A DNA stretch of 64,000 nucleotides from Halorussus amylolyticus (GTDB lineage Archaea > Halobacteriota > Halobacteria > Halobacteriales > Haladaptataceae), in contig NZ_ML974130.1 in the NCBI RefSeq assembly GCF_004143485.2, positions 446,621-510,620 of the forward strand. Reading direction: 5' to 3'. Both the position numbers and the translations under genes were made by a program. The notes below the pieces were generated by a model. That model made no database searches. It saw only the letters and a program-made list of their open reading frames with translations, and was not told where the DNA came from. This document shows, one piece after another, positions 1-64,000 of the stretch (positions within the stretch are counted from its first letter, which is position 1; every line of letters begins with the position of its first letter).

Positions 1-114
1 TTACTCCCCCCCTACCCGCGGGGTTGCGGGGCTCCGGGGCCCCCCGTACCCGCGGCGACGGCAGGAAGGTCGGAAAGACGGAACCGCGGCGCCGGTCGCG
101 GGTGACGGAGAAAT

Positions 115-1071
115 TCAGTCGTCGGTGAGGTCGGCCGACGCCACGGACCCGTCGATGGGCGCGTCGGGAGTCGCCTCGCCGAGCTCGGGCGGCATGCCGA
201 GCTGGTAGTCGTCGGCGTCGCCCCGGAGTTCGGTGCGCCCGCGGTGAATCGCCACGTCGTCGTTGAGGTGGAGCCGAACCGCCTCCAGCAGCACGTCGGC
301 TTCGAGGGGTTGCCCCCGTCGCTTGACGGTCTCGATGGGCGCGCCGTCGGGCACGTCGAAGGCGCGCTGGGCCACGATGGGGCCTTGGTCGAGGTCGGTC
401 GTGACGTAGTGGGCGGTCACGCCCGCGATGCGGACGCCCGCCTCCTTGGCCTGCCGGTAGGCCTTCGCGCCGGGGAACGCGGGCAGCAGACTCGGGTGGA
501 CGTTGATGATTCGGCCCTCGTACCGGAACACGACGTTCGGGCCGAGGATGCGCATGTATCGGGCCAGCACCACGAGGTCGGTGTCGTACTCCGCGAGCAG
601 GTCGAGAAGTTTCCCCTCGTCGGGTGTACCGCTCCCGTCGCCGATGTCGTGGAACGGAACACCGTACTCCTCGGCGACCGGTCGGAGGTCGGGATGGTTG
701 CCGATGACGACGCCGATTTCCGCGTCGAGGTCGCCGGTCTCGCGCGCCGCGAGGAGTCGTTCGAGACAGTGAGACTCCTTGGTCACGAGAATCGCCATCT
801 GGCGGGTCTCGCGGTCGGCGGGGTAGCGAACCCGAACGTCCATGTCGAGGTCGCGGCCGAGTTCGTGGAGGTCGGCCCGGAGTTCGTCGCGCGAGACCGC
901 CATTCCGTCGGTATCGACCCGCATGGTCATCCGGAACAGGTCGTCGCGGACGGCCTGGTCGAGGTCCTCGATGTTGATTTCGCGCTCGAACAGCAGGGTC
1001 GTGATGCGGGCGATGAGTCCGGTGTCGTCGTCGCCGACGACGGTAATTTCGGTCAGTTCGTGCTGGCTCAT
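115..1071 (-). CDS. purU: Formyltetrahydrofolate deformylase PurU
   Basis: This 318-residue protein has an N-terminal ACT domain (about residues 5-75) and a C-terminal formyltransferase fold. The catalytic Asn-His-Asp triad is visible as N190 and H192 in INVHPSLLP and D228 in DLDQGPI, with the 38-residue Asn-Asp spacing usual for the family. It hydrolyses 10-formyl-tetrahydrofolate to formate and THF, supplying formate for purine synthesis in the cytoplasm. An upstream in-frame extension of 40 residues is Arg/Ser-rich and unlike the family, so I start at MSQHELTEITVVGDDD. The last 40 residues after the fold are an acidic tail. It is divergent from purS/purQ, which fits a purine role. Confidence 0.9.
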   Translation of the reverse strand: MSQHELTEITVVGDDDTGLIARITTLLFEREINIEDLDQAVRDDLFRMTMRVDTDGMAVSRDELRADLHELGRDLDMDVRVRYPADRETRQMAILVTKESHCLERLLAARETGDLDAEIGVVIGNHPDLRPVAEEYGVPFHDIGDGSGTPDEGKLLDLLAEYDTDLVVLARYMRILGPNVVFRYEGRIINVHPSLLPAFPGAKAYRQAKEAGVRIAGVTAHYVTTDLDQGPIVAQRAFDVPDGAPIETVKRRGQPLEADVLLEAVRLHLNDDVAIHRGRTELRGDADDYQLGMPPELGEATPDAPIDGSVASADLTDD

Positions 1072-1226
1072 CGGACCACCCGGCTCAGAGACATTGTTGG
1101 ACCGGCTACGCCCGGGAGACTGAAAAGGTGACGCTTTTGCGCAACACTCCCGGAGACATGACCACGTTCGTGCAACGAATCGGGATTCCAAAAGAGCTTT
1201 TGAGCATGGACGACCACCTTCGAGTG

Positions 1227-1478
1227 ATGACTGCCTACACCGCCACGGTCACGGTGCGCCTGAAACACGGCGTCCTCGACCCGGAGGCCGAGACGACCAA
1301 GCAGGCGCTCGAACGACTCGGTTTCGAAGTCGAGGGCCTGCGGTCGGCCGACCAGTTCGAACTCGACCTCGACGCCGACTCCGCCGACTCGGCGGGCGAG
1401 CGCGCCGAGGAGATGGCCGAGCGCCTGCTGGCGAACCCGACCATCCACGACTACGAGGTCGCGGTCAGCGAGCGATGA
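1227..1478 (+). CDS. purS: Phosphoribosylformylglycinamidine synthase subunit PurS
   Basis: An 83-residue protein beginning MTAYTATVTVRLKHGVLDPE, the typical PurS beta-alpha-beta fold and length. PurS bridges PurL and PurQ in the FGAM synthase complex (fourth step of purine synthesis). In-frame codons extend upstream but have no family resemblance, so the internal ATG is chosen. It lies 55 bp before purQ in the same direction and is almost certainly co-transcribed with it. purL is not in this window. Confidence 0.92.
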   Translation: MTAYTATVTVRLKHGVLDPEAETTKQALERLGFEVEGLRSADQFELDLDADSADSAGERAEEMAERLLANPTIHDYEVAVSER

Positions 1479-1533
1479 CGGTCGCAATCTCTCCGACACC
1501 GACCGTCTTCCGACACCACGGGAGGTGGTCGAA

Positions 1534-2211
1534 GTGACGGTCGCTGTCGTCCAATTCGGCGGCAGCAACTGCGACCGGGACGCCGAGCGCGCGCTCGCGC
1601 ACCTCGGCATCGACGCCGAACTCGTCTGGCACGAGGACGGCCTGCCCGACGCCGCCTCGGGCATCATGCTCCCCGGCGGCTTCTCGTACGGCGACTACCT
1701 CCGGGCGGGCGCGATTGCCGCGAACAGCCCCATCATGGCGGAGGTCCGTGAAGCCACCGAGAAGGGCACGCCGCTTCTGGGCGTCTGCAACGGCGCGCAA
1801 ATCGGCTCCGAATCCCGGCTCACGCCCGGCGCGTTCACCACGAACGCCTCCGCGCGGTTCCAGTGTGAGCGCGTCCACGTCCGGGTCGAGAACGCCGACA
1901 CGCCGTGGACCGCGGCCTACGACGAGGGCGAGGTCGTCGAACTCCCCATCGCCCACGGCGAGGGGCGGTTCGAAGTCACCGACGACCACCTCGAAGAACT
2001 CGAACGCGAGGACCGGATTCTGTTCCGGTACTGCGACGAAGACGGCGCGGTCACGCCCGAGGCGAACCCCAACGGCTCGAAGGGGAACGTCGCTGGCGTG
2101 GCTGGCGAGCGCGAGAACGTCGCGGTGCTGATGCCCCACCCCGAGCGCATCACGCTCCCCGACATCGGCGAGACCGACGGACAGGGAATCCTCCGCGGGT
2201 TCGAGAACTGA
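1534..2211 (+). CDS. purQ: Phosphoribosylformylglycinamidine synthase glutaminase subunit PurQ
   Basis: A class I glutamine amidotransferase of 225 residues. The nucleophile Cys is in GVCNGAQIG and the catalytic His in MPHPER near the C-terminus. It releases ammonia from glutamine for FGAM synthesis by PurL. I chose the GTG start giving MTVAVVQFGGSNCDRDA because a GGAGG Shine-Dalgarno-like run (1521-1525) sits about 8 nt upstream. An alternative GTG three codons earlier would overlap that site. Confidence 0.92.
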   Translation: MTVAVVQFGGSNCDRDAERALAHLGIDAELVWHEDGLPDAASGIMLPGGFSYGDYLRAGAIAANSPIMAEVREATEKGTPLLGVCNGAQIGSESRLTPGAFTTNASARFQCERVHVRVENADTPWTAAYDEGEVVELPIAHGEGRFEVTDDHLEELEREDRILFRYCDEDGAVTPEANPNGSKGNVAGVAGERENVAVLMPHPERITLPDIGETDGQGILRGFEN

Positions 2212-2230
2212 GCCGGTCGTCGCGGCGAAC

Positions 2231-2407
2231 TCACCCCGACGAGCGTCGCCCGTGGGCCGCGAGCAGGACCCAGACGAACAGCATGACGAGTAGCCACCCC
2301 ACGACGACGAGTACGGACCACGCCGACAGCGGCCCCGCAATCACCGATAGCGGCCCCGCAGTCACCGACGCAACTCCAATCGCCGCCGCGCCGGTGGTCG
2401 CCGTCAT
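2231..2407 (-). CDS. Small membrane protein, translationally coupled
   Basis: A 58-residue protein of unknown function beginning MTATTGAAAIGVASV. It has one strong hydrophobic helix (about residues 28-50, VLVVVGWLLVMLFVWVLLAA) and a basic C-terminal HGRRSSG, so the C-terminus is probably cytoplasmic. Its ATG overlaps the stop codon of the 41-residue gene upstream in an ATGA arrangement, a strong sign that the two are translated together. A longer in-frame extension exists but would read through the partner gene, so it is rejected. Confidence 0.6.
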   Translation of the reverse strand: MTATTGAAAIGVASVTAGPLSVIAGPLSAWSVLVVVGWLLVMLFVWVLLAAHGRRSSG

Positions 2408-2529
2408 CGCTCTATCTCCGCGGGCGCGTCGGTCGCTATCCACTGGTCGTCGCTCTCCTCGCTGTTCCGAATCTCCATCCACCCGTTCGAACAGAAGATA
2501 GTTTCGTAGTCGCCCCGTCCCTGAGACAT
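2404..2529 (-). CDS. Tiny acidic haloarchaeal protein (41 aa)
   Basis: This small reading frame encodes MSQGRGDYETIFCSNGWMEI followed by an acidic second half ending ATDAPAEIER. The composition is haloarchaeal (Asp/Glu-rich with a single Cys) and the gene ends in an ATGA overlap with the following membrane-protein gene. It resembles small haloarchaeal DUF proteins I have seen annotated, but I cannot name the family with certainty. A partner or regulatory role for the membrane peptide is inferred only from coupling. Confidence 0.6.
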   Translation of the reverse strand: MSQGRGDYETIFCSNGWMEIRNSEESDDQWIATDAPAEIER

Positions 2530-2744
2530 TTCGTCTACACGCCGGGTCGGCGACCACCGGCGAACTCCCCCGGTCGCCGGGCCGCCTTCGGCGTGCCCCC
2601 CGAGCGAACACGAGGACCGAGACCGACTTTGTTATCCGGCGAGTATCCGGGCGGTACGGTCGTCCTACGTCCGAGAAGCTTCCGTTGAATCGTCCCGAGC
2701 CGACGGAAATACGCCGCTACCGGGTCGGTCGCGGAGCGAGTACG

Positions 2745-3830
2745 TTATCGAGTTAGCGGGAGGCTGAATCCGGTCTCGCGCTCCATCACGGCGTTCCACG
2801 TCGCCTCGCAGTCGCACGAGACCTCCGAGAACACCGAGGGGTCTTGGCGAAGGTCGAAGTCCTTGATGGCGGTCTGGACCCGGTCGTCGCAGTCGCCGCA
2901 GTTGTGCGCGCCGCGGTCGCTTCCGTGGCCGACCGGGTCCGAGACCACGATGGCGTCGGCGTCCGCGGTGTCTTCGAGCACCTCGGCGACCGACCAGAGC
3001 CACGGCGGGCGGTAGCCGTTTCGGAAGTACAGTTCGTCTACCATCGTGTACCGCTGGACGTTGGTGGGGTTCATCGAGACGGTGTGAGCGTACTCGGCGC
3101 ACCTGCGAATCGACCGCTTCATGTCCTCGACGGCCTCGGATTCGGAGAGGAACGGCGGCTTCATCAGGAGGTAGGCCTTGATGCCAGCGCCCGCCTCCTC
3201 GGCGTGTTCGCTCGCCTCGATGAAGTCCTCGAAGTCGAAGTACTTGTTGACGCAGTCGTGGCGCACGCGGTCGGTCGCGGTTTCGAGACCGACCGCCACG
3301 TCGGTGTCGAGACCCTGCTCGGTGAAGTCCTCGATTTTCTCGCGCTCCACGAAGTCGGGCAGGCTCTCGACCACGATTCGCTCGCGGTCGGCGAACGTCT
3401 CGGCGATGGCTCGGCGGGTCTGTGCGCCGACTTCGCGTTCGTCCAAGAACGACCCGGAGGTGTAAATCTTGATGAGACCCGACTTCCCGTCGGCCTCGCC
3501 CGCCTCGATTTTGTCTCGTTCGTGTTCGAGACACACCTCGATTTGGTCCATCAGCGCGTCGTGGGCGACCGACCCGCCCTCGACCGATTCGGCGACGTAG
3601 CCGCACATCGTACAGCCTCCGGCGCGCGCCCACCGACACCCGCCGGTGTTGAGGATGATGGTGAGACTCTGGTAGACGCCGCCGGGCGTCTTGTCCTCGT
3701 CTATCCAGACCCGAGTCGGCTCGTGGGGGTCGTACGTCTTGTCCTTCTGGGCGCGAATAGACCGCATCACCTTGTTGTGGGCGTCCATCCCCCGCCCCTG
3801 CTCGTACACGTCGGGCGTCGGCTTGCTCAT
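2745..3830 (-). CDS. raSEA: Archaeosine biosynthesis radical SAM protein RaSEA
   Basis: A 361-residue radical SAM enzyme. The iron-sulfur motif is the unusual CRWARAGGCTMCGY (C-x7-C-x2-C), followed by a TIM-barrel core with SGSFLDEREVG and VVESLPDF. Later CGDCDD and CDCEATW add Cys pairs that could bind a further metal. RaSEA acts with ArcS to turn the lysine adduct of preQ0 at tRNA position 15 into archaeosine. The start gives MSKPTPDVYEQGRGMDAHNK, and upstream in-frame sequence is low-quality. ArcS is not adjacent. The region just upstream carries tandem repeats and a palindrome (separate entries). Confidence 0.88.
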   Translation of the reverse strand: MSKPTPDVYEQGRGMDAHNKVMRSIRAQKDKTYDPHEPTRVWIDEDKTPGGVYQSLTIILNTGGCRWARAGGCTMCGYVAESVEGGSVAHDALMDQIEVCLEHERDKIEAGEADGKSGLIKIYTSGSFLDEREVGAQTRRAIAETFADRERIVVESLPDFVEREKIEDFTEQGLDTDVAVGLETATDRVRHDCVNKYFDFEDFIEASEHAEEAGAGIKAYLLMKPPFLSESEAVEDMKRSIRRCAEYAHTVSMNPTNVQRYTMVDELYFRNGYRPPWLWSVAEVLEDTADADAIVVSDPVGHGSDRGAHNCGDCDDRVQTAIKDFDLRQDPSVFSEVSCDCEATWNAVMERETGFSLPLTR

Positions 3831-3880
3831 TGGGAATCGGTAGTGGTCGCCCGCGTAAATCGGCTTCGGAGACGACCCCG

Positions 3881-3913
3881 GCCCGACGCTCGGCGAAACG
3901 CCGAGCGTCGGGC
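3881..3913. repeat. Perfect palindrome, 15-bp stem, AAA loop
   Basis: Inverted repeat GCCCGACGCTCGGCG / CGCCGAGCGTCGGGC separated by AAA. It lies between the RaSEA start and the end of the membrane-protein gene on the same strand. It could terminate upstream transcription, or it may belong to the set of similar palindromes scattered through this window. Confidence 0.85.
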
Positions 3914-3924
3914 GTGAAATATCC

Positions 3925-3990
3925 GAGACGAATGCGAAAACAGTCGGAGACAAATGCGAAAACGGTCGGAGACGAAACGGTCGGAAAACG
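3925..3990. repeat. 22-bp imperfect tandem repeats
   Basis: Two 22-bp units (3925-3946 and 3947-3968) differ at two positions and share the core ATGCGAAAAC. A third, shortened unit (3969-3983, GAGACGAAACGGTCG) follows. They sit in the leader region of RaSEA, downstream of the membrane-protein stop codon. Function is unknown; iterated regulator binding sites are one possibility. Confidence 0.8.
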
Positions 3991-4002
3991 AAGCTCGCGC
4001 GG

Positions 4003-4794
4003 TCAGCCGAGTTTGTCGTAGTCGTCCTGCTGGGAGCGATACCAGAGCGCGCCGCCCACGATGGCGACCAGCACGACCAGTCCGACGCCGCCGTACAGCA
4101 GCATCTGGGTCTGTTGGTTCGACTGTGCGGCCGACTCGGCACCCTCTGTGGCCTCGCCAGCCAGATTGCCCGCGAGCTCGAAGTTCTCGCCGTCGAACGC
4201 CGAGATGGCGTCTTCGAGGTCGCCCTCGGCGTCCGAGACGCTCGCACCGCTGCTCTCGGCGTCCGAAATCGCGGCTTCGGCGTCTTCGATGGCCGAGCGC
4301 GCCTCGTCGCTCTCGGCGGTGTACGGTCGGAACTCCCACGAGTCGAGGGTGTCGCTGTTACCGCCGTCGCGGACCTGATTCAGTTCGGTCAGCAGGTGCA
4401 TCTGGGCCGGGTCGTAGGTGAAGTCCGACACCTCCGCCACGGTTCCCTCGATGGTGACCTCGACTTCGGCGGCGTTGGTGTCGCTCTGGAGCGTGTGGTT
4501 GAACGACTGGCCGTCGTAGGACTCCTGGGAGACCTTGTCGCCGCCCTGGTCGTACAGCTTGACGGTCCACGTCACGCTTTCGAGTTCGGTCTCGCCGTTG
4601 AGCGTCCACTCGTCGTACTCGCTGAACGGCCGGTCGAGCGTGTACGTCGTAGTCACTTCCTCGCCGACCTCGGCGTCGGAGGGGGCGTCGCTCGCCGACA
4701 CCGACACCGCGGCCGCGGCCGGTGCGGCCGCCGAGACGACCAGCGTTGTGGCGAACAGCAGGGTCAGGAGTTTAGAATAGTGGTTCGAGTTCAT
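4003..4794 (-). CDS. Secreted, C-terminally anchored protein coupled to CetZ
   Basis: A 263-residue protein of unknown function. It has a signal peptide (hydrophobic LLTLLFATTLVVSAAAPAAAA), an extracellular beta-rich domain (about residues 30-130), an Ala/Asp/Glu-rich segment likely to form a coiled coil (about 155-215), and a C-terminal membrane helix near 228-250 ending in a short cytoplasmic YRSQQDDYDKLG. Its start lies 23 bp inside the 3' end of cetZ, so it is probably translated by coupling. That suggests an envelope-side partner for the cytoskeletal protein, an inference from arrangement only. Confidence 0.8.
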   Translation of the reverse strand: MNSNHYSKLLTLLFATTLVVSAAAPAAAAVSVSASDAPSDAEVGEEVTTTYTLDRPFSEYDEWTLNGETELESVTWTVKLYDQGGDKVSQESYDGQSFNHTLQSDTNAAEVEVTIEGTVAEVSDFTYDPAQMHLLTELNQVRDGGNSDTLDSWEFRPYTAESDEARSAIEDAEAAISDAESSGASVSDAEGDLEDAISAFDGENFELAGNLAGEATEGAESAAQSNQQTQMLLYGGVGLVVLVAIVGGALWYRSQQDDYDKLG

Positions 4795-5950
4795 CGTCGT
4801 CGTCCTCCACGAGTTCTTCCAAGTTCTCTTCGCTCTCCTCCCGGATGTCGTCGATGTTGTCCTGGGCCTCTATCGCGACTTCCTGTAGCTCCTTGATGCG
4901 CGGGACGTTGTTCACGCCCGACAGGAGAATGACGCCCGCGACGAAGTTGGAGTCGGCCACCGGGTAGTCGCCGCCCCGGACCTCCATCGAACCGGTCTGC
5001 TCCTCCAGCCACTTCCGCCCGCGCTCTATGCCTTTCCGATTGAGGTGCTGGGGCGGGCCGCTCATGACGAGGAGGGCGCGCTCGGTGCCTTCGATTTCGC
5101 AGGGCAGGGTGAGTCGGCCGAGCGCCGCCTTCCGGACGAGGCTCGTGATACGATTGGTCGTGTTGGCGGTGTCGGTGGGTTCGTCGTCACCGCCGGTGAA
5201 CCGCGAGAGCAGGCCGCCACCGGAGTTGCTGTTCTCGACTTCCTCGGCCGCGTAGCCGATGGTCGAGACGCCGCCCCCGGCGAGCGTGTTGATGATTTCG
5301 CTGGAGTCCACGACGCTCTCGGCGACCTGGTCGCCGCCGCCGACTTCGCCCGCGCCGAACAGGATGCCGAATCGGCGCACGATTTCCTCGTTGATTTCGG
5401 CGTAGCCGCTGGTGATGGACTCGCCGGACTGTCGCCACGCGTCGTTGTCGAACACCATCAGATTGTCCACTTCGCGGACGAACGTCTGGAACGACCGCGC
5501 GGCGTTGAGCGTGTAGATACCCCCCTCGTCGCCGCCGGGCAGGATGCCGAGCCCGTACACCGGTTCGGTGTAGATTCGCTTGAGATGCTTGGCGAGGACC
5601 GGGGCACCGCCCGACCCCGTCCCGCCGCCCATCCCGGCGATGATGAGGAACGCGTCGACTTCGTGGACAGGGATGGTGTCGATTGCCCCCTGAATCTCGT
5701 CGATGTCCTCCTCGGCGATTTCCGCGCCGAGTTCGTTGTCTGCGCCGACGCCGTGACCTTTGACCCGAGACTGTCCGATAAGGACCCGTTGGTCCTGCGG
5801 AATGTTCTCGAGTCCCATCAGGTCCGCCTTCGCGGAGTTCACCGCGACTGCGGACCTGACGATGTCACTTCCGGTTCGCTGGTCGTGCTCCAGGAACCTG
5901 TCGACTATCTTCCCACCGGCCTGCCCGAAACCAATCATTGCGAGCTTCAT
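4772..5950 (-). CDS. cetZ: Tubulin/FtsZ-like cytoskeletal protein CetZ
   Basis: A 392-residue member of the archaeal CetZ family. The GTP-binding signature GGGTGSGG is at residues 108-115 and the N-terminal nucleotide loop is GFGQAGGKIVDRF. CetZ proteins form GTP-dependent filaments that control cell shape and motility in haloarchaea; they are distinct from division FtsZ. The C-terminus is a very acidic tail ending DELEPLF. I start at MKLAMIGFGQAGG, because the 11 upstream in-frame residues are not family-like. A TATA-like AAGCTTAACC element on the coding strand (about 5998-6008) lies upstream. The next gene starts inside this one. Confidence 0.93.
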   Translation of the reverse strand: MKLAMIGFGQAGGKIVDRFLEHDQRTGSDIVRSAVAVNSAKADLMGLENIPQDQRVLIGQSRVKGHGVGADNELGAEIAEEDIDEIQGAIDTIPVHEVDAFLIIAGMGGGTGSGGAPVLAKHLKRIYTEPVYGLGILPGGDEGGIYTLNAARSFQTFVREVDNLMVFDNDAWRQSGESITSGYAEINEEIVRRFGILFGAGEVGGGDQVAESVVDSSEIINTLAGGGVSTIGYAAEEVENSNSGGGLLSRFTGGDDEPTDTANTTNRITSLVRKAALGRLTLPCEIEGTERALLVMSGPPQHLNRKGIERGRKWLEEQTGSMEVRGGDYPVADSNFVAGVILLSGVNNVPRIKELQEVAIEAQDNIDDIREESEENLEELVEDDDDELEPLF

Positions 5951-6179
5951 TTTCCGTACCGTACTCCGTTGGGAGAAACACAACGGTGACGCGTGGTTAA
6001 GCTTTTTGGTCCGCTGGCCGACACCGAGAACGCCCTCGTTACGGAAAACCGCAAGACGGTAACGGGTCGTTACTCAAATGGCGCTATCAACTACGACTCG
6101 CGGACATGTTCTTTTAAGTTTATACGCGGCTCGATGTATCATCTCCGGGTCCGTTTGGCGCCTTCCTGAGGGTGATTCT

Positions 6180-6213
6180 GCGCCCGCGTCAGACGCCCGT
6201 CCGCCGCGGGCGC
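6180..6213. terminator. Possible hairpin terminator after the reductase gene
   Basis: A 9-bp stem GCGCCCGCG / CGCGGGCGC with a 16-nt loop lies 25 nt past the stop codon of the minus-strand reductase gene. There is no T-run, so a terminator role is tentative. Confidence 0.35.
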
Positions 6214-6238
6214 GCGGACAGAACCCGACCTCGAACCG

Positions 6239-7123
6239 TCACTTCTCGACGCCGAGATACGCCGCGAGCGTGGTCAAATCGGCCGCTTCGACGCCGAACG
6301 CGTCGATGTCGTTGTGCGCAACCGTGTTGTCCATCTTTAGCGACCGGAACTGGTCGGCCCCGAACGGGACGAACGGAATCGGGTCGGCAGCGGTGAGACC
6401 GAGCTTCGACAGCGCCATCGGAACCGGGAGGACGGTCAGCGACTTCCCCTCCGCGCGGTACGCGAGTTTTGCGACGTCGGCCATCGTCAGCACCTCGGGA
6501 CCGCCGATTTCGTAGGTCTCGCCGTCGTGGTCTTCGTCCACCCCGTCGGCGAGAATCGGCACGAGGTCGCCGACCCAAATCGGCTGGAAGCGGGTCTTGC
6601 CGCCGCCGGGGAGCGCGGTGACGTACGGCGTCGTCAGCTTCTTCGTGAAGCCGACGAACTCCCCGCCGTCGCCGAACACCACCGATGGCCGAAACGTGGT
6701 GTACGCGAGTCCGGAGTCCTCGACCACCTGCTCGGCCTGTCCCTTGGCTCGGATGTACTCGGTCGGCCCGTCGGGGTCGGCACCGAGCGCGCTCATCTGG
6801 ACGATTTTTCGCACGCCGTGGCGCTCGGCCGCCTCGATGACGTTCTGCGTGCCGCCGAGGTGGACCGCCATGTGGGACGCTCCGCCGGAGGGCTTGAACA
6901 GCGGCGAGAGCGACACCAGATTCACGACCGCGTCTTGGTCCTCGAACGCGGCCTCGATGGAATCGACGTCGGTCACGTCACCCTTCGCTCGCTCGACCCC
7001 GGCCGGGAGGTCGGCGTCGTCGGGGTCGCGCGCGAGGACGGTCACGTCGTGGCCGCGGTCGTCGAGTTCGGCCACGAGGTTCGTCCCGATGAATCCGGTT
7101 CCTCCAGCTACGAGAATGTTCAT
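6239..7123 (-). CDS. NAD(P)-binding SDR-type reductase (NDUFA9-like)
   Basis: A 294-residue atypical short-chain dehydrogenase. The N-terminal dinucleotide-binding motif is AGGTGFIGTNL, followed by a conserved YIRAKGQAE segment in place of the classical YxxxK. The overall sequence resembles the complex I NDUFA9-like subfamily that haloarchaea usually carry as a stand-alone protein. Substrate cannot be told. The start MNILVAGGTGF is at the beginning of the Rossmann fold; the longer in-frame extension runs through the repeat-filled intergenic region and is rejected. It is divergent from tmk. Confidence 0.82.
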   Translation of the reverse strand: MNILVAGGTGFIGTNLVAELDDRGHDVTVLARDPDDADLPAGVERAKGDVTDVDSIEAAFEDQDAVVNLVSLSPLFKPSGGASHMAVHLGGTQNVIEAAERHGVRKIVQMSALGADPDGPTEYIRAKGQAEQVVEDSGLAYTTFRPSVVFGDGGEFVGFTKKLTTPYVTALPGGGKTRFQPIWVGDLVPILADGVDEDHDGETYEIGGPEVLTMADVAKLAYRAEGKSLTVLPVPMALSKLGLTAADPIPFVPFGADQFRSLKMDNTVAHNDIDAFGVEAADLTTLAAYLGVEK

Positions 7124-7152
7124 ATACGGGATAGGTAGCGACGGCAAGTAAA

Positions 7153-7221
7153 GGTACTGGGCCACTCCTTGTCTCGGTATCGGGCCATTCTCTGCCTTGG
7201 TACCGGGACACTCTGTCACCC
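7153..7221. repeat. Three 23-bp imperfect tandem repeats
   Basis: Units begin at 7153, 7176 and 7199, each starting GGTA(C/T) and followed by (T/C)GGGxCACTC-like sequence. They lie between two divergent genes (reductase and tmk), immediately before a 40-bp palindrome. Regular spacing of about two helical turns would suit cooperative protein binding. Confidence 0.75.
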
Positions 7222-7222
7222 G

Positions 7223-7262
7223 GTTCGAGCGAGTCGCGTCCGCGGACGCGACTCGCTCGAAC
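7223..7262. repeat. 40-bp perfect palindrome without loop
   Basis: Two 20-nt arms, the left one GTTCGAGCGAGTCGCGTCCG, are exact reverse complements with no spacer. The element is in the divergent reductase/tmk intergenic region, 47 bp before the tmk TATA box. It may be a symmetric binding site, a cruciform-forming element or a mobile palindrome. Confidence 0.9.
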
Positions 7263-7308
7263 GCCCGGTCCGGATTTCTACTCACGCTTCGCCTCGGACC
7301 CACAGCCA

Positions 7309-7316
7309 TTTATACC
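7309..7316 (+). promoter_or_regulatory. TATA box of tmk
   Basis: TTTATACC lies 22-29 bp before the tmk ATG, the spacing expected for a leaderless archaeal transcript. Confidence 0.65.
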
Positions 7317-7337
7317 GAGCCGCGACCACCTGCGAGT

Positions 7338-7940
7338 ATGCTCATCACGCTGGAGGGCCTCGACGGGAGCGGTAAGACGACGGTGTGGGAGGTGCTCCGC
7401 GAGGAGTTCCCGGAGTTCGTCTACACCCGCGAACCGACCGACACGTGGTACGGCGAGGCGGTCGAGCGGTCGGTCTCCGACGACGACGCCGACCCCGTCG
7501 CCGAACTGTTTCTCTACACCGCCGACCACGCCGCCCACCTCTCGGAGACGGTTCGCCCCGCGCTCGAATCGGGCGAGGTGGTCGTTTCGGACCGCTACTC
7601 CGACTCGCGGTACGCGTATCAGGCGGTCAGCATCGAGGGCGCTGTCCGGCGACCGCTCGAATACATCCGCGGCATCCACCAGCCGTGGACCCGGCCGCCC
7701 GACGCCACCATCTACCTCGACGTGGACCCCGAGACGGGCGCGGCCCGGAGCGGCGCGACCAACAAGTTCGAGCAGGCCGCGTTTCTGAGTCAGGTCCAGA
7801 GCAACTACGAGCGCCTGCTGAAGGCCGAACCGGAGCGATTCGTCCGGGTCGATGCGACCCAGTCGCCCGAAGCGGTCCTCGACTCCGTCGTGGACGTGGT
7901 GGCGCGACTCCGCGACGACTTCGACGACGCCGACGAGTAG
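7338..7940 (+). CDS. tmk: Thymidylate kinase
   Basis: A 200-residue dTMP kinase with the P-loop GLDGSGKTT at residues 7-15, the [11 protein letters not shown] motif that binds dTMP, and a short lid region near [10 protein letters not shown]. It phosphorylates dTMP to dTDP in the cytoplasm for DNA synthesis. The start [13 protein letters not shown] is fixed by the fold and by a TATA box at leaderless distance; longer N-terminal readings cross the palindrome upstream. Length is normal for archaeal Tmk. Confidence 0.92.
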
Positions 7941-7990
7941 ACTTCTTGCGCTCTCGGTAGGCCTTTTGCGCTCTCACCCGTACGACGAGT

Positions 7991-8437
7991 ATGGCCGACG
8001 AGGACGCCGGTCGCTCGCGGGAGCGTTCGCGCTCCCGCGAGCGCAACCGCGGTGCCGACGAGAAGCCGAGCTTTAGCTTCTCGCTCCCGCCGATGTCGCT
8101 CCCCGACGTTCGGCTTCCGGACCGGATTCGGCTCGTGTTCCCGTTTCCCGACCCGCCCGAGAAGGTCGCTCGTCGCACGCGCGTCCGAGCGTCACGGGTC
8201 CTGCTCGTGGTCGCGCTCGCCGACGCGCTCGACTTTGCGGCGATTTTATGGGCCGGGCCGTCCGGACTCCCGTGGATACGAGCGGCGCTCGGCACGCTCC
8301 TCTCGGTGACGTTGGTCGGACTCCCCGGTCTGCTGTACGCGTGGGAGCTACTCGCGGTGTTTTTGGGGTTCGGCTGGCTGACGGTCGCTCCGACCCTACT
8401 GCTGTTGACGGTCGCCCGGTTGGTCGTTGGGCGGTGA
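7991..8437 (+). CDS. Membrane protein with Arg/Ser-rich N-terminus
   Basis: A 148-residue protein of unknown function. The N-terminal 30 residues are a charged Arg/Ser/Glu repeat (RSRERSRSRER) encoded by a palindromic DNA segment. A Pro-rich linker follows, then about three hydrophobic segments in the C-terminal half (RVLLVVALADALDFAAILW, LLSVTLVGLPGLLYAWELLAVF, LTVAPTLLLLTVARLVV). I do not recognise a family. It is 50 bp downstream of tmk in the same direction and may share its transcript. Confidence 0.65.
   Translation: MADEDAGRSRERSRSRERNRGADEKPSFSFSLPPMSLPDVRLPDRIRLVFPFPDPPEKVARRTRVRASRVLLVVALADALDFAAILWAGPSGLPWIRAALGTLLSVTLVGLPGLLYAWELLAVFLGFGWLTVAPTLLLLTVARLVVGR
8012..8043. repeat. In-frame palindrome, 14-bp stem, TTCG loop
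   Basis: CGCTCGCGGGAGCG and CGCTCCCGCGAGCG flank a TTCG loop inside the start of the membrane-protein gene, where it encodes the Ser-Arg-Glu repeat. It is one of several palindromes of this size that lie inside coding sequence here. Confidence 0.85.
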
Positions 8438-8522
8438 GCGGGGGAACGGGCCGTAGCGGGGCGGGAGTCGAATTCTAGGAATCAAAGTGCGTTTAGCTAC
8501 CACACGCAAGCAAACGGCAGGC

Positions 8523-8530
8523 CTTTTATC
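8523..8530 (+). promoter_or_regulatory. TATA box of icd
   Basis: CTTTTATC lies 26-33 bp before the icd ATG. This supports the MSYDKVEVPEGG start over the longer reading that would begin upstream of the box. Confidence 0.65.
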
Positions 8531-8555
8531 CTCCTCGCACGCAGGTCCAGGTGTT

Positions 8556-9833
8556 ATGAGCTACGACAAGGTCGAAGTCCCCGAAGGCGGGGAGAAGGTC
8601 ACGGTCGAAAACGAGGGCGAGGACGGACTTCACGTCCCCGACAACCCCATCATCCCGATTATCCACGGCGACGGAATCGGACAGGACGTCGGCCCGGCCG
8701 CCCAGAAGGTGCTCCAGAAGGCCGCCGAGGAGACCGGCCACGAAGTCCACTGGATGCGTCTCTACGCTGGCGAGAGCGCACGAGAAAAGTACGGCGAGGA
8801 CGTCAACCTCCCCGACGAGACGGTCGATGCCATCCGCGAACACCGAGTCGCTATCAAGGGGCCGCTCACGACCCCCGTGGGCGCTGGCTTCCGCTCGCTC
8901 AACGTCGCGCTCCGACAGACGCTCGACCTCTACGCGAACGTCCGACCCACCTACTACCTCGACGGCGTCCCGTCCCCGATGAAAGCGCCCGAGAAGATGG
9001 ACATGGTCACGTTCCGCGAGAACACCGAGGACGTGTACGCCGGTATCGAGTGGAAGGCCGGCACCGACGAAGTCGAGAAGGTCCGTGACTTCGTGGAGGA
9101 CGAAATGGGCGTCGAGGGCGTCATGCACGAGGGGCCCATCGGTCTCGGTCTCAAGCCCATCTCCGAGAAGGGGAGCAAGCGTCTCGTCCGCGAGGCCATC
9201 GACTACGCCATCGAGAACGACCGCGACAAGGTCACGCTCGTCCACAAGGGCAACATCATGAAGTTCACCGAGGGGCAGTTCGGTGACTGGGGCATGGAGG
9301 TCGCCGAAGAGGAGTACGACGACGAGGAGGTGTTCGCCGCGCCTGATTCGCTCTGGGAGGAGCAGGACGAAGTGGACATCCCCGAGGACGCCGTGATGGT
9401 CGAGGAGCGCCTCGCCGACGCGATGCTCCAGTGGATGCAACTCCGGACCGACGAGTTCGACGTGCTCGCCATGCCGAACCTCAACGGCGACTACCTCTCG
9501 GACGCCGCGGGTGCCCAAATCGGCGGCCTCGGCATCGCGCCCGGCGCGAACTTCGGTGACAACCGCTGTCTCGCCGAACCGGTCCACGGCTCCGCGCCCA
9601 AGCGCGCCGGTCAGAACATGGCGAACCCGACTGCGCTCATCCTCTCGGGCCGTCTGCTGTTCGAATACCTCGGTTGGGACGACACCGGCAAGCTCATCCG
9701 CGACGCCGTCGAGGAGACCATCTCCTCGGGCAAGGTCACCTACGACCTCGAACGTCAAATCGAGGGCGGCGAGAAGCTCGGTACCAGCGAGTACGCCGAC
9801 GCAATCTGCGAGAACATCGAGAAGCTCTCGTAA
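8556..9833 (+). CDS. icd: Isocitrate dehydrogenase (NADP+)
   Basis: A 425-residue isocitrate dehydrogenase of the bacterial/archaeal homodimeric type. Substrate-binding residues sit in SLNVALRQTLDLYANVRP and the ENTEDVYAGIEW segment. The metal-binding region is NLNGDYLSDAAGAQIGG, and the cofactor loop includes HGSAPKRAGQNMANPTA. It oxidatively decarboxylates isocitrate to 2-oxoglutarate in the TCA cycle. The TATA box places the transcription start just before this ATG. Length and motifs are complete and nothing is odd. Confidence 0.95.
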   Translation: MSYDKVEVPEGGEKVTVENEGEDGLHVPDNPIIPIIHGDGIGQDVGPAAQKVLQKAAEETGHEVHWMRLYAGESAREKYGEDVNLPDETVDAIREHRVAIKGPLTTPVGAGFRSLNVALRQTLDLYANVRPTYYLDGVPSPMKAPEKMDMVTFRENTEDVYAGIEWKAGTDEVEKVRDFVEDEMGVEGVMHEGPIGLGLKPISEKGSKRLVREAIDYAIENDRDKVTLVHKGNIMKFTEGQFGDWGMEVAEEEYDDEEVFAAPDSLWEEQDEVDIPEDAVMVEERLADAMLQWMQLRTDEFDVLAMPNLNGDYLSDAAGAQIGGLGIAPGANFGDNRCLAEPVHGSAPKRAGQNMANPTALILSGRLLFEYLGWDDTGKLIRDAVEETISSGKVTYDLERQIEGGEKLGTSEYADAICENIEKLS

Positions 9834-9888
9834 ACCCACTTCGGTCGCTTTTACCCTCTCTCCCGTTTTAATTTCCACGACAGATGGA

Positions 9889-9896
9889 TTTATAAA
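9889..9896 (+). promoter_or_regulatory. TATA box of the TPR-like gene
   Basis: TTTATAAA is the clearest TATA box in the window and lies 23-30 bp before the ATG, implying a leaderless transcript. Confidence 0.7.
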
Positions 9897-9918
9897 ATGA
9901 CGCGAGAGTGTAACTCGT

Positions 9919-10821
9919 ATGGGAACGAGCGACATCGCGGGGAAAGCGCGCCGATTCGACAGGTGGCTCGGCGCGCAGTACGATAGGCTCCTCCACCGAA
10001 AGCACCGGGTCGAAGCGGCGTACTGCGAGCGGCGCGCCGAGCGGGCGCGCGCTCGCGGCGACCTCGGTGCCGCCGCCGACTACTACGAGCGAGCAAGCGG
10101 CTTGCGGGGGCGACTCGGCGACCACGAGGCGTCGGCCGAACTCGGGATGGAACTGGGCGCGGTGGCGCGCGAGACCGGCGACCTCGACGCCGCGCGTCGG
10201 GAGTTCGAGCGCGTGGCGGAACTCCACTCCCGGCGGCGGAACGCCCCCGAGGCGCTCGACGCGATGGAGGCGGTCGTGGAAGTCGCCGACGAGCAGGCCG
10301 ACGACGACGGTCTCGCGGAGTGGTGGGGGAACGTGATGATGGTCCTCGGACAGGCCGAGGCGAGCGACATCGACGACGCCCGGCGCGACGAACTCGTCGC
10401 GGCGTACGCCGACCGGATTCACTCCGAGGACAGCGCGGGCCGCCTCTACGGCTTCGCGCTCGACGCGCTCGCGGACGGCGACGACGAGACGGGCGAGCGC
10501 CTGCTCGACGCGACGTGGGAGCGCCGCGAGGTCGTCCGCGAGGAGGTGGACGTGTTCCGGGTCGTCCTCGCGGCGGGGGTCGGCCGGGTCGCTCACGCCG
10601 AGACTGCGGGCCGGGACATCGACCGCGACGCCACGCTCGACTTCGTCGCCGACCACCGCGAGAAGCTCTCCGAAGCCGCGACCGCGCTGTTCGCGCGACT
10701 CCGCGACGGCGCGACCGACACTGACCCGGAGACGCTTCGGGCCGACTTCGACCCCGACGAACCCGCCGACCTCCGGACGCTCGAAGGCGAGGTCTTCGGG
10801 CGGTTTCTCGAAGAGCTGTAG
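9919..10821 (+). CDS. TPR-like alpha-helical repeat protein
   Basis: A 300-residue soluble protein made of helical pairs. Segments such as ARGDLGAAADYYERASGL, ARETGDLDAARREFERVAEL and RNAPEALDAMEAVVEVA match the tetratricopeptide pattern (about residues 40-135). The rest is helical and acidic without catalytic motifs. A scaffold or protein-interaction role is likely but the partner is unknown. It is monocistronic with its own strong TATA box and is convergent with the cupin gene, leaving only a few bases between stop codons. Confidence 0.75.
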   Translation: MGTSDIAGKARRFDRWLGAQYDRLLHRKHRVEAAYCERRAERARARGDLGAAADYYERASGLRGRLGDHEASAELGMELGAVARETGDLDAARREFERVAELHSRRRNAPEALDAMEAVVEVADEQADDDGLAEWWGNVMMVLGQAEASDIDDARRDELVAAYADRIHSEDSAGRLYGFALDALADGDDETGERLLDATWERREVVREEVDVFRVVLAAGVGRVAHAETAGRDIDRDATLDFVADHREKLSEAATALFARLRDGATDTDPETLRADFDPDEPADLRTLEGEVFGRFLEEL

Positions 10822-10827
10822 GCCGTC

Positions 10828-11166
10828 CTACTCCTGCCAGTCGGGGTTCGTGCGCGGCGGACTGAAGATGTCCACGCCGGTCACGGTGTCGTCGCCGCGG
10901 TTCACCGCCGAGTGGGGTTCGTCGCTCGGGATGGCGTACGAGTCGCCCGCACTGACTTCGATTTCCTCGCCGTCGACGGTGAACGTCAGCGTCCCGCCGG
11001 TGAGGTAGCCCGTCTGCTCGTGGTGGTGGCTGTGTTCGGGCACGGTCGCGCCGGGTTCGATTTCGAAGTGCTGGACGTTCATCTCCTCGCCGCCCGCGAG
11101 TATCGAGAGGTGGACGCCTTCGACGGCTTCGGTCGCTTCGACGGAGTCTGTGGGTACGACTTCCAT
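10828..11166 (-). CDS. Cupin domain protein
   Basis: A 112-residue single-domain cupin. The first metal-binding motif is PEHSHHHEQTGYLTGG and the second is GDSYAIPSDEPHSAVN, which together supply three His and one Glu. Such small cupins can be isomerases, dioxygenases or sensor proteins; the substrate cannot be told from sequence. The N-terminus MEVVPTDSVEATEAVEGVHL is typical of haloarchaeal members of the family. Confidence 0.85.
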   Translation of the reverse strand: MEVVPTDSVEATEAVEGVHLSILAGGEEMNVQHFEIEPGATVPEHSHHHEQTGYLTGGTLTFTVDGEEIEVSAGDSYAIPSDEPHSAVNRGDDTVTGVDIFSPPRTNPDWQE

Positions 11167-11234
11167 GCATAGTGGTCACGCTCGCTCGTACTAAAAGTTC
11201 GACTGTGGGCAATCCGACCCGAGACGGGGTTGCA

Positions 11235-11270
11235 TGCGCGGATTCGGCGGCGTGCCGCCGAATCCGCGCA
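11235..11270. repeat. Perfect palindrome, 16-bp stem, CGTG loop
   Basis: TGCGCGGATTCGGCGG and its exact reverse complement flank CGTG in the 304-bp gap between the cupin and zinc-finger genes. The rest of the gap (11271-11470) turns AT-rich and includes the left arm of a longer inverted repeat. Confidence 0.88.
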
Positions 11271-11335
11271 CGTGTCGGCTACTCGGATGGGACGGCCTTG
11301 TAGAAATTCTTAAACTGTGATAGATTTTAGAATCA

Positions 11336-11359
11336 TGCTGAATACAGGCCGCGTATCCA
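11336..11359. repeat. Left arm of long-range inverted repeat
   Basis: These 24 nt match the reverse complement of 11905-11928 at about 18 of 24 positions, with exact outer 9-nt (TATTCAGCA) and inner 7-nt (TGGATAC) blocks. The pair brackets a 593-bp segment of lower GC content carrying one small gene, as in a small mobile element. Confidence 0.55.
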
Positions 11360-11470
11360 CCGTTCTCTTCCCGATTGAGCAGACTGCTCTGCCCCGGGTA
11401 TCAACGAGCTTGCAATATCATACCGTGTACCGACCACAACGTTATCACTCTCATTCCCCTCTATCACAGA

Positions 11471-11827
11471 ATGGCAGACACAAAGAAGGGCCGAGACAAG
11501 CAAGCCAGTGACGCAGCGAATCGCCAGCGAGAGCGGGAAATCGAAGCGTCGCGTGAGCGTGCCGACGAAGCCGAACCACCGCGCGACGGGCGGGACGAAT
11601 CTCGACGTGAGGGGAACGAACCTCCAGACTCGCCTCGGACGTGTCATCGTCGTGGCTGTACTGAGCCCGCGACGTTTGTCGTCCTCGAACGCTATCAAGA
11701 AGAAACCGGCCACGGCGCCGTCGAGGCAGAAGCCTTCTTGTGTACAGAACATACCGCCGAAGAGAGCCCGACGAACCTCGATACGGCCTATGCTGACTAC
11801 GTGTTTCGTGTCGAGTCCGTTGCGTAG
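11471..11827 (+). CDS. Small zinc-finger-like protein within inverted repeats
   Basis: A 118-residue protein of unknown function. The N-terminal half is very charged (MADTKKGRDKQASDAANRQR and following), probably an extended or coiled helix. The C-terminal half has a potential zinc site, CHRRGC then CTEH about 30 residues later (C-x4-C...C-x2-H). The base composition is visibly less GC-rich than the flanking genes, and the gene sits between inverted repeat arms, which suggests acquisition. I start at MADTKK because the upstream extension lacks haloarchaeal character. Confidence 0.7.
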   Translation: MADTKKGRDKQASDAANRQREREIEASRERADEAEPPRDGRDESRREGNEPPDSPRTCHRRGCTEPATFVVLERYQEETGHGAVEAEAFLCTEHTAEESPTNLDTAYADYVFRVESVA

Positions 11828-11904
11828 ACAGGTATCCCCGACACGGCGTACCTGAACAGGTGACTCACTCGATAGGGGGCCGAACCACAACCCAACCATC
11901 GTGC

Positions 11905-11928
11905 TGGATACATCCTCTCTATTCAGCA
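11905..11928. repeat. Right arm of long-range inverted repeat
   Basis: Partner of the arm at 11336-11359. It lies 46 bp before the end of the HMG-CoA reductase gene. No clear target-site duplication is visible outside the two arms, so insertion by transposition is unproven. Confidence 0.55.
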
Positions 11929-11974
11929 CGCGACTGTTATCACTTGCCGAGGATTTCGACAGAGCCGACGCGCC

Positions 11975-13225
11975 CTACCGCCCGAGGTCCTCGTGGGCGC
12001 TCGACAGGTGCCGGGACGCGAGCGCCGCGAGCAGCGAGAGTTCGCCCGCGAGCGCGCCGACCGCGATGATTTCGGCGAGCGCGTCGGCGTTGGCTCCGGC
12101 GGGGTCGCCGCCCCCTCGGAGTCCGAGCACGTCGAGCGCCTCCGACTGGGTACCGAGCTTCGTTCCGCCGCCGACCGTCCCGACCTCCAGACTCGCCAGA
12201 CTCACACTCGCGTAGAGCGCGTCCTCGCGCGCTTCGACGGTCGTGATGGCGTTCGACCCCTCTACGACCTGCGCGGCGTCCTGTCCCGTCGCGAGGAACG
12301 CCGCGGCGACCACGTTCGCGGCGTGGGCGTTGAAGCCGAGGCTCCCGGCCTTCGCGCTCCCGACCAGATTCTTCCGGGTGTTGGCCTCCTCGATGGCCTC
12401 CGGCGTGGTGTGGAGTCGGTCTTCGACGGTCTCGCTCGGGATTTTCACGTCGGCGGTCACGCTCCGACCTCGGCCCTCGACCGCGTTGATTGCGGCGGGC
12501 TTCTTGTCGGTGCAGAGGTTTCCGGAGAGCGCGACGAGCGAGGCGGGGGTCTCGGCCTCCACGACTTCGGCGGCCTCGCGGGTGGCGATGGTCGCCATGT
12601 TCATCCCCATCGCGTCCTTGGTGTCGTAGACGAATCGCAGGAACACCGAGTCGCCGACGACGTAGGTGTCCACGTCGAGGAGTTCGCCGTGGCTGGTCGT
12701 GGATTCGGCGGCCTCGCGGAGTCGGTCGCGATTCTCGCCGACCCACGAGACGACTTCCTCGGCCTCCGCGATGCCCGCGACCCGAAAGACGGGCGCTCGG
12801 GTCATCCCGGTCTTGGTGACTCGGGCGTCCGCGCCGCCCGCCGTGGCGATGACCGAACACCCGCGGTTCACGCTCGCGACGAGCGCGCCCTCGGTAGTCG
12901 CCAGCGGGAGGTAGTAGTCGCCGTCGGCCGCGCCGCCCGCCACCTCGACGGGACCCACGACGCCCATCGGAATCTGGGCCGCGCCGACCATGTTCTCGAC
13001 GCTGGTGTCGGCGGCCAGTTCGGCGTCGAGCGCGTAGTCGCCGACCACGTCGAAGTCGGCGTCGGTCTCGGTTTCGAGCAGGCGGCGTCGGGCCGCGGCC
13101 GCAGTCTCGGCGTCAGCGCAGTCGTCGAGTTCGTGGAGTCGCAGTTCGCCCTCCCGGACCCGGTCGGCGAGGGTCGCGGGGTCGGTCGAGTCGGGGGTGT
13201 CGGCGTCCGAATCGGCGTCGGTCAT
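11975..13225 (-). CDS. hmgA: Hydroxymethylglutaryl-CoA reductase (NADPH)
   Basis: A 416-residue class I HMG-CoA reductase. The catalytic residues are visible: Glu in TTEGALVAS, Lys in CTDKKPAAIN, Asp in the DAMGMNMATIA region, and His in FNAHAANVVAA. It reduces HMG-CoA to mevalonate, the committed step to archaeal isoprenoid lipids and carotenoids, and is the classical target of mevinolin/simvastatin in haloarchaea. The N-terminal 30 residues form an acidic leader. I start at MTDADSDADTPDS; a longer frame adds 19 basic residues that do not fit. Confidence 0.94.
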   Translation of the reverse strand: MTDADSDADTPDSTDPATLADRVREGELRLHELDDCADAETAAAARRRLLETETDADFDVVGDYALDAELAADTSVENMVGAAQIPMGVVGPVEVAGGAADGDYYLPLATTEGALVASVNRGCSVIATAGGADARVTKTGMTRAPVFRVAGIAEAEEVVSWVGENRDRLREAAESTTSHGELLDVDTYVVGDSVFLRFVYDTKDAMGMNMATIATREAAEVVEAETPASLVALSGNLCTDKKPAAINAVEGRGRSVTADVKIPSETVEDRLHTTPEAIEEANTRKNLVGSAKAGSLGFNAHAANVVAAAFLATGQDAAQVVEGSNAITTVEAREDALYASVSLASLEVGTVGGGTKLGTQSEALDVLGLRGGGDPAGANADALAEIIAVGALAGELSLLAALASRHLSSAHEDLGR

Positions 13226-13413
13226 GTCCGGATGGTCGGCGGGTCGGCCCCTAACAGTTCTCATTCTCGCCGGACCGACCACTTTTTCGTGCCCGCCCGA
13301 CCACTTTTACTTTCACCGCGGACATGCCCGGGGTTTATTTCCCCGGCGTTCGAACTCGAAATCGGTTCCCGGACCGCCGCGCATCGTTCGGCGGACGTTC
13401 CTGCTTGCGGGCA

Positions 13414-13441
13414 GGAGACCGCGGCGTTCGCCGCGGTCTCC
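13414..13441. repeat. Palindrome, 13-bp stem, TT loop
   Basis: GGAGACCGCGGCG and CGCCGCGGTCTCC flank TT in the gap between hmgA and the DUF5817-like gene. Confidence 0.85.
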
Positions 13442-13525
13442 CGCCCGTTTCCCCGGAGGTGTGGTGGACCGCCCGCGTGCCCGATTCGGTCTCCATTCCC
13501 GTCTCGGCGGCACGCCGGGCAGTCG

Positions 13526-13556
13526 CTCGCGGGTCGCCGGATGAGCGACCCGCGAG
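13526..13556. repeat. Palindrome, 12-bp stem, 7-nt loop
   Basis: CTCGCGGGTCGC and GCGACCCGCGAG flank a 7-nt loop in the same non-coding gap. Flanking AGT/ACT bases could extend the stem past a 2-nt bulge. Confidence 0.8.
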
Positions 13557-13646
13557 ACTCGCGTCGGTCGGGAACCGCCCCCTGTCATCCTTCGACCGAA
13601 GCGCTCGACAAATCGCTCGTTCTCAAAATCTGCACGTCGCTCGTTC

Positions 13647-14177
13647 TCAGAGTAGCCTGTACCGACCCCGACTCTCGCTGACCTCGCCGCGCCGCGCCAG
13701 CTTTTCGAGCGCCTCGCGCACGTACTCGCCCGGAACCCCGCGCTCGCTCGCGTACCCGACCACCTCGTCTTCGGTCGGTCGGTCGAGTTCGCGCAGGGCG
13801 TCCCGAACCGTCTCTTTCCGGGACCCGCCGCGAGTGCTGGCCGACCGGTTCTCGGCGCGCTCGGCCGCGGCCGCCACCTCCTCGGCGTCGATACCCGACG
13901 CTTCGAGGAACTCGTCGTCGGAGACGCCCGCGTCCTCGACCCGGGACTCCATCTCCGCGAACGAGTCGAGTTCGGCGAAGGCTTCGCCCTCGCCTCGTCG
14001 GTTCGCGAGCATCGACGCCCGGACCTCGCGGGCGTGGTCCTCGTCGTCCGTCTGCACGAATTTCTTGAGTTTCTCGAACTTCCGGCGCTTGCCACACCGC
14101 AGACACTGGGTCGTGTCGGGCCGCCCCTCCACGATTTTGAGCGCCCCGCAGTCGCTACATCCCACGACGGCGTACAT
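13647..14177 (-). CDS. DUF5817-type zinc-ribbon/winged-helix protein
   Basis: A 176-residue protein. The N-terminus carries a zinc ribbon, CSDCGA...CLRCGKR (residues 7-30), followed by a conserved [25 protein letters not shown] helix. The C-terminal 60 residues look like a winged helix ([12 protein letters not shown]...[24 protein letters not shown]). I recall this haloarchaeal family as DUF5817. DNA or RNA binding is likely from the domains but the function is not established. The start [11 protein letters not shown] is the family start. Confidence 0.8.
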
Positions 14178-14237
14178 GGGTCTCTCTCGGGCCGCTTCCT
14201 ACGTGAACGTTCGGACTCGGCACCTCTCATGGCGACC

Positions 14238-14245
14238 TTTTTATC
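14238..14245 (+). promoter_or_regulatory. TATA box of deoC
   Basis: TTTTTATC lies 23-30 bp before the deoC ATG. Confidence 0.65.
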
Positions 14246-14267
14246 GCCCGCCGGACACACCTCCCGT

Positions 14268-14912
14268 ATGAACGAGTCCGAACTCGCCGCGAAGATAGAC
14301 CACACCGTCCTCGGCCCCGAGACGACCGTCACCGACGTGGAACGCGTTCTCGACGAGGCCGCCGAGTACGGCATGAACGCCTGCATCCCGCCGTGCTACG
14401 TTGCCGAGGCCGACGAGTACGCACCGAGTGTGACCCTCGCCACCGTCGTCGGATTCCCGCACGGCCAGCACGCCACCGGGGCCAAGCGCGACGAGGCGGT
14501 CCTCGCGTGGGAGGACGGCGCGGACGAACTCGACATGGTACTCAATATCGGCCGCCTGAAGGCCGGAGAGACCGAGGCGGTCCGTGAGGACATCGAGGAG
14601 GTCGTCGCCGCGGTACCGATTCCGGTCAAGGTAATTATCGAGACCGCGCTCCTGACCGACGACGAGAAGCACGCCGCGTGCGAGGCCGTCGCGGAGGCCG
14701 ACGCCGCGTTCGTCAAGACCTCCACCGGGTTCGCCGACGGCGGCGCGAAGGTCGCCGACGTCGAACTCATGAGCGAGTACCTCCCCGTGAAGGCGAGCGG
14801 CGGCATCGGCGACTACGAGAAGGCGAAGGCGATGCTCGACGCCGGGGCCGAGCGAATCGGCGCGAGTTCGGGCGTCGAAATCGTTGCAGACTTCCGAGAC
14901 GCCGACAACTGA
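14268..14912 (+). CDS. deoC: Deoxyribose-phosphate aldolase
   Basis: A 214-residue DeoC. The Schiff-base Lys is in AFVKTSTGF and the second active-site Lys in PVKASGGI; the Asp-containing ELDMVLNIG strand is also present. It cleaves 2-deoxyribose 5-phosphate to glyceraldehyde 3-phosphate and acetaldehyde in deoxynucleoside catabolism. It has its own TATA box and is divergent from the DUF5817-like gene. Length and motifs are complete. Confidence 0.93.
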
Positions 14913-15058
14913 CCCCGCGAGCGGTCGAACCGAGCGCCCGCTGGCGATAGAAATACAGCGTTACGCCGGTCGTTCCGAATCTCGAAGCTTACACCCGTCG
15001 CTCGAACCTCGAGACCGCTCTCGCAAAGCCGCTCGAATCACGAAAAAGGTCTGGGAAT

Positions 15059-15820
15059 TCAGTCGTCGTCATCGCCCGAGGGCGAGCCTTGGCCCTGCGT
15101 GGACATGCTCGACGCGCCGCTTCGGGCAGTTCCGGCCCAGCGGTTGATGTTGTTGGCGACGTAGTCGTGGCCGCCCCACCCGAACGCGATGCCGACCGCG
15201 AGCGCCACGCCCGCCGCGAGACCCCACGCCATCGCGCGAGCGAACAGGTAGAGTATCTCCACGTCGATGCCCATCGTGTCGAGACCGATGACGAGGGCGA
15301 CGAAGTAGAGGAAGAATCTGACGCCGTTGGCGAACCACGACGTGTACGCGGTCTCGGTCGCCGCGCGCGTCCGCTCTATCGCGTCGCCGATGAAGTCCGA
15401 GACGATGAACCCACCAATGATAACGACCAACCCCGCGATGAACGCCGGAAGGTACGACACCGCGGTCGAAATCCACTCCGACAGAATCGGAATCGCGAGC
15501 GTGTTCGCGGCCGCGAGGATGGCGAGCGCGTAGACGAACCACGCGCCGACGCTGCCGAGGAAGTTCGACACCGCGTTTCGGGAGTCGCCGAACATCCGAC
15601 CGAGCGGCGTGTCGCGTGCCTGTTTGTCGATTCCCGCTCTGTCCGCTACGCCAGCGACGACCCGCCGGACGGCCCTCCCGACGACCCATCCCACGAGCAG
15701 GATGAGTATTGCACCGACGAGTCGCGGAATCGCGGCGATTATCTGTGAGAGGGCGTCGCCGAGCCAGCCCGGCAAGTCGCCCAGCACGCCGTCTTGCTGT
15801 AGTACGAAGTGCGCTTTCAT
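15059..15820 (-). CDS. Mechanosensitive-channel-like membrane protein (conserved TM helix repeats)
   Basis: A 253-residue integral membrane protein. Hydrophobic segments include LVGAILILLVGWVVGRAVRR, AWFVYALAILAAANTLAIP, LPAFIAGLVVIIGGFIVSDF, FFLYFVALVIGLDTMGI and AMAWGLAAGVALAVGIAFGW. The GWVVGRAVRRVVAGVADRAG segment matches the conserved TM helix found in MscS-related small-conductance channels. The soluble MscS beta domain is missing, so it may be an accessory or gate-only protein. A Ser/Gly/Asp tail closes the protein. I start at MKAHFVLQQDG; the upstream 45 residues are implausible. Confidence 0.8.
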   Translation of the reverse strand: MKAHFVLQQDGVLGDLPGWLGDALSQIIAAIPRLVGAILILLVGWVVGRAVRRVVAGVADRAGIDKQARDTPLGRMFGDSRNAVSNFLGSVGAWFVYALAILAAANTLAIPILSEWISTAVSYLPAFIAGLVVIIGGFIVSDFIGDAIERTRAATETAYTSWFANGVRFFLYFVALVIGLDTMGIDVEILYLFARAMAWGLAAGVALAVGIAFGWGGHDYVANNINRWAGTARSGASSMSTQGQGSPSGDDDD

Positions 15821-16229
15821 GGTTTTCTCGCCGGATTCGACCGGCACACGTACCACGGACCCGACGCAGTTTGTTGTTGGGTGCCTACTTTCGGAGTGCG
15901 AGACCGGCGCTGAGGCGGGTCTTCGGGTCGCGACCCCCGTCTCGGTTTCGGACACATCGAACGCCGAACACCTCCTCGACTGGCGGTTCGCTCGAACTGC
16001 AACCGTGTGAAAAATAACCCGGAGCTGACACGTGAGCCGCGCCGGTTCGGCGCTCCTCTCAGCGACGGAGAAACGGCGGAGAGAGCGAGCGTTCCGACCG
16101 GTAATCGGTTTCCATTGACTGTCAGCGCCCGGACGAGTCGGCGGGTCTCGGATTCGAGCCGGGATTCGTGAACTGATTTACAGCAAACTGGTTCGTTCTC
16201 GGAGGGGTGAAACGGTCCCTTGCGCGAGG
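15821..16229. other. 409-bp intergenic region, nothing recognised
   Basis: No gene, RNA or long palindrome is visible. It contains an AT-rich patch, GTGAAAAATAACCC (about 16008-16021), which could hold a promoter for the upstream end of the channel-like gene. Confidence 0.5.
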
Positions 16230-17240
16230 TCAGAGGACGAGACCGGTCACGCCGAACGTCTCCAGCAGCATCCACCCCACGAACGCGGCGTAGGCCGCGA
16301 GCAGGGCGTACGCCTCCCGGTCGGTGAGTTCGAGGTCGGTTCGCATCACGCCGAACAGCAGAATCGTGGCGATGGTCAGCGCGCCCATCATGGGCGCGGC
16401 GACGCCGAAGTCGATGGCGGTCGCGCCCACGAGCAGGATTCCGACCGGAATCGCCACCAGCAGGTCGAAGACGTTGCTCCCGAGGACGTTCGCGAGGCTG
16501 GTCACGTCGCTGTCTTTCTGGGCGGCCCGAACGCTCACGAAGGCGTCGGGGAGGCTGGTGCCCGCCGCGACGACCGTCAGCCCCCAGAAGAAACTCGGCG
16601 TTCCGAAGGCCTCGCCGAGACCGAGCGCGGCCCGGACGAGTCCCTCGACGCCGACCAGAATCACGACCAGACTCACCGCGAGCGTCCCCCAGACCCGAAG
16701 CTGGCTCACGCCTCCGGTGTCGGGTTCCTCGCGCATGTCGCGGGCGTCCTGGTACTGAATGAAGATGTACAGGCCGTAGAGCGCGAGCGGAAGCAACACC
16801 AGCGGGCGGGTGAGTTCCCCGGCGAGTCGGCCGTCTGCCACCGGGTAGTAGATGACCGCGAACGAGAACGTGAGCAGCAGGACCGCGACCGAGAGCATGT
16901 AGAACTGCGCCTCCTTGTAGACGAGGCTTCGGTTCGACTGGAGTCTCCCCTGTCCGGCGAGCGCCGCGGCGGCGGGAATCACGAGGATGTTGAAGATGGC
17001 CGACCCGACGATGGCCGCCACGCCGAGCTCGAACTCGTTGTGGACGAGCGCGGCCAGCACGACGCTCGAAAGCTCGGGAAAGCTCGACCCGATGGCGGCG
17101 ATGATTGCGCCTTGGATGATGGCCGGGACGCCGTAGTAGGCCGCGAGTCGCTCTGCGGCGGCCTCCAGACGGACGCTGCCCTGCCAGACGACCGCGGTGG
17201 CGACTGCGGCGAGTGCGAGATACCCGGCGATGGCCAACAT
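16230..17240 (-). CDS. Sodium/calcium exchanger family antiporter
   Basis: A 336-residue CaCA-family transporter with about ten membrane helices in two inverted halves. The two ion-binding alpha repeats are visible as GSSFPELSSVVLAAL and the nearby ELGVAAIVGSAIFNILVIP in the first half, and AAGTSLPDAFVSVRA followed by SLANVLGSNVFDLLVAIP in the second. It exchanges sodium for calcium (or a related cation) across the membrane. I use the ATG giving MLAIAGYLALAA, since the alternative TTG two codons earlier falls inside a hairpin. The 14-bp hairpin abutting the start codon is unusual. Confidence 0.88.
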   Translation of the reverse strand: MLAIAGYLALAAVATAVVWQGSVRLEAAAERLAAYYGVPAIIQGAIIAAIGSSFPELSSVVLAALVHNEFELGVAAIVGSAIFNILVIPAAAALAGQGRLQSNRSLVYKEAQFYMLSVAVLLLTFSFAVIYYPVADGRLAGELTRPLVLLPLALYGLYIFIQYQDARDMREEPDTGGVSQLRVWGTLAVSLVVILVGVEGLVRAALGLGEAFGTPSFFWGLTVVAAGTSLPDAFVSVRAAQKDSDVTSLANVLGSNVFDLLVAIPVGILLVGATAIDFGVAAPMMGALTIATILLFGVMRTDLELTDREAYALLAAYAAFVGWMLLETFGVTGLVL

Positions 17241-17271
17241 GTCCAAGACTCGCCCGCGGCGAGTCTTGGAC
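17241..17271. promoter_or_regulatory. 14-bp hairpin directly abutting the antiporter start codon
   Basis: GTCCAAGACTCGCC and GGCGAGTCTTGGAC flank a CGC loop, and the arm nearest the gene ends at the base before the ATG. If transcribed it would bury any ribosome-binding site; if the mRNA is leaderless it would sit where the initiator and promoter should be. Confidence 0.7.
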
Positions 17272-17351
17272 GTTACGGAAATCGGAGACGGGACACGACG
17301 GCCGTTCTAAGGGATAACGCTAAGTAGTCGGGCTGAGAAACCTATCGAAAG

Positions 17352-17564
17352 ATGGACTTAAACGCCAACGGACCGCTCGATACGATACGAGAACAGGGCG
17401 ACGGATTCGGCGTAATGCTGGCCGTCCTCGCAGTCGCGTTCCTCGCGGTGGGCTACGCTGGCGGGAGCGTCCTCGCTGGCGAAGCGGTCGCGGCCCAAGC
17501 GTGGGTCGTTCCGGTACTCGGCGCGCTCGGCGCGTCGTTTGCCGCGCTGTCCGTCCGAAGGTGA
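17352..17564 (+). CDS. Small two-helix membrane protein (70 aa)
   Basis: A 70-residue protein of unknown function with a polar N-terminus and two hydrophobic helices (VMLAVLAVAFLAVGYAGGSVLAG and AWVVPVLGALGASFAALSV) ending SVRR. It is 60 bp upstream of the methylthiotransferase gene in the same direction, so the two may be co-transcribed. No family recognised. Confidence 0.6.
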   Translation: MDLNANGPLDTIREQGDGFGVMLAVLAVAFLAVGYAGGSVLAGEAVAAQAWVVPVLGALGASFAALSVRR

Positions 17565-17624
17565 GCCGTCGCGAACCCGAATCCGTCGCGTTTTTGGCCG
17601 CGTAGTCCGAACGTTCCACAGCGA

Positions 17625-18875
17625 ATGGCCCGCTACCACATCGAAACCTACGGGTGCACCTCGAATCGGGGCGAGAGCCGCGAGATAGAGCGACGGCTCC
17701 GAGACGCCGGACACCACCGGGTCGAGGGGGCCGACGAGGCCGACGTCGCCATCCTCAACACCTGCACCGTAGTCGAGAAAACCGAGCGCAACATGCTCCG
17801 GCGGGCCGAGGAACTCGAATCCGAGACGGCGGACCTCATCGTGACGGGGTGCATGGCGCTCGCCCAAGGCGAGGAGTTCCGGCAGGCGGGCGTGGACGCC
17901 GACGTGCTCCACTGGGACGAGGTCCCCACCGCGGTCACGAACGGCGAGTGTCCGACCACGACGCCCGACGCCGAACCCGTGTTGGACGGCGTCATCGGAA
18001 TCTTGCCCATCGCTCGGGGGTGCATGTCCGACTGCTCGTACTGCATCACCAAGCAGGCGACCGGGAAGATAGACTCGCCGCCCGTCTCCGAGAACGTCGA
18101 GAAGGCTCGTGCGCTCGTCCACGCGGGCGCGAAGGAGATACGGATTACCGGCCAGGACACCGGCGTCTACGGCTGGGACACCGGCGAGCGAAAGCTCCAC
18201 GAACTCTTGGAGCGAATCTGCGACATCGACGGCGAGTTCAGGGTTCGGGTCGGGATGGCGAACCCGAAGGGCGTCCACGGCATCCGCGAGGAACTCGCCG
18301 AGGTGTTCGCCGAAAACGAGAAGCTCTACAACTTCATCCACGCGCCGGTCCAGTCGGGGTCGGACGACGTACTCGGCGACATGCGCCGCCAGCATCAGGT
18401 CTCCGAGTACGTCGAAATCGTCGAGACGTTCGACGAACATCTCGACTACTGGACGCTCTCGACCGATTTTATCGTGGGCTTTCCCACCGAGACCGACGCC
18501 GACCACGCCCAGAGCATGGCGCTCCTGCGCGAGACGCGCCCCGAGAAAATCAACGTGACTCGGTTCTCGAAGCGCCCCGGCACCGACGCCGCCGACATGA
18601 AGGGTCTCGGCGGGACCCTCAAGAAGGAGCGCTCGAAGGCGATGACCGACGCCAAGATGGAGGTGGTCGCCGACGCCTACGACGCGATGGTGGGCGAGAC
18701 CCACGAGGTGCTGGCGGTCGAGGACGGCACCGCGGATTCGGTCAAGTGCTACGACGAAGCGTATCGGCAGGTCATCGTCCAGAACGCGCCGGAGTACGGC
18801 GTCGAGGTCGGCGACTTCGTGAACGTGGAAATTACCGGCCACAGCACGGTGTACGCGTTCGGCGAACCGGTGTGA
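17625..18875 (+). CDS. tRNA t6A37 methylthiotransferase (MtaB/CDKAL1 type)
   Basis: A 416-residue radical SAM methylthiotransferase. The auxiliary cluster Cys are C11, C47 and C76 (TYGC, NTCT, TGCM); the radical SAM cluster is CMSDCSYC at C133, C137 and C140. The C-terminal 65 residues form the TRAM domain. The archaeal enzyme converts N6-threonylcarbamoyladenosine at tRNA position 37 to its 2-methylthio form. Length and motif order are standard. It is convergent with the metal-transporter gene, with stop codons about 10 bp apart. Confidence 0.9.
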   Translation: MARYHIETYGCTSNRGESREIERRLRDAGHHRVEGADEADVAILNTCTVVEKTERNMLRRAEELESETADLIVTGCMALAQGEEFRQAGVDADVLHWDEVPTAVTNGECPTTTPDAEPVLDGVIGILPIARGCMSDCSYCITKQATGKIDSPPVSENVEKARALVHAGAKEIRITGQDTGVYGWDTGERKLHELLERICDIDGEFRVRVGMANPKGVHGIREELAEVFAENEKLYNFIHAPVQSGSDDVLGDMRRQHQVSEYVEIVETFDEHLDYWTLSTDFIVGFPTETDADHAQSMALLRETRPEKINVTRFSKRPGTDAADMKGLGGTLKKERSKAMTDAKMEVVADAYDAMVGETHEVLAVEDGTADSVKCYDEAYRQVIVQNAPEYGVEVGDFVNVEITGHSTVYAFGEPV

Positions 18876-18884
18876 ACTCCGCTG

Positions 18885-19817
18885 TCAGTTTCTCGCTCGC
18901 TCGGTCTCGCCGCCGACCAACTGCTCTACGTTCTCGTCGTCTTTCCACTCGCCGAGTTCCTTCGGGTCGATGTGGACGAACACGTCGTCCACCTCGTCGA
19001 GGTCTCGAATCGCCTCGACCACGTCGGTCTCGATATCGTGGGCCGCCATGAGCGTGCGGTCGCCCTCGACCTCGATGTGGAGGCTCACGTCTATCTCCGG
19101 GCCGACGTAGTGGGCGATGACGTCGTGGGCACCTTCCACGTCGGGGTGGGCGAGCGCCCGGCGCACGATTTCGACCCGGAGGTCTTCGGGCGGCGCGCTC
19201 CCGACGAGGTAGTCCACGTTGTCTTCCACGATTTCGTACCCGGTGTAGAGGATGCCGAGCGCGACCGCTCCGGCCGCCACCGGGTCGAGAATCGGGTAGC
19301 CGAGGTTCGCGCCCGCGACCCCGACGAGCGCCGCGCTCGCGGTCAACACGTCGATGCGGTTGTCGAGCGCGGTCGCGCGCACCGCGGGCGACCGCACGCG
19401 CTCGGCGACGTTCAGGCAGTAGCGATACAGGCCGATTTTGACCGCGGCGGTCCCCGCGAGGACGACCAGTGGGGCCGGACCCGACGCGACCGCGACGTCG
19501 CCGGAGAGGACGCTGGTCGTGGCCTGCCAGAGGACCGCCCCGCCCGCCGCGAACACCCCGACCGCGACGAACAGCGAGACGAACGGTTCGATGCGCTCGT
19601 GGCCGTGCGGGTGGCCGAAGTCGGGCGGTTGGGTCGTCAGGTAGAGGCCCGCGACCACGACCATGCTGTAGGCTACGTCGGCGAGGCTGTTGACCGCCTC
19701 CGAACCCACCGCGAGGCTCCCGGTCGTCCACCAGACGACGCCCTTGGCCGCGACCAGCGCGACGTTGACCGCCAGCACGAGCGCGCCGACCCGCCGAACG
19801 GCCGCTCTTCGATTCAT
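18885..19817 (-). CDS. Cation diffusion facilitator (CDF) metal efflux protein
   Basis: A 310-residue CDF transporter with six membrane helices and a C-terminal ferredoxin-like cytoplasmic domain. The transport-site residues read N43-x3-D47 (NSLAD) in helix 2 and D152-x3-D156 (DNRID) in helix 5. This N-D-D-D quartet has, as far as I recall, been linked to manganese-type CDFs rather than the His/Asp site of zinc exporters. A His-rich loop GHPHGHER follows helix 2. The start MNRRAAVRRVGAL is chosen over an over-long frame that would overlap the Cys-rich gene. It lies 76 bp downstream of the Cys-rich peptide gene, with a hairpin between. Confidence 0.88.
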   Translation of the reverse strand: MNRRAAVRRVGALVLAVNVALVAAKGVVWWTTGSLAVGSEAVNSLADVAYSMVVVAGLYLTTQPPDFGHPHGHERIEPFVSLFVAVGVFAAGGAVLWQATTSVLSGDVAVASGPAPLVVLAGTAAVKIGLYRYCLNVAERVRSPAVRATALDNRIDVLTASAALVGVAGANLGYPILDPVAAGAVALGILYTGYEIVEDNVDYLVGSAPPEDLRVEIVRRALAHPDVEGAHDVIAHYVGPEIDVSLHIEVEGDRTLMAAHDIETDVVEAIRDLDEVDDVFVHIDPKELGEWKDDENVEQLVGGETERARN

Positions 19818-19861
19818 CGGGCGTGGCTTTGGCCGCCGGAAAGAAGGGTGTATCGTTCTCC

Positions 19862-19891
19862 TCGGTCGGTCGTACCGTTTCGACCGACCGA
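19862..19891. terminator. Hairpin between Cys-rich peptide and CDF genes
   Basis: An 11-bp stem (TCGGTCGGTCG / CGACCGACCGA, 8-nt loop) lies 2 bp beyond the stop codon of the Cys-rich gene and 45 bp before the CDF start. It could end most transcripts after the peptide gene or mark an mRNA processing site, giving more peptide than transporter. Confidence 0.55.
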
Positions 19892-19893
19892 CG

Positions 19894-20079
19894 TCAACAG
19901 CAGGCCGCGCTGCCGCCGTCACAACAGGCCGAATTGCTGCCGTTACCGCAACAGCAGGCCGCATTGCCACCGCCACAGCAAGCCGCGCCGCCACCGCAAC
20001 ACCCGCCACAACAGCAGACGACCGCGACCGCGGTCGTTTCCGAGTCAGTACAACAGTCGGTCTCGCAGTTGTCGGACAT
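19894..20079 (-). CDS. Cysteine-packed 61-residue peptide ending in CC (halo-CC-star-like)
   Basis: This gene encodes a 61-residue protein with 17 cysteines, grouped as CC or CCC clusters (C9-10, C22-24, C27-28, C34-35, C42-44, C52-53, C60-61) in a Gly/Ala/Asn background, and ending exactly in CC. It starts MSDNCETDCC. RefSeq names halo-CC-star proteins (HcsS/HcsL) for haloarchaeal Cys-rich proteins ending in CC, as I remember; this appears to fit but needs checking. Metal binding like a metallothionein, or a modified peptide, are possible roles. A TATA box lies at leaderless distance. The gene is divergent from an HxlR regulator and followed by a CDF metal transporter. Confidence 0.75.
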   Translation of the reverse strand: MSDNCETDCCTDSETTAVAVVCCCGGCCGGGAACCGGGNAACCCGNGSNSACCDGGSAACC

Positions 20080-20105
20080 CGCACTCGCTGGTAGGCCCCG
20101 GACAT

Positions 20106-20113
20106 GGATAAAG
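20106..20113 (-). promoter_or_regulatory. TATA box of the Cys-rich peptide gene
   Basis: On the minus strand CTTTATCC lies 27-34 bp before the ATG. The opposing HxlR gene has its own TATA box about 55 bp away, so the 117-bp gap between start codons can hold shared operators. Confidence 0.6.
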
Positions 20114-20165
20114 AAGTCAGCGTCCCGAGAGAAAGGTGGTTTCTCCGCCGAAACTCCCCGGTGGC

Positions 20166-20172
20166 GTTTATC
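20166..20172 (+). promoter_or_regulatory. TATA box of the HxlR regulator gene
   Basis: GTTTATC lies 25-31 bp before the ATG of the regulator. This decides the MTERSADASG start over the longer frame that begins upstream of the box. Confidence 0.6.
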
Positions 20173-20196
20173 CCGTTCGCGCGCCAAGGTTGTGGT

Positions 20197-20586
20197 ATGA
20201 CCGAACGCTCCGCCGACGCTTCGGGCGACGACTGGCGTCGCACGTGGCACGCGGTCCGCGACGTGCTCGGTTCGAAGTGGGCGTTCCACGTCGTCCGGGC
20301 GCTCGCGGTCGAGGAACGAGGGTTCAACGACCTCAAGCGCGACTTGGCTGGCGTGACCGCCAAGACGCTCTCGGAACGACTCCGAGAGCTTCGGTGTCTC
20401 GGATTCGTGGAGAAGGAAGTCCACGCCACTTCGCCGCCCACGACGACGTATCGCCTCACCGACTACGGCGAGTCGCTCGCCGCGATTATGGGCGACGTGG
20501 AATCGCTCGTAGACGTGGTCGAGTGTCGCGACCGAGACTGTCCCGTTCCGGCGACGACCACGCCCGAATGCGCGTGCGACTGCTAA
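20197..20586 (+). CDS. HxlR-family winged-helix regulator with Cys-rich tail
   Basis: A 129-residue HxlR-type regulator. The winged helix spans about residues 15-95 (VLGSKWAFHVVRAL, GFNDLKRDLAGVTAKTLSERLREL, YRLTDYGESL). Unlike ordinary HxlR proteins it ends in a cysteine cluster: C110, C115, C125, C127 and C129, the last residue. This suggests direct metal or redox sensing. It is divergent from the Cys-rich peptide and CDF genes and probably controls them. Its stop codon abuts that of the convergent HIT gene with no base between. Confidence 0.82.
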   Translation: MTERSADASGDDWRRTWHAVRDVLGSKWAFHVVRALAVEERGFNDLKRDLAGVTAKTLSERLRELRCLGFVEKEVHATSPPTTTYRLTDYGESLAAIMGDVESLVDVVECRDRDCPVPATTTPECACDC

Positions 20587-21120
20587 TCACTCGATTCGAA
20601 CCGCGCCGTCGCCCGACCCGTCGACGCCCTCCTGCTCGGCGAACGCCTTGCGGAGTCGGTCGTAGGTGTCGTCTATCGCCTCCACGACGACCTTCGTGTC
20701 CGAGATGACCGGCATGAAGTTGGTGTCGCCCTCCCATCGGGGTACGATATGGGTGTGTAGGTGGTCGCCGATTGACCCGCCCGCGCCGCGTCCGAGGTTC
20801 AGCCCCGCGTTGAAGCCGTCGGGCGAGAGCGCGGTTTCGAGCGCGTCGAAGGTTCGCTGTTTGAGTCGCGCGTGGTCGAGCAGGACTTCTTCGGAGAGGT
20901 CGGGGTACTCCCCGGTGTGGACGCGGGGAATCACCATGACGTGACCGGGGTTGTAGGGGTAGTTGTTGAGCATCACGAACGCCCGAGGACTCCGGGCGAC
21001 CACGAGGTTCTCGCGGTCGTCGTCGCGCTCGGGGAACTCGCAGAACACGCAGTCCACGCCGGAATTTTTGTCGTCGCGCTCGACCCACTCGATTCGCCAC
21101 GGTGCGAACACCTGTTCCAT
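20587..21120 (-). CDS. HIT-family nucleotide hydrolase/transferase
   Basis: A 177-residue HIT protein with the histidine triad HLHTHIVPRW and an N-terminal zinc-type CVFCEFP. Such proteins act on dinucleoside polyphosphates or nucleoside phosphoramidates, with the middle His as nucleophile. The start MEQVFAPWRIEWVERD is the usual one for haloarchaeal members. It is convergent with the HxlR gene without any spacer. Confidence 0.88.
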   Translation of the reverse strand: MEQVFAPWRIEWVERDDKNSGVDCVFCEFPERDDDRENLVVARSPRAFVMLNNYPYNPGHVMVIPRVHTGEYPDLSEEVLLDHARLKQRTFDALETALSPDGFNAGLNLGRGAGGSIGDHLHTHIVPRWEGDTNFMPVISDTKVVVEAIDDTYDRLRKAFAEQEGVDGSGDGAVRIE

Positions 21121-21233
21121 GTCGGGTCGAACGTGCGCGAGCGCTTTAGCTTTCGGCGATTCGGTGCGGCCGTCTCACGCTTCGAAACCAAAGTAATCGC
21201 CGATTGAATCGGGACGGTCCCGAATCCGACGCC

Positions 21234-22760
21234 CTACCGCCGCCAGTAGGTGGGCGTGAGGATGACGAGCACCGACAGAATCTCCAGCCGTCCAATCCAC
21301 ATCAGAAACACCATGTAGAGCTTCGCGGGGGCCGAGAAGTCGTGGAAGCTGTTCATCGGCCCGACGATGCCGACGCCCGGTCCGATGTTTCCGAGCGTTG
21401 CGATGGCGACGCTGATGGCTTCGAGACCCGAGAGGTCGAGACCCATCCAGAGACCGTCGAGGAAGATGACGACGGTCGAGACGGCGAAGATGGCGAGGAA
21501 CGTCAGCACGAAGACGAACACGCCTCGGAGAGGCTCCTCGTCCACCACGTCGTCTCTCAGCCGAACCGGGCGGACCGCCTCGGGATGCACCGTCGTAAAC
21601 AGTTCTCGCGCAATCGTCTTCCGGACGAGGACCCACCGGACGATTTTGATGGACCCCGCGGCCGACCCCGCCGACCCGCCGAGGAACATCGCCAGCAGGA
21701 GGACGGTCTTCGCCGAGGCGTCCCACGCGTTGAAGTCCATGCTGGCGTACCCGGTGGTCGTCACGATTGCCGCGGTCTGGAACAGGCTCTGGCGGAGCGA
21801 GTTCTCGAAGTCGCCCGAGAGCTGACCGATGCTCTCGGGCACTCGTTCGAGACCCGCCCCGGTGAACAGCAGAATCGCCAACAGCGCGCCGATGACGCCC
21901 ATCGAGGCGAGATACGCCCGGAACTCCGAGTTGCCGGTGAGCCGGTCGGAGTCGCCGTTCAGGACGTGCCAGAACAGCGCGAAGTTGGTCCCGGCGACGA
22001 CCATGAACCCGATGACCGCCCACTGAATCGCGGGCGAGAAGGCCTCGATGCTCCGGCCTTCGGGCGAGAACCCGCCGGTCGGAAGCGTCGTGAGCGCGTG
22101 GGAGACCGCGTTGTAAAAGTCCATGTTGTCCGCGAACCCGGCGAGGTGGAGTCCGTAGTACACCGCGATTGCGGCCACCGTGAAGCCGACGTAAATCTTC
22201 CACAGCGCGCGAGCCGTGTCCTGAATCCGGGGCGTGAGCTTTTCGAGCGACGGTCCCGGAGCCTCGGCGTCCATCACCTGCGCGCCACCCACCGAGAGCT
22301 CGGGCAGGATGGCGACCATCAGCACGATGATGCCCATCCCGCCGAGCCACTGGGTGAGCTGTCGCCACAGCAGTATCCCGTGGGAGTGGCGCTCGAACGA
22401 AATCTCGCCGAGGACGGTCGAACCGGTGGTCGTGAAGCCGCTCATGCTCTCGAACAGCGCGTCCACCGGGTGGGCGACCGTTCCCTGCCCCGCGACCAGA
22501 TACGGAATCGTCCCGAGGACGGGAACCGCGAGCCACGTGAGCGCCACCAGCAGAAACGCCTCCCGGTGGCCGAGGTCGTCGGCCGAGCGGAGTCGTTCGA
22601 GTCCGACGCCGAGCGCCGCCATCACGACTATCGTCACGACGAACGGGAGGACGCTCTCGCCGTAGTAGAGCGCGACGGCGGCGGGGAGGAGCGGCGTCAC
22701 CGAGAGGTACTTGAGTATCGTGCCGACGAATCCCAGGGTCGCGCGGTAGTCTACGTACAC
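21234..22760 (-). CDS. trkH: TrkH-family potassium uptake protein
   Basis: A 508-residue TrkH/KtrB membrane subunit. Four pore loops can be traced: SGFTTTGSTVL, TTLPTGGFSP, IVTTTGYASMDFN and IATLGNIGPGVG, each with the filter Gly. It takes up potassium with help from a TrkA/RCK protein, vital where potassium is the main osmolyte. I chose the GTG start giving MYVDYRATLGFVG, with a GAGG run about 14 nt upstream; the longer frame has a basic non-family extension. No trkA is adjacent. Confidence 0.88.
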   Translation of the reverse strand: MYVDYRATLGFVGTILKYLSVTPLLPAAVALYYGESVLPFVVTIVVMAALGVGLERLRSADDLGHREAFLLVALTWLAVPVLGTIPYLVAGQGTVAHPVDALFESMSGFTTTGSTVLGEISFERHSHGILLWRQLTQWLGGMGIIVLMVAILPELSVGGAQVMDAEAPGPSLEKLTPRIQDTARALWKIYVGFTVAAIAVYYGLHLAGFADNMDFYNAVSHALTTLPTGGFSPEGRSIEAFSPAIQWAVIGFMVVAGTNFALFWHVLNGDSDRLTGNSEFRAYLASMGVIGALLAILLFTGAGLERVPESIGQLSGDFENSLRQSLFQTAAIVTTTGYASMDFNAWDASAKTVLLLAMFLGGSAGSAAGSIKIVRWVLVRKTIARELFTTVHPEAVRPVRLRDDVVDEEPLRGVFVFVLTFLAIFAVSTVVIFLDGLWMGLDLSGLEAISVAIATLGNIGPGVGIVGPMNSFHDFSAPAKLYMVFLMWIGRLEILSVLVILTPTYWRR

Positions 22761-23103
22761 TCTGTCACTTCCTCTAGCCTTCTCTCTGAACTCCACTACC
22801 GTATACCCGACGAATCTCCCGGACGGCGCAAATACGCCAGTGAGTGGGTCTCTCCCACGCGTTCGCGGCGGTCGGGCGTTTCGACCGCGAACGCCCATTC
22901 TGGTATTTAAACCCTTCGGCCGTTTCACGGGGTTTTTGTTTCATTACTCAGTCTAACGACGCTATAAACGGTTTCGTCGCCTCTCGTCAAATATCGGGGT
23001 GAAACCGCCATACGTGAACCTGATGAACGGTTCGAACGCCCCCCAACGGAAGGGGGTTTTTATGCTCATATCAGCGCAAGGAGAGACCGAGAGGAAAGTC
23101 ACC
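22761..23103. other. 343-bp gap upstream of trkH and the zinc-ribbon gene
   Basis: This divergent gap holds promoters for both flanking genes. It includes a 10-bp hairpin GCGTTCGCGG / CCGCGAACGC (22859-22894), several AT-rich TATA-like patches (for example GGTATTTAAACC near 22910) and the C5/G5 hairpin listed separately. No gene is seen. Confidence 0.5.
23039..23064 (+). promoter_or_regulatory. C5/G5 hairpin followed by T-run and TATA-like sequence
   Basis: CCCCCC-AACGGA-AGGGGG is followed at once by TTTTTATG, 40 bp before the zinc-ribbon start codon. The TTTTTATG can act as a TATA box, while hairpin plus T-run looks like an intrinsic terminator. A Shine-Dalgarno-like GAGGAAA lies between it and the ATG. 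Confidence 0.5.
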
Positions 23104-23304
23104 ATGGCAACACAAAATCCGGGCTTCCAGGCGATAACCGAATCGTGCGACGAATGCGGCCGCGACACCCCGCACGAGGTCTCCGTCCAGATTCGCACCG
23201 AGAGTCAGAAGCGCGAAAACGCCGAGTTCTCGCGCGAACCGTACCGCGTCACAGAATGTCAGGTCTGTGGCGACACGTCGAGCCAGCGGATGAACAACGC
23301 CTGA
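23104..23304 (+). CDS. Small zinc beta-ribbon protein (DUF7835-like)
   Basis: A 66-residue protein with two zinc knuckles, CDECG near residue 15 and CQVCG near residue 53, linked by the conserved ENAEFSREPYRV. I recall the family as DUF7835. It begins MATQNPGFQAITESCDECG, with GAGGAAA about 7 nt upstream; this gene may be translated from a leadered mRNA, unlike most here. Function is unknown; RNA or protein binding is plausible. Confidence 0.85.
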   Translation: MATQNPGFQAITESCDECGRDTPHEVSVQIRTESQKRENAEFSREPYRVTECQVCGDTSSQRMNNA

Positions 23305-23419
23305 GCCGAGGGGGTAGTGGGTCGAGCGGGGTGTGGGACGATGGGGGGTCGGGTCTTCGCGACGACTCGACGCGACACGCGGTTCGAACGCGACTCGAAA
23401 ACGAACTCGTTTTGCGGCG

Positions 23420-24316
23420 CTACTTCGTCGTGACTTCACAGCCGTCTTCGGTCACGATGACGGTGTGTTCTTTCTGGCTGACGAGACGGCCGTCGTCCTC
23501 TTTCAGGACGGGGTAGCCGTGAACGACGTTGCTCATCTTGAGGCGTCGGAGCGCCATCTCCGCGCGGGGGGCGTCGAGCCATCGCGTCGCGAACGGGAGC
23601 GTCTTGAACTCCTCGGTTATCTGGTCGAGCGCCTTCCGGGCCTGCCGGTCGCGGACCGACCCCTCGCGTTCGAGCGCGAAAATCTGCTCGTCGTTGCCCT
23701 CGGTTACCTTTCCGGTGCCGTCGGTGGCGAACGGTTCGATGGCGACCACGTCGCCGACTTCGAGTTCGACGCCCTGGGAGACCGCGCGGTTCGGGATGTT
23801 TGGCGAGACGTGCTGCTGGTACTGGTCGAGACCGTGGCCGGTGAGGTTCACCACGGGGTTGTAGCCGTAGCCGTCGATGACCGACTCGATTTCCGCGCCG
23901 ATGTCGCCGGTCTCGACGCCGGGTTCGACGAGGTCGAGCGCGGCGTCGAGCGCCTCGGCGCTCGCCTCCGCGAGTTCGGGGTTCCCCGAGAGGTCCACCG
24001 TAATCGCGGTGTCGGCAATCCAGCCGTCGATGTGGACGCCGATGTCGAGGTTGACCATCTCCTCGCCGAACTCGGTCTCGTCGTCGGGGGCGGGCGTGGC
24101 GTGGGCGGCCTCCTCGTCCACGCTGATGTTGACCGGGAACGCGGGCTTGCCGCCGAGTTCGCGGATGCGGTCTTCGGCGTACTCGGCCACGTCGAGGTGG
24201 CTCGCGCCGACTTCGACCCGTTCTGCGGCCTCCGAGCGGACTTGGGCGAGAATCTCGCCCGCCTCGCGGTGCTTCTCGTACTTCTCGGCTTCGAGGTCGA
24301 CCTCGGTGTCGCTCAT
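23420..24316 (-). CDS. map: Methionine aminopeptidase, type II
   Basis: A 298-residue type II MetAP with the five metal ligands: Asp in NLDIGVHIDG, Asp in IADTAITVDL, His in NLTGHGLDQY, Glu in IEPFATDG and Glu in SQKEHTVIV. It removes the initiator Met from nascent proteins in the cytoplasm. The start MSDTEVDLEAEKYEKHREAG fits the family; the upstream extension is rejected. An 11-bp hairpin lies upstream of the start codon. Confidence 0.93.
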   Translation of the reverse strand: MSDTEVDLEAEKYEKHREAGEILAQVRSEAAERVEVGASHLDVAEYAEDRIRELGGKPAFPVNISVDEEAAHATPAPDDETEFGEEMVNLDIGVHIDGWIADTAITVDLSGNPELAEASAEALDAALDLVEPGVETGDIGAEIESVIDGYGYNPVVNLTGHGLDQYQQHVSPNIPNRAVSQGVELEVGDVVAIEPFATDGTGKVTEGNDEQIFALEREGSVRDRQARKALDQITEEFKTLPFATRWLDAPRAEMALRRLKMSNVVHGYPVLKEDDGRLVSQKEHTVIVTEDGCEVTTK

Positions 24317-24357
24317 GGCTCTTGCTTTGCCCGAATGGGGGAAAGAGTTTGCGTCTC

Positions 24358-24392
24358 GACTCGTCTCGCCGAAATCGCTTTCGAGACGAGTC
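24358..24392. repeat. 11-bp inverted repeat upstream of map
   Basis: GACTCGTCTCG and CGAGACGAGTC are separated by 13 nt, about 42 bp upstream of the map start codon. It may be an operator. Confidence 0.6.
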
Positions 24393-24537
24393 CGAATCGC
24401 CCGCGTGCGCCACTGCGACGCCTCCGTGCGTCCACATGTCACCGATTCGGTTAAGGCCGACGTACCGAGTCCGTAACTCGGTGGTAACGCGGGTAATAGG
24501 CCGTCAACGCCCCGAACGGTACGAAACGGTTGGTCCC

Positions 24538-24546
24538 GTTTATTGG
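24538..24546 (+). promoter_or_regulatory. TATA box of the acidic surface protein gene
   Basis: GTTTATTGG lies 28-36 bp before the ATG. This supports the signal-peptide start and rules out the longer frame. Confidence 0.65.
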
Positions 24547-24573
24547 CGGTTCTGGCGATATGACTGGACGCCT

Positions 24574-26547
24574 ATGCAACGAGAGACCGGTGCGGTATTG
24601 ATGGCGATGCTCCTGATGCTCGCCGGCGTTCCGATGGCGACGCTCGGGGGTCCGTCGGACGCGACAGACACGAACGGAGTCACACTTCAAGACACGACCG
24701 TCGAGCGACTCGAACTCGCGAACGCCACGGTCGAGAACGCGACGATTGAGGAGATGAACGTCGAGTCGGTCGAAATCGAGAATCGCGACGAGACGCTCGA
24801 CGACGCGACGCTCCAGAACGTCACGCTCGGGGAACTGTCCTTCGAGAACGTGACGATGGAGAGCGTCGAGACCGACGACGAGTCGCTCTCCCAGCAACTC
24901 AGCGGGAACGCCTCGGTCCAGGAGGTCACGGTGCAGGACCTCACCATCGAGGAGATGAACGTCTCACAGCTCACGGTCGAGAGCCTGACCGTCCAGACCG
25001 ACGGTGAGGCGACCGCCGAGGAGACCACGGCTGAGGAGACCGAAACCACGACCGAGGAGGAGGAGGAGGACGCTGAGGAGGAAGACGCCGAGGAGGACGA
25101 GGAAACCACGACCGAGGAGGACGAGGAAGATGACCTCGGCGCTGACGACGAAGAGACGACCGAGGAGGAAGCCGACGGCGCTGACGACGAGGAGACCACG
25201 ACCGAGGAAGACGACCTCGCGCTCCAAGACGAGGAGACCACGACTGAGGAGGAAGACGCGGCTGACGACGAGGACGAGACCACGACCGAAGAAGACGAAG
25301 CGGACGACGAGGAAGAAACGACGACCGAAGAGGACGCGGAAACCACGGTCGCTGACGACAATCAGACCGCCGAGATGGACCAGGAAGTCGAGTCGGTCGA
25401 AGTCGAGAGCGCGACCATCCAGACCGTCGACGTACAGGAGATGATGGTCTCGAACATGGTGGTCGAGAGTCTCGACACCGGTGCTGACGACGAGGAGACG
25501 ACCACCGAGGAGACCGAAACGACGACTGAAGAGGAGGATGCTGAGGAAGAAGACGCCGAGGACGAGGAAGCCGAAGAGACCACGACAGAGGAGGAGGACG
25601 ACGACCTCGGCGCTGACGACGAAGAGACGACCGAGGAGGAAGCCGACGGCGCTGACGAAGAGGAAACCACGACCGAAGAAGACGACCTCGCCCTCCAAGA
25701 CGAGGAGACCACGACCGAAGAGGAGGAGGAAGATGCGGCTGACGAGGAAGACGCCGAGGACGAAGAGACGACCACCGAGGAAGACGCCGCTGACGAGGAG
25801 GACGAAGCTGACGACGAAGAGACGACCACCGCGACCGACGGCGGCCAAGACGGCACGGTCATCGAGAACGTCTCGGTCGGGACCGTAAGCGTCGAGAACG
25901 CGACCGTCGGGTCGGCCGCGGCCGAGGAGTCGAGCGTCGAGGAGGGCCAGGTCGCTATCCTCTCCATCCAGGACCTCTCGGCACCCTCGGAAGTCCAGCA
26001 GGGCGACAACTACACCGTCGAGGCGACCGTCTCGAACGAGGGCGGCGACCAGGTCGTCCAGCAGGTGTCCTACCGCATCGAGGGCAACGTCGTCGATTCC
26101 GACCTGACTCAGATTCCGGCCGGGAACTCGACCACGGTGACGTTCAACATCACCGAAAGCGATATCGGCGCGTTCCCCGCCGGGGAGTACACCCACGGCG
26201 TGTACACGCTGGGCGCGAACCAGACCGGTAATCTGACCATCACCGAAGCGAACGACACCGCGGACGGTGGCGCGGAGACGACCGAACCGGGTAACGAGAC
26301 CACGACCGAAGACGAAGACGGTGAGGACGAAGAAACCACGACTGAGGAAGACGCCGCTGACGACGAGGAAACCACGACCGAAGAGGAGGACGACGAAGCG
26401 GACGGTGAGGACGAAGAAACGACGACCGAGGAAGACGCGGCTGACGACGAGGAAGCCGCTGAGGACGAAGAAACGACGACCGAAGAGGACGAGGAAGAAG
26501 ACGAACTCGGCGCTGACGACGAAGAGACAACGACCGAAGAAGCCTGA
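24574..26547 (+). CDS. Secreted highly acidic protein with TTTEE repeats
   Basis: A 657-residue protein with a signal peptide (MQRETGAVLMAMLLMLAGVP). The layout is a solenoid-like region of repeating VxNxTIxEMNV units rich in N-glycosylation sequons (about 25-145), a long Asp/Glu/Thr linker, a second short solenoid-like segment, a second linker nearly copying the first, a third segment, a CARDB/Ig-like domain (about 465-565, EVQQGDNYTVEATVSNEGG), and a final acidic tail. I count about 17 TTTEE motifs, and LGADDEETT recurs three times. No C-terminal anchor is seen. Thr clusters suggest O-glycosylation. Probably an extracellular matrix-like protein; function unknown. Confidence 0.8.
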   Translation: MQRETGAVLMAMLLMLAGVPMATLGGPSDATDTNGVTLQDTTVERLELANATVENATIEEMNVESVEIENRDETLDDATLQNVTLGELSFENVTMESVETDDESLSQQLSGNASVQEVTVQDLTIEEMNVSQLTVESLTVQTDGEATAEETTAEETETTTEEEEEDAEEEDAEEDEETTTEEDEEDDLGADDEETTEEEADGADDEETTTEEDDLALQDEETTTEEEDAADDEDETTTEEDEADDEEETTTEEDAETTVADDNQTAEMDQEVESVEVESATIQTVDVQEMMVSNMVVESLDTGADDEETTTEETETTTEEEDAEEEDAEDEEAEETTTEEEDDDLGADDEETTEEEADGADEEETTTEEDDLALQDEETTTEEEEEDAADEEDAEDEETTTEEDAADEEDEADDEETTTATDGGQDGTVIENVSVGTVSVENATVGSAAAEESSVEEGQVAILSIQDLSAPSEVQQGDNYTVEATVSNEGGDQVVQQVSYRIEGNVVDSDLTQIPAGNSTTVTFNITESDIGAFPAGEYTHGVYTLGANQTGNLTITEANDTADGGAETTEPGNETTTEDEDGEDEETTTEEDAADDEETTTEEEDDEADGEDEETTTEEDAADDEEAAEDEETTTEEDEEEDELGADDEETTTEEA

Positions 26548-26575
26548 CGCAGCTTTCGGGTCGAACTGACGCAAC

Positions 26576-26623
26576 TTTTCTTTCGACCGCGCCGCCAGTC
26601 ACCAGCGGCGCTACTCGCCGCTG
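26576..26623. terminator. T-run and 8-bp hairpin between convergent genes
   Basis: TTTTCTTT (26576-26583) follows the acidic-protein stop codon and can end its transcript. A CAGCGGCG / CGCCGCTG hairpin (26603-26623) overlaps the end of the convergent peptidase gene. Confidence 0.5.
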
Positions 26624-27465
26624 TCAACCGCGGTCTGCATGTCGTCGCTGTTGAACGCGCTCCCGGCCTCGCCGTCGGTGTCGAGGACGATGACGCCCGC
26701 TCGCGACCCCGTGAGTTCACCGAACTCCTCGATGGCCCGGTCGGCGGCCGCTTGGGCACCGTACCCGGCTTCGAGGTGGCGGACCGCTCGGCGGGTCAGG
26801 GTCGCCTTGGCGATGTCCTCGCCCGCGCCCGTGGCGCTCGCCGCGCCCGCGGGGGCCGCGAAGAAGCCGCTCCCGATTTGTGGCACGTCGCCGACCCGGC
26901 CCGCGAGCGCGAGCCACCGGCCCCCGGTGGAGGTCGCCGCGGCGAACTCGTCGCCGTCGAACGCGACCGCGCCCACGGTGTCGCTTCCGCCGAACTTCTC
27001 GCGGAGCCAGTCGAGGTGTTCGCTCGGCGACCCGTCGGGGGTTTCGTAGTCCTCCCATCGCTCGCGGGACTGCTCGGTCCAGAGGTCGGCGTCGGTCTCG
27101 ACGCCGAAGTCGGCCGCGAGTTCGACCGCGTGGTCGCCCGAGACGAGGACGTGCGGGGTCTCCTCCATCACGACGCGGGCGGCCGACACTGCGTGTTCGA
27201 CGCCGAGCATCGAGCAGGCTGCGCCCGCGTCGCGGTCGCTGGTCATCACGCCAGCGTCGGTCCGAATCTCGCCGTCGCTCTGGACCGCGCCGCCGACTCC
27301 GGCGTTGAATCGGGGCGAGGATTCGAGGACGTGGACCGCGGCTTCGACCGCATCGACGACTGACGACTCGCTCGCGCCCGCCGCCGCGGCGTCGTCGAGG
27401 ACCGCCTGTCTGGGTTCGGGTTCGTCGGGGACGCCGCCTGCTCCGCCGTGGACGATGACCTTCAT
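26611..27465 (-). CDS. Isoaspartyl peptidase/L-asparaginase (Ntn hydrolase)
   Basis: A 284-residue N-terminal nucleophile hydrolase. The autocleavage site and nucleophile Thr are in GGSDTVGAVAFDG, and the substrate-binding segment is FNAGVGGAVQSDG. It hydrolyses beta-aspartyl (isoAsp) dipeptides and asparagine after self-cleavage. The start MKVIVHGGAGGVPDEPEPRQ is the canonical N-terminus. The glycine-rich ATGAGEDIAKATL that forms the active site after cleavage is also present. Confidence 0.9.
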   Translation of the reverse strand: MKVIVHGGAGGVPDEPEPRQAVLDDAAAAGASESSVVDAVEAAVHVLESSPRFNAGVGGAVQSDGEIRTDAGVMTSDRDAGAACSMLGVEHAVSAARVVMEETPHVLVSGDHAVELAADFGVETDADLWTEQSRERWEDYETPDGSPSEHLDWLREKFGGSDTVGAVAFDGDEFAAATSTGGRWLALAGRVGDVPQIGSGFFAAPAGAASATGAGEDIAKATLTRRAVRHLEAGYGAQAAADRAIEEFGELTGSRAGVIVLDTDGEAGSAFNSDDMQTAVDSGE

Positions 27466-27566
27466 GCACGGAGGTGGTTCGGGAGAGACCTTAAGCATCG
27501 GTCAATCGGCAGTCCGGGCGGCGCGGCGTCTCGACGGCGTCACCGGTGCGGTCGGGTGTCGCGGCG

Positions 27567-27890
27567 TCACCGGGTGCGGTCGGGCGTTCCAGCCTCCTCG
27601 GGCGGCGGCAGCCAGAAGATGTCGAGCGAGAGCGCGAGCGTGAACGGGAGGACCCAGACGAGGATGAGTGCAGTCCCCGTGTCCTGTACTCCTTCGCCGC
27701 CGAAGCCGACGAACCCCGACAGCAGGATGGTGGTGACGAGGTAGATGAGCGGCACGAACAGCACGGTGTACACCGCCGCGCCCCACGCGGTCGAGAGCCT
27801 GAGCCGGAAGAACCGGATTGCGACCGCCGCGACGAGGGTGTTGACGACGATGATTATCAGGAAGCCGATGAGGGTCGCGGCCTGTGACAT
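27567..27890 (-). CDS. Small integral membrane protein (107 aa)
   Basis: A 107-residue protein of unknown function with about three or four hydrophobic helices (LIGFLIIIVVNTLVAAVAIRFF, WGAAVYTVLFVPLIYLVTTILLSG, ALILVWVLPFTLALSLDIFWL) and a polar tail PPPEEAGTPDRTR. It starts MSQAATLIGFLI. It resembles small haloarchaeal membrane proteins but I cannot assign a family. It is divergent from the MOSC gene. Confidence 0.7.
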   Translation of the reverse strand: MSQAATLIGFLIIIVVNTLVAAVAIRFFRLRLSTAWGAAVYTVLFVPLIYLVTTILLSGFVGFGGEGVQDTGTALILVWVLPFTLALSLDIFWLPPPEEAGTPDRTR

Positions 27891-28022
27891 CGTTACCTGC
27901 CCCTTGGTGTCGGGCGGTCTTGTGAGTACCGGATTCGGCGGTTCGACCGGGCGCGTCCCCGGTCGCCGAAAGCGGGGGCCTCGACCGGAGGATTCACCAC
28001 GCTCGCCCGCCACCGACCACCA

Positions 28023-28865
28023 ATGACGCCGACGCTCGAACGCATCACGGTCTACCCGGTCAAGTCGCTCGACCCCGAGACCCGCGACTCGGCGCGACTG
28101 ACCGAACGCGGCGCGCTCGCAGGCGACCGCGAATACGCCATCGTAGACGCGCCCGCCGACGAGCCTCACGACAGGGCGACCGCCTCGGTTTCCGGCAACG
28201 GCGACTACATCAACGGCAAGCGAACCGCCGCGGTCCACCGGCTTCGGTCGTCGTTCGACTCCGAGGCGGGAACCCTCACGCTTCGCGTGGAGGGCGACGA
28301 CGACTTCCGAACGTTCGACCTCGACGACCGTACGGAGCTAAACGACTGGCTGAGCGACTACTTCGACCGACCGGTGAGCGTCCGCCGGGAGCCGGCAGGC
28401 GGCTACCCCGACGACGATTCGGCGTCCGGCCCGACCGTCATCTCGACCGGAACGCTCCGGGAGGTGGCGTCGTGGTTCCCCGGAATCGGCGTCGGGGAGA
28501 TGCGCCGCCGATTCCGTGCGAGCCTCGAAATCGGCGGCGTGCCCGCGTTCTGGGAAGACCGCCTGTTCGCCGACGCCGGCGAAGTCGTCGCCTTCGAAAT
28601 CGGCGACGTGCGATTCGCGGGCGTCAATCCCTGTGCGCGGTGCGTGGTCCCGGCCCGAGACCCCGACACGGGCGAGGAGACGCCGGCGTTCCGCGAGACG
28701 TTCCTCGAAAAGCGCGCCGAGACCATGCCTGAGTGGACCGATTCGGACCGCTTCGACCACGACTATCGGCTGATGGTCAACACCAACGTCCCCGAATCCG
28801 AGTGGGGCGCGGAGATTTCGGTCGGCGACGAGGTTCGAATTGCGGGCGTCGAGTCCGAGGAGTAG
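28023..28865 (+). CDS. MOSC domain protein
   Basis: A 280-residue protein with an N-terminal MOSC beta-barrel domain (TVYPVKSL...LAGDREYAIVD) and a C-terminal MOSC domain. The conserved Cys motif is VNPCARCVVPARDPDTGE, the likely sulfur-carrying or molybdenum-cofactor-binding site. MOSC proteins are related to the C-terminal domain of Moco sulfurase and to amidoxime-reducing enzymes. It may connect with the MoaB and SAMP1 genes elsewhere in this window. It is convergent with the PLP enzyme gene. Confidence 0.87.
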   Translation: MTPTLERITVYPVKSLDPETRDSARLTERGALAGDREYAIVDAPADEPHDRATASVSGNGDYINGKRTAAVHRLRSSFDSEAGTLTLRVEGDDDFRTFDLDDRTELNDWLSDYFDRPVSVRREPAGGYPDDDSASGPTVISTGTLREVASWFPGIGVGEMRRRFRASLEIGGVPAFWEDRLFADAGEVVAFEIGDVRFAGVNPCARCVVPARDPDTGEETPAFRETFLEKRAETMPEWTDSDRFDHDYRLMVNTNVPESEWGAEISVGDEVRIAGVESEE

Positions 28866-28883
28866 AGCCGATAAAACGAGCGA

Positions 28884-30197
28884 CTAATCCATCGACGCGG
28901 ACGCTTCGGAGGCGTCCGACTCGTCGGACGCCTCCGAAGCCCCGGATTCGGCGTCGGCCGCGTTTGCCCGTCCTTTCTCCACCGCTTCGAAGCCGCGTTC
29001 GAGGTCTGAGAGCAGGTCCTTGGGGTGTTCGACGCCGACCGACACCCGGAGCAGAGCGTCGGTGATGCCGAGTTCCGCGCGCTCCTCGGCGGGAAGCGGC
29101 GAGTGGGTCATGCTCGCGGGGTGTTCGATGAGGCTCTCGACGCCGCCGAGGCTGACCGCGAGCGTGAACTCCTCCAAGGCGGCGACGAACCGCTCTACGT
29201 CTTCGAGGTCGCCGTCGATTTCGAACGAGAGGACGCCGCCGTGGCCGTCCATCTGTTCGTCGGCGAGTTCGTGTTGGGGGTGAGATTCGAGTCCGGGGTA
29301 GTGGACCGCGGCGACCGCGTCGTGGGATTCGAGGTAGGCCGCGACTTCCGCGGCGTTGGTCTCGTGCTGGCGCATGCGGAGCGGGAGCGTCTTTAGCCCC
29401 CGAAGCACCATGTAGGCGTCGAACGGAGCCATCACGTTGCCCATCCCGACCTGCTGGAGGAAGCCGATTTCTTGGGCGTAGTCGTCGTCCGAAACGACCG
29501 CCACGCCGCCGAGCGAGTCGCTGTGACCGTTGATGTACTTCGTGGTGCTGTGGACCACCACGTCCGCGCCGAGTTCGAGCGGACGCTGGAAGTACGGTCC
29601 CATGAAGGTGTTGTCCACGCCGAGGAGCGCGCCGCCCTCGTGGGCGATATCGGCCATCGCCTCGATGTCGCAGAGTTTGAGCAGGGGGTTCGTGGGCGTC
29701 TCCATCCAGACGAGACTCGTCTCGGGACGCATCGCCGACCGGACCGTTTCGGGGTCGGTCGCGTCCACGAAGTCCACCGCGACGTTGAGTTTGTCGCGGA
29801 AAAGCTCCTTGAGCATCGTGTTCGTCCCGCCGTAGAGGTCGTCGAACGCCACTACGTGGTCGCCGGGTTCGACCGCGGCCATGACGGCCGCCACGATGGC
29901 GCTCGTCCCGGAGGCGAACGCCATCGCGTGTTCGCCGCCCTCCAGGGCCGCGACCCGCTTTTCGACCGCGTGACGGGTCGGATTCGAGAGTCGCGTGTAC
30001 AGAAATTCGTCGGCGTCGGGGTCCAAGTCCTCGAGCGCGGTATTCATATCGATGCCCTCGACGGCGAACGTCGAGGCGAGGTGTATCGGCGAGGTCACGT
30101 CGCCCACCCCGTTCGAGAGGTCCGGTTCCTCGCCGTGCGTGACCGCGAGCGTTTCGAAGCGTTTGGCGTCGGACTCAGACAGATTTTCAGATGACAT
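28884..30197 (-). CDS. PLP-dependent trans-sulfuration enzyme (cystathionine gamma-synthase type)
   Basis: A 437-residue Cys/Met-metabolism PLP enzyme. The cofactor Lys is in HSTTKYINGHSD, with the AFASGTSAIVA and DDLYGGTN phosphate-binding segments and VDNTFMGPYFQRP before it. It catalyses gamma-replacement or elimination in methionine/cysteine interconversion; gamma-synthase, gamma-lyase and O-acetylhomoserine sulfhydrylase cannot be separated with certainty. The last 30 residues (SGASEASDESDASEASASMD region) extend past the fold and are encoded by a 38-nt palindrome. The start MSSENLSESDAKRFETLAVT fits the family. Confidence 0.88.
   Translation of the reverse strand: MSSENLSESDAKRFETLAVTHGEEPDLSNGVGDVTSPIHLASTFAVEGIDMNTALEDLDPDADEFLYTRLSNPTRHAVEKRVAALEGGEHAMAFASGTSAIVAAVMAAVEPGDHVVAFDDLYGGTNTMLKELFRDKLNVAVDFVDATDPETVRSAMRPETSLVWMETPTNPLLKLCDIEAMADIAHEGGALLGVDNTFMGPYFQRPLELGADVVVHSTTKYINGHSDSLGGVAVVSDDDYAQEIGFLQQVGMGNVMAPFDAYMVLRGLKTLPLRMRQHETNAAEVAAYLESHDAVAAVHYPGLESHPQHELADEQMDGHGGVLSFEIDGDLEDVERFVAALEEFTLAVSLGGVESLIEHPASMTHSPLPAEERAELGITDALLRVSVGVEHPKDLLSDLERGFEAVEKGRANAADAESGASEASDESDASEASASMD
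28903..28940. repeat. In-frame palindrome, 18-bp stem, TC loop
   Basis: GCTTCGGAGGCGTCCGAC and its exact reverse complement flank TC. The element lies within the last codons of the PLP-enzyme gene, where it encodes a Ser/Glu/Ala/Asp tail outside the enzyme fold. It may double as a terminator for the convergent transcripts. Confidence 0.88.
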
Positions 30198-30366
30198 GCA
30201 CAACCATACCATCGTTTCACGACGAGCCATTTGATTCCTTCGACTATTTAATGCGCCGAAAGAATGTCTCGGGTCGAAAGATTACCGCCGAGTATACTGG
30301 CAATAACTGCCGAGGTATGCGGCGAAATTTCAGACGCGCACAATACCGAACCGAACTCGCGCGCGG

Positions 30367-30900
30367 TCACGACGCTCTCGCGTAGACGTTCTCGGTCCGG
30401 GTCTCGCCGTCGAGATGGGTCTCGGCTTCGCCGGTCTTCTCGAAGCCTCGCTCCTCGTAGAACGCGTTGCCCATCTCGTTTTCGGCGAGTACCATCGCCT
30501 GCATCGTCTCCGCGCCCATCTCTCTCAGTCGTTCCTCCGTGGCTTCCAGCAGGGAGGTTCCGATGCCCTCGTGCCATCGCTCGGGGTGAACGTAGAGTCG
30601 GAGCACGTCGCCCTCGCCGTTGTCTGTGGCTCCGTGCGCGAACCCGAGAATTTCGCCCGCTCGCGGTTCGCTTCGCTCTCCGCTCGCGCTTTCCGAGTCG
30701 CGTTGCGACTCGCTCGCGACCAGACACACCTGCTCGTCGTCGCCGATGATTCGGTTCATCGCGTCGTCGGCGTACCACTCCGAAACCGCGTCCTCGATGA
30801 CCGATTCGGGCACGACGTCGGCGTAGGCGCGCTTCCACGACTCGCGGGCGACCGAGCGAATGGTCGAGATGTCGTCTTTCGTGGCGTCTCTGATTTCCAT
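30367..30900 (-). CDS. GNAT-family N-acetyltransferase with in-frame hairpin element
   Basis: A 177-residue GNAT protein starting MEIRDATKDDISTIRSVARE. The acetyl-CoA-binding segment is RLYVHPERWHEGIGTSLLEA and the C-terminal part has NAFYEERGFEKTGEAE. Substrate is unknown; the layout is like RimI-type or small-molecule acetylases. Between the second and third strands lies an inserted charged stretch (SESQRDSESASGERSEPRAG) encoded by a hairpin element that also occurs inside cofC. Confidence 0.85.
   Translation of the reverse strand: MEIRDATKDDISTIRSVARESWKRAYADVVPESVIEDAVSEWYADDAMNRIIGDDEQVCLVASESQRDSESASGERSEPRAGEILGFAHGATDNGEGDVLRLYVHPERWHEGIGTSLLEATEERLREMGAETMQAMVLAENEMGNAFYEERGFEKTGEAETHLDGETRTENVYARAS
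30659..30715 (-). repeat. Protein-coding hairpin element, copy in GNAT gene
   Basis: On the coding strand the 26-nt core begins GAGCGAGTCGCAACGCG and ends CTCGGAAA; its stem is CGAGTCGC / GCGACTCG with loop AAC. It matches the cofC copy (34551-34576) at 24 of 26 positions. The two differences are the two partners of one base pair (T-A here, G-C in cofC). GCGAGCGG and ACCGCGAGC blocks follow in both copies. Confidence 0.8.
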
Positions 30901-31028
30901 GCGAGTGAGTGCCACGAGGAAGGTGGTAGCCGTGACGGTCGGTTTCGTCGGGAATTCTGGTTGAAGGATGAGGGTTGGGGTGCACGGTCGGACGACGACC
31001 TTATGCGACGGCGCTTTGACGTGAGAAC

Positions 31029-31367
31029 ATGACCGAAGCCACATTGGTCCGGGCGCGAATCAAACCCGGAAAGACCGAACGTCTGCGCACGTGGTTCACA
31101 GAACTATCAGACCGTGAAGACGAAGTCCTCGAAACCCTCCATCACGAGGGGATGTACACCGAAACTGCGTTTATCGAGACCACCGACGACAGCGACTACT
31201 TCTACATGTTCATGGAAGCCGCCGATATGGAGGTGGCCGACGAGGCTGGCGACGAAGAAGCCTACGAGATAGACGAACAGCACCACGAGGTGCTGGCCGA
31301 GACGCTGACCGACGACGACCGGAAGTTCGAATCCATCGGCCACTTCACGAACCCGGACCGGACCTGA
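31029..31367 (+). CDS. DUF6176-type protein
   Basis: A 112-residue acidic protein starting MTEATLVRARIKPGKTERLR. It matches the haloarchaeal family I know as DUF6176, a ferredoxin-like dimeric alpha-beta barrel fold reminiscent of monooxygenase-like ABM domains (ETAFIETTDDSDYFYMFMEA). Function is unknown. A TATA-like CCTTATG (about 30999-31005) lies about 25 bp upstream. It is divergent from the GNAT gene. Confidence 0.8.
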   Translation: MTEATLVRARIKPGKTERLRTWFTELSDREDEVLETLHHEGMYTETAFIETTDDSDYFYMFMEAADMEVADEAGDEEAYEIDEQHHEVLAETLTDDDRKFESIGHFTNPDRT

Positions 31368-31433
31368 GAGCGAAGCTACCTCGAAGCAAGTGAACCGGGA
31401 AAGTCGCTCGCGTCCGGAAAAGAGGACGTTCGC

Positions 31434-33365
31434 TCAGTCGTCGCCCGAGGCCGCCGCGCCGCCACTGCTCACGCCCGTGCCCGGCCCCACGTCGATACCG
31501 AGTTCCTCCAATTTCTCGTCGGGCACCACGCCGTCTTCCCAGCCGCGGACCTCGTAATACTCGTCTTTGAGTTGGTCGAGTTCCACGAGCGAGCCTTCGG
31601 AGCCGCCCTGTCCCGGAATCGCCTTGGGTTCGCCTTCCACGAACCGGACCGGCAGGTCGTCGTCGCTCCCGTCGAAGCCGACGAGGTTGTTGTAGTAGCG
31701 TTCGAGGTTGTAGATGCGCTCGCCCGCCTCCATAATCTCCTCCTCGGAGAGGTCGAGGCCGGTCATGCCGTTGTACTGGAGGACGTACTCCTCGACGCCC
31801 TCCGCGAAGGCGTTGAACTTGCAGATGTCGAAGCTGTCGGAGACCGCGTGCATGTCCTGGAAGGTGGCGCAGAGTTCGCCTTTCCCCTCGGGTTCGTGGG
31901 GGTCGACCTTCTCCGGGATGCCGAGAATCTCGGCGGCCGGGGTGTACCCCCGGAGGTGGCACGCGCCGCGGTTCGAGGTGGCGTAGCCGATTGCCATCCC
32001 CTTCATGCCGCGCGGGTCGTAGGCCGCCATCGTCTGGCCCTTCACGTCGAGGGACATGTCCTCGTCGCCGAGTTCCTCGGCCGCGCGCTTCGCACCCTCC
32101 GCGAGGAGGTCGGCGAGGTCGTCCTCGCGGTTGGCGACGCGCTCTATCATCTCTATCATCGTCTCGGTGTCGCCCCAGTCGAGTCCTTCTTCGAGGTGGC
32201 CCTCCTCGGTGGCTTCCATCGCCATCGCCATCGTGTTGCCCATCTCGATGGTGTCGACCGCCATGTCGTTACACCGGTCTATCATCATCGCGACCTTGTC
32301 GCGGTCGTCGGTCATCGAGTTCGGGCCGAGCGCCCACGCCGACTCGTACTCGTAGGACTCCATCCGGATGTTGTGGTCCTCGCCCTTGTGGTTGACCTGC
32401 ACCTCGACCTCCTTCTTGCACGCCACGGGGCAGGAGTGGCAGGTGGGTTCGTCCACGAGGATGTTCTCGCGGACGTTCTCGCCCGACACCTTCTCGGCGT
32501 CGATGTTGGGTTCGTCGGCGTCGCCCTCGGCCTCGCTGCTGGTGGAGGTGTACTTTGCGTTCCGGGTCGGCAGGCCGTCCATCTCCTCGGTGACGTTCAT
32601 CAGGACGTTGGTGCCGTACAGCGACAGGCCGCCCTCGTTCGGCGCGGTCACGTCGGACTCCTGAATCACGCGCATCGCCTGCTTGTGGCCCTTCTGGAAC
32701 GTCTCGGAGTCGGCGGGCTTGGGCATCTTGGTCGAGGATTTGACCACGACCGCCTTGAGGTTCTTCGACCCCATCACCGCGCCCGTGCCACCTCGGCCGG
32801 AAGCCCGGTCGTCCTCGTTCATGATGCAGGCGTACCGGACCTGATTCTCGCCGCCCGGTCCGATGGCCATCGCCGAGAGGTTCTTGCCGAACGCGCCGTC
32901 CATCTTGTCTTCTATTTCGGCCATCGTATCGTGGACGCCCCATCCCCACATGTGCGAGGCGTCCCGGAGTTCGACTTCGCCGTCTTCGACGACCGCGTAG
33001 ACAGGGTCGTCTGCTTTCCCCTCGAACAGCAGGCCGTCGAACCCGGACCACTTGAGTCGCGCGCCCGACCACCCGCCGTGGTGCGAATCGGTCACGGTGT
33101 TCGTGAGCGGCGACTTCGTGACGACCGCGATTCGCCCGCTCATCACGGTCTGAGTCCCGGTGAGCGGCCCCGTCATGAACGCGAGGAGGTTGTCCGAGCC
33201 GAGCGGGTCCACGTCCGCCCCGTTGTCGAAGACGTACTTTACCCCCAGCCCTCGCGCGCCGATGTACTTCCGAGCGTCGTCGTCGTCGATACCCTCGTAG
33301 CCAACGGCCTCCTCGGAGAGGTCGACGCGAGCGACGTGGTCTTGGAATCCGCCTAAATCAGTCAT
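31434..33365 (-). CDS. Aldehyde ferredoxin oxidoreductase family protein (tungsten enzyme)
   Basis: A 643-residue AOR-family protein of full length. The 4Fe-4S ligands are CHSCPVAC near residue 315 plus a later Cys in DSFDICKF, which corresponds to the DxxGLC pterin/cluster motif. Pterin-binding segments include GRGGTGAVMGSKNLKAVVV near residue 195. Family members oxidise aldehydes to acids with ferredoxin using a tungsten-bispterin cofactor. Haloarchaea carry several paralogues and the aldehyde here cannot be told. MoaB, SAMP1 and MOSC genes in the window may supply the cofactor. It is divergent from the VanZ-like gene. Confidence 0.9.
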   Translation of the reverse strand: MTDLGGFQDHVARVDLSEEAVGYEGIDDDDARKYIGARGLGVKYVFDNGADVDPLGSDNLLAFMTGPLTGTQTVMSGRIAVVTKSPLTNTVTDSHHGGWSGARLKWSGFDGLLFEGKADDPVYAVVEDGEVELRDASHMWGWGVHDTMAEIEDKMDGAFGKNLSAMAIGPGGENQVRYACIMNEDDRASGRGGTGAVMGSKNLKAVVVKSSTKMPKPADSETFQKGHKQAMRVIQESDVTAPNEGGLSLYGTNVLMNVTEEMDGLPTRNAKYTSTSSEAEGDADEPNIDAEKVSGENVRENILVDEPTCHSCPVACKKEVEVQVNHKGEDHNIRMESYEYESAWALGPNSMTDDRDKVAMMIDRCNDMAVDTIEMGNTMAMAMEATEEGHLEEGLDWGDTETMIEMIERVANREDDLADLLAEGAKRAAEELGDEDMSLDVKGQTMAAYDPRGMKGMAIGYATSNRGACHLRGYTPAAEILGIPEKVDPHEPEGKGELCATFQDMHAVSDSFDICKFNAFAEGVEEYVLQYNGMTGLDLSEEEIMEAGERIYNLERYYNNLVGFDGSDDDLPVRFVEGEPKAIPGQGGSEGSLVELDQLKDEYYEVRGWEDGVVPDEKLEELGIDVGPGTGVSSGGAAASGDD

Positions 33366-33509
33366 GGTAACGTCCTATAATTGTATTAGGCCGGAAACGT
33401 GTTAGTCATTGCCGTAATGGCGTAACCGGAATAGGTTACGCCCGACCGAGGTCGAGTTTCCCGACCGACACCACCGTCTTTTATCGGTGCGCGTGCGAAC
33501 GCCGAGTCG

Positions 33510-33947
33510 ATGAACTTCGACCGTCTCCGCCCGCCGGGGTGGCTCCGCTGGGTCGGCGTCGTCGCCGTGGCTGGCGTCATCTTCTACAGTTCGGTAATCG
33601 AGCCGCCGAGTTCGGGCGTGCCTCACACCGGCCCGCTCGGACTGTTCGGCTTCGACAAGTGGCTCCACGTGCTGGCGTACGGGGGACTCGCAGGCGCGCT
33701 CGCGACCGCACTCGCCCCCGGTCGCGGGGTCGGCCGGGCGGTCGTGCTGGCGGCCGCGCTCGCGCTCGCGTACGGCGTCGGCATCGAGTTCGCACAGGCC
33801 GTGGTCCCCACGCGGGCGTTCTCGGTCGGCGACATCCTCGCGAACGTCGTCGGCGTGACGGTCGGGGCGGTGTGCTGGCGGACGGCGTTCGCGGTCACCC
33901 AGCGACTCGAAGCCGCCCAGACCGCTGAGACGAACGCGGGGCGGTGA
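33510..33947 (+). CDS. VanZ-like membrane protein
   Basis: A 145-residue protein with about four membrane helices. The VanZ features are FDKWLHVLAYGGLAGAL after helix 1 and EFAQAVVPTRAFSVGDILANVVGVTVG, with the conserved Phe-Asp-Lys-x-x-His and Asp-x-x-x-Asn. The family is named from a teicoplanin-resistance protein, but the archaeal role is unknown. It is upstream of cofC in the same direction (73-bp gap). Confidence 0.82.
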   Translation: MNFDRLRPPGWLRWVGVVAVAGVIFYSSVIEPPSSGVPHTGPLGLFGFDKWLHVLAYGGLAGALATALAPGRGVGRAVVLAAALALAYGVGIEFAQAVVPTRAFSVGDILANVVGVTVGAVCWRTAFAVTQRLEAAQTAETNAGR

Positions 33948-34020
33948 GCCTCCGGATGTACGCCCGTCTCGACGCCATTCCACAGCCTCTTAACGACCGC
34001 CGACCCAACGACGGGCACGA

Positions 34021-34689
34021 ATGAGAGTCGTCGTCCCCTTCGCCGCCAGTGAGCCGAAGACCCGACTCGAAGGCGTGCTCTCCGCCGCCGAGCGGTCTTC
34101 GTTCGCCGAAGCGATGCTCGCGGACGTGCTGGCGGCCGTGCGCGCGACCGGTCGCGACCCCGAAGTGCTCGCGACGGCTCCAGTCGCGGTGGACGCGCCG
34201 GTGACGGTGGACGACCGACCGCTCACGCCCGCAGTCAACGCCGTGCTGGCCGAGACCGAGGGACCCGTCGCAATCGTGATGGCCGACCTCGCGCTGGCGA
34301 CCCCCGACGCGCTGGCGCGACTGTTCGGAACCGACGCTGAGGTCGCACTCGTGCCGGGACGAGGCGGCGGCACGAACGCGCTCGTCGCGCGCCACCCCGA
34401 GTTTCGGGTGGACTACCACGGGACTTCGTATCTGGACCATCTGGAGATTGCGCGAGAGGTCGGGGCGGAGGTCGAGGTCGTTGACTCGCACCGACTCGCG
34501 ACTGATGTGGACGAGCGCAAGGACTTGGCGGAGGTGCTGATTCACGGAAAGAGCGAGGCGCAACGCGCCTCGGAAATGCGAGCGGTGAAACCGCGAGCGC
34601 GGAGCGAGTCGTTCAAGTGGCTGAAAGAGGCGGGGTTCGAACTGGCGAGCGACGAGAGTCGGGTCGGTGTGGTTCGGGACGGAATCTGA
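34021..34689 (+). CDS. cofC: 2-phospho-L-lactate guanylyltransferase CofC
   Basis: A 222-residue nucleotidyltransferase. It starts MRVVVPFAASEPKTRLEGVL, with the nucleotide-binding PKTRL, the metal-binding IVMADLAL and the VPGRGGGTNALV segment of the CofC family. It activates 2-phospholactate with GTP for coenzyme F420. The C-terminal part after DVDERKDLAEVLIHG is interrupted by about 20 foreign-looking residues (SEAQRASEMRAVKPRARSE) encoded by the hairpin element also found in the GNAT gene, before the family ending WLKEAGFEL. cofG follows after the ATPase/TOPRIM pair. Confidence 0.9.
   Translation: MRVVVPFAASEPKTRLEGVLSAAERSSFAEAMLADVLAAVRATGRDPEVLATAPVAVDAPVTVDDRPLTPAVNAVLAETEGPVAIVMADLALATPDALARLFGTDAEVALVPGRGGGTNALVARHPEFRVDYHGTSYLDHLEIAREVGAEVEVVDSHRLATDVDERKDLAEVLIHGKSEAQRASEMRAVKPRARSESFKWLKEAGFELASDESRVGVVRDGI
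34551..34598 (+). repeat. Protein-coding hairpin element, copy in cofC
   Basis: The 26-nt core (34551-34576) forms CGAGGCGC / GCGCCTCG around AAC, followed by GCGAGCGG and ACCGCGAGC. It keeps the cofC frame open and adds a charged segment to the protein. See the partner copy at 30659-30715. Confidence 0.8.
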
Positions 34690-34702
34690 GAGAAGGCCAC
34701 CG

Positions 34703-34710
34703 TTTTAATA
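34703..34710 (+). promoter_or_regulatory. TATA box of the ATPase/TOPRIM operon
   Basis: TTTTAATA lies 35-42 bp before the ATPase ATG and just after the cofC stop codon, so the inserted pair appears to have its own promoter. Confidence 0.55.
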
Positions 34711-34744
34711 CGATGAGGGCTAAGATGGGCGTAAGCGATTACCG

Positions 34745-36010
34745 ATGACGGAACTCGAACACATCGAGATTGAGGGGTTCAAAGGGTTGGAGCATGTGGA
34801 GTTCGAGCCGTCAGATATTAATTTGATTACCGGGCGGAACAACACCGGGAAGACTTCGTTCTTGGAAGCTGTGGATCTGTTCTTTAATCCTCGAAGTCTC
34901 GAAAACTTCGATGAAAACATCGATTCCGTGATCCATGTAGATTTCGACCGTACTGAGATTTGTGGAGAGACTGACCTACCAACCATCAAAACCAATATAA
35001 GATATCCATCATTATCGGAAGCGGAGACTATGTTTTTCGAGATAGCTTCTACCACCGGTGGCTTTCAGATGTCGCTTTCACAGTTTACTGCCGAAAAAGA
35101 AGAGTCTGATGCTCCAAAACAAATCTACGAAGAAATCCGGAACTCATTAGCAAACACGATAAAGGAAAAGATGGTCACGGAGTCCACTGAAGGACTCCAA
35201 GATGAGATACTAATATTGTCGACAACGGATAACGAATATCCGTGTTTTTTGGGTGGAGAAAGAAGCACCTCACTCATGAGAAGTATTCTAGAGGAGATAG
35301 TTGATGAATTTAGCCAGAACGAGAATGTCACTGATTTGGGGCTCTATCATAACCAAATGGGTCCAAGAGGGTTCTTCGAATTTTATTCAAGAAGACTAGA
35401 TCTTGGTCTCCCTCCCGAAAACACATTTATAAACCAACCAGAACTAACTGATTCAGTCACATTCATCCAATCGACAAATCCTACTGAGCGCATTGGGCAA
35501 GCTGACGACAATCAAGAACCGATCAAGACAGACGATATCAGCGACTACATAAAACAAACAGGGATAGTAGATAACCTCAAAACTTTCACGCTTGACTACC
35601 TCGTTTTCGAAGACGAAACCGGGGAGAAAAATCAAATACCGTTCGATTTCATGGGTGACGGTTTCAAGTCGATAGTCGGCTTGCTCTGGGAACTCATGGA
35701 CGAAGACGTTCAAAACGACATCGTCCTTCTCGAAGAACCGGAAACCCACATGCATCCCGGATACATTCGTGAAGTCGTCTACTTCCTTATCAACCTCGCC
35801 CGCGAGGAGGACGTGCAACTCTTCATCACTACCCACGACAGCGACTTCATCAACGGCTTTTTCACCGAGAATCTGACTGACGAAGAGGAAGCCTATCTCG
35901 AAGACGAATTCTCCCTCCTCCGGATGGAAGAGGACTCGGCAGTGGTCGAGGACTACGCGACTGCCCGCGAGAATCTGAAAGACCTCCACCTCGACCTGCG
36001 AGGGATTTGA
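34745..36010 (+). CDS. OLD/AAA_15-type ATPase of a two-gene module
   Basis: A 421-residue ABC/SMC-like ATPase. Walker A is GRNNTGKTS at residues 30-38, a signature-like MGDGFKSI is near 303-310, Walker B is DIVLLEEPETHMHP at 325-338 and the H-loop is TTHDSDF at 362-368. The middle region (90-280) is family-specific. It lacks the C-terminal TOPRIM domain of fused OLD nucleases, but a TOPRIM gene begins at the very next base. The coding sequence is AT-rich for this genome (24 G+C in the 60 bases from 35101), which suggests acquisition. The arrangement recalls AriA of the PARIS defence system or a split OLD system; antiviral function is inferred. Confidence 0.82.
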   Translation: MTELEHIEIEGFKGLEHVEFEPSDINLITGRNNTGKTSFLEAVDLFFNPRSLENFDENIDSVIHVDFDRTEICGETDLPTIKTNIRYPSLSEAETMFFEIASTTGGFQMSLSQFTAEKEESDAPKQIYEEIRNSLANTIKEKMVTESTEGLQDEILILSTTDNEYPCFLGGERSTSLMRSILEEIVDEFSQNENVTDLGLYHNQMGPRGFFEFYSRRLDLGLPPENTFINQPELTDSVTFIQSTNPTERIGQADDNQEPIKTDDISDYIKQTGIVDNLKTFTLDYLVFEDETGEKNQIPFDFMGDGFKSIVGLLWELMDEDVQNDIVLLEEPETHMHPGYIREVVYFLINLAREEDVQLFITTHDSDFINGFFTENLTDEEEAYLEDEFSLLRMEEDSAVVEDYATARENLKDLHLDLRGI

Positions 36011-36619
36011 ATGAAACACATCATTCTCTGTGAGGGGAAGCACGACGTTCACCTTGTATCATCTTTCTTTGAGGAGCGGGGCGGAAGTTTCGAGCTGAAA
36101 ACCGTTCTCGGCGAGGAAATCCAATCCTCGATGCGAGGTGAAGAGTCCCGTCAAATTTCGAACTTCCGGGAGAGACGGAATCCGTACCACGTCCTCGTCA
36201 AGTCTGACAATGGAAAACAGGAGTTGGAGAAGGTCTTCTCGGTCGTCGTGAACCAACTGCTTCGAATCGACCCCGAGATTACCGTTCTCGTAGACCTCGA
36301 CGGCGGAACTCTCGAAACTTTCGTAGATGGGCTAGACGAGCGAATCCGCACTCGACACGACAGGCTGGAACTCGATGCTCCTGAAGTAGCCGAGCGAAAC
36401 CACGACATGGTGGCCGGGGTCTGTGAAGTCCTAACGACGAACGGCAAGAAGAAAGGAGAGTTCCAAATCGTCGCCTTCGAGCAGACCCTAGAACGCGTTG
36501 CTGACGTGTCTCGCGACGACGAGACCGACGAATGGAAAGCCGGAATCGAGGACTTTCTCGGCGAAGCAGACCACATCTACGACTTTCTCCATTCGGTACT
36601 ACCGGACAAAGAGAACTGA
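36011..36619 (+). CDS. TOPRIM-domain protein, partner of the ATPase
   Basis: A 202-residue protein beginning MKHIILCEGKHDVHLVSSFF. The TOPRIM Glu is E8 in CEGKHD and the DxD pair is D95/D97 in TVLVDLDGGT, so the metal site of a nuclease looks intact. The rest is mostly helical and charged. Its ATG directly follows the TGA of the ATPase gene, indicating tight co-expression. The protein is shorter than the PARIS AriB proteins I know (about 300 residues), so it may be a distinct subtype. Composition lies between the AT-rich ATPase gene and host genes. Confidence 0.78.
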   Translation: MKHIILCEGKHDVHLVSSFFEERGGSFELKTVLGEEIQSSMRGEESRQISNFRERRNPYHVLVKSDNGKQELEKVFSVVVNQLLRIDPEITVLVDLDGGTLETFVDGLDERIRTRHDRLELDAPEVAERNHDMVAGVCEVLTTNGKKKGEFQIVAFEQTLERVADVSRDDETDEWKAGIEDFLGEADHIYDFLHSVLPDKEN

Positions 36620-36673
36620 TTCCAAGTAACCGCGAAAGCAAGGATTTTCCCGCCGAAGCCAGAACTCGATACA

Positions 36674-37801
36674 ATGGCAGGTGCCGAGATCCCGGGGGCC
36701 GCCGAGTACGATATCCGAATCGAGTTCGACGAGCGCGAGGCCTCGAACCTCCTTGAAATCAACCCCGGTGACGTATCCCCCGCCGACGAACTCACGTTCG
36801 CCAAGAACGTCTTCGTCCCGCTCACCACGGCCTGCCGGTACACCTGCACCTACTGCACCTACTTCGACCCGCCGGGAGAGGCGTCCCTGCTCTCGCCCGA
36901 GGAAGTCAGAGACATCCTCGAAACCGGCGCTGACGCCGGATGCACCGAGGCGCTCTTTACGTTCGGCGACGACCCCGACGACCGCTACGACCGGATTCAC
37001 GAACAACTCGACTCGTGGGGCCACGATTCGATTCACACCTACCTCCGGGAAGTCTGCGAAATAGCGCTCGACGTGGGCCTGCTCCCCCACAGCAACCCCG
37101 GCGACCAGACCCGCGAGCAGATGGCGACGGTCGCCGACGTGAACGCCTCGATGGGCGTGATGCTCGAAACGGTCGCCGACGTGGACGCCCACGCGGGACC
37201 CCGCCGAAAGAATCCGGGCCAGCGACTCGACACGATTCGAACCGCGGGCGAACTCGGCGTGCCGTTCACCACTGGCCTGCTGGTCGGCATCGGCGAAGAT
37301 TGGCGCGACCGCGCGAAAAGCCTGCTCGCCATCCGCGACCTGCACGAGCGATACGGTCACGTGCAGGAGGTCATCGTCCAGAACGTGGTTCCGAACGAGC
37401 GCTCGAACTTCGACCAACCCTCCGTCGAGACGATGCGCCGGGTGGTGTCGATGGCGCGGTACTGCTTGCCGGACGAGATTTCGGTGCAGGTCCCGCCGAA
37501 CCTCTCTCCGACCCGCGACCTCCTCGACTGCGGCGTGGACGACTTGGGCGGCGTCTCGCCGATTACGGACGACTATATCAACCCCGAGTACGAGTGGCCC
37601 GCGCTCCGGGAGTTGGAGGATATCGCCGACGAGGCCGGGGTTCCGCTCCGCGAGCGACTCCCGGTGTATCGGCGGTTTCTGTCGGACGGAGTCGGTGGCG
37701 AGGCCACAGAGAACGAGTGGGTTTCCGAGACGATTCGGCGAGCAATCGAGGCCGACGACGAGGCTGGCAAGCGGTATCGGGCCGTTCTCGACGCCGAGTA
37801 G
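36674..37801 (+). CDS. cofG: FO synthase subunit CofG
   Basis: A 375-residue radical SAM enzyme with the cluster motif CRYTCTYC (C54, C58, C61). With CofH it makes the deazaflavin FO from the tyrosine-derived intermediate and the ribityl pyrimidine, the chromophore part of coenzyme F420. Length and conserved segments (LLVGIGEDWRDR, QNVVPNERS) are standard. It lies 54 bp after the TOPRIM gene; I recall cofC and cofG being adjacent in related genomes, so the pair between them is probably an insertion. Confidence 0.93.
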   Translation: MAGAEIPGAAEYDIRIEFDEREASNLLEINPGDVSPADELTFAKNVFVPLTTACRYTCTYCTYFDPPGEASLLSPEEVRDILETGADAGCTEALFTFGDDPDDRYDRIHEQLDSWGHDSIHTYLREVCEIALDVGLLPHSNPGDQTREQMATVADVNASMGVMLETVADVDAHAGPRRKNPGQRLDTIRTAGELGVPFTTGLLVGIGEDWRDRAKSLLAIRDLHERYGHVQEVIVQNVVPNERSNFDQPSVETMRRVVSMARYCLPDEISVQVPPNLSPTRDLLDCGVDDLGGVSPITDDYINPEYEWPALRELEDIADEAGVPLRERLPVYRRFLSDGVGGEATENEWVSETIRRAIEADDEAGKRYRAVLDAE

Positions 37802-37824
37802 TCACCGCAGGTGTCGCCGGGCAC

Positions 37825-38382
37825 TCACCGCAGATACCGCATCTCGATTCCCGGCAGGCGCTTTCTGACGGCGACGTAGAGTACCGACACCGCGAGTCCG
37901 ACGACGGTGAACGTCCGGACCCACCCGTCGAACAGCACGAGGCCCGGCACCGAGAAAATCGCGGCGAGCAGGAGGTCTTCGGGCGCGCCGTCGTAGCGAA
38001 TCCAGCGCCGGGGGGCGACCCATTGTTTCGCCGGGTGGACGTACACCCCGCGGTCGTCGGTGGCCTCCCACGGGCGGAGTTCGAGGCCGCCGCCCGCCGC
38101 GTCGGTGATACAGTGAATCGCGGCCGAGAGCAGGACGAACGCGACCGCGACGGTCGCGTTCGTCGGCGAGAACGCCGCGACCGCACCCGCGACCGCTCCG
38201 GCCGCCGCGTAGTACACCGGAAAGTGGAGCGTCCGGCGGTGCTGTCCGGCGAGCAGGTCGAGGTCGGGGAGTACGCCGCCGACGATTGCGCCCAACGCCG
38301 CCACCGACGCGAACTCCGGCGCGACGACCGCGACCGGGGCGGCGAGCGTCACGCCCATCGCGGCGTGGGTAGTGTTCATCAT
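37825..38382 (-). CDS. Membrane-bound metal-dependent hydrolase (YdjM-like)
   Basis: A 185-residue membrane protein starting MMNTTHAAMGVTLAAPVAVV. The conserved TTHAAMG His, GGVLPDLD Asp pair and HRRTLHFPVYY are the metal-ligand features of the YdjM/DUF457-type family. Three or more membrane helices are present. Substrate is unknown; family members are often near phospholipid or stress genes. A closely spaced second ATG one codon later is an equally good start. It is convergent with cofG and follows cofH on the same strand. Confidence 0.82.
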   Translation of the reverse strand: MMNTTHAAMGVTLAAPVAVVAPEFASVAALGAIVGGVLPDLDLLAGQHRRTLHFPVYYAAAGAVAGAVAAFSPTNATVAVAFVLLSAAIHCITDAAGGGLELRPWEATDDRGVYVHPAKQWVAPRRWIRYDGAPEDLLLAAIFSVPGLVLFDGWVRTFTVVGLAVSVLYVAVRKRLPGIEMRYLR

Positions 38383-38420
38383 GCGTGGCTGAGGGTCCTG
38401 TGTGCGTGAGTCGTCATGGC

Positions 38421-39806
38421 TCAGTCGTCTGCGACCGTCTCGGGACTCGCTCGCTCGTCGGGCAAGAGCGGCGTCCCGTCGGCGGCGGGTCCGAGTTCGG
38501 GGCCGAGCGGCGGGTCGTCGGGGTCGATTTCCCGTTTCTTTCGGTAGTCGGTCGAGCGTTCGACCGGGGTGCGTCCGACCGCGGTTATCATCTCGACGTA
38601 CTCCGCGAACGACCGGAACTCGCCGAACTCCCCGCCCGCGCGCTTGGTAATCTCCTCGCTCAGGATGGTGCCCATGAAGTCGTTCGCGCCACACGAGAGC
38701 ATCTTGAGGCCCTGCTCGTCGCCGTACTTGACCCACGACGACTGGATGTTGTCGATATTGTCGAGAAAGAGCCGCGACACGGCAATCATGAGTTCGTCCT
38801 CGTGGGTAGTCGCGCCGCCCTCGACCATCCCGCGGTCGAACAGCGGGGTGTTCCGGTGGACAAAGGATAGGGGAACGAACTCGGTGATGTTGTCGGTCCG
38901 GTCCTGAAGGTCGCGGATTCGCTTCAGGTGCATCACGCGGTGGGCCTCGTTCTCGACGTGGCCGTACATGATGGTCGCGGTCGTGTCGAGACCGACCGCG
39001 GCGGCGGCCTCCATCGCTTCGACCCACTCGTCCGACCGGATTTTGCCGGGGCAGATGACCCCCCGGACTTCGTCCACCAGAATCTCGGCCGCGGTGCCCG
39101 GAACGCTGTCGAGGCCCGCGTCCTTCAGACGGCCGTACACCTCCTCGTACGACCAGTCGGTGCCCCTCCGGGCGTGATACGCCTCCTCGGGCGTCATCGA
39201 GTGGAGGTGGAGGCCGTCAACGTCCATCGCCTCCATCTGCTCGACGTAGGTACCGGGGTCGGTGTCGTAGGCGCTCGGAGATTTGTAGTTCAAATCGCCT
39301 CGGTCGCTCGCCTCCAGCATTTCGAGGTGTTCGTCGTCGAGCGCCAGCGCGGGGTGGAGGCCGCTGACCGACGTGACCTCGTAGATACCCATCTCGCGCG
39401 CCGCGGTGACGGTTTCTCGCGACTCCTCCGGCGTCTTGGTGAATCCGCCGTGGTCCTCGCTGCTGTCCGCCTCAAAATCTTGCGCGGTGTCCTTGAAATT
39501 GCAGAACAGACACCCGGTGTTGCACGCGGTGGTGACGTTGTTGTTGAGGTTGGCGACGAACGTCACGTCGTCGCCGACCACCTCGGCCCGGCGGCGGTCG
39601 GCGGCTTCGAGGACCGCCTCCTTGCGCGCGATGTCGATTCCCTCGCGGTCGGTCCCGGTCGTCATGAGTTCGACGCCGTCGGCGACCGAGAGCCTGTCGC
39701 CGTCCCTCGCTTTGGCTATCGCCGACTCGAACGACTGGTCGGTGTCGGGGACGTACTCGAAATCGAAGCGCCCGCGCGGGACGTTGGACCGGGCCGCGTC
39801 TTCCAT
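38421..39806 (-). CDS. cofH: FO synthase subunit CofH
   Basis: A 461-residue radical SAM enzyme with the cluster motif CNTGCLFC (C95, C99, C102). It joins tyrosine and 5-amino-6-ribitylamino-uracil in the first half of FO synthesis, before CofG. The C-terminal 50 residues (ERSTDYRKKREIDPDDPPLG onward) are a haloarchaeal extension. Together with cofC and cofG nearby it makes a nearly complete F420 chromophore locus; cofD and cofE are not in the window. Confidence 0.92.
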   Translation of the reverse strand: MEDAARSNVPRGRFDFEYVPDTDQSFESAIAKARDGDRLSVADGVELMTTGTDREGIDIARKEAVLEAADRRRAEVVGDDVTFVANLNNNVTTACNTGCLFCNFKDTAQDFEADSSEDHGGFTKTPEESRETVTAAREMGIYEVTSVSGLHPALALDDEHLEMLEASDRGDLNYKSPSAYDTDPGTYVEQMEAMDVDGLHLHSMTPEEAYHARRGTDWSYEEVYGRLKDAGLDSVPGTAAEILVDEVRGVICPGKIRSDEWVEAMEAAAAVGLDTTATIMYGHVENEAHRVMHLKRIRDLQDRTDNITEFVPLSFVHRNTPLFDRGMVEGGATTHEDELMIAVSRLFLDNIDNIQSSWVKYGDEQGLKMLSCGANDFMGTILSEEITKRAGGEFGEFRSFAEYVEMITAVGRTPVERSTDYRKKREIDPDDPPLGPELGPAADGTPLLPDERASPETVADD

Positions 39807-39893
39807 CGTCCGTCACGTTGAGCGGGAGAGATAAAAACCGAGGGGATTCCGGCAGGCGGACGAAAAGCGATAGCAGGTCCGGCGACAGCGGTC

Positions 39894-40577
39894 TCAGACC
39901 CGGTCGGCCAACTCCCGGAGGCGGTCGCCCCCGTTTCGCAGGATGGGCGTACCGTGACCCATCGCGGCGACCTCGAAGTCGGGCGCGCGGTCGGCGAACG
40001 CCCGGACGCTCCGCCTGACTTCGGTGGTGTCGTCGCTCAGGTGCCACGGCGAGGGTTCGAGCCGACCGCCGCGTTCGCGCACGAGGTCGCCGAGAAACGC
40101 CACATCGTCGCCGACGTAGACGACGTGGCCCGGCGAGTGTCCGGGCGTGTGGTACGCGGTGAACCCCCCGATTTCGTCGCCGTCCGAGACGGGGCGAATC
40201 GGCACGCCGGGCGCGACCACGAACGGGAGCGTCACGCGCTGTAACAGTCCCTTGTGGTTCCGCCAGTCGGGGCGGTCTTGCCCGGCCAGCACGGCGGCGT
40301 CTTCGCGTCCGACGTAGACGGGCGCGTCGAATCCGAGTTTTCCGAGCGCGCCCACGTGGTCTACGTCGAAGTGCGTGAGCAAAACTCGGGTCACGTCGCC
40401 GACGGCGTAGCCGGCGTCGCGGATGCCAGCCGCAATCGCGTCGGCGTCTCGCGGCGTCCCGGCGTCCACGAGCACCACGTCGTCGCCGTCCTCGACCAGA
40501 TACGCGTTCACGTGTCCGAGGTCGAACCACCAGACGCCAGCCTGTTCGCCCTCCCGAAGTTCGGTCGTACTCGCCAT
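39894..40577 (-). CDS. Metallo-beta-lactamase-fold hydrolase
   Basis: A 227-residue MBL-fold protein. The metal motif reads THFDVDHVG, with Asp in place of the second His of HxHxDH, a common variant. Further ligands are His in YHTPGHSPGHVVYV and Asp in AFLGDLVRERGG, with a final His in MGHGTP. Substrate cannot be told; glyoxalase II-like or lactonase activity is possible. The start MASTTELREGEQAGVWWF is usual for the family. Confidence 0.85.
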   Translation of the reverse strand: MASTTELREGEQAGVWWFDLGHVNAYLVEDGDDVVLVDAGTPRDADAIAAGIRDAGYAVGDVTRVLLTHFDVDHVGALGKLGFDAPVYVGREDAAVLAGQDRPDWRNHKGLLQRVTLPFVVAPGVPIRPVSDGDEIGGFTAYHTPGHSPGHVVYVGDDVAFLGDLVRERGGRLEPSPWHLSDDTTEVRRSVRAFADRAPDFEVAAMGHGTPILRNGGDRLRELADRV

Positions 40578-40693
40578 GACCGCGGTACGAGACCGCGAAC
40601 CAAAATCCTACCCCCCAGACGGCTATCGCCTTACGCTCCCTCCGCCGACGCGTCGAACGGTCGATTTTTGTCCGCGCGGAACCGACCTCGGGT

Positions 40694-40906
40694 ATGGAGA
40701 GTCGCTTCCCGTCGGAGTCGCGCGACCGCAAGCGTGCCGCGCTCGCGGTGCTACCCTTCCTCGCGCTCGGTCTCGCCGACCTCGCCCTGTTGCTCCTGTG
40801 GGGGGTCGACCCCCTCTGGGGCTTCGCCATCCTGCCGCCGATTCTGTTCGTGAGCGCGCTGGCGTGGATAGCGTTCTCGACCGGGTTCATCGACGACCGC
40901 GAGTAG
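40694..40906 (+). CDS. Small two-helix membrane protein (70 aa)
   Basis: A 70-residue protein with a basic N-terminus (MESRFPSESRDRKRAALAVL) and two hydrophobic helices (LPFLALGLADLALLLLWG and FAILPPILFVSALAWIAFS) ending STGFIDDRE. The pattern is that of a small symporter-associated or orphan subunit, but I cannot assign a family. No symporter gene is adjacent. Confidence 0.6.
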   Translation: MESRFPSESRDRKRAALAVLPFLALGLADLALLLLWGVDPLWGFAILPPILFVSALAWIAFSTGFIDDRE

Positions 40907-41258
40907 TTCGGACCGTTCACGACCGTTTATTCGGGGTGAACGGCGCGAAACGGTCTGGACGGTCACCTCGGTTGAAGTGGAATCCGTCCGTACGAGCGAG
41001 TGCGGTCGCGGACGGATTCGCGCCGTCTCCGCTCCGGCGGCGCGCGACGACGACCGCACATCCCGGCGCGACGACGAGCACACCCGACCGGGCCGGACCC
41101 GCCCATCGGTCCGGTTTCCGCCAGCACGACAGCCGACCACCGCGCTCGTCACCGCCGACACCCGGCCGCCACAGAGGCACACACGGCTCGCACCACCGCC
41201 GCCCTTTCAGCCCTCCTTCGAGCCGACCTTTAAGGCTCCGCCCCGCGTTCGGAGTGGC
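40907..41258. other. 352-bp gap with an 11-bp inverted repeat
   Basis: No gene seen. It contains GAATCCGTCCG (40980-40990) and its reverse complement (41009-41019) separated by 18 nt, and a TATA-like GTTTATTCGG near 40924 with no start codon soon after it. Confidence 0.5.
41228..41235 (+). promoter_or_regulatory. TATA box of the second cupin gene
   Basis: CTTTAAGG lies 24-31 bp before the cupin ATG and supports the short MGLDRYPDLD start. Confidence 0.6.
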
Positions 41259-41576
41259 ATGGGACTCGACCGGTACCCCGACCTCGACCCCGACGAGGGC
41301 GAGGTCCTCGACGCGGAGTTGGCCGTGACCGACGACGTACTCGTGAAGGCGTTCGCGCTCGGTCCGGGCGCGGAGCTTTCCGCACACGACCACCCGAACG
41401 CCACGAACGTCTTTCACGTCCTCGAAGGCACTGCGACCGTCGTGCAGGGCGACGACGAGGAAGCAATCGAAGCTCCGGGCGTGGTCCTCCACGAGCGCGG
41501 GGAGGTCCACGGCGCGCGAAACGACACCGACGAGCGCGTGGTGCTGACCGCGAGCCTCTGTCCGCTCCCCTCGTAG
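41259..41576 (+). CDS. Cupin domain protein
   Basis: A 105-residue cupin. Metal-binding residues are in SAHDHPNATNVFHVLEG and GVVLHERGEVHGARND. The role is unknown; mannose-6-phosphate-isomerase-like or sensor functions are typical of such proteins. The protein starts MGLDRYPDLDPDEGEVLDAE, as decided by the TATA box. Confidence 0.85.
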   Translation: MGLDRYPDLDPDEGEVLDAELAVTDDVLVKAFALGPGAELSAHDHPNATNVFHVLEGTATVVQGDDEEAIEAPGVVLHERGEVHGARNDTDERVVLTASLCPLPS

Positions 41577-41765
41577 CCCGAATCCAGTTTTCGTCGCAGT
41601 CCGAACTCGGTTCGGCCATCGTCGGGCGAACGCGCCGCGGTCGCCCGACGAGTCCGGCGGGAACGCTTTTTCGAACCTTCGCGGAGTCACAACGGGGCGG
41701 CGGGCGCGGAGCGCGGTGGCGCTTCGCGACCGTGTTTTAAGGGGCCGTCCGCCGAATGGTCGAAT

Positions 41766-42395
41766 ATGGTCGATTTCCAATCGCGCGATACGAGCCGCGG
41801 ATTCGACGACGAGGACTCCCCCGACGACGATTCCCCCGCCGAGGACGGTCACGACGAGGGCCACGACCACGGGGAGGGCGACCACTCTCACGACGAGGAC
41901 GACCATCACGCGCACGACGTGGAATCGCTCGGTGCGGCGGTCGTCACCGTCTCCTCGTCGCGGTCGCTCTCGGACGACCCCTCGGGCGACGCGGTCGTGG
42001 CCGCCCTCGAAGACGCGGGCCACACCGTCGTCAGCCGCGACCTCGTGAACGACGACCGCGACGGCGTGCAGGGGTCGCTCGACGCGCTGGTCCGGCGCGA
42101 CGACGTGGACATCGTCGTCACGACCGGCGGGACCGGCGTCACGCCCGACGACGTGACCGTCGAGGCGATTTCGCCGCTGTTCGAGAAGGAACTGCCGGGG
42201 TTCGGCGAACTGTTCCGGTCGCTGTCGTTCGAGGAAATCGGAACGAAAATCGTCGGCACGCGCGCGACAGCGGGCGTGGCCGACGGCGTCCCGGTCTTCT
42301 GCCTGCCGGGGAGCGAGAACGCCGCCCGACTCGGAACCGAGGAGATAATCGTCGAGGAGGCGGGCCACCTCGCGGGGTTGGCGAGTCGGGAGTGA
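41766..42395 (+). CDS. moaB: Molybdenum cofactor protein MoaB/MogA with His-rich N-terminus
   Basis: A 209-residue MoaB/MogA-family protein. The molybdopterin-binding loop is VTTGGTGVTPDD and the C-terminal LPGSENAARLG is conserved; Asp and Glu for adenylylation are in this core. Before the fold begins at about residue 53 is an acidic extension with eight His between residues 29 and 50 (GHDEGHDHGEGDHSHDEDDH), a likely metal-binding tail. The enzyme adenylylates molybdopterin before metal insertion. A TATA-like TTTTAAGG lies about 30 bp upstream. Neighbours are unrelated, but an AOR-type tungsten enzyme is 8 kb away. Confidence 0.9.
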   Translation: MVDFQSRDTSRGFDDEDSPDDDSPAEDGHDEGHDHGEGDHSHDEDDHHAHDVESLGAAVVTVSSSRSLSDDPSGDAVVAALEDAGHTVVSRDLVNDDRDGVQGSLDALVRRDDVDIVVTTGGTGVTPDDVTVEAISPLFEKELPGFGELFRSLSFEEIGTKIVGTRATAGVADGVPVFCLPGSENAARLGTEEIIVEEAGHLAGLASRE

Positions 42396-42416
42396 GTCGG
42401 TCGGAAGTGGCGCGTC

Positions 42417-43004
42417 TTACTCGAAATCCCGGCGCATCGCGATTTCGAACCACGGACAAAGTCGGAGTTGGCGGTACCACTCGGGGTGCTCGTGGAGTCG
42501 CTCGTAGGGCACCCACATCAGGCCCGCGACCTCCTCCTCGTCGGGGTCGAGCGAGCGGTCGTCGAGGGTGAGTTTGAGGACGGCACAGACCTCGTGTTCG
42601 ACGCCCGCGTTCTCGAAGTAGCGCTTGTATTCGAAGCGGTCGGTGACCCGGAGGTCGTCGTACTGGTCGGGCGTGACGCCGAGTTCTTCTTCGAGTCGCT
42701 GGCGGGTGGCGTCCTCCTGAGACTGACCTTGCACGGGGTGGGAGGCCACGGTGCCGTCCCACCACGTCCCCCAGAGGCGCTTGCCGGGCGCGCGCTGGGC
42801 CAGCAGGATGTTGCCGTCGCCGTCGAACACCAGCGAGGTGAACGCCCGGTGGCGGGTGCCGCCGTTCGTGTGGGCGTCGAGTCGGTTGACGAGTCCCTCT
42901 TCGTTGTCGTCTTCGTCCACCGCGACGACGTTCTGTCGGGCGTTCTTGTGGCGCTCGTCGGTCTCGGGTGCGCTCGCGTCCGTCGTCGTGTCGTCTACGC
43001 TCAT
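42417..43004 (-). CDS. idi: Isopentenyl-diphosphate delta-isomerase-like Nudix protein
   Basis: A 195-residue Nudix-fold protein closely like haloarchaeal type I Idi (LVNRLDAHTNGGTRHRAFTS, YRQLRLCPWFEIAMRRDFE). The Nudix box runs GQSQEDATRQRLEEELGV. In the E. coli enzyme the catalytic Cys67 lies in VCGHPQ; here the matching segment is VASHPV, so that Cys is replaced by Ala. The protein may still isomerise IPP/DMAPP by another route, or may have a different Nudix activity. The acidic 40-residue N-terminus is a haloarchaeal feature. It ends 21 bp from the convergent moaB. Confidence 0.82.
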   Translation of the reverse strand: MSVDDTTTDASAPETDERHKNARQNVVAVDEDDNEEGLVNRLDAHTNGGTRHRAFTSLVFDGDGNILLAQRAPGKRLWGTWWDGTVASHPVQGQSQEDATRQRLEEELGVTPDQYDDLRVTDRFEYKRYFENAGVEHEVCAVLKLTLDDRSLDPDEEEVAGLMWVPYERLHEHPEWYRQLRLCPWFEIAMRRDFE

Positions 43005-43082
43005 TGGACTCGAATTGCGGGGGATAGGTAAAACCGTCTTCGATAGTTCGCGGTGGCACGAGCGAGACCGCGGAAGAATACT

Positions 43083-43108
43083 TTTGTGCTTGTGCGCACA
43101 AACACAAA
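43083..43108. promoter_or_regulatory. 26-bp near-perfect operator before vapB
   Basis: The palindrome has half-sites TTTGTGCTTGTGC and GCACAAACACAAA, with one mismatched pair, and ends 2 bp before the vapB start codon. It overlaps the TATA region (AATACTTTT). It is well placed for auto-repression by the ribbon-helix-helix antitoxin, as is known for other vapBC operons. Confidence 0.75.
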
Positions 43109-43110
43109 CC

Positions 43111-43389
43111 ATGGGGACGAAGACCATCGGCCTCCGGGACGACGTGTACGAGCGTCTGAAATCCCGAAAGCGGGAGGGCGAGAGCTTCACGGACGTGATG
43201 GACCGCCTGATGGACGAGACGACGCCCGACTGGCGAGAGGGATTCGGGACGCTCTCGGATGGGGAGGCTGACGAACTCGAATCGGTCGTCCGCGAATCGC
43301 GCGAAGCGACGGCTGAAGGAGTGACGAATCGACAGGCGGAGGCGCTCGAAGCGCTGGCGGAGGTGACGGATGACGACGAAACTGCTTGA
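43111..43389 (+). CDS. vapB: VapB-type antitoxin
   Basis: A 92-residue antitoxin starting MGTKTIGLRDDVYERLKSRK, a ribbon-helix-helix DNA-binding domain of about 45 residues. An acidic helical C-terminus, which should wrap the toxin, completes it. It overlaps the toxin gene by 20 bp. The palindromic operator just upstream supports auto-regulation. Archaeal VapBC pairs act in stress control or stabilise chromosomal segments. Confidence 0.87.
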   Translation: MGTKTIGLRDDVYERLKSRKREGESFTDVMDRLMDETTPDWREGFGTLSDGEADELESVVRESREATAEGVTNRQAEALEALAEVTDDDETA

Positions 43390-43780
43390 TACGACGTTTC
43401 TCATCCACTACTGGGCGGGACGAGACGCCGTGGCGGAGTACCTCGAAGCCCGCGAGGACACCTGCGAGTTCGCCACGACCGCCATCAATCTCAAAGAGAT
43501 TGCGGTCGGACGGAAGCTACAGGGCCAGTTCGACCCGCGCGAGATACGTTCGAAGTTCGAGTGGGTTCGTCTCGTGCCGTTCGGCGTCGAACACGCCTTC
43601 TCGGCTGGCGAGCTGGAAGCGAGTCTGCGCGAAGACGACGACATCAATCAGCAGAAGGTGAACGCGCTCGCTGGCGACCTCCTCATCGCGTCGGTCGCGG
43701 CGGAGTTGGGCGCGCCCGTCGTCACGCGAAACGTCGAGGATTTTGAGCTGTTCGATGGCGTTTCTGTCGAGACGTACTAA
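43370..43780 (+). CDS. vapC: VapC-type PIN-domain RNase toxin
   Basis: A 136-residue PIN-domain protein. Acidic active-site residues are D7 (LLDTTFLIHYW), E43 (LKEIAVG), D103 (AGDLLIASVA) and D124 (NVEDFELF). The family cleaves tRNA or rRNA in a metal-dependent way, and VapB blocks this. The 20-bp overlap with vapB gives translational coupling. Confidence 0.9.
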   Translation: MTTKLLDTTFLIHYWAGRDAVAEYLEAREDTCEFATTAINLKEIAVGRKLQGQFDPREIRSKFEWVRLVPFGVEHAFSAGELEASLREDDDINQQKVNALAGDLLIASVAAELGAPVVTRNVEDFELFDGVSVETY

Positions 43781-43821
43781 GAGCGAGCGTGTCCGAGAGC
43801 TTTGGAGATTCCCCGCCACCC

Positions 43822-43897
43822 TTTTTCGATTGAAGCGTCTCGTTCGCCCGTCATTCTGTCACCGTATCAGAAACGCTGATTTTTCGATTGAAGCGTC
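43822..43897. repeat. 18-bp direct repeat pair
   Basis: TTTTTCGATTGAAGCGTC occurs at 43822-43839 and again at 43880-43897 (58 bp apart). The second copy ends 23 bp before the dispersed structured repeat begins, so the pair may mark its boundary. Confidence 0.75.
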
Positions 43898-43920
43898 CTG
43901 CTCGCACGTCGCCTCTGAGA

Positions 43921-44042
43921 ACCGCACCGCGACCGCGACGGCCACACCCTCCCCAACCGATTCCGTCGCTCCTTTCAGTCGCTCCGTCATCCCTCGCGCG
44001 AATGATAGCGCGGCCACTTGCGGGCCGCGCCAGCGCGCGCCG
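43921..44042 (+). repeat. Dispersed structured repeat, copy 1
   Basis: Begins ACCGCACCGCGACCGC, continues with CACACCCTCCCCAACCGA, TCGCTCC and TCATCCCTCGCGC, then a hairpin (GCGCGGCC / GGCCGCGC) and ends AGCGCGCGCC. The same ordered blocks occur at 62544-62734. The hairpins differ in sequence but keep pairing. I have an impression of similar blocks in other haloarchaeal genomes. Confidence 0.8.
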
Positions 44043-44174
44043 GGGTGGATGGCCAGATGGTCGAAACCGTCGCTTCTCCAAATTCGCACAAATCGCCGCT
44101 CGCCCACCTTGCGTGGCACTCTCTCGCAAATTCGAAATTCGAAATTTCGTTTCGGAAGTCGTAATCTATCGTCG

Positions 44175-44182
44175 GATTTATT
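44175..44182 (+). promoter_or_regulatory. TATA box of carB
   Basis: GATTTATT lies 31-38 bp before the ATG at 44213. An ATG at 44186 is too close to the box to be used, so the later start is chosen. Confidence 0.55.
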
Positions 44183-44212
44183 ACGATGAGCGAACTTCGG
44201 TCTATCAACAGA

Positions 44213-47200
44213 ATGACCGAGGATACCACGACTGGCGACGGACGGACCATCCTGCTCATCGGAAGTGGCCCCATCCAAATCGGACAGGCCGCGGAGTTCG
44301 ACTACTCCGGCGCGCAGGCCTGCCGCGCGCTTCAGGAGGAGGGCGCGCGAGTCGTGCTGGTCAACTCCAACCCCGCGACCATCATGACCGACCCCGAGAT
44401 GGCCGACAAGGTGTACATCGAGCCAATCACCACCGAGGCCATCGCCGAGATTATCCGGGAAGAGCGCCCCGACGGCGTCATCGCGGGTCTCGGCGGCCAG
44501 ACCGGCCTGAACGTCACCGCCGAACTCTCCGAGGAGGGCGTCTTGGAGGAGTACGACGTGGACATCATGGGCACGCCGCTGGAGACCATCTACGCCACCG
44601 AGGACCGCGACCTGTTCCGCCAGCGCATGGAGGAGCTGAATCAGCCGGTGCCGCGCTCGACCACCATCGCGCTCGACGAGGACGAGTCGGTCACCGACTT
44701 CGACGAGGAGGCTCTGCGCGAGCGCGTCGAGGACGCCGTCGAGACTGTCGGCGGCCTCCCCGTCATCGCCCGGACCACCTACACCCTCGGCGGGTCGGGG
44801 TCGGGCGTCGTCCACGAGATGGACGAACTCGTGGCCCGCGTTCGGAAGGGTCTGCGCCTCTCGCGCAACAGCGAGGTCCTCATCACCGAGTCCATCGCGG
44901 GCTGGGTCGAACTCGAATACGAGGTGATGCGCGACGCGGGCGACTCGTGCATCATCATCTGCAACATGGAGAACATCGACCCGATGGGCATCCACACCGG
45001 CGAGTCCACGGTCGTCACGCCCTCGCAGGTCATCCCCGACGAGGGCCACCAGGAGATGCGCGACGCCGCCCTCGAAGTCATCCGCGACCTCAAGATTCAG
45101 GGCGGGTGTAACATCCAGTTCGCGTGGCGCGACGACGGCACCCCCGGCGGCGAGTACCGCGTCGTGGAAGTGAATCCGCGCGTCTCGCGCTCCTCGGCAC
45201 TCGCCTCGAAGGCGACGGGGTACCCCATCGCCCGCGTGACCGCGAAGGTCGCGCTCGGAAAACGACTCCACGAAATCGAGAACGAGATTACGGGCGAGAC
45301 CACCGCCGCGTTCGAACCCGCCATCGACTACGTGGTCACGAAGGTACCGCGCTGGCCCAAGGACAAGTTCACCGACGTGGACTTCGAACTCGGCACCGCG
45401 ATGAAATCGACGGGCGAAGCGATGGCAATCGGCCGGACGTTCGAGGAAAGCCTCCTCAAAGCCCTGCGCTCCTCGGAGTACGACCCCGACGTGGACTGGC
45501 CCGAGGTGGACGACGCGACCCTCGAAGCCGACTACCTCGAATCGCCGACGCCTGACCGCCCGTACGCGATGTTCGAGGCGTTCGAGCGCGGGTACACCGT
45601 GGCCGACGTGGTCGAACTCACCGGCATCGAGGAGTGGTACGTCGAGCGCTACGAGAACGTGGCCGACGCTTCGGTCGCGGCCCAAGAGGGCACCTTCGAG
45701 CAGGCCGCCGAAACGGGCTTCACGAATCAAGAGGTCGCGGCCAAGGCTGGCGCGGATGTCGGCGCTGTCGAATCCGCTGCACCCGAGCGCGACTTCAAGC
45801 AGGTGGACACCTGCGCGGGCGAGTTCGCGGCCTCGACGCCGTACTACTACTCCTCGCGCCGTCCCGGCGTCGGACTCGGCCGGAACGAGGTGCAGGTCGA
45901 TACCGACGCCGAGAGCGTGGTCGTGGTCGGCGGCGGTCCCATCCGCATCGGGCAGGGCGTCGAGTTCGACTACTGCTCGGTCCACGCGGTTCAGGCGCTC
46001 CGCGAACAGGGCATCGACGCCCACGTCGTCAACAACAACCCCGAGACCGTCAGCACGGACTACGACACCTCCGACGGCCTCTTCTTCGAACCCATCACCG
46101 CCGAGGAGGTCGCCGACGTCATCGAGACCACCGACGCCGACGGCGTGATGGTGCAGTTCGGCGGCCAGACCTCGGTCGATATCGGACGGCCGCTCGAAGA
46201 CGAAATCGAGCGCCGGGACCTCGATTGTGAGATTCTCGGTACGACCGTGGACGCGATGGACCTCGCGGAGGACCGCGACCGCTTCAACCGCCTGATGGAC
46301 GATTTGGGCATCGCACAGCCGGTCGGCGGCTCCGCGACCAGCGAATCGGAGGCGCTCGACCTCGCTCACGATATCGGCTACCCGGTCCTCGTCCGTCCCT
46401 CCTACGTCCTCGGCGGACGCGCGATGGAAGTCGTCCACGACGACGACGAACTCAAGGAGTACATCGAGGAGGCGGTCCGGGTCAGCCCCGACAAGCCCAT
46501 CCTCGTGGACCAGTTCCTCGCCAACGCGGTCGAACTCGACGTGGACGCGGTGGCCGATGGGGACGACGTGCTGATTGGGGGAATCATGGAACACGTCGAG
46601 AGTGCCGGTGTCCACTCGGGCGACTCGGCCTGCCTGATTCCCACCCGGTCGCTCTCCGAGGAGACGCTCGGGCGCGTCCGGAGCGTGGTCGAGGACATCG
46701 CGGTCGCGCTCGACACCGTGGGCCTGCTGAACGTCCAGTTGGCCGTCCAAGACGGCGAAGTGTACGTCCTCGAAGCCAACCCCCGTTCGTCGCGCACGGT
46801 CCCATTCGTCTCGAAGGCGACCGGCGTCCCAATCGCGAAACTCGCCGCAAAAGTGATGGCGGGCGACTCGCTCGCCGACCTCGGCGTGGCCGAGCAGGTG
46901 CCCGACCAGATTAGCGTGAAGGAGGTCGTCCTCCCGTTCGACCGCCTGCCGGGAAGCGACCCGCGCCTCGGCCCGGAGATGAAGTCCACGGGCGAGGTGA
47001 TGGGGAGCGCCGACACCTTCGGCAAGGCCTACGACAAGGCTCAGGACGCGACCGGCAAGCCCATCCCCGACTCGGGCACCGCCCTCGTGGACCTGACCGA
47101 CGACTTCGGCGAGTACTTCAGCATCGACGAGTTCGGCGACTACTTCGAGGTCGTCACGCCCGAGGAGTTCGGCGACGACCCGACCGAGCAGGCCGACGCC

Positions 47201-47410
47201 GCCAAGGAAGCGATTCTCAGCGGCGACATCGACCTCATCGTCTCGCGGAACCGCGACGTGCTGGAGACTGCGGTCGAGGAGGAAGTGACCTACTTCTCGA
47301 CCGAGGCGAGCGCGCAGGCCGCGCTGGAGGCGCTCGACGCGCGCGACGAACCCCTCGACGTGCTGCCCGTCGGCGACCGGCCGAAGACGACTCGCGAGTG
47401 GGGCCGGTAA
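44213..47410 (+). CDS. carB: Carbamoyl-phosphate synthase large subunit
   Basis: A 1065-residue protein with the standard duplicated layout: first ATP-grasp half (about 1-400, GSGPIQIGQAAEFDYSG), a linking oligomerisation domain, second half (about 550-930, GGGPIRIGQGVEFDYCS) and a C-terminal MGS-like allosteric domain. It makes carbamoyl phosphate from ammonia, bicarbonate and two ATP for pyrimidines and arginine. The small subunit carA is not adjacent. Start MTEDTTTGDGRTILLIGSG is preferred from the TATA spacing; an in-frame ATG nine codons earlier is the alternative. Confidence 0.94.
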   Translation: MTEDTTTGDGRTILLIGSGPIQIGQAAEFDYSGAQACRALQEEGARVVLVNSNPATIMTDPEMADKVYIEPITTEAIAEIIREERPDGVIAGLGGQTGLNVTAELSEEGVLEEYDVDIMGTPLETIYATEDRDLFRQRMEELNQPVPRSTTIALDEDESVTDFDEEALRERVEDAVETVGGLPVIARTTYTLGGSGSGVVHEMDELVARVRKGLRLSRNSEVLITESIAGWVELEYEVMRDAGDSCIIICNMENIDPMGIHTGESTVVTPSQVIPDEGHQEMRDAALEVIRDLKIQGGCNIQFAWRDDGTPGGEYRVVEVNPRVSRSSALASKATGYPIARVTAKVALGKRLHEIENEITGETTAAFEPAIDYVVTKVPRWPKDKFTDVDFELGTAMKSTGEAMAIGRTFEESLLKALRSSEYDPDVDWPEVDDATLEADYLESPTPDRPYAMFEAFERGYTVADVVELTGIEEWYVERYENVADASVAAQEGTFEQAAETGFTNQEVAAKAGADVGAVESAAPERDFKQVDTCAGEFAASTPYYYSSRRPGVGLGRNEVQVDTDAESVVVVGGGPIRIGQGVEFDYCSVHAVQALREQGIDAHVVNNNPETVSTDYDTSDGLFFEPITAEEVADVIETTDADGVMVQFGGQTSVDIGRPLEDEIERRDLDCEILGTTVDAMDLAEDRDRFNRLMDDLGIAQPVGGSATSESEALDLAHDIGYPVLVRPSYVLGGRAMEVVHDDDELKEYIEEAVRVSPDKPILVDQFLANAVELDVDAVADGDDVLIGGIMEHVESAGVHSGDSACLIPTRSLSEETLGRVRSVVEDIAVALDTVGLLNVQLAVQDGEVYVLEANPRSSRTVPFVSKATGVPIAKLAAKVMAGDSLADLGVAEQVPDQISVKEVVLPFDRLPGSDPRLGPEMKSTGEVMGSADTFGKAYDKAQDATGKPIPDSGTALVDLTDDFGEYFSIDEFGDYFEVVTPEEFGDDPTEQADAAKEAILSGDIDLIVSRNRDVLETAVEEEVTYFSTEASAQAALEALDARDEPLDVLPVGDRPKTTREWGR

Positions 47411-47440
47411 GCGGCGGACCTTCGCTTTTCGAGCAAAAAT

Positions 47441-47803
47441 TCAGACTCCGGCGTCCATACCCGGATGCGTCCCCTGAATCCGGAGCAACTGCGCCGCCCG
47501 GTCGGCCTTCGCCAACAGCACTTCCTTGAGCGCGGGCGGATTCCTGATTCGGGTGTCTTCGAGTACGTCTCTCGGGAGCGCCAGCGTTCCCTCCGGAACG
47601 TCGTCCTCGCCGTGGACCGCGAGGTGGTGGCTATCGACTTTCATCACGAGTGGATTGTCGAGTCGCTCGATTCCCTCGCCGGTCGCGTACAACTGCTCGT
47701 TGATTTGCTCGTGGTGGTCGCGCCGCATGGCCGCCTGCTCGCCGTCGGACGGTTCGACGTACAACCGACCGAGGTAGTAGCCGCTGGAGAACTCCTCGAA
47801 CAT
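47441..47803 (-). CDS. DUF5802-type protein
   Basis: A 120-residue protein beginning MFEEFSSGYYLGRLYVEPSD, the conserved opening of haloarchaeal DUF5802. Other conserved pieces are ERLDNPLVMKVDSHHLAVHG and LKEVLLAKADRAAQLL. No catalytic motif is evident. Function is unknown. It is convergent with carB. Confidence 0.85.
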   Translation of the reverse strand: MFEEFSSGYYLGRLYVEPSDGEQAAMRRDHHEQINEQLYATGEGIERLDNPLVMKVDSHHLAVHGEDDVPEGTLALPRDVLEDTRIRNPPALKEVLLAKADRAAQLLRIQGTHPGMDAGV

Positions 47804-48103
47804 GGGACAAGCTAACGTATATCAGGACCAGGAATAAGCGTTTCGGATAGGTTTATATAGTCGCGCAAAAACACTATTTAACTACTCGCAATCTCTCCCG
47901 TCGTTCGGGCGGACGTTTCTCGGTGAGACGGCTCCCCTCCGAGGGGACCGAACGTCCCCGCCGGTCGCGCTCGCGCGACCGGCGGGGACGTTTCGGGGGT
48001 CCGAGGCCCGTCGCATTCTGTGCTCCGTCTCCGTCTTCGCTCGCATCCCGTCACACGTCTTTCGACCGATAAGAACTTTGGCGCTCGCGGCCCGCGAGGA
48101 CGT
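47804..48103. other. 300-bp gap with AT-rich promoters and a 42-nt palindrome
   Basis: The AT-rich left half (47805-47885) has TATA-like sequences in both directions, among them GTTTATATAG near 47849 pointing right. The right half holds the long palindrome 47951-47992. No gene is seen. The rightward TATA lies about 250 bp before the DUF1405 gene, leaving room for a long leader or a small RNA. Confidence 0.5.
47951..47992. repeat. Perfect palindrome, 20-bp stem, TC loop
   Basis: AACGTCCCCGCCGGTCGCGC and its exact reverse complement flank TC. A further three pairs could form past a one-base bulge. It is the strongest hairpin in the window. Confidence 0.9.
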
Positions 48104-48766
48104 ATGGTGATTCCCGACCGGTACGCGCGCCAGTTTCTCGAAGACGGGCCGAATCTCGCGTGGCTCGTCTCGGTGAACGTACTGGCGATGCTGGTCGGGG
48201 TGCTGTTCTACGTCGAGACACTCCCCGAGGTGCCGACGTACCTCTGGCCGCTGTACGCCGACTCGCCCGCCGCGCTGTTTCTGGTCACGCTGTCGCTCGT
48301 CACGCTCCTGCCGAATCTCGGCAATCGGGTGTCCGACGCGCCGCGCAACCGCGCGCTCGCGTACCTCCACACGTTCGCGTTCGCGTGGCTCGTAAAGTAC
48401 GGTCTCTGGACCGCGGTCTCGCTGAACCTCGGCTTCTCGTCGTACTTCGGGCCGCCGTGGAGCGAGGACGCGCTGTGGTCGTACTGGTTCATCGTCCTCA
48501 CGCACCTCGGGTTCGTGGTCGAGGCGTATCTCCTCCCTCACTACGGCGCGACGACTCGCGGGGCGCTCGCGGCCGCGCTCGCCGCGCTCCTCGCCAACGA
48601 CGCGCTCGACTACCTGCTCGGCTACCACCCGCCCCTGCGGTACGAACCCGGCGTCGTCCTGCCGATTGCGACCGTCGCGCTCTCGGTCCTCGCGGTCGGG
48701 GCCGCGGCGCGCGCGTTCGACCGCCTCCCCCGAACCGAGGGTCAGAACCGGCTTGAAACCGAGTAG
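48104..48766 (+). CDS. DUF1405 membrane protein
   Basis: A 220-residue integral membrane protein with about six helices, matching DUF1405 (YpjA-like). Characteristic stretches are LAWLVSVNVLAMLVGVLFYV, LWPLYADSPAALFLV and VKYGLWTAVSLNL...WFIVLTHLGFVVEAYLL. The function of the family is unknown. It starts MVIPDRYARQFLEDGPNLAW. Confidence 0.85.
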   Translation: MVIPDRYARQFLEDGPNLAWLVSVNVLAMLVGVLFYVETLPEVPTYLWPLYADSPAALFLVTLSLVTLLPNLGNRVSDAPRNRALAYLHTFAFAWLVKYGLWTAVSLNLGFSSYFGPPWSEDALWSYWFIVLTHLGFVVEAYLLPHYGATTRGALAAALAALLANDALDYLLGYHPPLRYEPGVVLPIATVALSVLAVGAAARAFDRLPRTEGQNRLETE

Positions 48767-48850
48767 GCGCGAGCTAATCGGGCTTTGAACGCTAATACGC
48801 GCTCTCGACGTGTAAGCGTCCGACGTGAACGGAACGAACGAATGTCTGCC

Positions 48851-48859
48851 TTTTTAAAC
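48851..48859 (+). promoter_or_regulatory. TATA box of the secreted coiled-coil protein gene
   Basis: TTTTTAAAC lies 23-31 bp before the ATG. Confidence 0.6.
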
Positions 48860-48881
48860 GGGGGCGCTATACGTCGAACTG

Positions 48882-49832
48882 ATGAGTGCCCATCGAGCCG
48901 TCCTCCTGACGTTGCTCGTCATCTGTGGCTCGCTGGTGGTCGCCGCGCCGACGAGTGCGATGACAGACGCGAGCGCCGACGATGCGCTCGCGTCGGAAGA
49001 CCTCCGGCCTTCGACCGCCCAGACCGACGCGACCCAGGACGAAACGACGGAGAACGAGACGAACGATTCGTTCGGTGCGAACATCTCGTCGTTCATGCAG
49101 TCGAGCGCCGCCGAAATCGGCGGCGCGGTCGAGACCGGCATGTGGTCGGCGTCGTTCAACGCGACCGCGAACCGCTCGAGTCAGGAGCGACTCGTCGAGC
49201 GCCGAACCGACAAACTCCGCGGCGACCTGACCGACCTTCAGGAGCGCAAGGAGGAACTCGCCGCCGAGCGCGAGGCGGGCGAGATATCGAAACCGGCCTA
49301 CAGAGCGCAGGTCGGACAACTGACGGGACGAATCAACGCGCTCCAGTCGGCCATCAACGCGACCGAATCGCGGGCGAAACAGGCTGGCATGAACACCGAC
49401 GAGATTCGGACGCTCGAAGCCGACACTCGGAATCTGTCCGGTCCCGAAATCGCCGCGGTCGCTCGGAACACGACCGGCGTCGGGAACGGACCGCCCGGAA
49501 GCGCCGGAGCCGAGGGCAACGAAAGCGGTCCCCCGACCGGCGTCGGGGAAGGCGTGAACGAGACGGGAATCGACGAAAGCGCCAACGACACGGCCGCCAC
49601 CGGTTCCAACGCCGCGAAGCCGCCCAACACCACAGATACGAACGCCTCTGGCGAGCGTGGACCGCCCGAGAAGCGTCCGGTGGACGGCGACTCCGAGAAT
49701 CCGACCGACGCCAGTAGCGCGTCGAACGCCACCCCGCCCTCGGCGGCGAACGACTCCAGCGAAGCCAGCGACTCGAACGCGAACGCCACCGATTCCGTCT
49801 CGGTCGCGTCGAGCGCGTTCGACGACGTGTAG
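48882..49832 (+). CDS. Secreted protein with coiled coil and Ser/Thr/Asn-rich tail
   Basis: A 316-residue protein of unknown function. A signal peptide (LLTLLVICGSLVVAAPTSA) is followed by a Thr/Asn-rich stretch, a charged helical region likely to form a coiled coil (about 105-175, LQERKEELAAEREAGEISKP), then a long low-complexity tail rich in Asn, Ser, Pro and Gly with many N-glycosylation sequons. No anchor is seen. It lies 92 bp before a conserved ArsR-type regulator on the same strand, a pairing I believe is common in haloarchaea. Confidence 0.75.
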   Translation: MSAHRAVLLTLLVICGSLVVAAPTSAMTDASADDALASEDLRPSTAQTDATQDETTENETNDSFGANISSFMQSSAAEIGGAVETGMWSASFNATANRSSQERLVERRTDKLRGDLTDLQERKEELAAEREAGEISKPAYRAQVGQLTGRINALQSAINATESRAKQAGMNTDEIRTLEADTRNLSGPEIAAVARNTTGVGNGPPGSAGAEGNESGPPTGVGEGVNETGIDESANDTAATGSNAAKPPNTTDTNASGERGPPEKRPVDGDSENPTDASSASNATPPSAANDSSEASDSNANATDSVSVASSAFDDV

Positions 49833-49924
49833 CGAGTTCGGACCCCGCGTGGGTCGGCGAGCGAGACGCGACCCACCGGACGAGAGACACCCTTTTGGGC
49901 GCTCGTTTCCTACTCTTCGCCGGA

Positions 49925-50728
49925 ATGGACTCCGCCGAACTACTCGACATCCTCGGAAACGAAAACCGTCGGCGTATCCTCCGACTGCTCGCGCGCAAAC
50001 CGTGTTACGTCACCGAAATCAGCGAGTACCTCGGCGTGAGTCCCAAGGCGGTCATCGACCACCTCCGAAAGCTCGAAGACGCCGGTCTCGTCGAGAGTCG
50101 GACCGACGACCAGCGCCGAAAATACTTCAGCATCTCGCGGAACCTCCGACTCGAAGTGAGCGTCTCGCCGTACGAGTTCGGGATGAAGAGCGCCTACCCC
50201 GCGAGCAAGAGCCTCGACGTGAGTCGGTGTCGGCACATCTCTCTCAACGTCCAGCTCGCGGACTTGGCGGAAACGCCACCGAGCGAAGGAGGGGGAGAGG
50301 CCGACGCGAGCGAGACCGACGCGGACGAGACCGGAACCGGGGACGCCGATGCGGACCGCGCGTCTCGGACGGACGCCGACGAGACCGGCGCGTCCGACGA
50401 CGAAGCCGTCGGACGCGCGACCGGTCTGGCGTCCGAACTCGACGAACTCCAGCAGCTCCAGAGCGAACTCTCGCTCGCCCAGCGGTGGGTTCACGGCCGT
50501 ATCGCTGACGTGCAGGACCGACTGAGCGACGCACTCGACACCGGCACCGACGGCGAGACGCGACTCCACGCCGAGGTGCTGTCGGCGGTCGCGGGCGGCG
50601 CGAGTACGTCCGCGGACGTGAGCCGCGCGGTCGAGGCACCCCGCCCGGTCGTCGAGGAGTGTCTGGACGCGCTCGAAGACCGGGGATTCGCCGAACGCGA
50701 CGGCGACGAGTGGTCGCTCGCGGAGTAG
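49925..50728 (+). CDS. ArsR-type winged-helix regulator with second C-terminal winged helix
   Basis: A 267-residue regulator. The N-terminal winged helix (residues 1-85) starts MDSAELLDILGNENRRRILR and has CYVTEISEYLGVSPKAVIDHLRKLE as recognition region. An acidic Asp/Glu/Thr linker (about 120-165) leads to a helical part and a second winged-helix-like domain at the C-terminus (LSAVAGGASTSADVSRAVEA...). No metal-binding Cys cluster of true ArsR proteins is visible apart from two isolated Cys. Target unknown; the preceding secreted-protein gene is a candidate. Confidence 0.82.
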   Translation: MDSAELLDILGNENRRRILRLLARKPCYVTEISEYLGVSPKAVIDHLRKLEDAGLVESRTDDQRRKYFSISRNLRLEVSVSPYEFGMKSAYPASKSLDVSRCRHISLNVQLADLAETPPSEGGGEADASETDADETGTGDADADRASRTDADETGASDDEAVGRATGLASELDELQQLQSELSLAQRWVHGRIADVQDRLSDALDTGTDGETRLHAEVLSAVAGGASTSADVSRAVEAPRPVVEECLDALEDRGFAERDGDEWSLAE

Positions 50729-50757
50729 CGCGGCCGAAAGTAATCAGAGACCGAGAG

Positions 50758-51276
50758 TCAGATGTCCTGCGTGAGTCCGTCCCGGAGGTCGCCGCCGAAG
50801 TGCGCGCCGAGCGCGCCAGCCACCAGACCCGACCCCGCGCCGACGACCGCGAGCGGGACGCCCGCCCCGCCGAACGCACTCAGCGCGAGGTGGCCGAGGA
50901 CGGTCATAAGTCCGGCCGCGACCGCTCCGGCGGCCGCGGATTCGAGCAGAGTCGAGCGCTTGACGGCGAGACCGAGGACGAACGCGCTGACGAACACGCC
51001 GACGAGTCCCGCGAGGCTGTCGAGGAACGGGAGCGGGACGAACGCGTTTCCGGCGAACATCCCGGCCCCGAGCAGGAGGACGGCGTAGAGGAACACCTTG
51101 GGCGAGAAGATGCTGGTCGCGCGATTCTGGAGGCGTCCGGCGAACGACGAGGACTCGGCGGACCGCGACGAGGACGATTCGGTATCGGCGTCCGACGTCG
51201 CGATGTCGTCGTCGAGGAGGTCGGCGTACTCGTCCGCGACCGAGTCACCGGAGTGCTGGTCGGAACGCTGGGTCAT
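50758..51276 (-). CDS. Membrane protein with acidic Ser-rich N-terminus
   Basis: A 172-residue protein of unknown function. The first 55 residues are Asp/Ser-rich and probably disordered; four hydrophobic helices follow (VFLYAVLLLGAGMFAGNAF, LAGLVGVFVSAFVLGLAV, AAAGAVAAGLMTVLGHLAL, GVPLAVVGAGSGLVAGALGA). It ends FGGDLRDGLTQDI. It is convergent with the ArsR-type gene. No family recognised. Confidence 0.7.
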   Translation of the reverse strand: MTQRSDQHSGDSVADEYADLLDDDIATSDADTESSSSRSAESSSFAGRLQNRATSIFSPKVFLYAVLLLGAGMFAGNAFVPLPFLDSLAGLVGVFVSAFVLGLAVKRSTLLESAAAGAVAAGLMTVLGHLALSAFGGAGVPLAVVGAGSGLVAGALGAHFGGDLRDGLTQDI

Positions 51277-51607
51277 ACGTGGGTATGGAATCGCGGAGGT
51301 AATGGGTCTTTTCGTGGGGAGAAAAATCGGCTTCGAGATTTCGGCTCATTCCGGGGTGAAACTGTGCCGATTTATTCGGGACCTCGGCAAACACGGTTCT
51401 CCGCCGGTGGATGAGAATCGGAGGCAGCAAAGCGAACGACCGAGGACCGCAGTCGAGTGGGGAGCCCCCGCGGTGCCGTGCGGTCTCATAGGTACCGGGA
51501 GTAGCTACTTTCACTGCTTCTGTCATCCTGCGTTCCGTGAACGACGCTACGTCTGGTCCACGCGCCGAAAAGATGGTTTCAAGTCGCGCGCGCCGGTACT
51601 CGGAGGT
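51277..51607. other. 331-bp gap upstream of gatD
   Basis: No gene seen. A TATA-like GATTTATTCGG near 51371 lies too far from gatD for a leaderless mRNA, so either gatD has a leader of about 200 nt or a small RNA starts here. GGAGGT directly precedes the gatD ATG. Confidence 0.45.
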
Positions 51608-52849
51608 ATGAATCCCGGCGACCGCGTCCGCGTCGAGCGGGCCGACCAGACCTACGAGGGCGTACTGCTCCCCTCATCGACGGCCGAGAACCTCGTCGTC
51701 AAACTCGAAGGCGGGTACAACGTCGGTATCGACCGCGAGGACGCCGACGTTGACGTCCTCGAAACCGACGTGTACGACATCGAGACCGGCGAAACCGACG
51801 ACTCCTCGGCGGTGGAGTTCGACCCCGACCTCCCGACGATTTCGCTCATCTCGACCGGCGGCACCATCGCCTCGACCGTGGACTACCGGACCGGCGCGGT
51901 GACCGCGCAGTTCGACGCCGAGGACGTGCTTCGCGCGGTTCCCGACCTCGCGGGCCGGGCGAACTACCGCGGGCGAGTCGTCGCAAACATCCTCAGCGAG
52001 AACATGACGACCGACGTGTGGCAGGACCTCGCCCACGCCGTCGCCGAGGAAATCGAGGACGGCGCGGACGGCGTGGTCGTGATGCACGGCACCGACACGA
52101 TGCAGTTCACCGCGAGCGCGCTCTCCTTTATGCTCGACACGCCCGTCCCAATCGTGTTCACCGGGAGCCAGCGGTCGGCCGACCGCCCCTCCTCGGACAA
52201 CGTGATGAACGCGGTGTGCGCCGTCGAGGCCGCCAAGGCCGACGCCGCCGAGGTCATGGTCTGCATGCACGCCACAGAGAGCGACGACGATTGTGCGCTC
52301 CATCGCGGGACCCGCGTCCGGAAGAACCACACCTCGCGCCGGGACGCCTTCGAGACGGTCGGCGCGGAACCCCTCGGCGAAGTCGAGTACGAGACGGGCG
52401 AGGTTTCCTTCCGCCGAGACTACGCCGAGCGCGGCGCGACCGACCTCGATATCGCGCCCGACCTCGAATCCGAGGTGGAACTCCTGAAGTTCACACCCGG
52501 CATGGACGAGTCCTCGCTCGATGTTGCGGAAGGCAAGGTCGGACTCGTCCTCGAAGGCACGGGTCTCGGTCACGTCCACTCGGATTGGGCCGACCGCATC
52601 GCCGAACTCGTAGACGCAGGCACGACGGTCGTCATGACTAGTCAGTGCATCGAGGGCCGGGTCTGCGACCGCGTCTACGACACCGGTCGGGACCTGCTCG
52701 ACGCGGGCGTCATCGAAGGCGAGGACATGCTCCCCGGCACCGCGAAGGTGAAGCTGATGTGGGCGCTCGCGAACGGCGACGACCCCGCAACGGCGGTCCG
52801 CGAACCTATCGCGGGCGAAATCACCGACCGCTCGGTTCCCTGGGAGTGA
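51608..52849 (+). CDS. gatD: Glu-tRNA(Gln) amidotransferase subunit D
   Basis: A 413-residue archaeal GatD. An N-terminal barrel domain (MNPGDRVRVERADQTYEGVL) is followed by an asparaginase-like domain with the catalytic Thr in STGGTIAST and the second Thr-Asp in MHGTDTMQFTASALSF. It frees ammonia from asparagine or glutamine for GatE, which makes Gln-tRNA(Gln) in archaea. gatE is not adjacent. A GNAT gene starts 4 bp after the stop codon. Confidence 0.94.
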   Translation: MNPGDRVRVERADQTYEGVLLPSSTAENLVVKLEGGYNVGIDREDADVDVLETDVYDIETGETDDSSAVEFDPDLPTISLISTGGTIASTVDYRTGAVTAQFDAEDVLRAVPDLAGRANYRGRVVANILSENMTTDVWQDLAHAVAEEIEDGADGVVVMHGTDTMQFTASALSFMLDTPVPIVFTGSQRSADRPSSDNVMNAVCAVEAAKADAAEVMVCMHATESDDDCALHRGTRVRKNHTSRRDAFETVGAEPLGEVEYETGEVSFRRDYAERGATDLDIAPDLESEVELLKFTPGMDESSLDVAEGKVGLVLEGTGLGHVHSDWADRIAELVDAGTTVVMTSQCIEGRVCDRVYDTGRDLLDAGVIEGEDMLPGTAKVKLMWALANGDDPATAVREPIAGEITDRSVPWE

Positions 52850-52853
52850 GAGC

Positions 52854-53852
52854 GTGACGATTCGCGTTCGCGAGGCCCGCCACGACGACTACGAAGCCAT
52901 CGCGGCGTTCACGCAGAACACGTGGCCCGGCCGCGACGGCGGCGACTACATCCCGCGGGTCTACCACGACTGGCTCGGGGACGACGACCCGCAAAAGCAC
53001 ACCGTCGTCGCCGAAGTCGATGGCGTGGTCGCGGGCCTCGCCCAAACCGTCCTGCTCTCTCCGTGGGAGGCGTGGAATCAGGGACTCCGCGTGAATCCGG
53101 ACTACCGTGGGCGGGGCGTCAGCACCGTGATTACCGATGACCTGTTCGACTGGGCGCGCGAGCAGGGCGCGACCGTCGCCCGGAACATGGTGTTCTCGTG
53201 GAACGCGCCCGGACTCGGCCAGTCGCGGGCGACCGGCTACGACCCCGTGACCGAGTTCCGGTGGGCGCACCCCGACCCCGACCCGGACGCCGAACCCAAT
53301 CCGGACGCTGAACTCCGCTCGAACGTCGAACCGAACGCGGACGCGGCGCTCGCCTCGGCGAGCGCCGCGTCCGCCGAGTTCGAAATCACTTCGAACCCCG
53401 ACGCGGCGTGGCGGTTCTGGACCGACAGCGCGGCCCGCGACCACTTCCGGGGGCTGGCGCTCGACGACGACGAATCGTGGGCGGTCTCGTATCTGACCCG
53501 CGAGGACCTCGAACGCGCGGCCGACGCGGGCGATTTGCTCGTGGTGCAGGCCGACGGAACCGCGGGGTTCGCCCATCGGGTCAGGGAGTTCGAGCGCGAG
53601 GGCGGCGAAAACGATGGAAGCGACGGCGAGACCGAAACGTGGGTCGAGTACGGCGTCGGCGCGTGGCGGGACGCCGCGAGCGCCGACGCCCTGTTCGCTG
53701 CAATCGCGCGTCACGCCGCCGACCGCGGGGCCGACCGCGTCAGGCTTCCGATTCCCGAGACGGTCCGGGCGGTCAGCGACGCCGCGCTCTGTCGGGTCGA
53801 GGTTTCCGACGACCCCGACTTCGTGTTGGCCGCCGACCTGACGGTCGAGTAA
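52854..53852 (+). CDS. GNAT-family N-acetyltransferase, probably two-domain
   Basis: A 332-residue GNAT protein with a GTG start (MTIRVREARHDDYEAIAAFT). The N-terminal domain shows the CoA-binding LRVNPDYRGRGVSTVITDDLF. A Pro/Asp/Asn-rich linker (HPDPDPDAEPNPDAELRSNV region) separates it from a second domain that looks like a degenerate GNAT half. Substrate unknown. The start codon is only 4 bp after gatD, so the two are co-translated or at least co-transcribed. Confidence 0.8.
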   Translation: MTIRVREARHDDYEAIAAFTQNTWPGRDGGDYIPRVYHDWLGDDDPQKHTVVAEVDGVVAGLAQTVLLSPWEAWNQGLRVNPDYRGRGVSTVITDDLFDWAREQGATVARNMVFSWNAPGLGQSRATGYDPVTEFRWAHPDPDPDAEPNPDAELRSNVEPNADAALASASAASAEFEITSNPDAAWRFWTDSAARDHFRGLALDDDESWAVSYLTREDLERAADAGDLLVVQADGTAGFAHRVREFEREGGENDGSDGETETWVEYGVGAWRDAASADALFAAIARHAADRGADRVRLPIPETVRAVSDAALCRVEVSDDPDFVLAADLTVE

Positions 53853-53879
53853 TTCTTCGCGGTATCGTCCGTTCGATTC

Positions 53880-54152
53880 TCACCCGCCGCTTACGGGCGG
53901 GAACAGCGCGAGTTCGTCGCCCGCTTCGAGTTCGGTGTCGAGTCCCCTCTTGTCGCTGACGTTCTCGCCGTTCCGGAGGACGTTGATGTGCTCGCGCAGG
54001 TCGCCGTCGTCGTAGACTCTGTCTTCGAGGTCGGGGTGGTCGGCGACCAGCGCCGACAGCGCCTCGCCGACCGTATCGCCCGGTTCGGCGTCCACTTCGA
54101 CCTGCTTTCCCCCGGCTATCTCGGCGAGGTCCGCGAACAGTTTCCACTCCAT
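53880..54152 (-). CDS. samp1: Ubiquitin-like modifier SAMP1
   Basis: A 90-residue beta-grasp protein beginning MEWKLFADLAEIAGGKQ and ending ALFPPVSGG, the exact diglycine tail needed for activation by UbaA. It is very like Haloferax SAMP1. SAMP1 is attached to lysines of target proteins (sampylation) and also acts as the MoaD-like sulfur carrier in molybdopterin synthesis. I start at MEWKL; the upstream frame is not family-like. Confidence 0.93.
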   Translation of the reverse strand: MEWKLFADLAEIAGGKQVEVDAEPGDTVGEALSALVADHPDLEDRVYDDGDLREHINVLRNGENVSDKRGLDTELEAGDELALFPPVSGG

Positions 54153-54253
54153 AGTCGGTGTGGGAATGGGAGCGCAAAGAGGGTTGCCCAAGCGTTCGGG
54201 ACACGGGTTCGGTCGTGGCTCCCGTCGATTTATCGGGCGTCCGGACGGACGAC

Positions 54254-55414
54254 TCACCGGACGTCCGGGGCGGCCGATTCCGCGGTCTCGGTCGCCGCGG
54301 ATTCGACCTTTCGAAGTCGGTCGGGCCGGGCGATGACGTAAAGGGTGTCGCCCGGCGCGAAAACGCGGTCCGGGGCGGGGAGCGTCTCGACGCCCGCGTC
54401 GGTTCGGACCGCGACCACGCTCACGTCGAGACCGCCGGCCGTCGCGCCGTCGAGCGCGCTCCCCCCGGCGATTTCGACCACGCCGACCGTCTCGTCGGCC
54501 GCCCGGAGTTGCGCCGAGAACTCCCGGTCGGCGCGGGGTTCGGTCGGGAGCGTTACCAGCCGATACTCCGCGTCGGGGTCGAGGTTGGTCGCGTCGTCCG
54601 CGCCGACCGCGAGGGTCGCCACGTCGCCGACCGCCGCGCGGAGTTCCGCGGTGGCGACCCGCTCGGGGTCGGGTTCACGAGTCCAGACTTGGACGAGGTC
54701 GCCCGCTCCCGCGCTGAACGCGGGGTCGGCCCGGACCGCGACTGCGACGGTGCCCGAGGGGAGCGTCGGACCGATACCGGCGACCCGACCGCCGAGCGCG
54801 AGGAACTCGACCGCGCCGTCGTCGCCGATGTCGGCATCCACGTGGCCGACGCCGTAGTCGTCGCGGAGTCGGGTCGCGAGCCTGTCGCGGAGTTCGGCGA
54901 CCGTGAGCCTACGCGGGAATCGGAGCGTCTTGCCTGCGAGCGACTCCTTCGTCTCGGGTGCGACCGGCTCGTACCCCTCCATATCGTCGATTTCGCCCGG
55001 AAGCTCGACCGTGGTGAACCGACCCACGGTTCGGACGAGTCTGCTCACGTCGCCGTCGAGTTCGGCCGCGCCCGTGAGCGCGACCGCGTCGGTCGCGAGT
55101 CGGTCGCCGACGCGAGCGCCCGCGACCCCCGCGACGGCACCGAAGACGAACGCCGCGACGTTCGTGACCGCGGTCGCGTGAGAGGGGAGCGCCTCGCCGC
55201 CCCCGAGGAACTGCTGGAGCGCGGTCGCGGTGTTGAGCCACAGACCGACCGTGCCGAGACCCACGAGGACAGCGAGGCCCTCGGGCATCCGCTCGCGGGC
55301 GTAGGACTTGTAGAGCAGGCCGAGGACGGTGGCGACCGCGCCCGAGAGGAGAGTCAGACCGACCGCGCGCCCGACCGGTGACACTAGCTCCGAGACCGCG
55401 GTGAGGGCGCTCAC
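54254..55414 (-). CDS. TrkA-C domain membrane protein, second of a pair
   Basis: A 386-residue protein with an N-terminal membrane part of about three helices (VGLTLLSGAVATVLGLLYKS, GLAVLVGLGTVGLWLNTATA, AVTNVAAFVFGAVAGVAGA) and two cytoplasmic beta-rich regions. The C-terminal one (DVSVVAVRTDAGVETLPAPDRVFAPGDTLYVIARP) is a TrkA-C/RCK-C domain. It begins with GTG overlapping the TGA of the upstream gene (GTGA), so it is translationally coupled. Ligand sensing for a potassium channel is the likely role. Confidence 0.8.
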   Translation of the reverse strand: MSALTAVSELVSPVGRAVGLTLLSGAVATVLGLLYKSYARERMPEGLAVLVGLGTVGLWLNTATALQQFLGGGEALPSHATAVTNVAAFVFGAVAGVAGARVGDRLATDAVALTGAAELDGDVSRLVRTVGRFTTVELPGEIDDMEGYEPVAPETKESLAGKTLRFPRRLTVAELRDRLATRLRDDYGVGHVDADIGDDGAVEFLALGGRVAGIGPTLPSGTVAVAVRADPAFSAGAGDLVQVWTREPDPERVATAELRAAVGDVATLAVGADDATNLDPDAEYRLVTLPTEPRADREFSAQLRAADETVGVVEIAGGSALDGATAGGLDVSVVAVRTDAGVETLPAPDRVFAPGDTLYVIARPDRLRKVESAATETAESAAPDVR

Positions 55415-56712
55415 GCGACCACCTCCTCGAAGCGGTCGAGCGCACCGGGACTCCCGACCACGTAGAGTTCGTCGCCCGCGGCGAGGTCACCGATGTCTGT
55501 CGGTGCGAACGTCCACGTTCGGCCGTGCCGAACCGCGAGCACTGCGATTTCCGGGTCGGCTAGGGCGGCGTCCTCGTCGGTCTCGCTCGCGAGCGACCCG
55601 GTTTCCCGAATCTTCACTCGTCGGAGTCGCTTGCCGTCGCGACGGAGGAGCGAGAGGAGTTCGAACTCCCGGCGCGTCCCGCGGGCGTGGACCCGGACTG
55701 CCGCCGAATCCGCGTCGAGGAGCGTCCGGGCCGCCCGTATCGGCACCGCGACGGTCACGCGGCCGTCGCCGCCGGTCGCGCGCGGCGACGACCCGGCCGC
55801 CGTTGGCGGCCGGGTCTCGGCGTCTCTGGAGTCGGGGTTTCCGGAGCTAGCACTTCCGGGCGCGGCGTCTTTCGAACTCACCGCTCCGCTCGCGGGCGAG
55901 ACGGCGGGCGGTCCGCCCGCCGTCTCGCCCGCGGACCGCCCGCCCGCCGTTCCGCCGTCGGAGCGCACGCTCACGACGGTCCCCGTCACGTCGCCGTCGG
56001 GGGTCGCCACCGTGACCTCGTCGCTTCGGGCGAGACCGGTCGGGACGAGCGCGTCGGTCGAGACCGCGCGCTTGCCCGCCGGAATCCGACGCGAGAGCGC
56101 GCCGACTGGGGGTGCGGCGCTCACGGTCGCCCGGCCGTCGGCGTCGATGCTCGCGGTCGCTTCCGCGAGGTCGTGGTCGGTGCGAAGGCGCTCTTCGAGT
56201 CGGGATTCGAGTTCCGAGATGGGGAGGTCGTCGGGGAACGTCCACTCGCCCTCGCGGATGGTCGCCCGGAGGTCGTCGGGGAGCGGCGGGTAGCCCTCGA
56301 TGTCGGCCACCTCGCCCCGGACCCTGATTCGCGCCTGTCCGAACTGGCCGACCCGTTCGACCACGTCGCTCGACAGGCCGCGCTCGCGGAGCTTTCGGAG
56401 GGTGAACCGCCGGGGGAACTCCGCGCCCATCTTGTCGCCCTGGGCGTGGGCGTACAGCGTCACCATCATCACGACGAGCGCCGAGACCAGCGCGATGGGC
56501 GAATTGATGATTTGGGTGTCGAGCAGGCCGAGCAGACCGCCCTGCACGCCCGCGATGGCGACGCCGAGGACGAGGACACCGAAGCCGGGAATCGTGACGC
56601 CGGTGAAGTACTTGAAGGTGAACCCGAGCGACCACGCCACGAGCGCGGGAACGACCGCGGTCAACGCGCCGAGATAGAGACCGAGAGCGACCTGAACCGG
56701 AAGCGAATCCAT
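55411..56712 (-). CDS. TrkA-C domain membrane protein, first of a pair
   Basis: A 433-residue relative of the following protein, with three N-terminal helices (VALGLYLGALTAVVPALVAWS, GFGVLVLGVAIAGVQGGLLG, SALVVMMVTLYAHAQ) and a C-terminal TrkA-C domain (DPEIAVLAVRHGRTWTFAPTDIGDLAAGDELYVVG). A Gly/Ala/Pro/Ser-rich insertion in the middle is partly encoded by a 43-nt palindrome. It is divergent from the channel gene and probably shares its regulation. Confidence 0.8.
   Translation of the reverse strand: MDSLPVQVALGLYLGALTAVVPALVAWSLGFTFKYFTGVTIPGFGVLVLGVAIAGVQGGLLGLLDTQIINSPIALVSALVVMMVTLYAHAQGDKMGAEFPRRFTLRKLRERGLSSDVVERVGQFGQARIRVRGEVADIEGYPPLPDDLRATIREGEWTFPDDLPISELESRLEERLRTDHDLAEATASIDADGRATVSAAPPVGALSRRIPAGKRAVSTDALVPTGLARSDEVTVATPDGDVTGTVVSVRSDGGTAGGRSAGETAGGPPAVSPASGAVSSKDAAPGSASSGNPDSRDAETRPPTAAGSSPRATGGDGRVTVAVPIRAARTLLDADSAAVRVHARGTRREFELLSLLRRDGKRLRRVKIRETGSLASETDEDAALADPEIAVLAVRHGRTWTFAPTDIGDLAAGDELYVVGSPGALDRFEEVVA
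55891..55933. repeat. In-frame palindrome, 20-bp stem, GTC loop
   Basis: CGCGGGCGAGACGGCGGGCG and its reverse complement flank GTC inside the first TrkA-C gene. It encodes a Gly/Pro/Ala/Ser insertion between two domains. A related GC-rich stretch follows directly. Confidence 0.88.
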
Positions 56713-56772
56713 TGGGTTTTGGCATGCACACCCGCCGTAAATCAGTATCGACGTTTGTAGACAGTACCGACA

Positions 56773-56780
56773 GTTTATCT
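56773..56780 (+). promoter_or_regulatory. TATA box of the channel gene
   Basis: GTTTATCT lies 25-32 bp before the ATG and supports the MESGTRRDWVG start. Confidence 0.6.
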
Positions 56781-56804
56781 ATCACGCCGAGAGGACAGCA
56801 ACGT

Positions 56805-57989
56805 ATGGAGTCGGGCACGCGTCGGGACTGGGTGGGCGTGCGAGCGTCCATCACGCTCACGTTCGCGGTGGCGGTGCTCTCGATAGCGACCGGCATCTCC
56901 AGCATCGGTCTCGCGGCCGGGACCGACCTGTTCGGCGACACGATTCCGGTGTGGGCACAGGAGACCGCGGGATTCACCGGCACGCTCACGGGCTTTCTGA
57001 TGCTCGCCAGCGCGTTCGGCATGCGCCGACACCTCCGAGCCGCGTGGTACTCGACCGCGCTTCTCCTCCCGCTGACCGCGGTGCAGGGCGTGGTCCAGTC
57101 CAGTCCCTACTCGGTGCCGCTGGTCGTCGTCTCGGCCGTGGCGTTCCCGGTCGTCGCGCTCGGCCGCCGCCACTTCGACCGCGAAGTCCAACTCTCGACC
57201 GCACAGCTCGCGGCGGTCACCGCGCTCGTCGGCGTCCTCGTCTACGGCACCATGGGAACCTACGCGCTCGCCGACCAGTTCAACGGGGTCGATACGCCGC
57301 TCGACGCGTTCTACTTCACGCTCGTTACCGCGAGCACCGTTGGCTACGGCGATGCCACCCCGGCCACTCAGACCGCCCGAGTGTTCGCGCTGTCGGTGGT
57401 CGTGGTCGGCACGGCCTCGTTCGCCATCGCGCTCGCGTCGCTGCTCGGCCCCGCAATCGAAGCCCGCCTCGCCTCCGCACTCGGAAAAATGACCGAAACA
57501 CAACTCGAACTCCTCGAAAACCACGTCATCGTTCTCGGGCACGGCGACCTGACCGAACCGATTCTGTCGGAACTCCGCGACCGCACGCCGTTCGTCGTCG
57601 TCACGAACGACTCGGCGCGCGCCGCGGAGTTGACCGACCGCGGAATGAACGTCCTGACCGCCGACCCGAGCGACGAGGAGACGCTCGAACGGGTCGGCAT
57701 CGAGCGCGCGAGGGCGGTCCTCACGGCCACTAACAACGACGCCGAGGACGCGCTCGCGGTGCTGACCGCGCGCCAACTCAATCCCGAAATTCGCATCGTG
57801 GCGGCCGCGACCGACCGCGAGAACGTGGACAAACTCAAGCGGGCGGGAGCCGACACCGTCATCAGTCCGGCGACCATCGGCGGCCACCTGCTCGTGCGGT
57901 CGGCGCTCGGGAGCGACGAGATGGAGAGCATCGCCGACCGACTCACTGGGAAGTCGTCGGGGTCGCCTGAAAAGCCGGGGAGCGACTGA
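56805..57989 (+). CDS. Potassium channel with RCK-N domain
   Basis: A 394-residue channel. Four hydrophobic segments precede a two-helix pore module with selectivity filter TVGYGD at residues 178-183. A TrkA-N/RCK Rossmann domain follows (about 240-370; VIVLGHGDLTEPI is the nucleotide loop). No TrkA-C domain follows it; the protein ends SGSPEKPGSD. The missing C domain may be supplied by the divergent TrkA-C membrane proteins. It is likely a ligand-gated potassium channel. Confidence 0.88.
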   Translation: MESGTRRDWVGVRASITLTFAVAVLSIATGISSIGLAAGTDLFGDTIPVWAQETAGFTGTLTGFLMLASAFGMRRHLRAAWYSTALLLPLTAVQGVVQSSPYSVPLVVVSAVAFPVVALGRRHFDREVQLSTAQLAAVTALVGVLVYGTMGTYALADQFNGVDTPLDAFYFTLVTASTVGYGDATPATQTARVFALSVVVVGTASFAIALASLLGPAIEARLASALGKMTETQLELLENHVIVLGHGDLTEPILSELRDRTPFVVVTNDSARAAELTDRGMNVLTADPSDEETLERVGIERARAVLTATNNDAEDALAVLTARQLNPEIRIVAAATDRENVDKLKRAGADTVISPATIGGHLLVRSALGSDEMESIADRLTGKSSGSPEKPGSD

Positions 57990-58020
57990 ACGAGATTTCG
58001 GGGCGACGGCCGTCGCCCGA

Positions 58021-58029
58021 AGTTTATTT
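58021..58029 (+). promoter_or_regulatory. TATA box of the small membrane protein gene
   Basis: AGTTTATTT lies 25-33 bp before the ATG. Confidence 0.6.
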
Positions 58030-58053
58030 GACTGCCGTCACAGACTCTCCGAT

Positions 58054-58407
58054 ATGTCGAGGGATGTGCCGGAAATCCTCCTCAGCGGAATCCTCGCGTT
58101 CGTCGTGGGCTATCTGATTTGGCCTCCCCGACGCGTGTACTGGACCGCGGTTTCCGACGTGGTTGGCGTGCCGGTCACGCTCCTGCTCGTCGCGGGCGTC
58201 TGCGTCGGTGTCGGCGTCGTCGTGTGTCTGTTCGCGTCGATTTCGCCGCGCAACTTCGCGGGCGGGGGGCTGGTCGCCTACCTCGTCGGAATGGTTCTCA
58301 TCGAATCGATTCTGGTCCCCGACAGTCCGGTACACCTGTTGCTGTACGGCGGCGTGTTGGTCTGTCTGGTAGTCGGCGTCGCCGCCTGTGAACCGTTCGC
58401 CTCCTGA
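58054..58407 (+). CDS. Small integral membrane protein (117 aa)
   Basis: A 117-residue protein with about four hydrophobic helices (ILLSGILAFVVGYLIW, VGVPVTLLLVAGVCVGVGVVV, GGGLVAYLVGMVLIES, LLLYGGVLVCLVVGVAAC). It starts MSRDVPEILLSG. No family is recognised. It follows the channel gene but has its own TATA box. Confidence 0.7.
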   Translation: MSRDVPEILLSGILAFVVGYLIWPPRRVYWTAVSDVVGVPVTLLLVAGVCVGVGVVVCLFASISPRNFAGGGLVAYLVGMVLIESILVPDSPVHLLLYGGVLVCLVVGVAACEPFAS

Positions 58408-58609
58408 CTTCGGTTCGGCGAGCGAATTTTCGGTGGCTGAATCGCTCGAACGTGCCGCGAAGATTGCGGATTCGCGACCAATCGCCTACCGCTCGTCGAT
58501 ACTCACCGAGATGTTCTTGGTTTGCAGATACGAATCGAGCGCTTCGAGTCCCTTCTCGCGGCCGCTACCGCTGACCGACCGACGCATCGGGAAGCCGTCG
58601 CGGTTCGAA

Positions 58610-58930
58610 TCACTTTTCGGCGATTTGCCAGTACACGTACCGCTCTAGCAGCGACTCGGCGTTGTCGTGACCGCATTTCGGACAGTTCATCCCTGTTACG
58701 TCCTCGACACCGACCGGAAATGTGTACCCGCACCCGGACTCGCAGGCTATCTCGTCGTATCTGTCGCCCAGTTCGGCGACCACGCCGTCGTGATGGTTCT
58801 GCTGCAGGTGGTCGCTCGCTCGCGTTTTCGCCCTGGCGACTGCCTCGGCCTCGACTTTCGAGTCACAGAACTCACAATCGAGCTGAAACACGCTATCTCG
58901 TGCCACCCCGTTCGACTTCGACGCTGCCAT
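58610..58930 (-). CDS. Zinc-finger protein overlapping HalOD1 gene
   Basis: A 106-residue protein with two zinc-binding regions: CEFCDS with HLQQNHHD (C-x2-C...H-x4/5-H, residues about 19-47) and CESGCGY...CPKCGH (about 63-88). It starts MAASKSNGVARDSVFQ inside the 3' end of the HalOD1 gene, overlapping by 38 bp in another frame. Nucleic-acid or protein binding is likely; the role is unknown, but the overlap suggests joint expression with HalOD1. Confidence 0.75.
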   Translation of the reverse strand: MAASKSNGVARDSVFQLDCEFCDSKVEAEAVARAKTRASDHLQQNHHDGVVAELGDRYDEIACESGCGYTFPVGVEDVTGMNCPKCGHDNAESLLERYVYWQIAEK

Positions 58931-59225
58931 CGCTCACGACCCGAACGTGCTTGCCGCCGTAATCGAATTCGACGGTGCCGCTCGTCCGGCGCGAGACGCC
59001 GTTTTCGAGCGGGGCGAACAGCGCGTTCAGCGCGTCGGTGTCGATGACCGAGTAGAGCGGTTTCAACTCCGCTCGGCCGGACTTCGCCCCCGGACTCACG
59101 GCCCGGACGACGGCCTCCGTAACCGTTTCACCCTCCTCTATGCGGTACGTCGTCTCCCCGTCTTTTTGTATCCCTTCGCCGCCACCTTTTGATGCTGTAA
59201 TCTCTGCTGAATTTGAATGAGTCAT
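58893..59225 (-). CDS. HalOD1 output-domain protein
   Basis: A 110-residue protein that consists almost entirely of the haloarchaeal HalOD1 domain (ETVTEAVVRAVS..., LKPLYSVIDTDALNALFAPL, TVEFDYGGKHVRVVSDG). HalOD1 is a presumed output domain of haloarchaeal signalling proteins. The start MTHSNSAEITASKGGGEG is chosen over a much longer frame with shadow-like composition. Its 3' end overlaps the zinc-finger gene. The BAT-type regulator gene upstream is on the same strand. Confidence 0.84.
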   Translation of the reverse strand: MTHSNSAEITASKGGGEGIQKDGETTYRIEEGETVTEAVVRAVSPGAKSGRAELKPLYSVIDTDALNALFAPLENGVSRRTSGTVEFDYGGKHVRVVSDGSVEVERGGTR

Positions 59226-59314
59226 TCGAACTATCTCCACCGTACCGTACGGTTCTGAGTCGGTTGAGTCCCGAGACGGCGCATGCAGGCCTTTCAAAAG
59301 GGGGAGGATGTCTA

Positions 59315-59956
59315 TCAGTGAGCCAGCGTGTCTCCGAGGAGATTTTTGTACCCTCGGCGAAGCCTGTCGGTGAACGACTGTCGCGCGATACCGAGTTTCT
59401 CGGCCAACTCCGCGAGGTTCGTCTGCGGGGGCGTCTCGTAGTATCCCTCGTTGTACGCGAGAAGCAGGGCTTCTCGCTGTTCGGGCGTGAGACTGTACTG
59501 ATTTGTGCCGTTTCGGCCCCCGACTGCGTGGAGGCGACTCAACTCGATGTCGATGTCGTGGGTCGTGCAGTACTGTTGGAACGCCGCGATTCGGTCGGTG
59601 TCCTCCGCGCGGAACTCGAAAATCCACTCCTCCTGCGTGCCGGTCGCCGACAGCAACGTGAGTTCCGCGTCCACGATACCGGTGAGGACGCCCTCGACGT
59701 TCGCGTCCCAGTTGGCGCGAAACAGCCCTTGCGTGCCGAGGTCGTCCACGACGGCGAACGACTGGAGCGCCCCCCGCGCTTCGAGCGTCTCCCGTACGCG
59801 CTCGACCGAAACGTTTCGGACCCAGAAGTACGGCAGAATCGCGTCTTCCGTGGGGACGACGCGCTCGATTTCGATAGTCACGTCCGGCAGACTCTCGAAG
59901 ATGTGGCCCAGCGGGAAGTCGTCGGCCGGGATGGAAAACTCGGCTATCGTAGCCAT
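59315..59956 (-). CDS. Bacterio-opsin-activator-type HTH regulator
   Basis: A 213-residue regulator. An N-terminal GAF/BAT sensor-like domain (MATIAEFSIPADDFPLGHIF) leads to a C-terminal HTH_10 domain (SLTPEQREALLLAYNEGYYETPPQTNLAELAEKLGIARQSFTDRL), the signature of the Bat family. Members act as transcription regulators responding to oxygen, light or redox. A GTG two codons earlier is an alternative start. It is 89 bp upstream of the HalOD1 gene on the same strand. Confidence 0.88.
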   Translation of the reverse strand: MATIAEFSIPADDFPLGHIFESLPDVTIEIERVVPTEDAILPYFWVRNVSVERVRETLEARGALQSFAVVDDLGTQGLFRANWDANVEGVLTGIVDAELTLLSATGTQEEWIFEFRAEDTDRIAAFQQYCTTHDIDIELSRLHAVGGRNGTNQYSLTPEQREALLLAYNEGYYETPPQTNLAELAEKLGIARQSFTDRLRRGYKNLLGDTLAH

Positions 59957-60030
59957 GTGCACTTACAGCACGGGACGGAAATAATGGCCGTGCCTTATCA
60001 GTCAACGACGGTCGTGTCGCGAACGACCGA

Positions 60031-60762
60031 CTACGCCGCGAGGTCCACCACGGCGTCGAGCGTGATTAGAATCGCGCGCTCGACGTTGTTCTTCGCCTTC
60101 TCGGGGAGTTCGTCGTCTTCGGTCTCGCCCTTCTGGGTCCCTGCCACGAGGTTGCCGTCCACGGTACAGATGGCTCCCGCGCGCATGCCCTTCCGGCGCG
60201 CGAGCGAGAACACCGCGGCGGCCTCCATCTCGACCGAGAGAATGTTGGCGGCCTCCCAGTCGGCGACGTACTCGTCGGTCTCGGCGTAGAAGGCGTCGTC
60301 GCTCGCAATCGCGCCGACGTGAACGTCTTCGTCGTTGGCTTTCGCGGAGTCCACCAGCGCCGAGAGGACGCCGTAGTCGGGGACAGCGGGGTACTCGACG
60401 GCCTCGTAGCGCCTGCTCGTGCCCTCGTTTTTCGCCGCGCCGGTCGCGACTATCATGTCGCCGATTTCGATGTCGGACTGGAGCGCGCCGGTCGTCCCGA
60501 CCCGAATCACGGTCTCGACGCCGACCGCGTGGAGTTCTTCGATTGCGATTGCGGCCGACGGGCAGCCGATTCCGGTCGAGCAGATGGTGAGGGGCGTGCC
60601 CTCGTACTCGGCGTTGACGACCTTGTACTCGCGGTTCTGCGCGACGACTTCGGAGTCGTCGCACAGGCCCGCGATGCGGTCCACGCGACCGGGGTCGCCG
60701 GGGATGAGCGCGATGTCGTTCACGTCGCCCTGCTCGACGAGAAGGTGGGGCTGTTTCGCCAT
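60031..60762 (-). CDS. udp: Uridine phosphorylase/nucleoside phosphorylase
   Basis: A 243-residue phosphorylase of the PNP/UDP family. Phosphate-binding residues lie in PGDPGRVDRIA and VIRVGTTGALQ; the nucleoside pocket includes VEMEAAAVFSLARRKGMRAG. It splits nucleosides with phosphate to base and ribose 1-phosphate. Haloarchaeal members feed the pentose-bisphosphate pathway. A PfkB kinase gene 0.7 kb upstream on the same strand could act on the product. Confidence 0.88.
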   Translation of the reverse strand: MAKQPHLLVEQGDVNDIALIPGDPGRVDRIAGLCDDSEVVAQNREYKVVNAEYEGTPLTICSTGIGCPSAAIAIEELHAVGVETVIRVGTTGALQSDIEIGDMIVATGAAKNEGTSRRYEAVEYPAVPDYGVLSALVDSAKANDEDVHVGAIASDDAFYAETDEYVADWEAANILSVEMEAAAVFSLARRKGMRAGAICTVDGNLVAGTQKGETEDDELPEKAKNNVERAILITLDAVVDLAA

Positions 60763-60990
60763 ACCGGTCGATTCTCGCGAGAGGGAGAAAAAGCGTAGGG
60801 GTTCGCTGTGGGCGACTGTTCGGACAAGGGTGAGGGATGAGGCGATTGGAATTCGTGGTGGTCTCTGCCCGAATTCGACCGCCTCACCGAACTACCGAGT
60901 GAATCGAGGTAGCGCTTGTAGTGCGAGAAGCGACACCGGAGCCACTGATGAAACGCAGTGATGACCGCGTCTTGTAACTCTTAATCGAAA

Positions 60991-61257
60991 TCACCACCCC
61001 AAAGGAGCAACGCCAGCCAATGCGATAAGGTAATCAATCAGGAGAATTACCAGCACCTTGTACCGATTGTCGTCCATCCAGAGCCGAAAATCACGTGAGT
61101 AAAGCCTCAACACGCCAAAGGTGGTGATTACGAACAAGCCGGTTGCCGTGACCAGATTATTCCAGAGAATCATCCAGGCTCCGACCAGAAACGTGGCTAC
61201 GGTAACAGTTATGACTGCTACTTTCCAGAAACCACTGTCGCCATTGGTCCGGCCCAT
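60991..61257 (-). CDS. Small AT-rich membrane protein (88 aa)
   Basis: An 88-residue protein with three hydrophobic helices (VAVITVTVATFLVGAWMILW, LVTATGLFVITTFGVLRLY, VLVILLIDYLIALAGVAPLGW) and a basic loop RDFRLWMDDNRYK. The coding sequence and flanks (about 60970-61340) are clearly more AT-rich than neighbours, which suggests acquisition. No family recognised. It starts MGRTNGDSGFWKV. Confidence 0.6.
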   Translation of the reverse strand: MGRTNGDSGFWKVAVITVTVATFLVGAWMILWNNLVTATGLFVITTFGVLRLYSRDFRLWMDDNRYKVLVILLIDYLIALAGVAPLGW

Positions 61258-61359
61258 AAGGAGTTCGATGAATCGGTGAGTAATAAGAATTCCAATAGAA
61301 TCTTTGTTGAAAATGAAATAAACGCCGACTGGAGTCCCACTATCCCAATCGTTCGCGCT

Positions 61360-61378
61360 CGTCAGTAGGGAACTGACG
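61360..61378. terminator. 7-bp hairpin past the PfkB gene
   Basis: CGTCAGT and ACTGACG flank a 5-nt loop about 50 nt beyond the stop codon of the PfkB-type kinase gene. Terminator role is tentative. Confidence 0.35.
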
Positions 61379-61428
61379 GGAGAATTGAACGGCCCGGGTA
61401 TCGAGAAGTCCTGCTCGAACGCTGACCC

Positions 61429-62337
61429 CTAGAACTGCCCGTCGAGAAACGCCTGCACGTCCTCCCACGTCGGCGCGGTCCGCGCACCGTCCTCCATCGC
61501 CGCCAAGGCTCCACACGCGTTCGCGAACTCCAGCGCGCGCTCGTAGTCGGCGTCGGGGCCGACCGGGTTGTCCCCGCGCACGAGCACCGCCAGAAATCCG
61601 GCGGCGAAGGCGTCACCAGCGCCCGTCGTATCCACGGCTTCGGCGTCGAAACCGGGGTGGCTGTACGACCCGTCGGGGGTATCGACGCGCGCCCCGTCCT
61701 CGCCGTGCTTGATGACGACCACGCGACCGTGGAGTTCCGAGGCGGGCGCTTCGAGGTCGTCGTCCAGAATCGTCCGGGCCTCGCGGTCGTTGAGAAACAC
61801 CACATCGGAGTGGGCCAGCGCGGCCGCGAAGTCGCGGTCGGCGAGTCGGCGGCCCGGGTCGAAGCTCACGGTCACGCCCGCCTCGGTCGCGACCCGGGCG
61901 AGTTCGGCCGCCGTGTCGGGCCGCTGGCTGGTGAGGTGGAGGTGGCGTGCACCCTCGACGTACTCGGGAGTCACGTCTGCTGGCGCGACCGCCTCGTTCG
62001 CGCCCTCGTTGCCGAGGACCATCACCTCGCCGCCCTCGTCCACGATGAGGTACTTCGTGGTGGTTTCGGCGTCCTCGACTTCGAGCAGGTGGGTGCAGTC
62101 CACGCCCGCGTCCCGGAGTTCCCGACGGGCGAGCAGACCGGTGTCGTCGTCGCCGACGCTCCCGACCAGCCCCGTCTCGAACTCCATTCCCGAGAGCGCG
62201 ACTGCGACGTTGGCGGCGCTCCCGCCGCCGGACCGGCGCTGGGAGTCGATGCGTGCTTCCCCGTCCGGGACAGGAAGCGCATCCACCCGGAGGGTCACGT
62301 CCCAGTTGACGTGCCCGGCGGTGACTACCTCGACCAT
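61429..62337 (-). CDS. PfkB-family sugar kinase
   Basis: A 302-residue ribokinase-like enzyme. Substrate and ATP sites are RSGGGSAANVAVALSGM near the N-terminus and the catalytic base in DTTGAGDAFAAGFL. The start MVEVVTAGHVNWDVTLRVDA is the usual one. The substrate cannot be told; because a uridine phosphorylase gene is close by, ribose 1-phosphate kinase of the haloarchaeal pentose-bisphosphate pathway is a reasonable guess, with 2-keto-3-deoxygluconate or fructose kinase as alternatives. Confidence 0.86.
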   Translation of the reverse strand: MVEVVTAGHVNWDVTLRVDALPVPDGEARIDSQRRSGGGSAANVAVALSGMEFETGLVGSVGDDDTGLLARRELRDAGVDCTHLLEVEDAETTTKYLIVDEGGEVMVLGNEGANEAVAPADVTPEYVEGARHLHLTSQRPDTAAELARVATEAGVTVSFDPGRRLADRDFAAALAHSDVVFLNDREARTILDDDLEAPASELHGRVVVIKHGEDGARVDTPDGSYSHPGFDAEAVDTTGAGDAFAAGFLAVLVRGDNPVGPDADYERALEFANACGALAAMEDGARTAPTWEDVQAFLDGQF

Positions 62338-62769
62338 GACTCGCGGCGATGGGGGCGTTCGGAGAGCGACATACCGCCACGGTATGCACCCGCTCGTCAA
62401 AACGCTTGGGTCACCTTCGCGGGACAGATGTTTTTCCTCGTGTCGAGTTCGTCGTCCGGTCGTACTCGGCTGTTATCTTTGGAACCGTGTTTTTGATTTG
62501 CTCAGAGAACTGTCGAAGCGAGCGACTCCCGGTACCTATGAAAACCGCACCGCACCGCGACCGCAGACCACACGCCTCCCCAACCGACTGCGTTTCTCGG
62601 TCGTCGTCGTCCGAGAGAGCTTTGCTCTCTCGTGATCACGAAAATCTTCGATTTTCGAACGACTTCGCTCCTCCCTGCGATACTCATCCCTCGCGCATCT
62701 CGGCGCACCCACGGGGGGTGCGCCAGCGCGCGCCGAGAGGTCCGTGAAAATGCGCGAATCGCCGGTGAC
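62338..62769. other. 432-bp intergenic region with dispersed repeat copy 2
   Basis: No gene seen. The left part (62338-62540) holds the promoter region of the PfkB gene. The right part is the dispersed structured repeat (62544-62734), just before the end of the DUF63 gene. Confidence 0.55.
62544..62734 (+). repeat. Dispersed structured repeat, copy 2, with palindromic insertion
   Basis: Same ordered blocks as 43921-44042: ACCGCACCGC, CGACCGC, CCTCCCCAACCGA, TCGCTCCT, TCATCCCTCGCGC, then a hairpin (GGCGCACCC / GGGTGCGCC) and AGCGCGCGCC. Between the second and third parts is an insertion (about 62595-62660) made of three consecutive small hairpins: CGAGAGAGC / GCTCTCTCG, TCGTGATCACGA and CGAAAATC / GATTTTCG. 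Confidence 0.78.
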
Positions 62770-63579
62770 TCATCCCGCAATCGCGAACAGGAGCAGATTG
62801 TGCGCGCCCGGCCCGAGTCCGATGGCCGCGACCGCGAACAGTAGGATGAAGCCCTCTCGCGGGTCCTCGCGGACGAGGTCGGCGAACAGCACGACCACCA
62901 ACTCCGCGATGACGAGCTTCACGAGGACGAACAGCCACCCGACGCCGATAATTTCGGCGGTCGGCAGACTTCCGGCCGCGTCGAGGACGAGCCGGGAGAC
63001 CGGCGTTCGCTCGCCGAAGCCGAGCACGTCCACGCCGACCGCGGTCGAGACCGCGTCGAGCGCGTGGCCGAACAGCGCGAGGACGCCGACCGCGCCGGTC
63101 GTCGCGGCCACGCCGGGATAGACGCGCCGGGTCGCGAGCCAGAGCGCGAGCGCCAGCACGGACGCGACGGCGACGGCCACGCTCGGCCAGAACAGTTGGA
63201 GCTCCCCGACCTCGGCTCCCCGGACGAGCGCGTAGCCGACGACTGCGATGGTCGCTCCGAGACCGGTCGCGGCCAGCGTGCGCTCGACGTTCGCACCCGC
63301 GCGACTCGTCGCGAACCACACCGCGCCCGCGACCACGAACGTCGTCAGGTAGACCGCTGGCGTGCCGAACAGCGGGCGGAGCGCCGTTGGCACCCAATCG
63401 ACGACGTAGAGGACGTGGAGACTCGACCCGACGAGCACCCACGGTGCGAGCGCGAGCGCGGTCCGTTCGGACACCGGTGGCTTCGCTCGGTAGAGCGCCG
63501 CGCCGACCACCGCCACCGCCGCGAGAAGCGCGAGGAGATACGGAAGCGCCGGGAGCGCGAACCCCTCTGGAAGTACCAT
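62770..63579 (-). CDS. DUF63 membrane protein
   Basis: A 269-residue integral membrane protein with about seven helices, matching archaeal DUF63. Conserved parts are VLVGSSLHVLYVVDWV, GHALDAVSTAVGVDVLGFGER, and the C-terminal GLGPGAHNLLLFAIAG. Function of the family is unknown. I start at MVLPEGFALPALPYLL; a 44-residue upstream extension is basic and non-family. Confidence 0.87.
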   Translation of the reverse strand: MVLPEGFALPALPYLLALLAAVAVVGAALYRAKPPVSERTALALAPWVLVGSSLHVLYVVDWVPTALRPLFGTPAVYLTTFVVAGAVWFATSRAGANVERTLAATGLGATIAVVGYALVRGAEVGELQLFWPSVAVAVASVLALALWLATRRVYPGVAATTGAVGVLALFGHALDAVSTAVGVDVLGFGERTPVSRLVLDAAGSLPTAEIIGVGWLFVLVKLVIAELVVVLFADLVREDPREGFILLFAVAAIGLGPGAHNLLLFAIAG

Positions 63580-63737
63580 GCGCCAAACGGCGGAGCGCGG
63601 GGCCGAAAGGCTTGCGATTGGCCGTGAACCGTCCGCGAGCGAGGCCTCTACTCGGCTCTCCGTCGCGGCATCGACCGCCCCGAATCGGGCCGTGCGACTT
63701 AAACTGTTCACCGACTAGATGCGCCCGGGGGTTCCCA

Positions 63738-64000
63738 ATGAGTGAAACAGCAACGACAAGCGACACGACCGAGACGGGGAGTACCGGCGGCTGGATTTCG
63801 GCCATCGTCGCGCTCCTCGGCGGCTGGCTGGTGGTATCGGCGTTCGTCTTCGAACCGCCCGCCGCCAACTTCTGGAACGACATCATCGTCGGTGCCGCCA
63901 TCGGCATCATCGCGGGCTACAACGCCATCAAGACCGACGACTACGAGGCGGTCAGCACGGGGGCCGCGTCGCTGGTCGCGCTCCTCGGCCTGTGGATGGT
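63738..64000 (+). CDS. SPW-repeat membrane protein (partial, runs off the window)
   Basis: The reading frame MSETATTSDTTETGSTGGWI continues open to the window edge (87 codons). It contains the SPW pattern: GGWLVVSAFVFEPP then FWNDIIVGAAIGIIAGYNAI, followed by the start of a second repeat (ASLVALLGLWMV). SPW proteins are small membrane proteins with paired helices, of unknown function. The C-terminus is outside the window. Confidence 0.82.
   Translation, partial: MSETATTSDTTETGSTGGWISAIVALLGGWLVVSAFVFEPPAANFWNDIIVGAAIGIIAGYNAIKTDDYEAVSTGAASLVALLGLWM

Follow-up and report, generated by a model that had tools for sequence, protein, structure and literature searches.

A Cys-rich peptide and a divergent Cys-tailed HxlR regulator form an apparently undescribed two-gene module in haloarchaea

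Genes of the locus

The window is a 64,000-nucleotide stretch of the Halorussus amylolyticus genome. The features discussed here are a regulator gene of the HxlR family (20197..20586, + strand; 129 aa), a gene for a Cys-rich peptide which is transcribed divergently from it (19894..20079 with the stop codon, - strand; 61 aa), and a CDF transporter gene (18885..19817, - strand) downstream of the peptide. A prior sequence-only reading had described these three genes together with the gap between the first two, and its description is borne out: the peptide has 17 Cys residues and ends in CC, the regulator carries five Cys in its last 20 residues, the transporter possesses an N-D-D-D site, and the gap of 117 bp holds a TATA-like element for each of the divergent genes. 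A metal or redox role, as had been proposed there, is still the most reasonable reading of the peptide and the HxlR protein.

The peptide

Cys makes up 28% of the 61 residues and there are no aromatic residues or His. This resembles the composition of metallothioneins, small proteins in which Cys accounts for about 20-30% and aromatics and His are scarce. Orthologs are found at the same place in six genomes. This ortholog family ranges from 29 to 67 aa (examples are MSDDCCVTDTDCCIDTDQIVVCCCGSGCC and MSNHCCVSDCCTDADTVVIVNCCAGTSCTDRDCCSECC), and Gly/Ala-Cys-Cys repeats make the window peptide one of its longer members. The median Cys content of the peptide family is 24%, with aromatics and His nearly nil; in most members a short hydrophobic stretch can be recognised by eye before the C-terminal Cys cluster. 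None of the Pfam and NCBIfam models matched the window peptide at E values up to 1, and this includes the Pfam models of known metallothionein families as well as the halo-CC-star models HcsL and HcsS of NCBIfam. BLAST searches with the peptide against 392 genomes returned weak matches alone, which were not taken as homologs; low-complexity Cys peptides do not align, and the regulator was therefore used as the anchor for searches.

The peptides are under selection as coding sequences. The ratio pN/pS is 0.23-0.26 in one group of relatives (L148/L149/L152) and 0.54-0.60 in another (L140/L143/L145), and TGC and TGT are swapped for one another at conserved Cys codons.

The HxlR regulator

Membership in the HxlR family is clear from PF01638 (66.0 bits, cut-off 20.8), while the ArsR/SmtB-type model HTH_5 reached 12.7 bits against a cut-off of 22. 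The best NCBIfam matches, redox_TF_RrpB and RrpA, lie under their cut-offs. An AlphaFold monomer model of the protein matches QsrR, HxlR and HypR, and YodB is also among the nearest structures. HxlR relatives of known function are mostly sensors of oxidants, quinones or aldehydes, and HypR, YodB and QsrR carry a conserved N-terminal sensing Cys. No Cys precedes residue 67 in the window protein. Cys67 ends the recognition helix (residues 55-67 of the model), and five further Cys (C110, C115, C125, C127 and C129) lie in the C-terminal tail, CRDRDCPVPATTTPECACDC, of which residues 118-129 have pLDDT values below 50 in the monomer model. Across an alignment of 19 sequences C110 is nearly invariant, and C67 and C115 are fully so.

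Promoters and a putative operator

The TATA-like element of the peptide promoter (20107..20114, - strand; GATAAA on the + strand) is conserved in the orthologs, and that of the HxlR promoter (20166..20172, + strand) lies about 27 bp before the ATG; the HxlR mRNA is likely leaderless. Between the two elements sits a palindrome which had escaped the sequence-only reading, and which we regard as a putative operator (GGTGGTTTCTCCGCCGAAACTCCCC, 20135..20159, no strand assigned). Its core, GTTTC-TCCGCC-GAAAC, or GTTTC-N6-GAAAC in general form, occupies 20139-20154. The distance to the HxlR ATG is 42-43 bp in all seven orthologs, and that to the peptide ATG is 59 bp in five. At two loci (L051 and L056) the latter distance has grown in 19-bp steps, to 78 and to 97 bp in place of 59, with the spacing to HxlR still 42-43 bp.

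The peptide-HxlR pair within the Haladaptataceae

The family sample comprised 28 genomes. HxlR orthologs with 75-83% identity are encoded by seven of these, and in every case (7/7) a short divergent Cys-rich ORF with a CC end follows, and then the CDF gene. The pair is present in seven and cleanly absent from 20 of the 27 genomes that could be judged, the remaining one being too fragmented. The gene order MTase-CDF-HIT is otherwise unchanged in genomes without the pair, where the CDF gene adjoins HIT. The peptide and the Cys-tailed HxlR are a two-gene module.

Cys-tailed HxlR proteins and their partners across the Halobacteria

When 392 genomes were searched with a profile built from 11 HxlR proteins, 43 of them, in 25 of the 86 genera, contained matches; loci were then fetched and examined. 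Of the HxlR proteins studied, 44 had three or more Cys beyond the wing and were classed as Cys-tailed, and 27 were tail-less. A Cys-rich partner is encoded beside all 44 of the Cys-tailed proteins and beside none of the tail-less ones, though the counts carry no correction for shared ancestry, so that Fisher p-values make the loci seem more independent than they are. The hinge Cys shows nearly the same division (43/44 against 0/27). The partner is a divergent peptide of 27-89 aa at 23 loci (with a CC end in 18), a divergent DUF2703 protein at 14, and an ars operon at seven. On the HxlR tree these labels require at least seven changes, from which it follows that the pairing has outlived several switches of partner. 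When the search was extended in two families, it gained two more Cys-tailed HxlR proteins, each with a DUF2703 partner and an operator core that is perfect, and two proteins lacking the tail, which had neither partner nor operator. The bacterial HxlR matches (L044 and L045) have no Cys tail and no peptide.

The DUF2703 type is found at L131, L138, L141, L142, L146, L147, L150, L153-L155, L157, L159, L160 and L164; three of these partners were tested against Pfam, all matching PF10865, and the others were recognised by similarity. Those encoded divergently to a Cys-tailed HxlR end in a Cys cluster. Four of the loci adjoin arsR, arsC or acr3, which suggests a metalloid role for haloarchaeal DUF2703. 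Bacterial DUF2703 genes also occur within ars clusters. The domain is thioredoxin-like (PMC3091736), and a DUF2703 gene of Rhodococcus is induced by arsenate (PMC6514093).

The ars-type sister regulators (L041-L043, L134-L137, L178 and L179) belong to an operon of the form acr3-arsR / arsD-arsA-hcsL-hcsS-Rdx-HxlR, to which arsM is added in some cases. HcsL, HcsS and Rdx of this haloarchaeal operon all have CC at the C-terminus, and the HcsL of L042 scores 154 against a model cut-off of 140. At the same locus (L042:3655-3924) a Cys-containing protein of 90 aa, with no Pfam or NCBIfam match, is encoded between Rdx and HxlR; it is missing from the plasmid gene tables of two relatives. No ars genes were found near the 23 peptide-type loci (16 of them outside the family) or near the pair in the window, and no ArsA_halo match in the window's own genome exceeded the cut-off. 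The sequence-only reading had pointed to halo-CC-star annotations for similar peptides. HcsL and HcsS are indeed real NCBI annotations with a CC end, and they sit in the ars operon of the sister HxlR proteins, but the peptide itself is matched by neither model. We found no paper on halo-CC-star proteins in the literature.

Distribution of the putative operator

With a threshold of at least 9 of 10 matches to GTTTC-N6-GAAAC within 200 bp, the operator is present at 18 of the 23 peptide loci and six of the 14 DUF2703 loci; it was found at none of the seven ars-type HxlR loci, at none of 27 controls, and in 0.3% of shuffles. Two deep-branching peptide loci (L168 and L169) carry an altered palindrome, CTGTC-N6-GACAG, which is possibly a co-evolved operator; L169 is without the hinge Cys.

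The exact core occurs in 4-12 copies per genome. A wider regulon was considered and rejected: apart from the module, the core sites in seven genomes revealed no recurrent intergenic target, the one exception being a site common to two close Haladaptatus genomes. A katG-like gene of the window's own genome is preceded, at a distance of about 160 bp, by an identical 17-bp operator, GGTTTCTCCGCCGAAAC (G000:C5:161501-161517; L076, L177), and a second site with one mismatch is located about 80 bp further on. The exact core sites in the six other module-bearing genomes did not include one at katG.

Proposed function and signal

The pairing, the conserved Cys residues, the conserved operator-like site and the selection on the peptide lead us to regard it as somewhat more probable than not that the module combines a sensor with a buffer, that is, a thiol-based, metal- or metalloid-responsive and autoregulated HxlR switch controlling a metallothionein-like peptide. 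An HxlR dimer would bind the palindrome between the two promoters. Cys67 and the Cys residues of the tail (110, 115 and 125-129) may together form a thiol site for a soft metal or metalloid ion, As(III), Sb(III), Cd, Cu and Ag being among the candidates. Binding of the ion would alter the interaction of HxlR with DNA, presumably in the direction that switches on the peptide and regulator genes, and the peptide would then bind the same ion as a small metallothionein. The downstream CDF gene would be an older neighbour, independently transcribed.

As the signal, a soft metal or metalloid seems to us roughly twice as probable as an oxidant, because sister regulators lie in ars operons and some DUF2703 genes lie beside arsC, acr3 or arsR. 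The 23 peptide loci are without ars genes, and arsenic can therefore not simply be transferred to them.

The alternative that fares best, though we hold it to be considerably less probable, is a redox or electrophile switch, in which the HxlR Cys residues would form disulfides or adducts with hypochlorite, quinones or aldehydes and the peptide would serve as a sacrificial thiol buffer. The nearest structures (QsrR, HypR and YodB) are indeed thiol-redox HxlR proteins, the best if sub-threshold NCBIfam matches are redox regulators, the DUF2703 and Rdx partners are thioredoxin-like, and the same operator precedes katG in the window's own genome. However, the N-terminal sensing Cys of the known redox HxlR proteins is missing, the katG site does not recur as an exact core in the other six genomes, and the ars-gene neighbours of the sister clades point to metalloids.

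The CDF transporter

The transporter belongs to the CDF family (PF01545, 150 bits; TIGR01297, 189.5 against 82.35), and scores under the equivalog cut-offs of both FieF and MntE. Alignment to FieF D45, D49, H153 and D157 places its transport site at N43-D47-D152-D156. We consider it improbable that peptide, regulator and transporter constitute a metal homeostasis operon of three genes, where the peptide buffers and the CDF protein exports the same cargo. The CDF gene does lie directly downstream of the peptide at all seven orthologous loci. In the distant genome G322, a member of another family, a pair of Cys-tailed HxlR and DUF2703 is located between the orthologous CDF gene (76% identity) and MTase, beside the same transporter in a different position, and on a plasmid of Halorubrum sp. 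BOL3-1 another CDF gene adjoins Rdx and HxlR. Against this, the gene is present in 28 of 28 family genomes with or without the pair. It has a promoter-like element of its own, GATACACCCTTCTTTCC (19838..19858, - strand), with the motif GATACxCCCTTCTTTCC kept in most genomes of either kind. A GC-rich hairpin directly 3' of the peptide stop codon (19862..19891, - strand; z = -3.2 for the whole stretch) possibly separates the peptide from the CDF gene. None of the stretches of about 3-6 kb fetched for the 16 peptide loci from beyond the Haladaptataceae contained a CDF gene. An N-D-D-D site, moreover, suggests hard ions such as Mn, unlike Cys ligands.

The constant presence of the CDF gene, its own promoter element and the 16 CDF-free loci led us to reject it as an obligate member of the module; it is a conserved neighbour, probably outside the module, and any functional tie between the two is weak. 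Of the single locus for which the sequence-only reading had argued, the peptide-HxlR unit stands, recurs across the class and shares a putative operator, but the CDF gene as a constituent finds no support.

Other readings of the peptide

The peptide might instead be mainly regulatory, taking metal from, or pairing with, the Cys tail of HxlR and so resetting the switch rather than storing the ion. The exclusiveness of the pair would suit such a role, as would an operator which in most genomes seems limited to the module's own promoter; yet in sister clades its place is taken by DUF2703 and ars proteins, as would sooner be expected of an effector, and we judge a mainly regulatory peptide to be very unlikely. 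That the ORF is no gene and arose by chance in GC-rich intergenic DNA is hardly credible, in spite of its low complexity and lack of a family match, since divergent ORFs with at least 20% Cys accompany 11 of 370 called gene starts (the fetched haloarchaeal loci and the window), all 11 being HxlR genes of the Cys-tailed type, the divergent position and CC end are kept in seven orthologs, and one group of relatives shows the low pN/pS given above.

Significance

In our literature search, which covered mainly titles and abstracts, we came upon no account of a peptide and regulator paired in this way, and the two-gene module is apparently undescribed. Whether the Cys-hinge, Cys-tail HxlR proteins as a whole represent an undescribed class of haloarchaeal metal or metalloid sensors, each locked to a Cys-rich effector and most commonly here to unannotated metallothionein-like peptides of 27-89 residues, we would put at an even chance. 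If they do, the peptides together with their dedicated regulator and operator would amount to a haloarchaeal metallothionein system. Many haloarchaeal genera thus seem to share a thiol-based system for metals or stress that has escaped notice. The hinge Cys and Cys tail render the regulator subfamily recognisable by sequence alone, and this one subfamily links arsenic operons, DUF2703 proteins and short peptides. Soft-metal buffering in haloarchaea, and the roles of the DUF2703 and CC-ended proteins, thereby become testable through a single family of regulators.

Comparison with known systems

FieF and MntE belong to the same family as the neighbouring transporter, and its N-D-D-D residues align to the FieF site; it differs in falling below both equivalog cut-offs, and nothing in this comparison ties it to the module. 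The redox regulators HypR, YodB and QsrR of the HxlR/DUF24 family have the fold and family in common with the window protein, in which thiol-based sensing is likewise to be expected, but here the N-terminal Cys is lacking, and the Cys residues sit where the recognition helix ends and within a disordered tail. The DUF2703 proteins (PF10865) are divergent partners of the same type of HxlR, with a Cys-rich C-terminus and the same operator; they are thioredoxin-like domain proteins of about 150-195 aa, unlike the short peptide. HcsL (NF041416) and HcsS share the C-terminal CC and co-occur with a sister Cys-tailed HxlR. Both differ from the window peptide: HcsL exceeds it in length and has a single, terminal CC, and HcsS has 62 aa and four Cys.

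In Synechococcus PCC 7942 the metallothionein gene smtA is paired with the divergent gene for the repressor SmtB. A divergent regulator, a tiny Cys-rich protein and an operator between them, here a predicted one, are common to both arrangements. SmtB is a member of the ArsR family, whereas the haloarchaeal regulator is an HxlR protein with a Cys hinge and tail, and the peptides are unrelated in sequence. By analogy with smtAB, the peptide-HxlR pair may be viewed as a regulator-plus-metallothionein arrangement in which the regulator is of the HxlR family.

Follow-up and report, generated by a model that had tools for sequence, protein, structure and literature searches.

The closest described counterparts of the elements reported here are the Rickettsia palindromic elements (RPEs), which measure about 150 bp, fall into ten families and lie inside ORFs in nearly half of the cases (PMC10969869). 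An in-frame palindromic coding element of the archaeon Methanocaldococcus jannaschii is cited in PMC2996958; it and the Wolbachia palindromic coding elements are, likewise, in-frame "selfish" coding palindromes. REPs are short hairpins, some of them intragenic and in frame, and their CGTC type comes without a dedicated transposase (PMC3733652). For Haloquadratum, PATEs with near-terminal palindromes and no terminal inverted repeats were described, which are tied to IS605-type transposons, together with SMRs of about 110 bp (PMC3119063). A literature search limited to open-access papers brought up no haloarchaeal family of elements like ours and, due to this limit, an earlier description elsewhere cannot be excluded. 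The statement of the first-pass annotation that no such family was known in haloarchaea fits the open-access literature, but M. jannaschii provides an archaeal precedent, as cited in PMC2996958. RPEs and the haloarchaeal elements are both palindromic, dispersed and in frame in many unrelated genes (housekeeping genes for RPEs), and both encode a conserved peptide. In length they differ: exact insertion events in haloarchaea comprise 45-60 nt and only some long forms come to about 110 nt.

The analysed window comprises 64,000 nucleotides of the Halorussus amylolyticus genome (GCF_004143485.2, NZ_ML974130.1, 446,621-510,620, forward strand; contig 1 of the genome labelled G000). A 26-nt core is shared with 24 of 26 identities by a GNAT acetyltransferase gene (30715-30690, minus strand, GAGCGAGTCGCAACGCGACTCGGAAA) and by cofC (34551-34576, plus strand, GAGCGAGGCGCAACGCGCCTCGGAAA), just as the first-pass annotation had it, and the two differences (T/G and A/C) fall on the two bases that form stem pair 4 of hairpin 1. 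For a 26-mer with up to three mismatches the chance expectation across the window is 0.00. A covariance model of hairpin 1 scored the GNAT and cofC copies with 44.0 and 43.5 bits, the next match in the window with 17.5 bits. The whole element exceeds the core and covers 57 nt or 19 codons in the GNAT gene (30658..30714, minus strand, SESQRDSESASGERSEPRA) and 48 nt or 16 codons in cofC (34552..34599, plus strand, SEAQRASEMRAVKPRA). Hairpin 1 has an 8-bp stem and an AAC loop in both copies, with the arms CGAGTCGC/GCGACTCG in the first (30694..30712, minus) and CGAGGCGC/GCGCCTCG in the second (34554..34572, plus). The similar block noticed downstream of each core is a second hairpin, GCGAGCGG...CCGCGAGC, which reads GC-GA-GCGG...CCGC-GA-GC with a longer loop in the GNAT gene (30659..30687, minus) and GC-GA-GCGGT-GAA-ACCGC-GA-GC in cofC (34578..34598, plus). 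In the predicted folds hairpin 1 has 8 bp and tandem G-A mismatches flank hairpin 2, at z-scores of -1.0 to -4.0. The short form of the element can be written as [A/G]GC, hairpin 1, a GGA spacer and hairpin 2, in 45-60 nt; longer forms in relatives have three to four hairpins and reach about 110 nt. The palindromes are internal, the ends of the element being direct repeats (AGCGAG...GCGAGC). No Rfam family was matched by either window element at E<=1.

Both copies are in frame within genuine genes, encoding a PF00583 acetyltransferase (30367..30900, minus strand; 26 orthologues aligned) and a PF01983 CofC protein (34021..34689, plus strand; orthologues compared). In AlphaFold models both inserts lie in low-confidence segments with well-predicted elements on either side: in the GNAT protein in the loop of about residues 64-83, flanked by strands 57-63 and 84-93 (block mean pLDDT 57), and in CofC in a low-confidence stretch within about residues 178-195 (block mean pLDDT 48). 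The added peptide had been described as a charged stretch; it is hydrophilic, but not strongly charged overall (mean net charge -0.06). Elsewhere in the window, positions 25000-26550 hold a long array of degenerate acidic coding repeats of the DEETTTEE type. A guanidine-II riboswitch match at 32098-32130 (minus strand) stayed below threshold (21.5 bits versus a gathering score of 32); located within a long ORF, it is probably due to chance.

A search with sequence patterns and covariance models in the whole genome and in relatives revealed a dispersed family. In H. amylolyticus five strong copies fit GAGNCGCAACGCGNCTCGGAAA with <=2 mismatches, none being obtained with the reversed control, and each of them reads in frame on the sense strand, with a codon phase common to all five. 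The covariance model adds three weaker in-frame copies (L417, L418 and L415, the latter near a gene end), which gives eight in-frame copies in total, and it also picks up two hairpins next to fragments resembling tRNA, along with two other palindromes; no further copies were detected in the first 400-kb sample searched. Pattern matches were found in 31 of 40 genomes of relatives, with essentially none for control patterns, and model matches in 41 of 59 genomes across the order, with 1-38 in each. An exact 20-mer was located among 84,980 species in 82 stretches, 77 of them from haloarchaea and five from scattered bacteria. Hence, the family is nearly restricted to the class Halobacteria and spread across it, and its host genes form 137 clusters. 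The suggested likeness to RPEs holds for behaviour, that is for in-frame palindromes in unrelated genes with empty orthologous sites; homology to a described RPE family would be unlikely because of this near restriction to Halobacteria. The M. jannaschii element is archaeal as well, whereas the present family is spread over a whole class. Carriage by haloviruses was considered and rejected, as the three matches on viral contigs, 0 of which are in sense phase 0, resemble chance.

Several related structures were observed besides the typical copies. Hairpins like hairpin 1 stand beside repeats resembling tRNA 3' halves, e.g. CCGCATGCCCGGACCGTC...GGTTCAAATCC, at L084, L105 and L110 and, in H. amylolyticus itself, at L419 and L421; at the first three, hairpin 2 is present too and a complete tRNA gene adjoins. 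A distinct palindrome, GAGACGCGACGCGTCTCGCAAG or near to it, recurs in G002, G003 and G020; its copy L416 (contig 6 of H. amylolyticus, 55136-55169) scores as noncoding.

Is the repeated unit the hairpin or the peptide which it encodes? The peptide E-A-[QRH]-R-A-S-[ED], searched in any codons in 24 genomes, occurred 37 times, and 28 of these occurrences (76%) used exactly the hairpin codons against 4.1% expected from codon usage (p about 1e-31); perfect 7-bp palindromes were present in 31 of the 37. Chance and codon bias can therefore be dismissed as origin, on this control and on the window expectation of 0.00, and the possible objection that the motif is no commoner than codon bias predicts does not apply. 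Stem pair 4 of hairpin 1 had been left free in the search, and among 80 copies it was G-C in 70, T-A in three, C-G in three, A-T in one and broken in three, thus paired in 77. The variants correspond to the codon pairs Ala/Ala, Ser/Asp, Pro/Gly and Thr/Val, so that each alternative costs two amino-acid changes. Covariation in the stem of hairpin 1 was additionally checked against shuffles. Hairpin 2 played no part in the search. Complementarity of its free inner pair is seen in 87 of 98 copies, where 34 would be expected, and its reading frame is one in 69 copies and another in 26. For glutamine the hairpin uses CAA 14 times and CAG once, although CAA makes up 19% of Gln codons. These data establish a nucleic-acid hairpin, and not a favoured peptide, as the repeated unit. 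One might still suppose that selection favours SEAQRASE...ASGE as a useful surface linker in high salt, with codon choice producing the hairpin incidentally, since there is a single codon phase, the inserts sit in flexible loops and decayed copies retain a related peptide. The codon control, the amino-acid-changing compensations at stem pair 4, the two reading frames of hairpin 2 and the preference for CAA against codon usage all contradict this, and a function at the peptide level, already disfavoured, is hardly to be expected.

Each of the five genes examined by orthologue alignment (GNAT, cofC, a helicase gene, RibE and TrpA) showed empty sites among its orthologues, and in three of them these are exact. 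The possibility that all orthologues carry the same residues, which would have made them ancestral, is thereby rejected. At the GNAT site most relatives have only 3-5 residues, e.g. VCLVATDED-GEIVGF compared with VCLVASESQRDSESASGERSEPRAGEILGF in H. amylolyticus, and the empty form in cofC is exemplified by VLIHGDGAAYDWL. Exact inserts are seen in the helicase gene, where 48 nt separate GAG from AAC, and in RibE, where 60 nt separate GAT from TGG; neither involves a target duplication, and no sequence was lost at either site. In TrpA an indel of exactly 45 nt distinguishes the members of a close pair (L367/L403); the AGCGA repeat seen here is ambiguous and may be part of the element itself. 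As far as a comparison of present-day sequences can demonstrate it, the elements were inserted cleanly into pre-existing genes, and without clear target-site duplication in the exact events. A single TrpA site is occupied in 20 of 79 orthologues, and the tree implies about 15 gains or losses at this site, at least 10 of which are forced by well-supported branches; occupancy is weakly clustered, with 29 of 500 shuffles as low. Natrinema ejinorense is occupied at TrpA and a close relative is empty, the gene being 96.7% identical in DNA. Reconstructed in this way, sites have demonstrably been gained and lost repeatedly, and sister species differ. In the best solved-structure match of TrpA the insert is absent, and the alignments of nearly all other structures break at the same place.

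Some observations at these sites stand apart. The GNAT orthologues L130 and L132 have a different, GERSDASRTSEDERSESSG-like insert in a neighbouring loop. The cofC matches of G002 and G023 are split over several frames, which suggests frameshifts or assembly errors. In G043 the RibE site holds the hairpin-1 module in tandem duplicate, GEALRASEN GEALRASKN (L455). Copies at the same site are not, as might have been assumed, much closer to each other than copies at different sites, the difference being slight (0.79 versus 0.74 identity, host flank included).

The complementary arms need not reflect selection: correction of quasi-palindromes by template switching could keep them complementary as well, and covariation alone is therefore no proof. 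This leads to a reading without any mobile element, in which template switching during replication (palindrome correction) and microhomology copying create and homogenise hairpins in loop-coding DNA. Besides the complementary arms, it could draw on the tandem module in RibE, on the GCGAG-type sequence at both element ends and on the lack of a Y1 transposase. It leaves unexplained why the same 48-60 nt, with two hairpins in fixed order, recur in unrelated genes of different genera, nor does it account for the exact clean insertions, and we consider it quite doubtful.

Strand and phase were called by a codon log-odds model, which replaced a classifier based on GC3-GC2 only because the latter seemed to miscall several copies as antisense. 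Under this model the sense strand in phase 0 accounts for 80 of 94 pattern copies in Halorussus and relatives and for 61 of 67 in the wider haloarchaea, which makes 141 of 161 among copies taken without regard to context. A few copies are in other frames (e.g. L219), and the insert lengths in exact events are multiples of three (45, 48 and 60 nt). Translationally bypassed hairpins (byps) are a further class of inserts, and these need not keep the frame. The haloarchaeal elements, with phase 0 in 141 of 161 copies and insert lengths of 45, 48 and 60, keep it. Intergenic copies are rare in Halorussus (a few percent), so that the substantial share outside genes known from RPEs is not met there, but intergenic relatives exist in other genera. 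In some genomes of other families (G027, G045, G058 and G068) this hairpin occurs in intergenic arrays instead, several of which have a GGGCA spacer. The arrays L291-L301 of these genomes consist of many different GC-rich hairpins, some with conserved blocks like CCTCACGCCTCCCCAGCCTCG, and are possibly a longer mosaic element.

The strong sense orientation and the rarity outside genes could also point to an RNA element useful to the host, an mRNA hairpin acting in translation pausing, stability, ribonuclease protection or protein binding and kept in sense and in frame as part of the coding sequence. Its stable structure, its covarying stems and the occupation of the same site in several genera, e.g. 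in TrpA and GlyRS, are in line with such a role. However, the host genes are unrelated and the same genes are empty in close relatives, including the TrpA pair of 96.7% DNA identity, and the tree has 15 changes in TrpA occupancy, which is only weakly clustered. Moreover, same-site copies in GNAT (L118-L120), the helicase (L439) and RibE (L451) have lost the stem and kept a related peptide, which speaks against maintenance of the hairpin by the hosts; in TrpA, L363 resembles a left-arm remnant. A host-useful RNA element thus seems improbable to us.

Known classes of small mobile repeats match the elements only in part. They lack the GTAG/CGTC tag of REPs, position counts giving [AG]GC before and GGA after the stem, and in contrast to REP/RAYT systems they are mainly intragenic, RAYT (Y1_Tnp, PF01797) being absent from H. 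amylolyticus and from G003. From MITEs they differ by their direct ends, without terminal inverted repeats, and by the missing target-site duplication in the helicase gene and RibE, the AGCGA repeat of the TrpA pair L367/L403 remaining ambiguous. Haloquadratum PATEs and SMRs are small mobile haloarchaeal repeats as well, but the present elements are in frame inside genes and their host has no Y1 transposase. A search for Y1_Tnp gave 0 matches in H. amylolyticus, which rules out a Y1/RAYT transposase as mobiliser in the same genome, and 0 in G003, where the model matches number 38.

In our judgement the elements are probably selfish, RPE-like palindromic elements orphaned of a transposase, spread class-wide in haloarchaea and tolerated in surface loops, their movement being inferred from species comparison. 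They would propagate as selfish, or at least self-propagating, DNA via a single-stranded hairpin intermediate, on which an activity encoded elsewhere may act. Internal palindromes without target duplication are reminiscent of IS200/IS605-type transposition, yet no Y1 transposase was found, so that either a single-strand transposase acting in trans and no longer resident or template switching during replication would be needed. Presumably, survival is limited to insertions that lie on the sense strand, in phase 0 and in flexible surface loops, because among the six frames sense frame 0 alone gives an open, hydrophilic, non-basic peptide. Later on, an inserted copy decays or is deleted. Some points speak against this selfish-element explanation. 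The mobilising enzyme was not found, and filtering at the peptide level can explain the frame bias but not the rarity of intergenic copies in Halorussus, since an element inserting at random, with peptide tolerance as the sole filter, should be found in about equal numbers outside and inside genes. It remains conceivable, although we would not expect it, that the element targets transcribed and translated sequence in sense by a route with RNA or single-strand DNA as template and no dedicated transposase, coding sequence being its niche.

For annotators and structural biologists our results are a warning that some haloarchaeal "family-specific insertions" are copies of this element. Some haloarchaea are transformable and grow freely. 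With its wide distribution and genetic tractability, the family provides a second system in which the movement of palindromic coding elements and the origin of new protein segments can be studied.

What the first reader, a model, noticed from the sequence alone, without database searches (positions are those of the whole stretch)
34745..36619. Split ATPase-TOPRIM module inserted in the F420 locus: candidate anti-phage system
Seen: an ABC/OLD-like ATPase with intact Walker A, Walker B and H-loop, lacking TOPRIM, followed with zero spacing by a small TOPRIM protein with intact E and DxD. The ATPase gene is AT-rich, has its own TATA box, and sits between cofC and cofG. Known: fused OLD nucleases and two-gene PARIS (AriA/AriB) systems use these domains for defence. 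Inference: a mobile haloarchaeal defence pair, possibly a distinct subtype because the TOPRIM protein has only about 200 residues.
Basis: partly seen in the sequence, partly recalled or inferred. Interest (0 to 1): 0.76.

Follow-up and report, generated by a model that had tools for sequence, protein, structure and literature searches.

The report
Swappable archaeal ATPase–TOPRIM immunity pair
Two adjoining genes in a salt-loving archaeon encode an ATP-driven switch and a small nuclease; the pair comes and goes at one fixed chromosomal spot and its parts are shuffled between strains, which suggests a little-known antiviral system, though nobody has tested it.

Summary
An intact 421-residue OLD/Rad50-type ATPase is followed in frame, with no spacer, by an intact 202-residue TOPRIM protein, between cofC and cofG in a Halorussus-type genome.

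It is not PARIS. The TOPRIM matches no AriB model. By profile the nearest named thing is PADLOC's unvalidated candidate PDC-M38 (DUF3226 TOPRIM), and only weakly. The pair belongs to a mostly archaeal branch, always ATPase then TOPRIM, marked by an invariant ATPase C-terminus (DLRG) and a shorter TOPRIM.

New here: in 28 genomes of the family the pair occurs in 8, always directly upstream of cofG and nowhere else. The flanking-gene tree needs 8 gain/loss changes, so it is as scattered as chance. The alleles are mosaic. The ATPase middle (residues 61-262) groups strains one way; the ATPase C-terminus plus TOPRIM groups them another way, each with full bootstrap support. The middle also has markedly lower GC3 than its flanks.

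Best reading: a defence-type module with an exchangeable sensor segment and a TOPRIM nuclease effector. Defence is inferred, not shown. An archaeal OLD relative (Cran1) is a published non-defence precedent.

The parts
34021..34689 (+). cofC (2-phospho-L-lactate guanylyltransferase), left flank
   Evidence: TIGR03552 2.3e-49
34692..34744 (+). conserved leader of the pair with TATA-like box at 34703-34710, 35-42 nt before the ATPase ATG
   Evidence: consensus GAAGGC(C/T/G)A(C/T)(C/G)GTTTT(A/T)AT-like in 7 same-genus alleles, weaker in G123
34745..36010 (+). ATPase gene, 421 aa, OLD/Rad50-type ABC ATPase (Walker A 34832-34855, Walker B 35720-35737, H-loop His 35834-35836)
   Evidence: AAA_15 1.3e-29; PDC-M38A 4.3e-29; fold; motifs in 23 of 23 rows
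34745..34924 (+). segment N (residues 1-60), conserved lobe with Walker A
   Evidence: 65-88% identity between the 8 alleles
34925..35530 (+). segment M (residues 61-262), hypervariable, low GC3, exchanged between alleles; proposed sensor segment
   Evidence: 15-72% identity, own tree topology, GC3 0.41 against 0.62 and 0.67
35735..36007 (+). segment C2 (residues 331-421), Walker B/H-loop region to the invariant C-terminal DLRG; inherited together with the TOPRIM
   Evidence: within-family identity correlation C2-TOPRIM 0.90, M-TOPRIM 0.01; topology
36011..36619 (+). TOPRIM gene, 202 aa; putative metal ligands E8 (36032), D12, D95 (36293), D97 (36299), E161 (36491)
   Evidence: invariant in 21 of 21; fold nearest OLD TOPRIMs and PH0156
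36620..36673 (+). cofG leader; its sequence type follows the TOPRIM type of the allele
36674..37801 (+). cofG, right flank
   Evidence: NF004884 2.7e-142

Best explanation
A two-gene, OLD-like ATPase-TOPRIM conflict (most likely antiviral) module of a mostly archaeal branch. Proposed mechanism: the ABC-type ATPase dimerises on ATP and acts as sensor and switch. Its middle segment, inserted between the two nucleotide-binding lobes, reads an infection cue and is exchanged between strains as a cassette. Its C-terminal lobe and DLRG tail hold or activate the small TOPRIM protein, a two-metal nuclease that cuts host or viral nucleic acid when the sensor is triggered. Shown: the genes, motifs, obligate pairing, patchiness at one site, mosaic alleles and the separate GC3 of the middle segment; the fold class is predicted. 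Inferred: ATPase and nuclease activity, physical complex, sensing by the middle segment, the target, and defence itself.
For: Pairing: 24 of 24 haloarchaeal loci read have ATPase directly upstream of TOPRIM. In named genomes 26 of the 80 loci kept carry the TOPRIM next to the ATPase, 20 of them archaeal, from haloarchaea to Thermoplasmata, Altiarchaeales, Nitrososphaerota and Baldrarchaeum. Patchiness: 17 of 391 class genomes; 8 of 28 family genomes, all 8 beside cofG; 8 changes on a 27-row cofG+cofC tree, shuffled mean 7.1. Mosaic: segment M supports one quartet topology in 100% of 300 bootstraps for 8 of 8 quartets; C2 and TOPRIM each support another in 100% for 8 of 8. M is lowest in GC3 in 20 of 23 ATPases, while the Rad50 control in the same genome dips only from 0.88 to 0.80. 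Active site: E8, D12, D95, D97 and E161 invariant, matching by my reading the metal ligands E400, E404, D455, D457 and E508 of BpOLD (passages of PMC6755086). Fold: TOPRIM alone, top VIA rows are TsOLD Z 8.7, BpOLD 8.2, PH0156 8.2, XccOLD 7.9. Kin: four bacterial-type relatives tested are PDC-M38B at 4.8e-82 to 1.9e-103 (4 of 4).
Against: No experiment. No defence island at this site; neighbours of the other haloarchaeal copies show only modest defence association, one type I methyltransferase and two HerA genes nearby. The window TOPRIM matches PDC-M38B only at 6.2e-6 and over less than half of the model, and PDC-M38 is itself an untested candidate. The C-terminal catalytic Lys of BpOLD (K562) has no invariant counterpart. 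The C2-TOPRIM linkage may be mere adjacency. Cran1, an archaeal OLD protein, showed no antiviral effect and acts in the cell cycle (PMC12796447). Patchy shuffled genes can also be toxin-antitoxin or selfish genes. No match in 72,556 plasmid records (TOPRIM query) or 50,697 phage records (ATPase query).
Confidence: 0.6

Rival explanations
1. A housekeeping chromosome factor (cell cycle, repair or recombination), as Cran1 in Sulfolobales or Rad50/RecF.
For: ATPase head aligns best with SMC/Rad50 heads (Z about 20); an archaeal OLD enzyme has a cell-cycle role and no detectable antiviral effect (PMC12796447, abstract, sections 7 and 11).
Against: Cran1 relatives follow the species tree; this pair is not found in 20 of 28 family genomes and needs 8 changes on a 27-row tree. 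Decayed copies exist. Segments are exchanged between alleles.
Confidence: 0.12
2. A selfish or toxin-antitoxin pair: TOPRIM as toxin, ATPase as its antidote, without infection sensing.
For: Abutting two-gene unit, patchiness, decayed copies; Pfam AAA_21, described as putative AbiEii toxin, also matches the ATPase (6.8e-24).
Against: A conserved ATP site in all aligned copies suits a regulated switch better than a simple antidote; a hypervariable exchangeable middle segment is not expected of a plain antidote.
Confidence: 0.13
3. A true PARIS (AriA/AriB) subtype.
For: Split ATPase and TOPRIM; a PADLOC AriA model is the best single hit of the ATPase, 5.3e-31.
Against: That hit covers the same span as general AAA_15; no AriB model is hit at E<=1 nor by any of 21 aligned TOPRIMs at E<=0.01; published Class 4 proteins are reported as restricted to bacteria (PMC12796447, section 7).
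Confidence: 0.04
4. A function tied to coenzyme F420, since in this family it always sits beside cofG.
For: 8 of 8 family copies lie directly upstream of cofG and none elsewhere.
Against: 18 of the 26 family genomes with a readable interval lack it there; none of the 16 haloarchaeal loci outside the family has a cofC or cofG match within the 12-17 kb read.
Confidence: 0.04

Closest known systems
PADLOC candidate PDC-M38 (PDC-M38A ATPase + PDC-M38B TOPRIM; Pfam DUF3226)
   Same: Two adjacent genes, ATPase then TOPRIM; ATPase hits M38A at 4.3e-29 and the window TOPRIM hits M38B models first (6.2e-6).
   Different: TOPRIM 178-213 aa against 241-258 aa; ATPase ends in DLRG against EVR/EMR/ELR; TOPRIM match weak and half-length; in A1 no single M38B model hits more than 6 of 21 members, and mad4 hits 7 of 21. 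I found no tested function for PDC-M38.
OLD nucleases (TsOLD 6p74, BpOLD, XccOLD) and Gabija GajA
   Same: ATPase profile's best solved relative is TsOLD (3e-11); TOPRIM fold nearest OLD TOPRIMs; same acidic ligand set by my reading.
   Different: Two chains instead of one; no GajB helicase; no clear counterpart of K562; overall TM only about 0.2-0.3.
PARIS (AriA + AriB)
   Same: ATPase and TOPRIM on separate genes.
   Different: No AriB match.
MADS mad3/mad4
   Same: ATPase hits MADS3 1.5e-7, below its cut-off; TOPRIM relatives hit mad4 weakly (best 2.4e-4).
   Different: Two genes only, flanked by cofC and cofG.
PH0156 (2p62), Pyrococcus, hypothetical protein
   Same: Archaeal protein with similar fold, Z 8.2, 157 aligned.
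   Different: Function unknown; that it is a DUF3226 protein is my recollection, not from a call.
Cran1, archaeal OLD (class 5)
   Same: Archaeal OLD-type ATPase-nuclease.
   Different: One chain, vertically inherited, cell-cycle role (PMC12796447).

Membership tests
PDC-M38 | ATPase matches PDC-M38A | tested here: met
   4.3e-29; many related ATPase models also match
PDC-M38 | partner matches PDC-M38B along its length | tested here: inconclusive
   6.2e-6, model positions 1-97 of 240; at most 6 of 21 relatives per model; bacterial-type relatives match at 4.8e-82 to 1.9e-103
PARIS | TOPRIM partner matches AriB | tested here: not met
   no AriB model at E<=1, none in 21 rows at E<=0.01; profile level only
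PARIS | ATPase and TOPRIM on separate adjacent genes | tested here: met
Gabija | ATPase-TOPRIM in one chain plus GajB helicase next door | tested here: not met
   two ORFs, flanks cofC and cofG
OLD class 1 | ATPase and TOPRIM in one chain | tested here: not met
   in-frame TGA between them
OLD-type TOPRIM nuclease | E, E/D, DxD and distal E metal ligands | tested here: met
   E8, D12, D95, D97, E161 invariant in 21 of 21; equivalence to BpOLD residues is by reading sequence and PMC6755086, not by superposition
OLD-type TOPRIM nuclease | C-terminal catalytic lysine (BpOLD K562) | tested here: inconclusive
   no invariant Lys after E161; K64 is invariant but its place in the site is unknown
OLD-type TOPRIM nuclease | metal-dependent cleavage of nucleic acid | not testable with these tools
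   needs purified protein
antiviral defence system | protection from virus or plasmid | not testable with these tools
   needs challenge assay
antiviral defence system | patchy distribution with exchange between lineages | tested here: met
antiviral defence system | enrichment among defence genes | tested here: inconclusive

The most novel reading that the evidence does not exclude
A haloarchaeal immune locus with a fixed chromosomal address (directly upstream of cofG) at which the sensor segment of the ATPase is swapped as a cassette, independently of the co-inherited ATPase tail, TOPRIM nuclease and cofG leader; in effect an archaeal counterpart of specificity-subunit shuffling, in a branch of ATPase-nuclease pairs for which I found no validated member.
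Probability: 0.4. Interest if true: 0.72.

Novelty: new variant of a known kind. Interest (0 to 1): 0.53.

Why it matters
Archaeal defence is poorly charted, and a recent survey leans on many unvalidated PDC candidates (PMC12988326, abstract and passages). This pair gives a testable archaeal branch of the OLD/TOPRIM world, with natural alleles that already separate a variable, foreign-looking middle segment from a co-inherited tail and nuclease. That makes 'which part senses, which part cuts' directly testable by comparing natural alleles. It also tests whether archaeal OLD relatives are immune (as in bacteria) or cellular (as Cran1).

Tried and rejected
PARIS membership: rejected at profile level.

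TOPRIM sequence against solved structures: phmmer gave only weak hits, mainly to RNA polymerase; the 36-row profile gave two weak hits, a chain named OT3 and 1t6t (E 0.0088 and 0.29). Neither is used as evidence.

Foldseek with the TOPRIM model gave no convincing neighbour (best E 9.8e-4, an esterase). The OLD rows come from the VIA second look, with only a small margin over unrelated P-loop folds (next row Z 7.5). RNase M5 and AriB were not among the rows shown; that excludes nothing.

The read-through model aligned over both domains with GajA, OLD and retron Eco8 in Foldseek, but with about 20 A rmsd, so no shared domain arrangement is claimed; OLD and GajA are not among the 50 VIA rows shown.

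Remnants of the pair in pair-free intervals: none found (hmmsearch --max, best E outside the 8 carriers 0.25; only intervals of 200 bases or more were scanned).

AU tests gave only partial rejection for segment M: holding G000+G401+G171 together p 0.093, holding G400+G404+G408+G406 together p 0.030. The strong statement rests on the bootstrapped quartets, a distance method with 300 replicates (the printed header says 500, wrongly).

Segments N and C1 gave no clear topology.

Neighbourhood test: 63 PADLOC models matched among 111 neighbour ORFs against 20 among 111 control ORFs. I do not use the ratio, since one helicase and one methyltransferase account for most of it. From the ORF lists, I gave 111 of 113 neighbours (the two left out lie in decayed pairs) and 111 of 132 controls (mostly short ones left out). 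Pfam was run on the neighbours only.

Viral contigs: 14 relatives of the ATPase, at E 3e-11 at best, not followed up. Literature: 'PDC-M38' 0 papers, 'DUF3226' 0 papers, TOPRIM+ATPase+haloarchaea+defense system 0 papers; the MADS search brought nothing relevant in the six rows shown.

Full report
OBSERVATION. The ATPase is a Pfam AAA_15 protein (1.3e-29) with intact Walker A, Walker B and H-loop. The small protein matches no Pfam model above its cut-off, but carries the TOPRIM signature E8-G9-xx-D12 and D95-L-D97. The interval is the AT-rich island of the window: 35001-36000 has GC 0.461, the lowest of 64 one-kilobase bins. The TATA-like box is real in the sense that its surroundings are conserved in the other alleles.

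RELATIVES. A search of 391 class genomes found the TOPRIM in 13 with the single sequence and in 17 with a 21-row profile. I read 24 haloarchaeal loci including the window. All 24 have the ATPase directly upstream of the TOPRIM, mostly with a gap of 0-5 nt or an overlap of 4 nt. In three (L028, L033, L037) the TOPRIM frame holds stops, and in L037 the ATPase is broken as well. In 19 of these 26 the ATPase ends in DLRG and the TOPRIM has 178-213 residues; all 19 are archaeal. The other seven (six bacteria and one Methanosarcinales MAG) have EVR/EMR/ELR-like ends and TOPRIMs of 241-258 residues. Four of these seven were tested; they are PADLOC PDC-M38B at 4.8e-82 to 1.9e-103 and Pfam DUF3226 above cut-off. 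The DLRG group reaches these models only weakly. So the window pair belongs to a mostly archaeal branch next to PDC-M38.

WHERE IT SITS. The TOPRIM is in 8 of 28 and in each only once, always directly upstream of cofG. Of the 28, two intervals cannot be read (G175: no cofC match in the stretch; G407: contig end). In the remaining 26, eight hold the pair and 18 do not; 10 of these 18 intervals are under 300 bases and 8 are 767-1326 bases. The longer ones hold a minus-strand ORF that I recognise by eye as a type I signal peptidase (not tested), and no trace of the pair. On a tree of cofG plus cofC from 27 genomes the presence of the pair needs 8 changes, that is, every carrier stands apart from the others; shuffled labels average 7.1. 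Thus the site is fixed while presence is as scattered as chance. None of the 16 haloarchaeal loci outside the family has a cofC or cofG match within the 12-17 kb read.

MOSAIC ALLELES. The eight alleles at this site were compared by segment. N (1-60) is 65-88% identical in all pairs. M (61-262, in two halves) falls into types: G000, G401, G400 and G404 share one (53-72%), G408 and G406 another (33-46%), G171 and G123 are alone. C2 (331-421) and TOPRIM fall differently: G000, G401 and G171 together (C2 88-95%, TOPRIM halves 57-76%), G400, G404, G408 and G406 together (C2 86-92%, TOPRIM halves 77-92%). The window allele is therefore closer to G400 in M (59-66% against 18-29% for G171) and closer to G171 in TOPRIM (66-76% against 28-39% for G400). 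For all eight quartets that test this, M supports one topology in 100% of 300 bootstraps, and C2 and TOPRIM each support the other in 100%. Maximum-likelihood trees agree in topology, with weaker tests for M, where branches are long. Within the family (28 pairs of alleles) the identities of C2 and TOPRIM correlate at 0.90, those of M and TOPRIM at 0.01; among the other 182 pairs of rows M and TOPRIM correlate at 0.67. The shuffling is thus most evident at this locus.

TWO FURTHER SIGNS OF EXCHANGE. First, M has the lowest GC3 of the three parts in 20 of 23 haloarchaeal ATPases (the exceptions are L024, L029 and L032). In the window it is 0.41 against 0.62 and 0.67; at four-fold sites 0.40 against 0.75 and 0.73. 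The Rad50 gene of the same genome, with its coiled-coil insert at the same place, dips only from 0.88 to 0.80. Second, the leader of cofG follows the TOPRIM type: the four alleles of the second type carry a CTTCCAAAC(C/T)CTTTTC element (CTTCCAAAC(T/C)CTTTTCGTC in G400), the form seen in the sister genera, whereas the first-type alleles resemble pair-free same-genus sites such as G402 and G373. This suggests that ATPase tail, TOPRIM and cofG leader were brought in together by homologous recombination from a sister-genus-like donor. That is inference from short leaders.

STRUCTURE AND ACTIVE SITE. A read-through chain of both genes folds with mean pLDDT 91.1. Foldseek ranks GajA, TsOLD and retron Eco8 first, then Rad50; VIA ranks SMC and Rad50 heads at Z about 20, for the ATPase part only. 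By profile the closest solved ATPase is TsOLD, 3e-11. The TOPRIM alone folds with pLDDT 92.3; its best VIA rows are TsOLD (Z 8.7, 128 aligned, 3.4 A), BpOLD (8.2), PH0156 (8.2) and XccOLD (7.9). Nine residues are invariant in 21 rows: E8, G9, D12, K64, G68, D95, D97, F156 and E161. BpOLD binds two metals through E400, D455, D457 and E404, T506, E508, with K562 assisting, and RNase M5 has counterparts of these acids (passages of PMC6755086). I read E8, D12, D95, D97 and E161 as the counterparts, with no clear counterpart of K562. AriB is a proposed two-metal RNase that cuts tRNA, with a site like RNase M5 (passages of PMC12409363), so both DNA and tRNA remain possible targets.

FUNCTION. For defence speak the family kinship, patchiness, exchange, decay of copies and the variable middle segment. 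Genomic neighbours give little: one copy (L029) has a full type I methyltransferase gene about 0.9 kb downstream, and two related copies (L035, L036) have a HerA gene just upstream; many other neighbours are metabolic. Against a simple answer stands Cran1: a class of archaeal OLD proteins without detectable antiviral effect and with a cell-cycle role, but inherited vertically (PMC12796447, abstract, sections 7 and 11). The same paper names eleven uncharacterised OLD clades, one (U8) restricted to Halobacteriales; whether it overlaps with this family I could not check. PDC systems are described as putative candidates, most without experimental validation (passages of PMC12988326).

VERDICT. A real, intact, conserved two-gene unit; most likely a defence-type ATPase-TOPRIM pair of an archaeal branch near PDC-M38; not PARIS. 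New is the fixed-site, cassette-like exchange of the ATPase middle segment. Defence and mechanism remain inference.

Noticed in passing
window 24322-26547 (+), repeats 25054-26542: Purine-rich stretch (AT skew 0.64 at 25001-26000) inside a long ORF made of Asp/Glu/Thr-rich repeats (TTEE, ADDEE), probably an acidic secreted or surface protein.
   Followed up: partly
L028, L033, L037 (genomes G173, G124): Two genomes of one genus carry four copies each of the TOPRIM, three of the eight with in-frame stops: repeated gain and decay of the pair.
   Followed up: partly
L082, L084-L086, L088-L091, L022, cofC-cofG interval: In the sister genera the cofC-cofG interval holds a minus-strand ORF that looks like a type I signal peptidase (recognised by eye); the pair in G123 lies between it and cofG.
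   Followed up: no
L073, interval upstream of the ATPase: An additional minus-strand ORF of 263 aa, TrmB-like by eye, sits between cofC and the pair in G406.
   Followed up: no
L035:4717-7403, L036:4706-6957: HerA-type helicase gene plus a ~100 aa ORF directly upstream of the pair on the same strand, in two genomes; possible four-gene variant.
   Followed up: partly
window 34711-34744 and same place in the other alleles: The 5' leader between TATA-like box and start codon is unusually conserved (ATGACGGCTAAG-like) among alleles whose middle segments differ; possible regulatory site.
   Followed up: no
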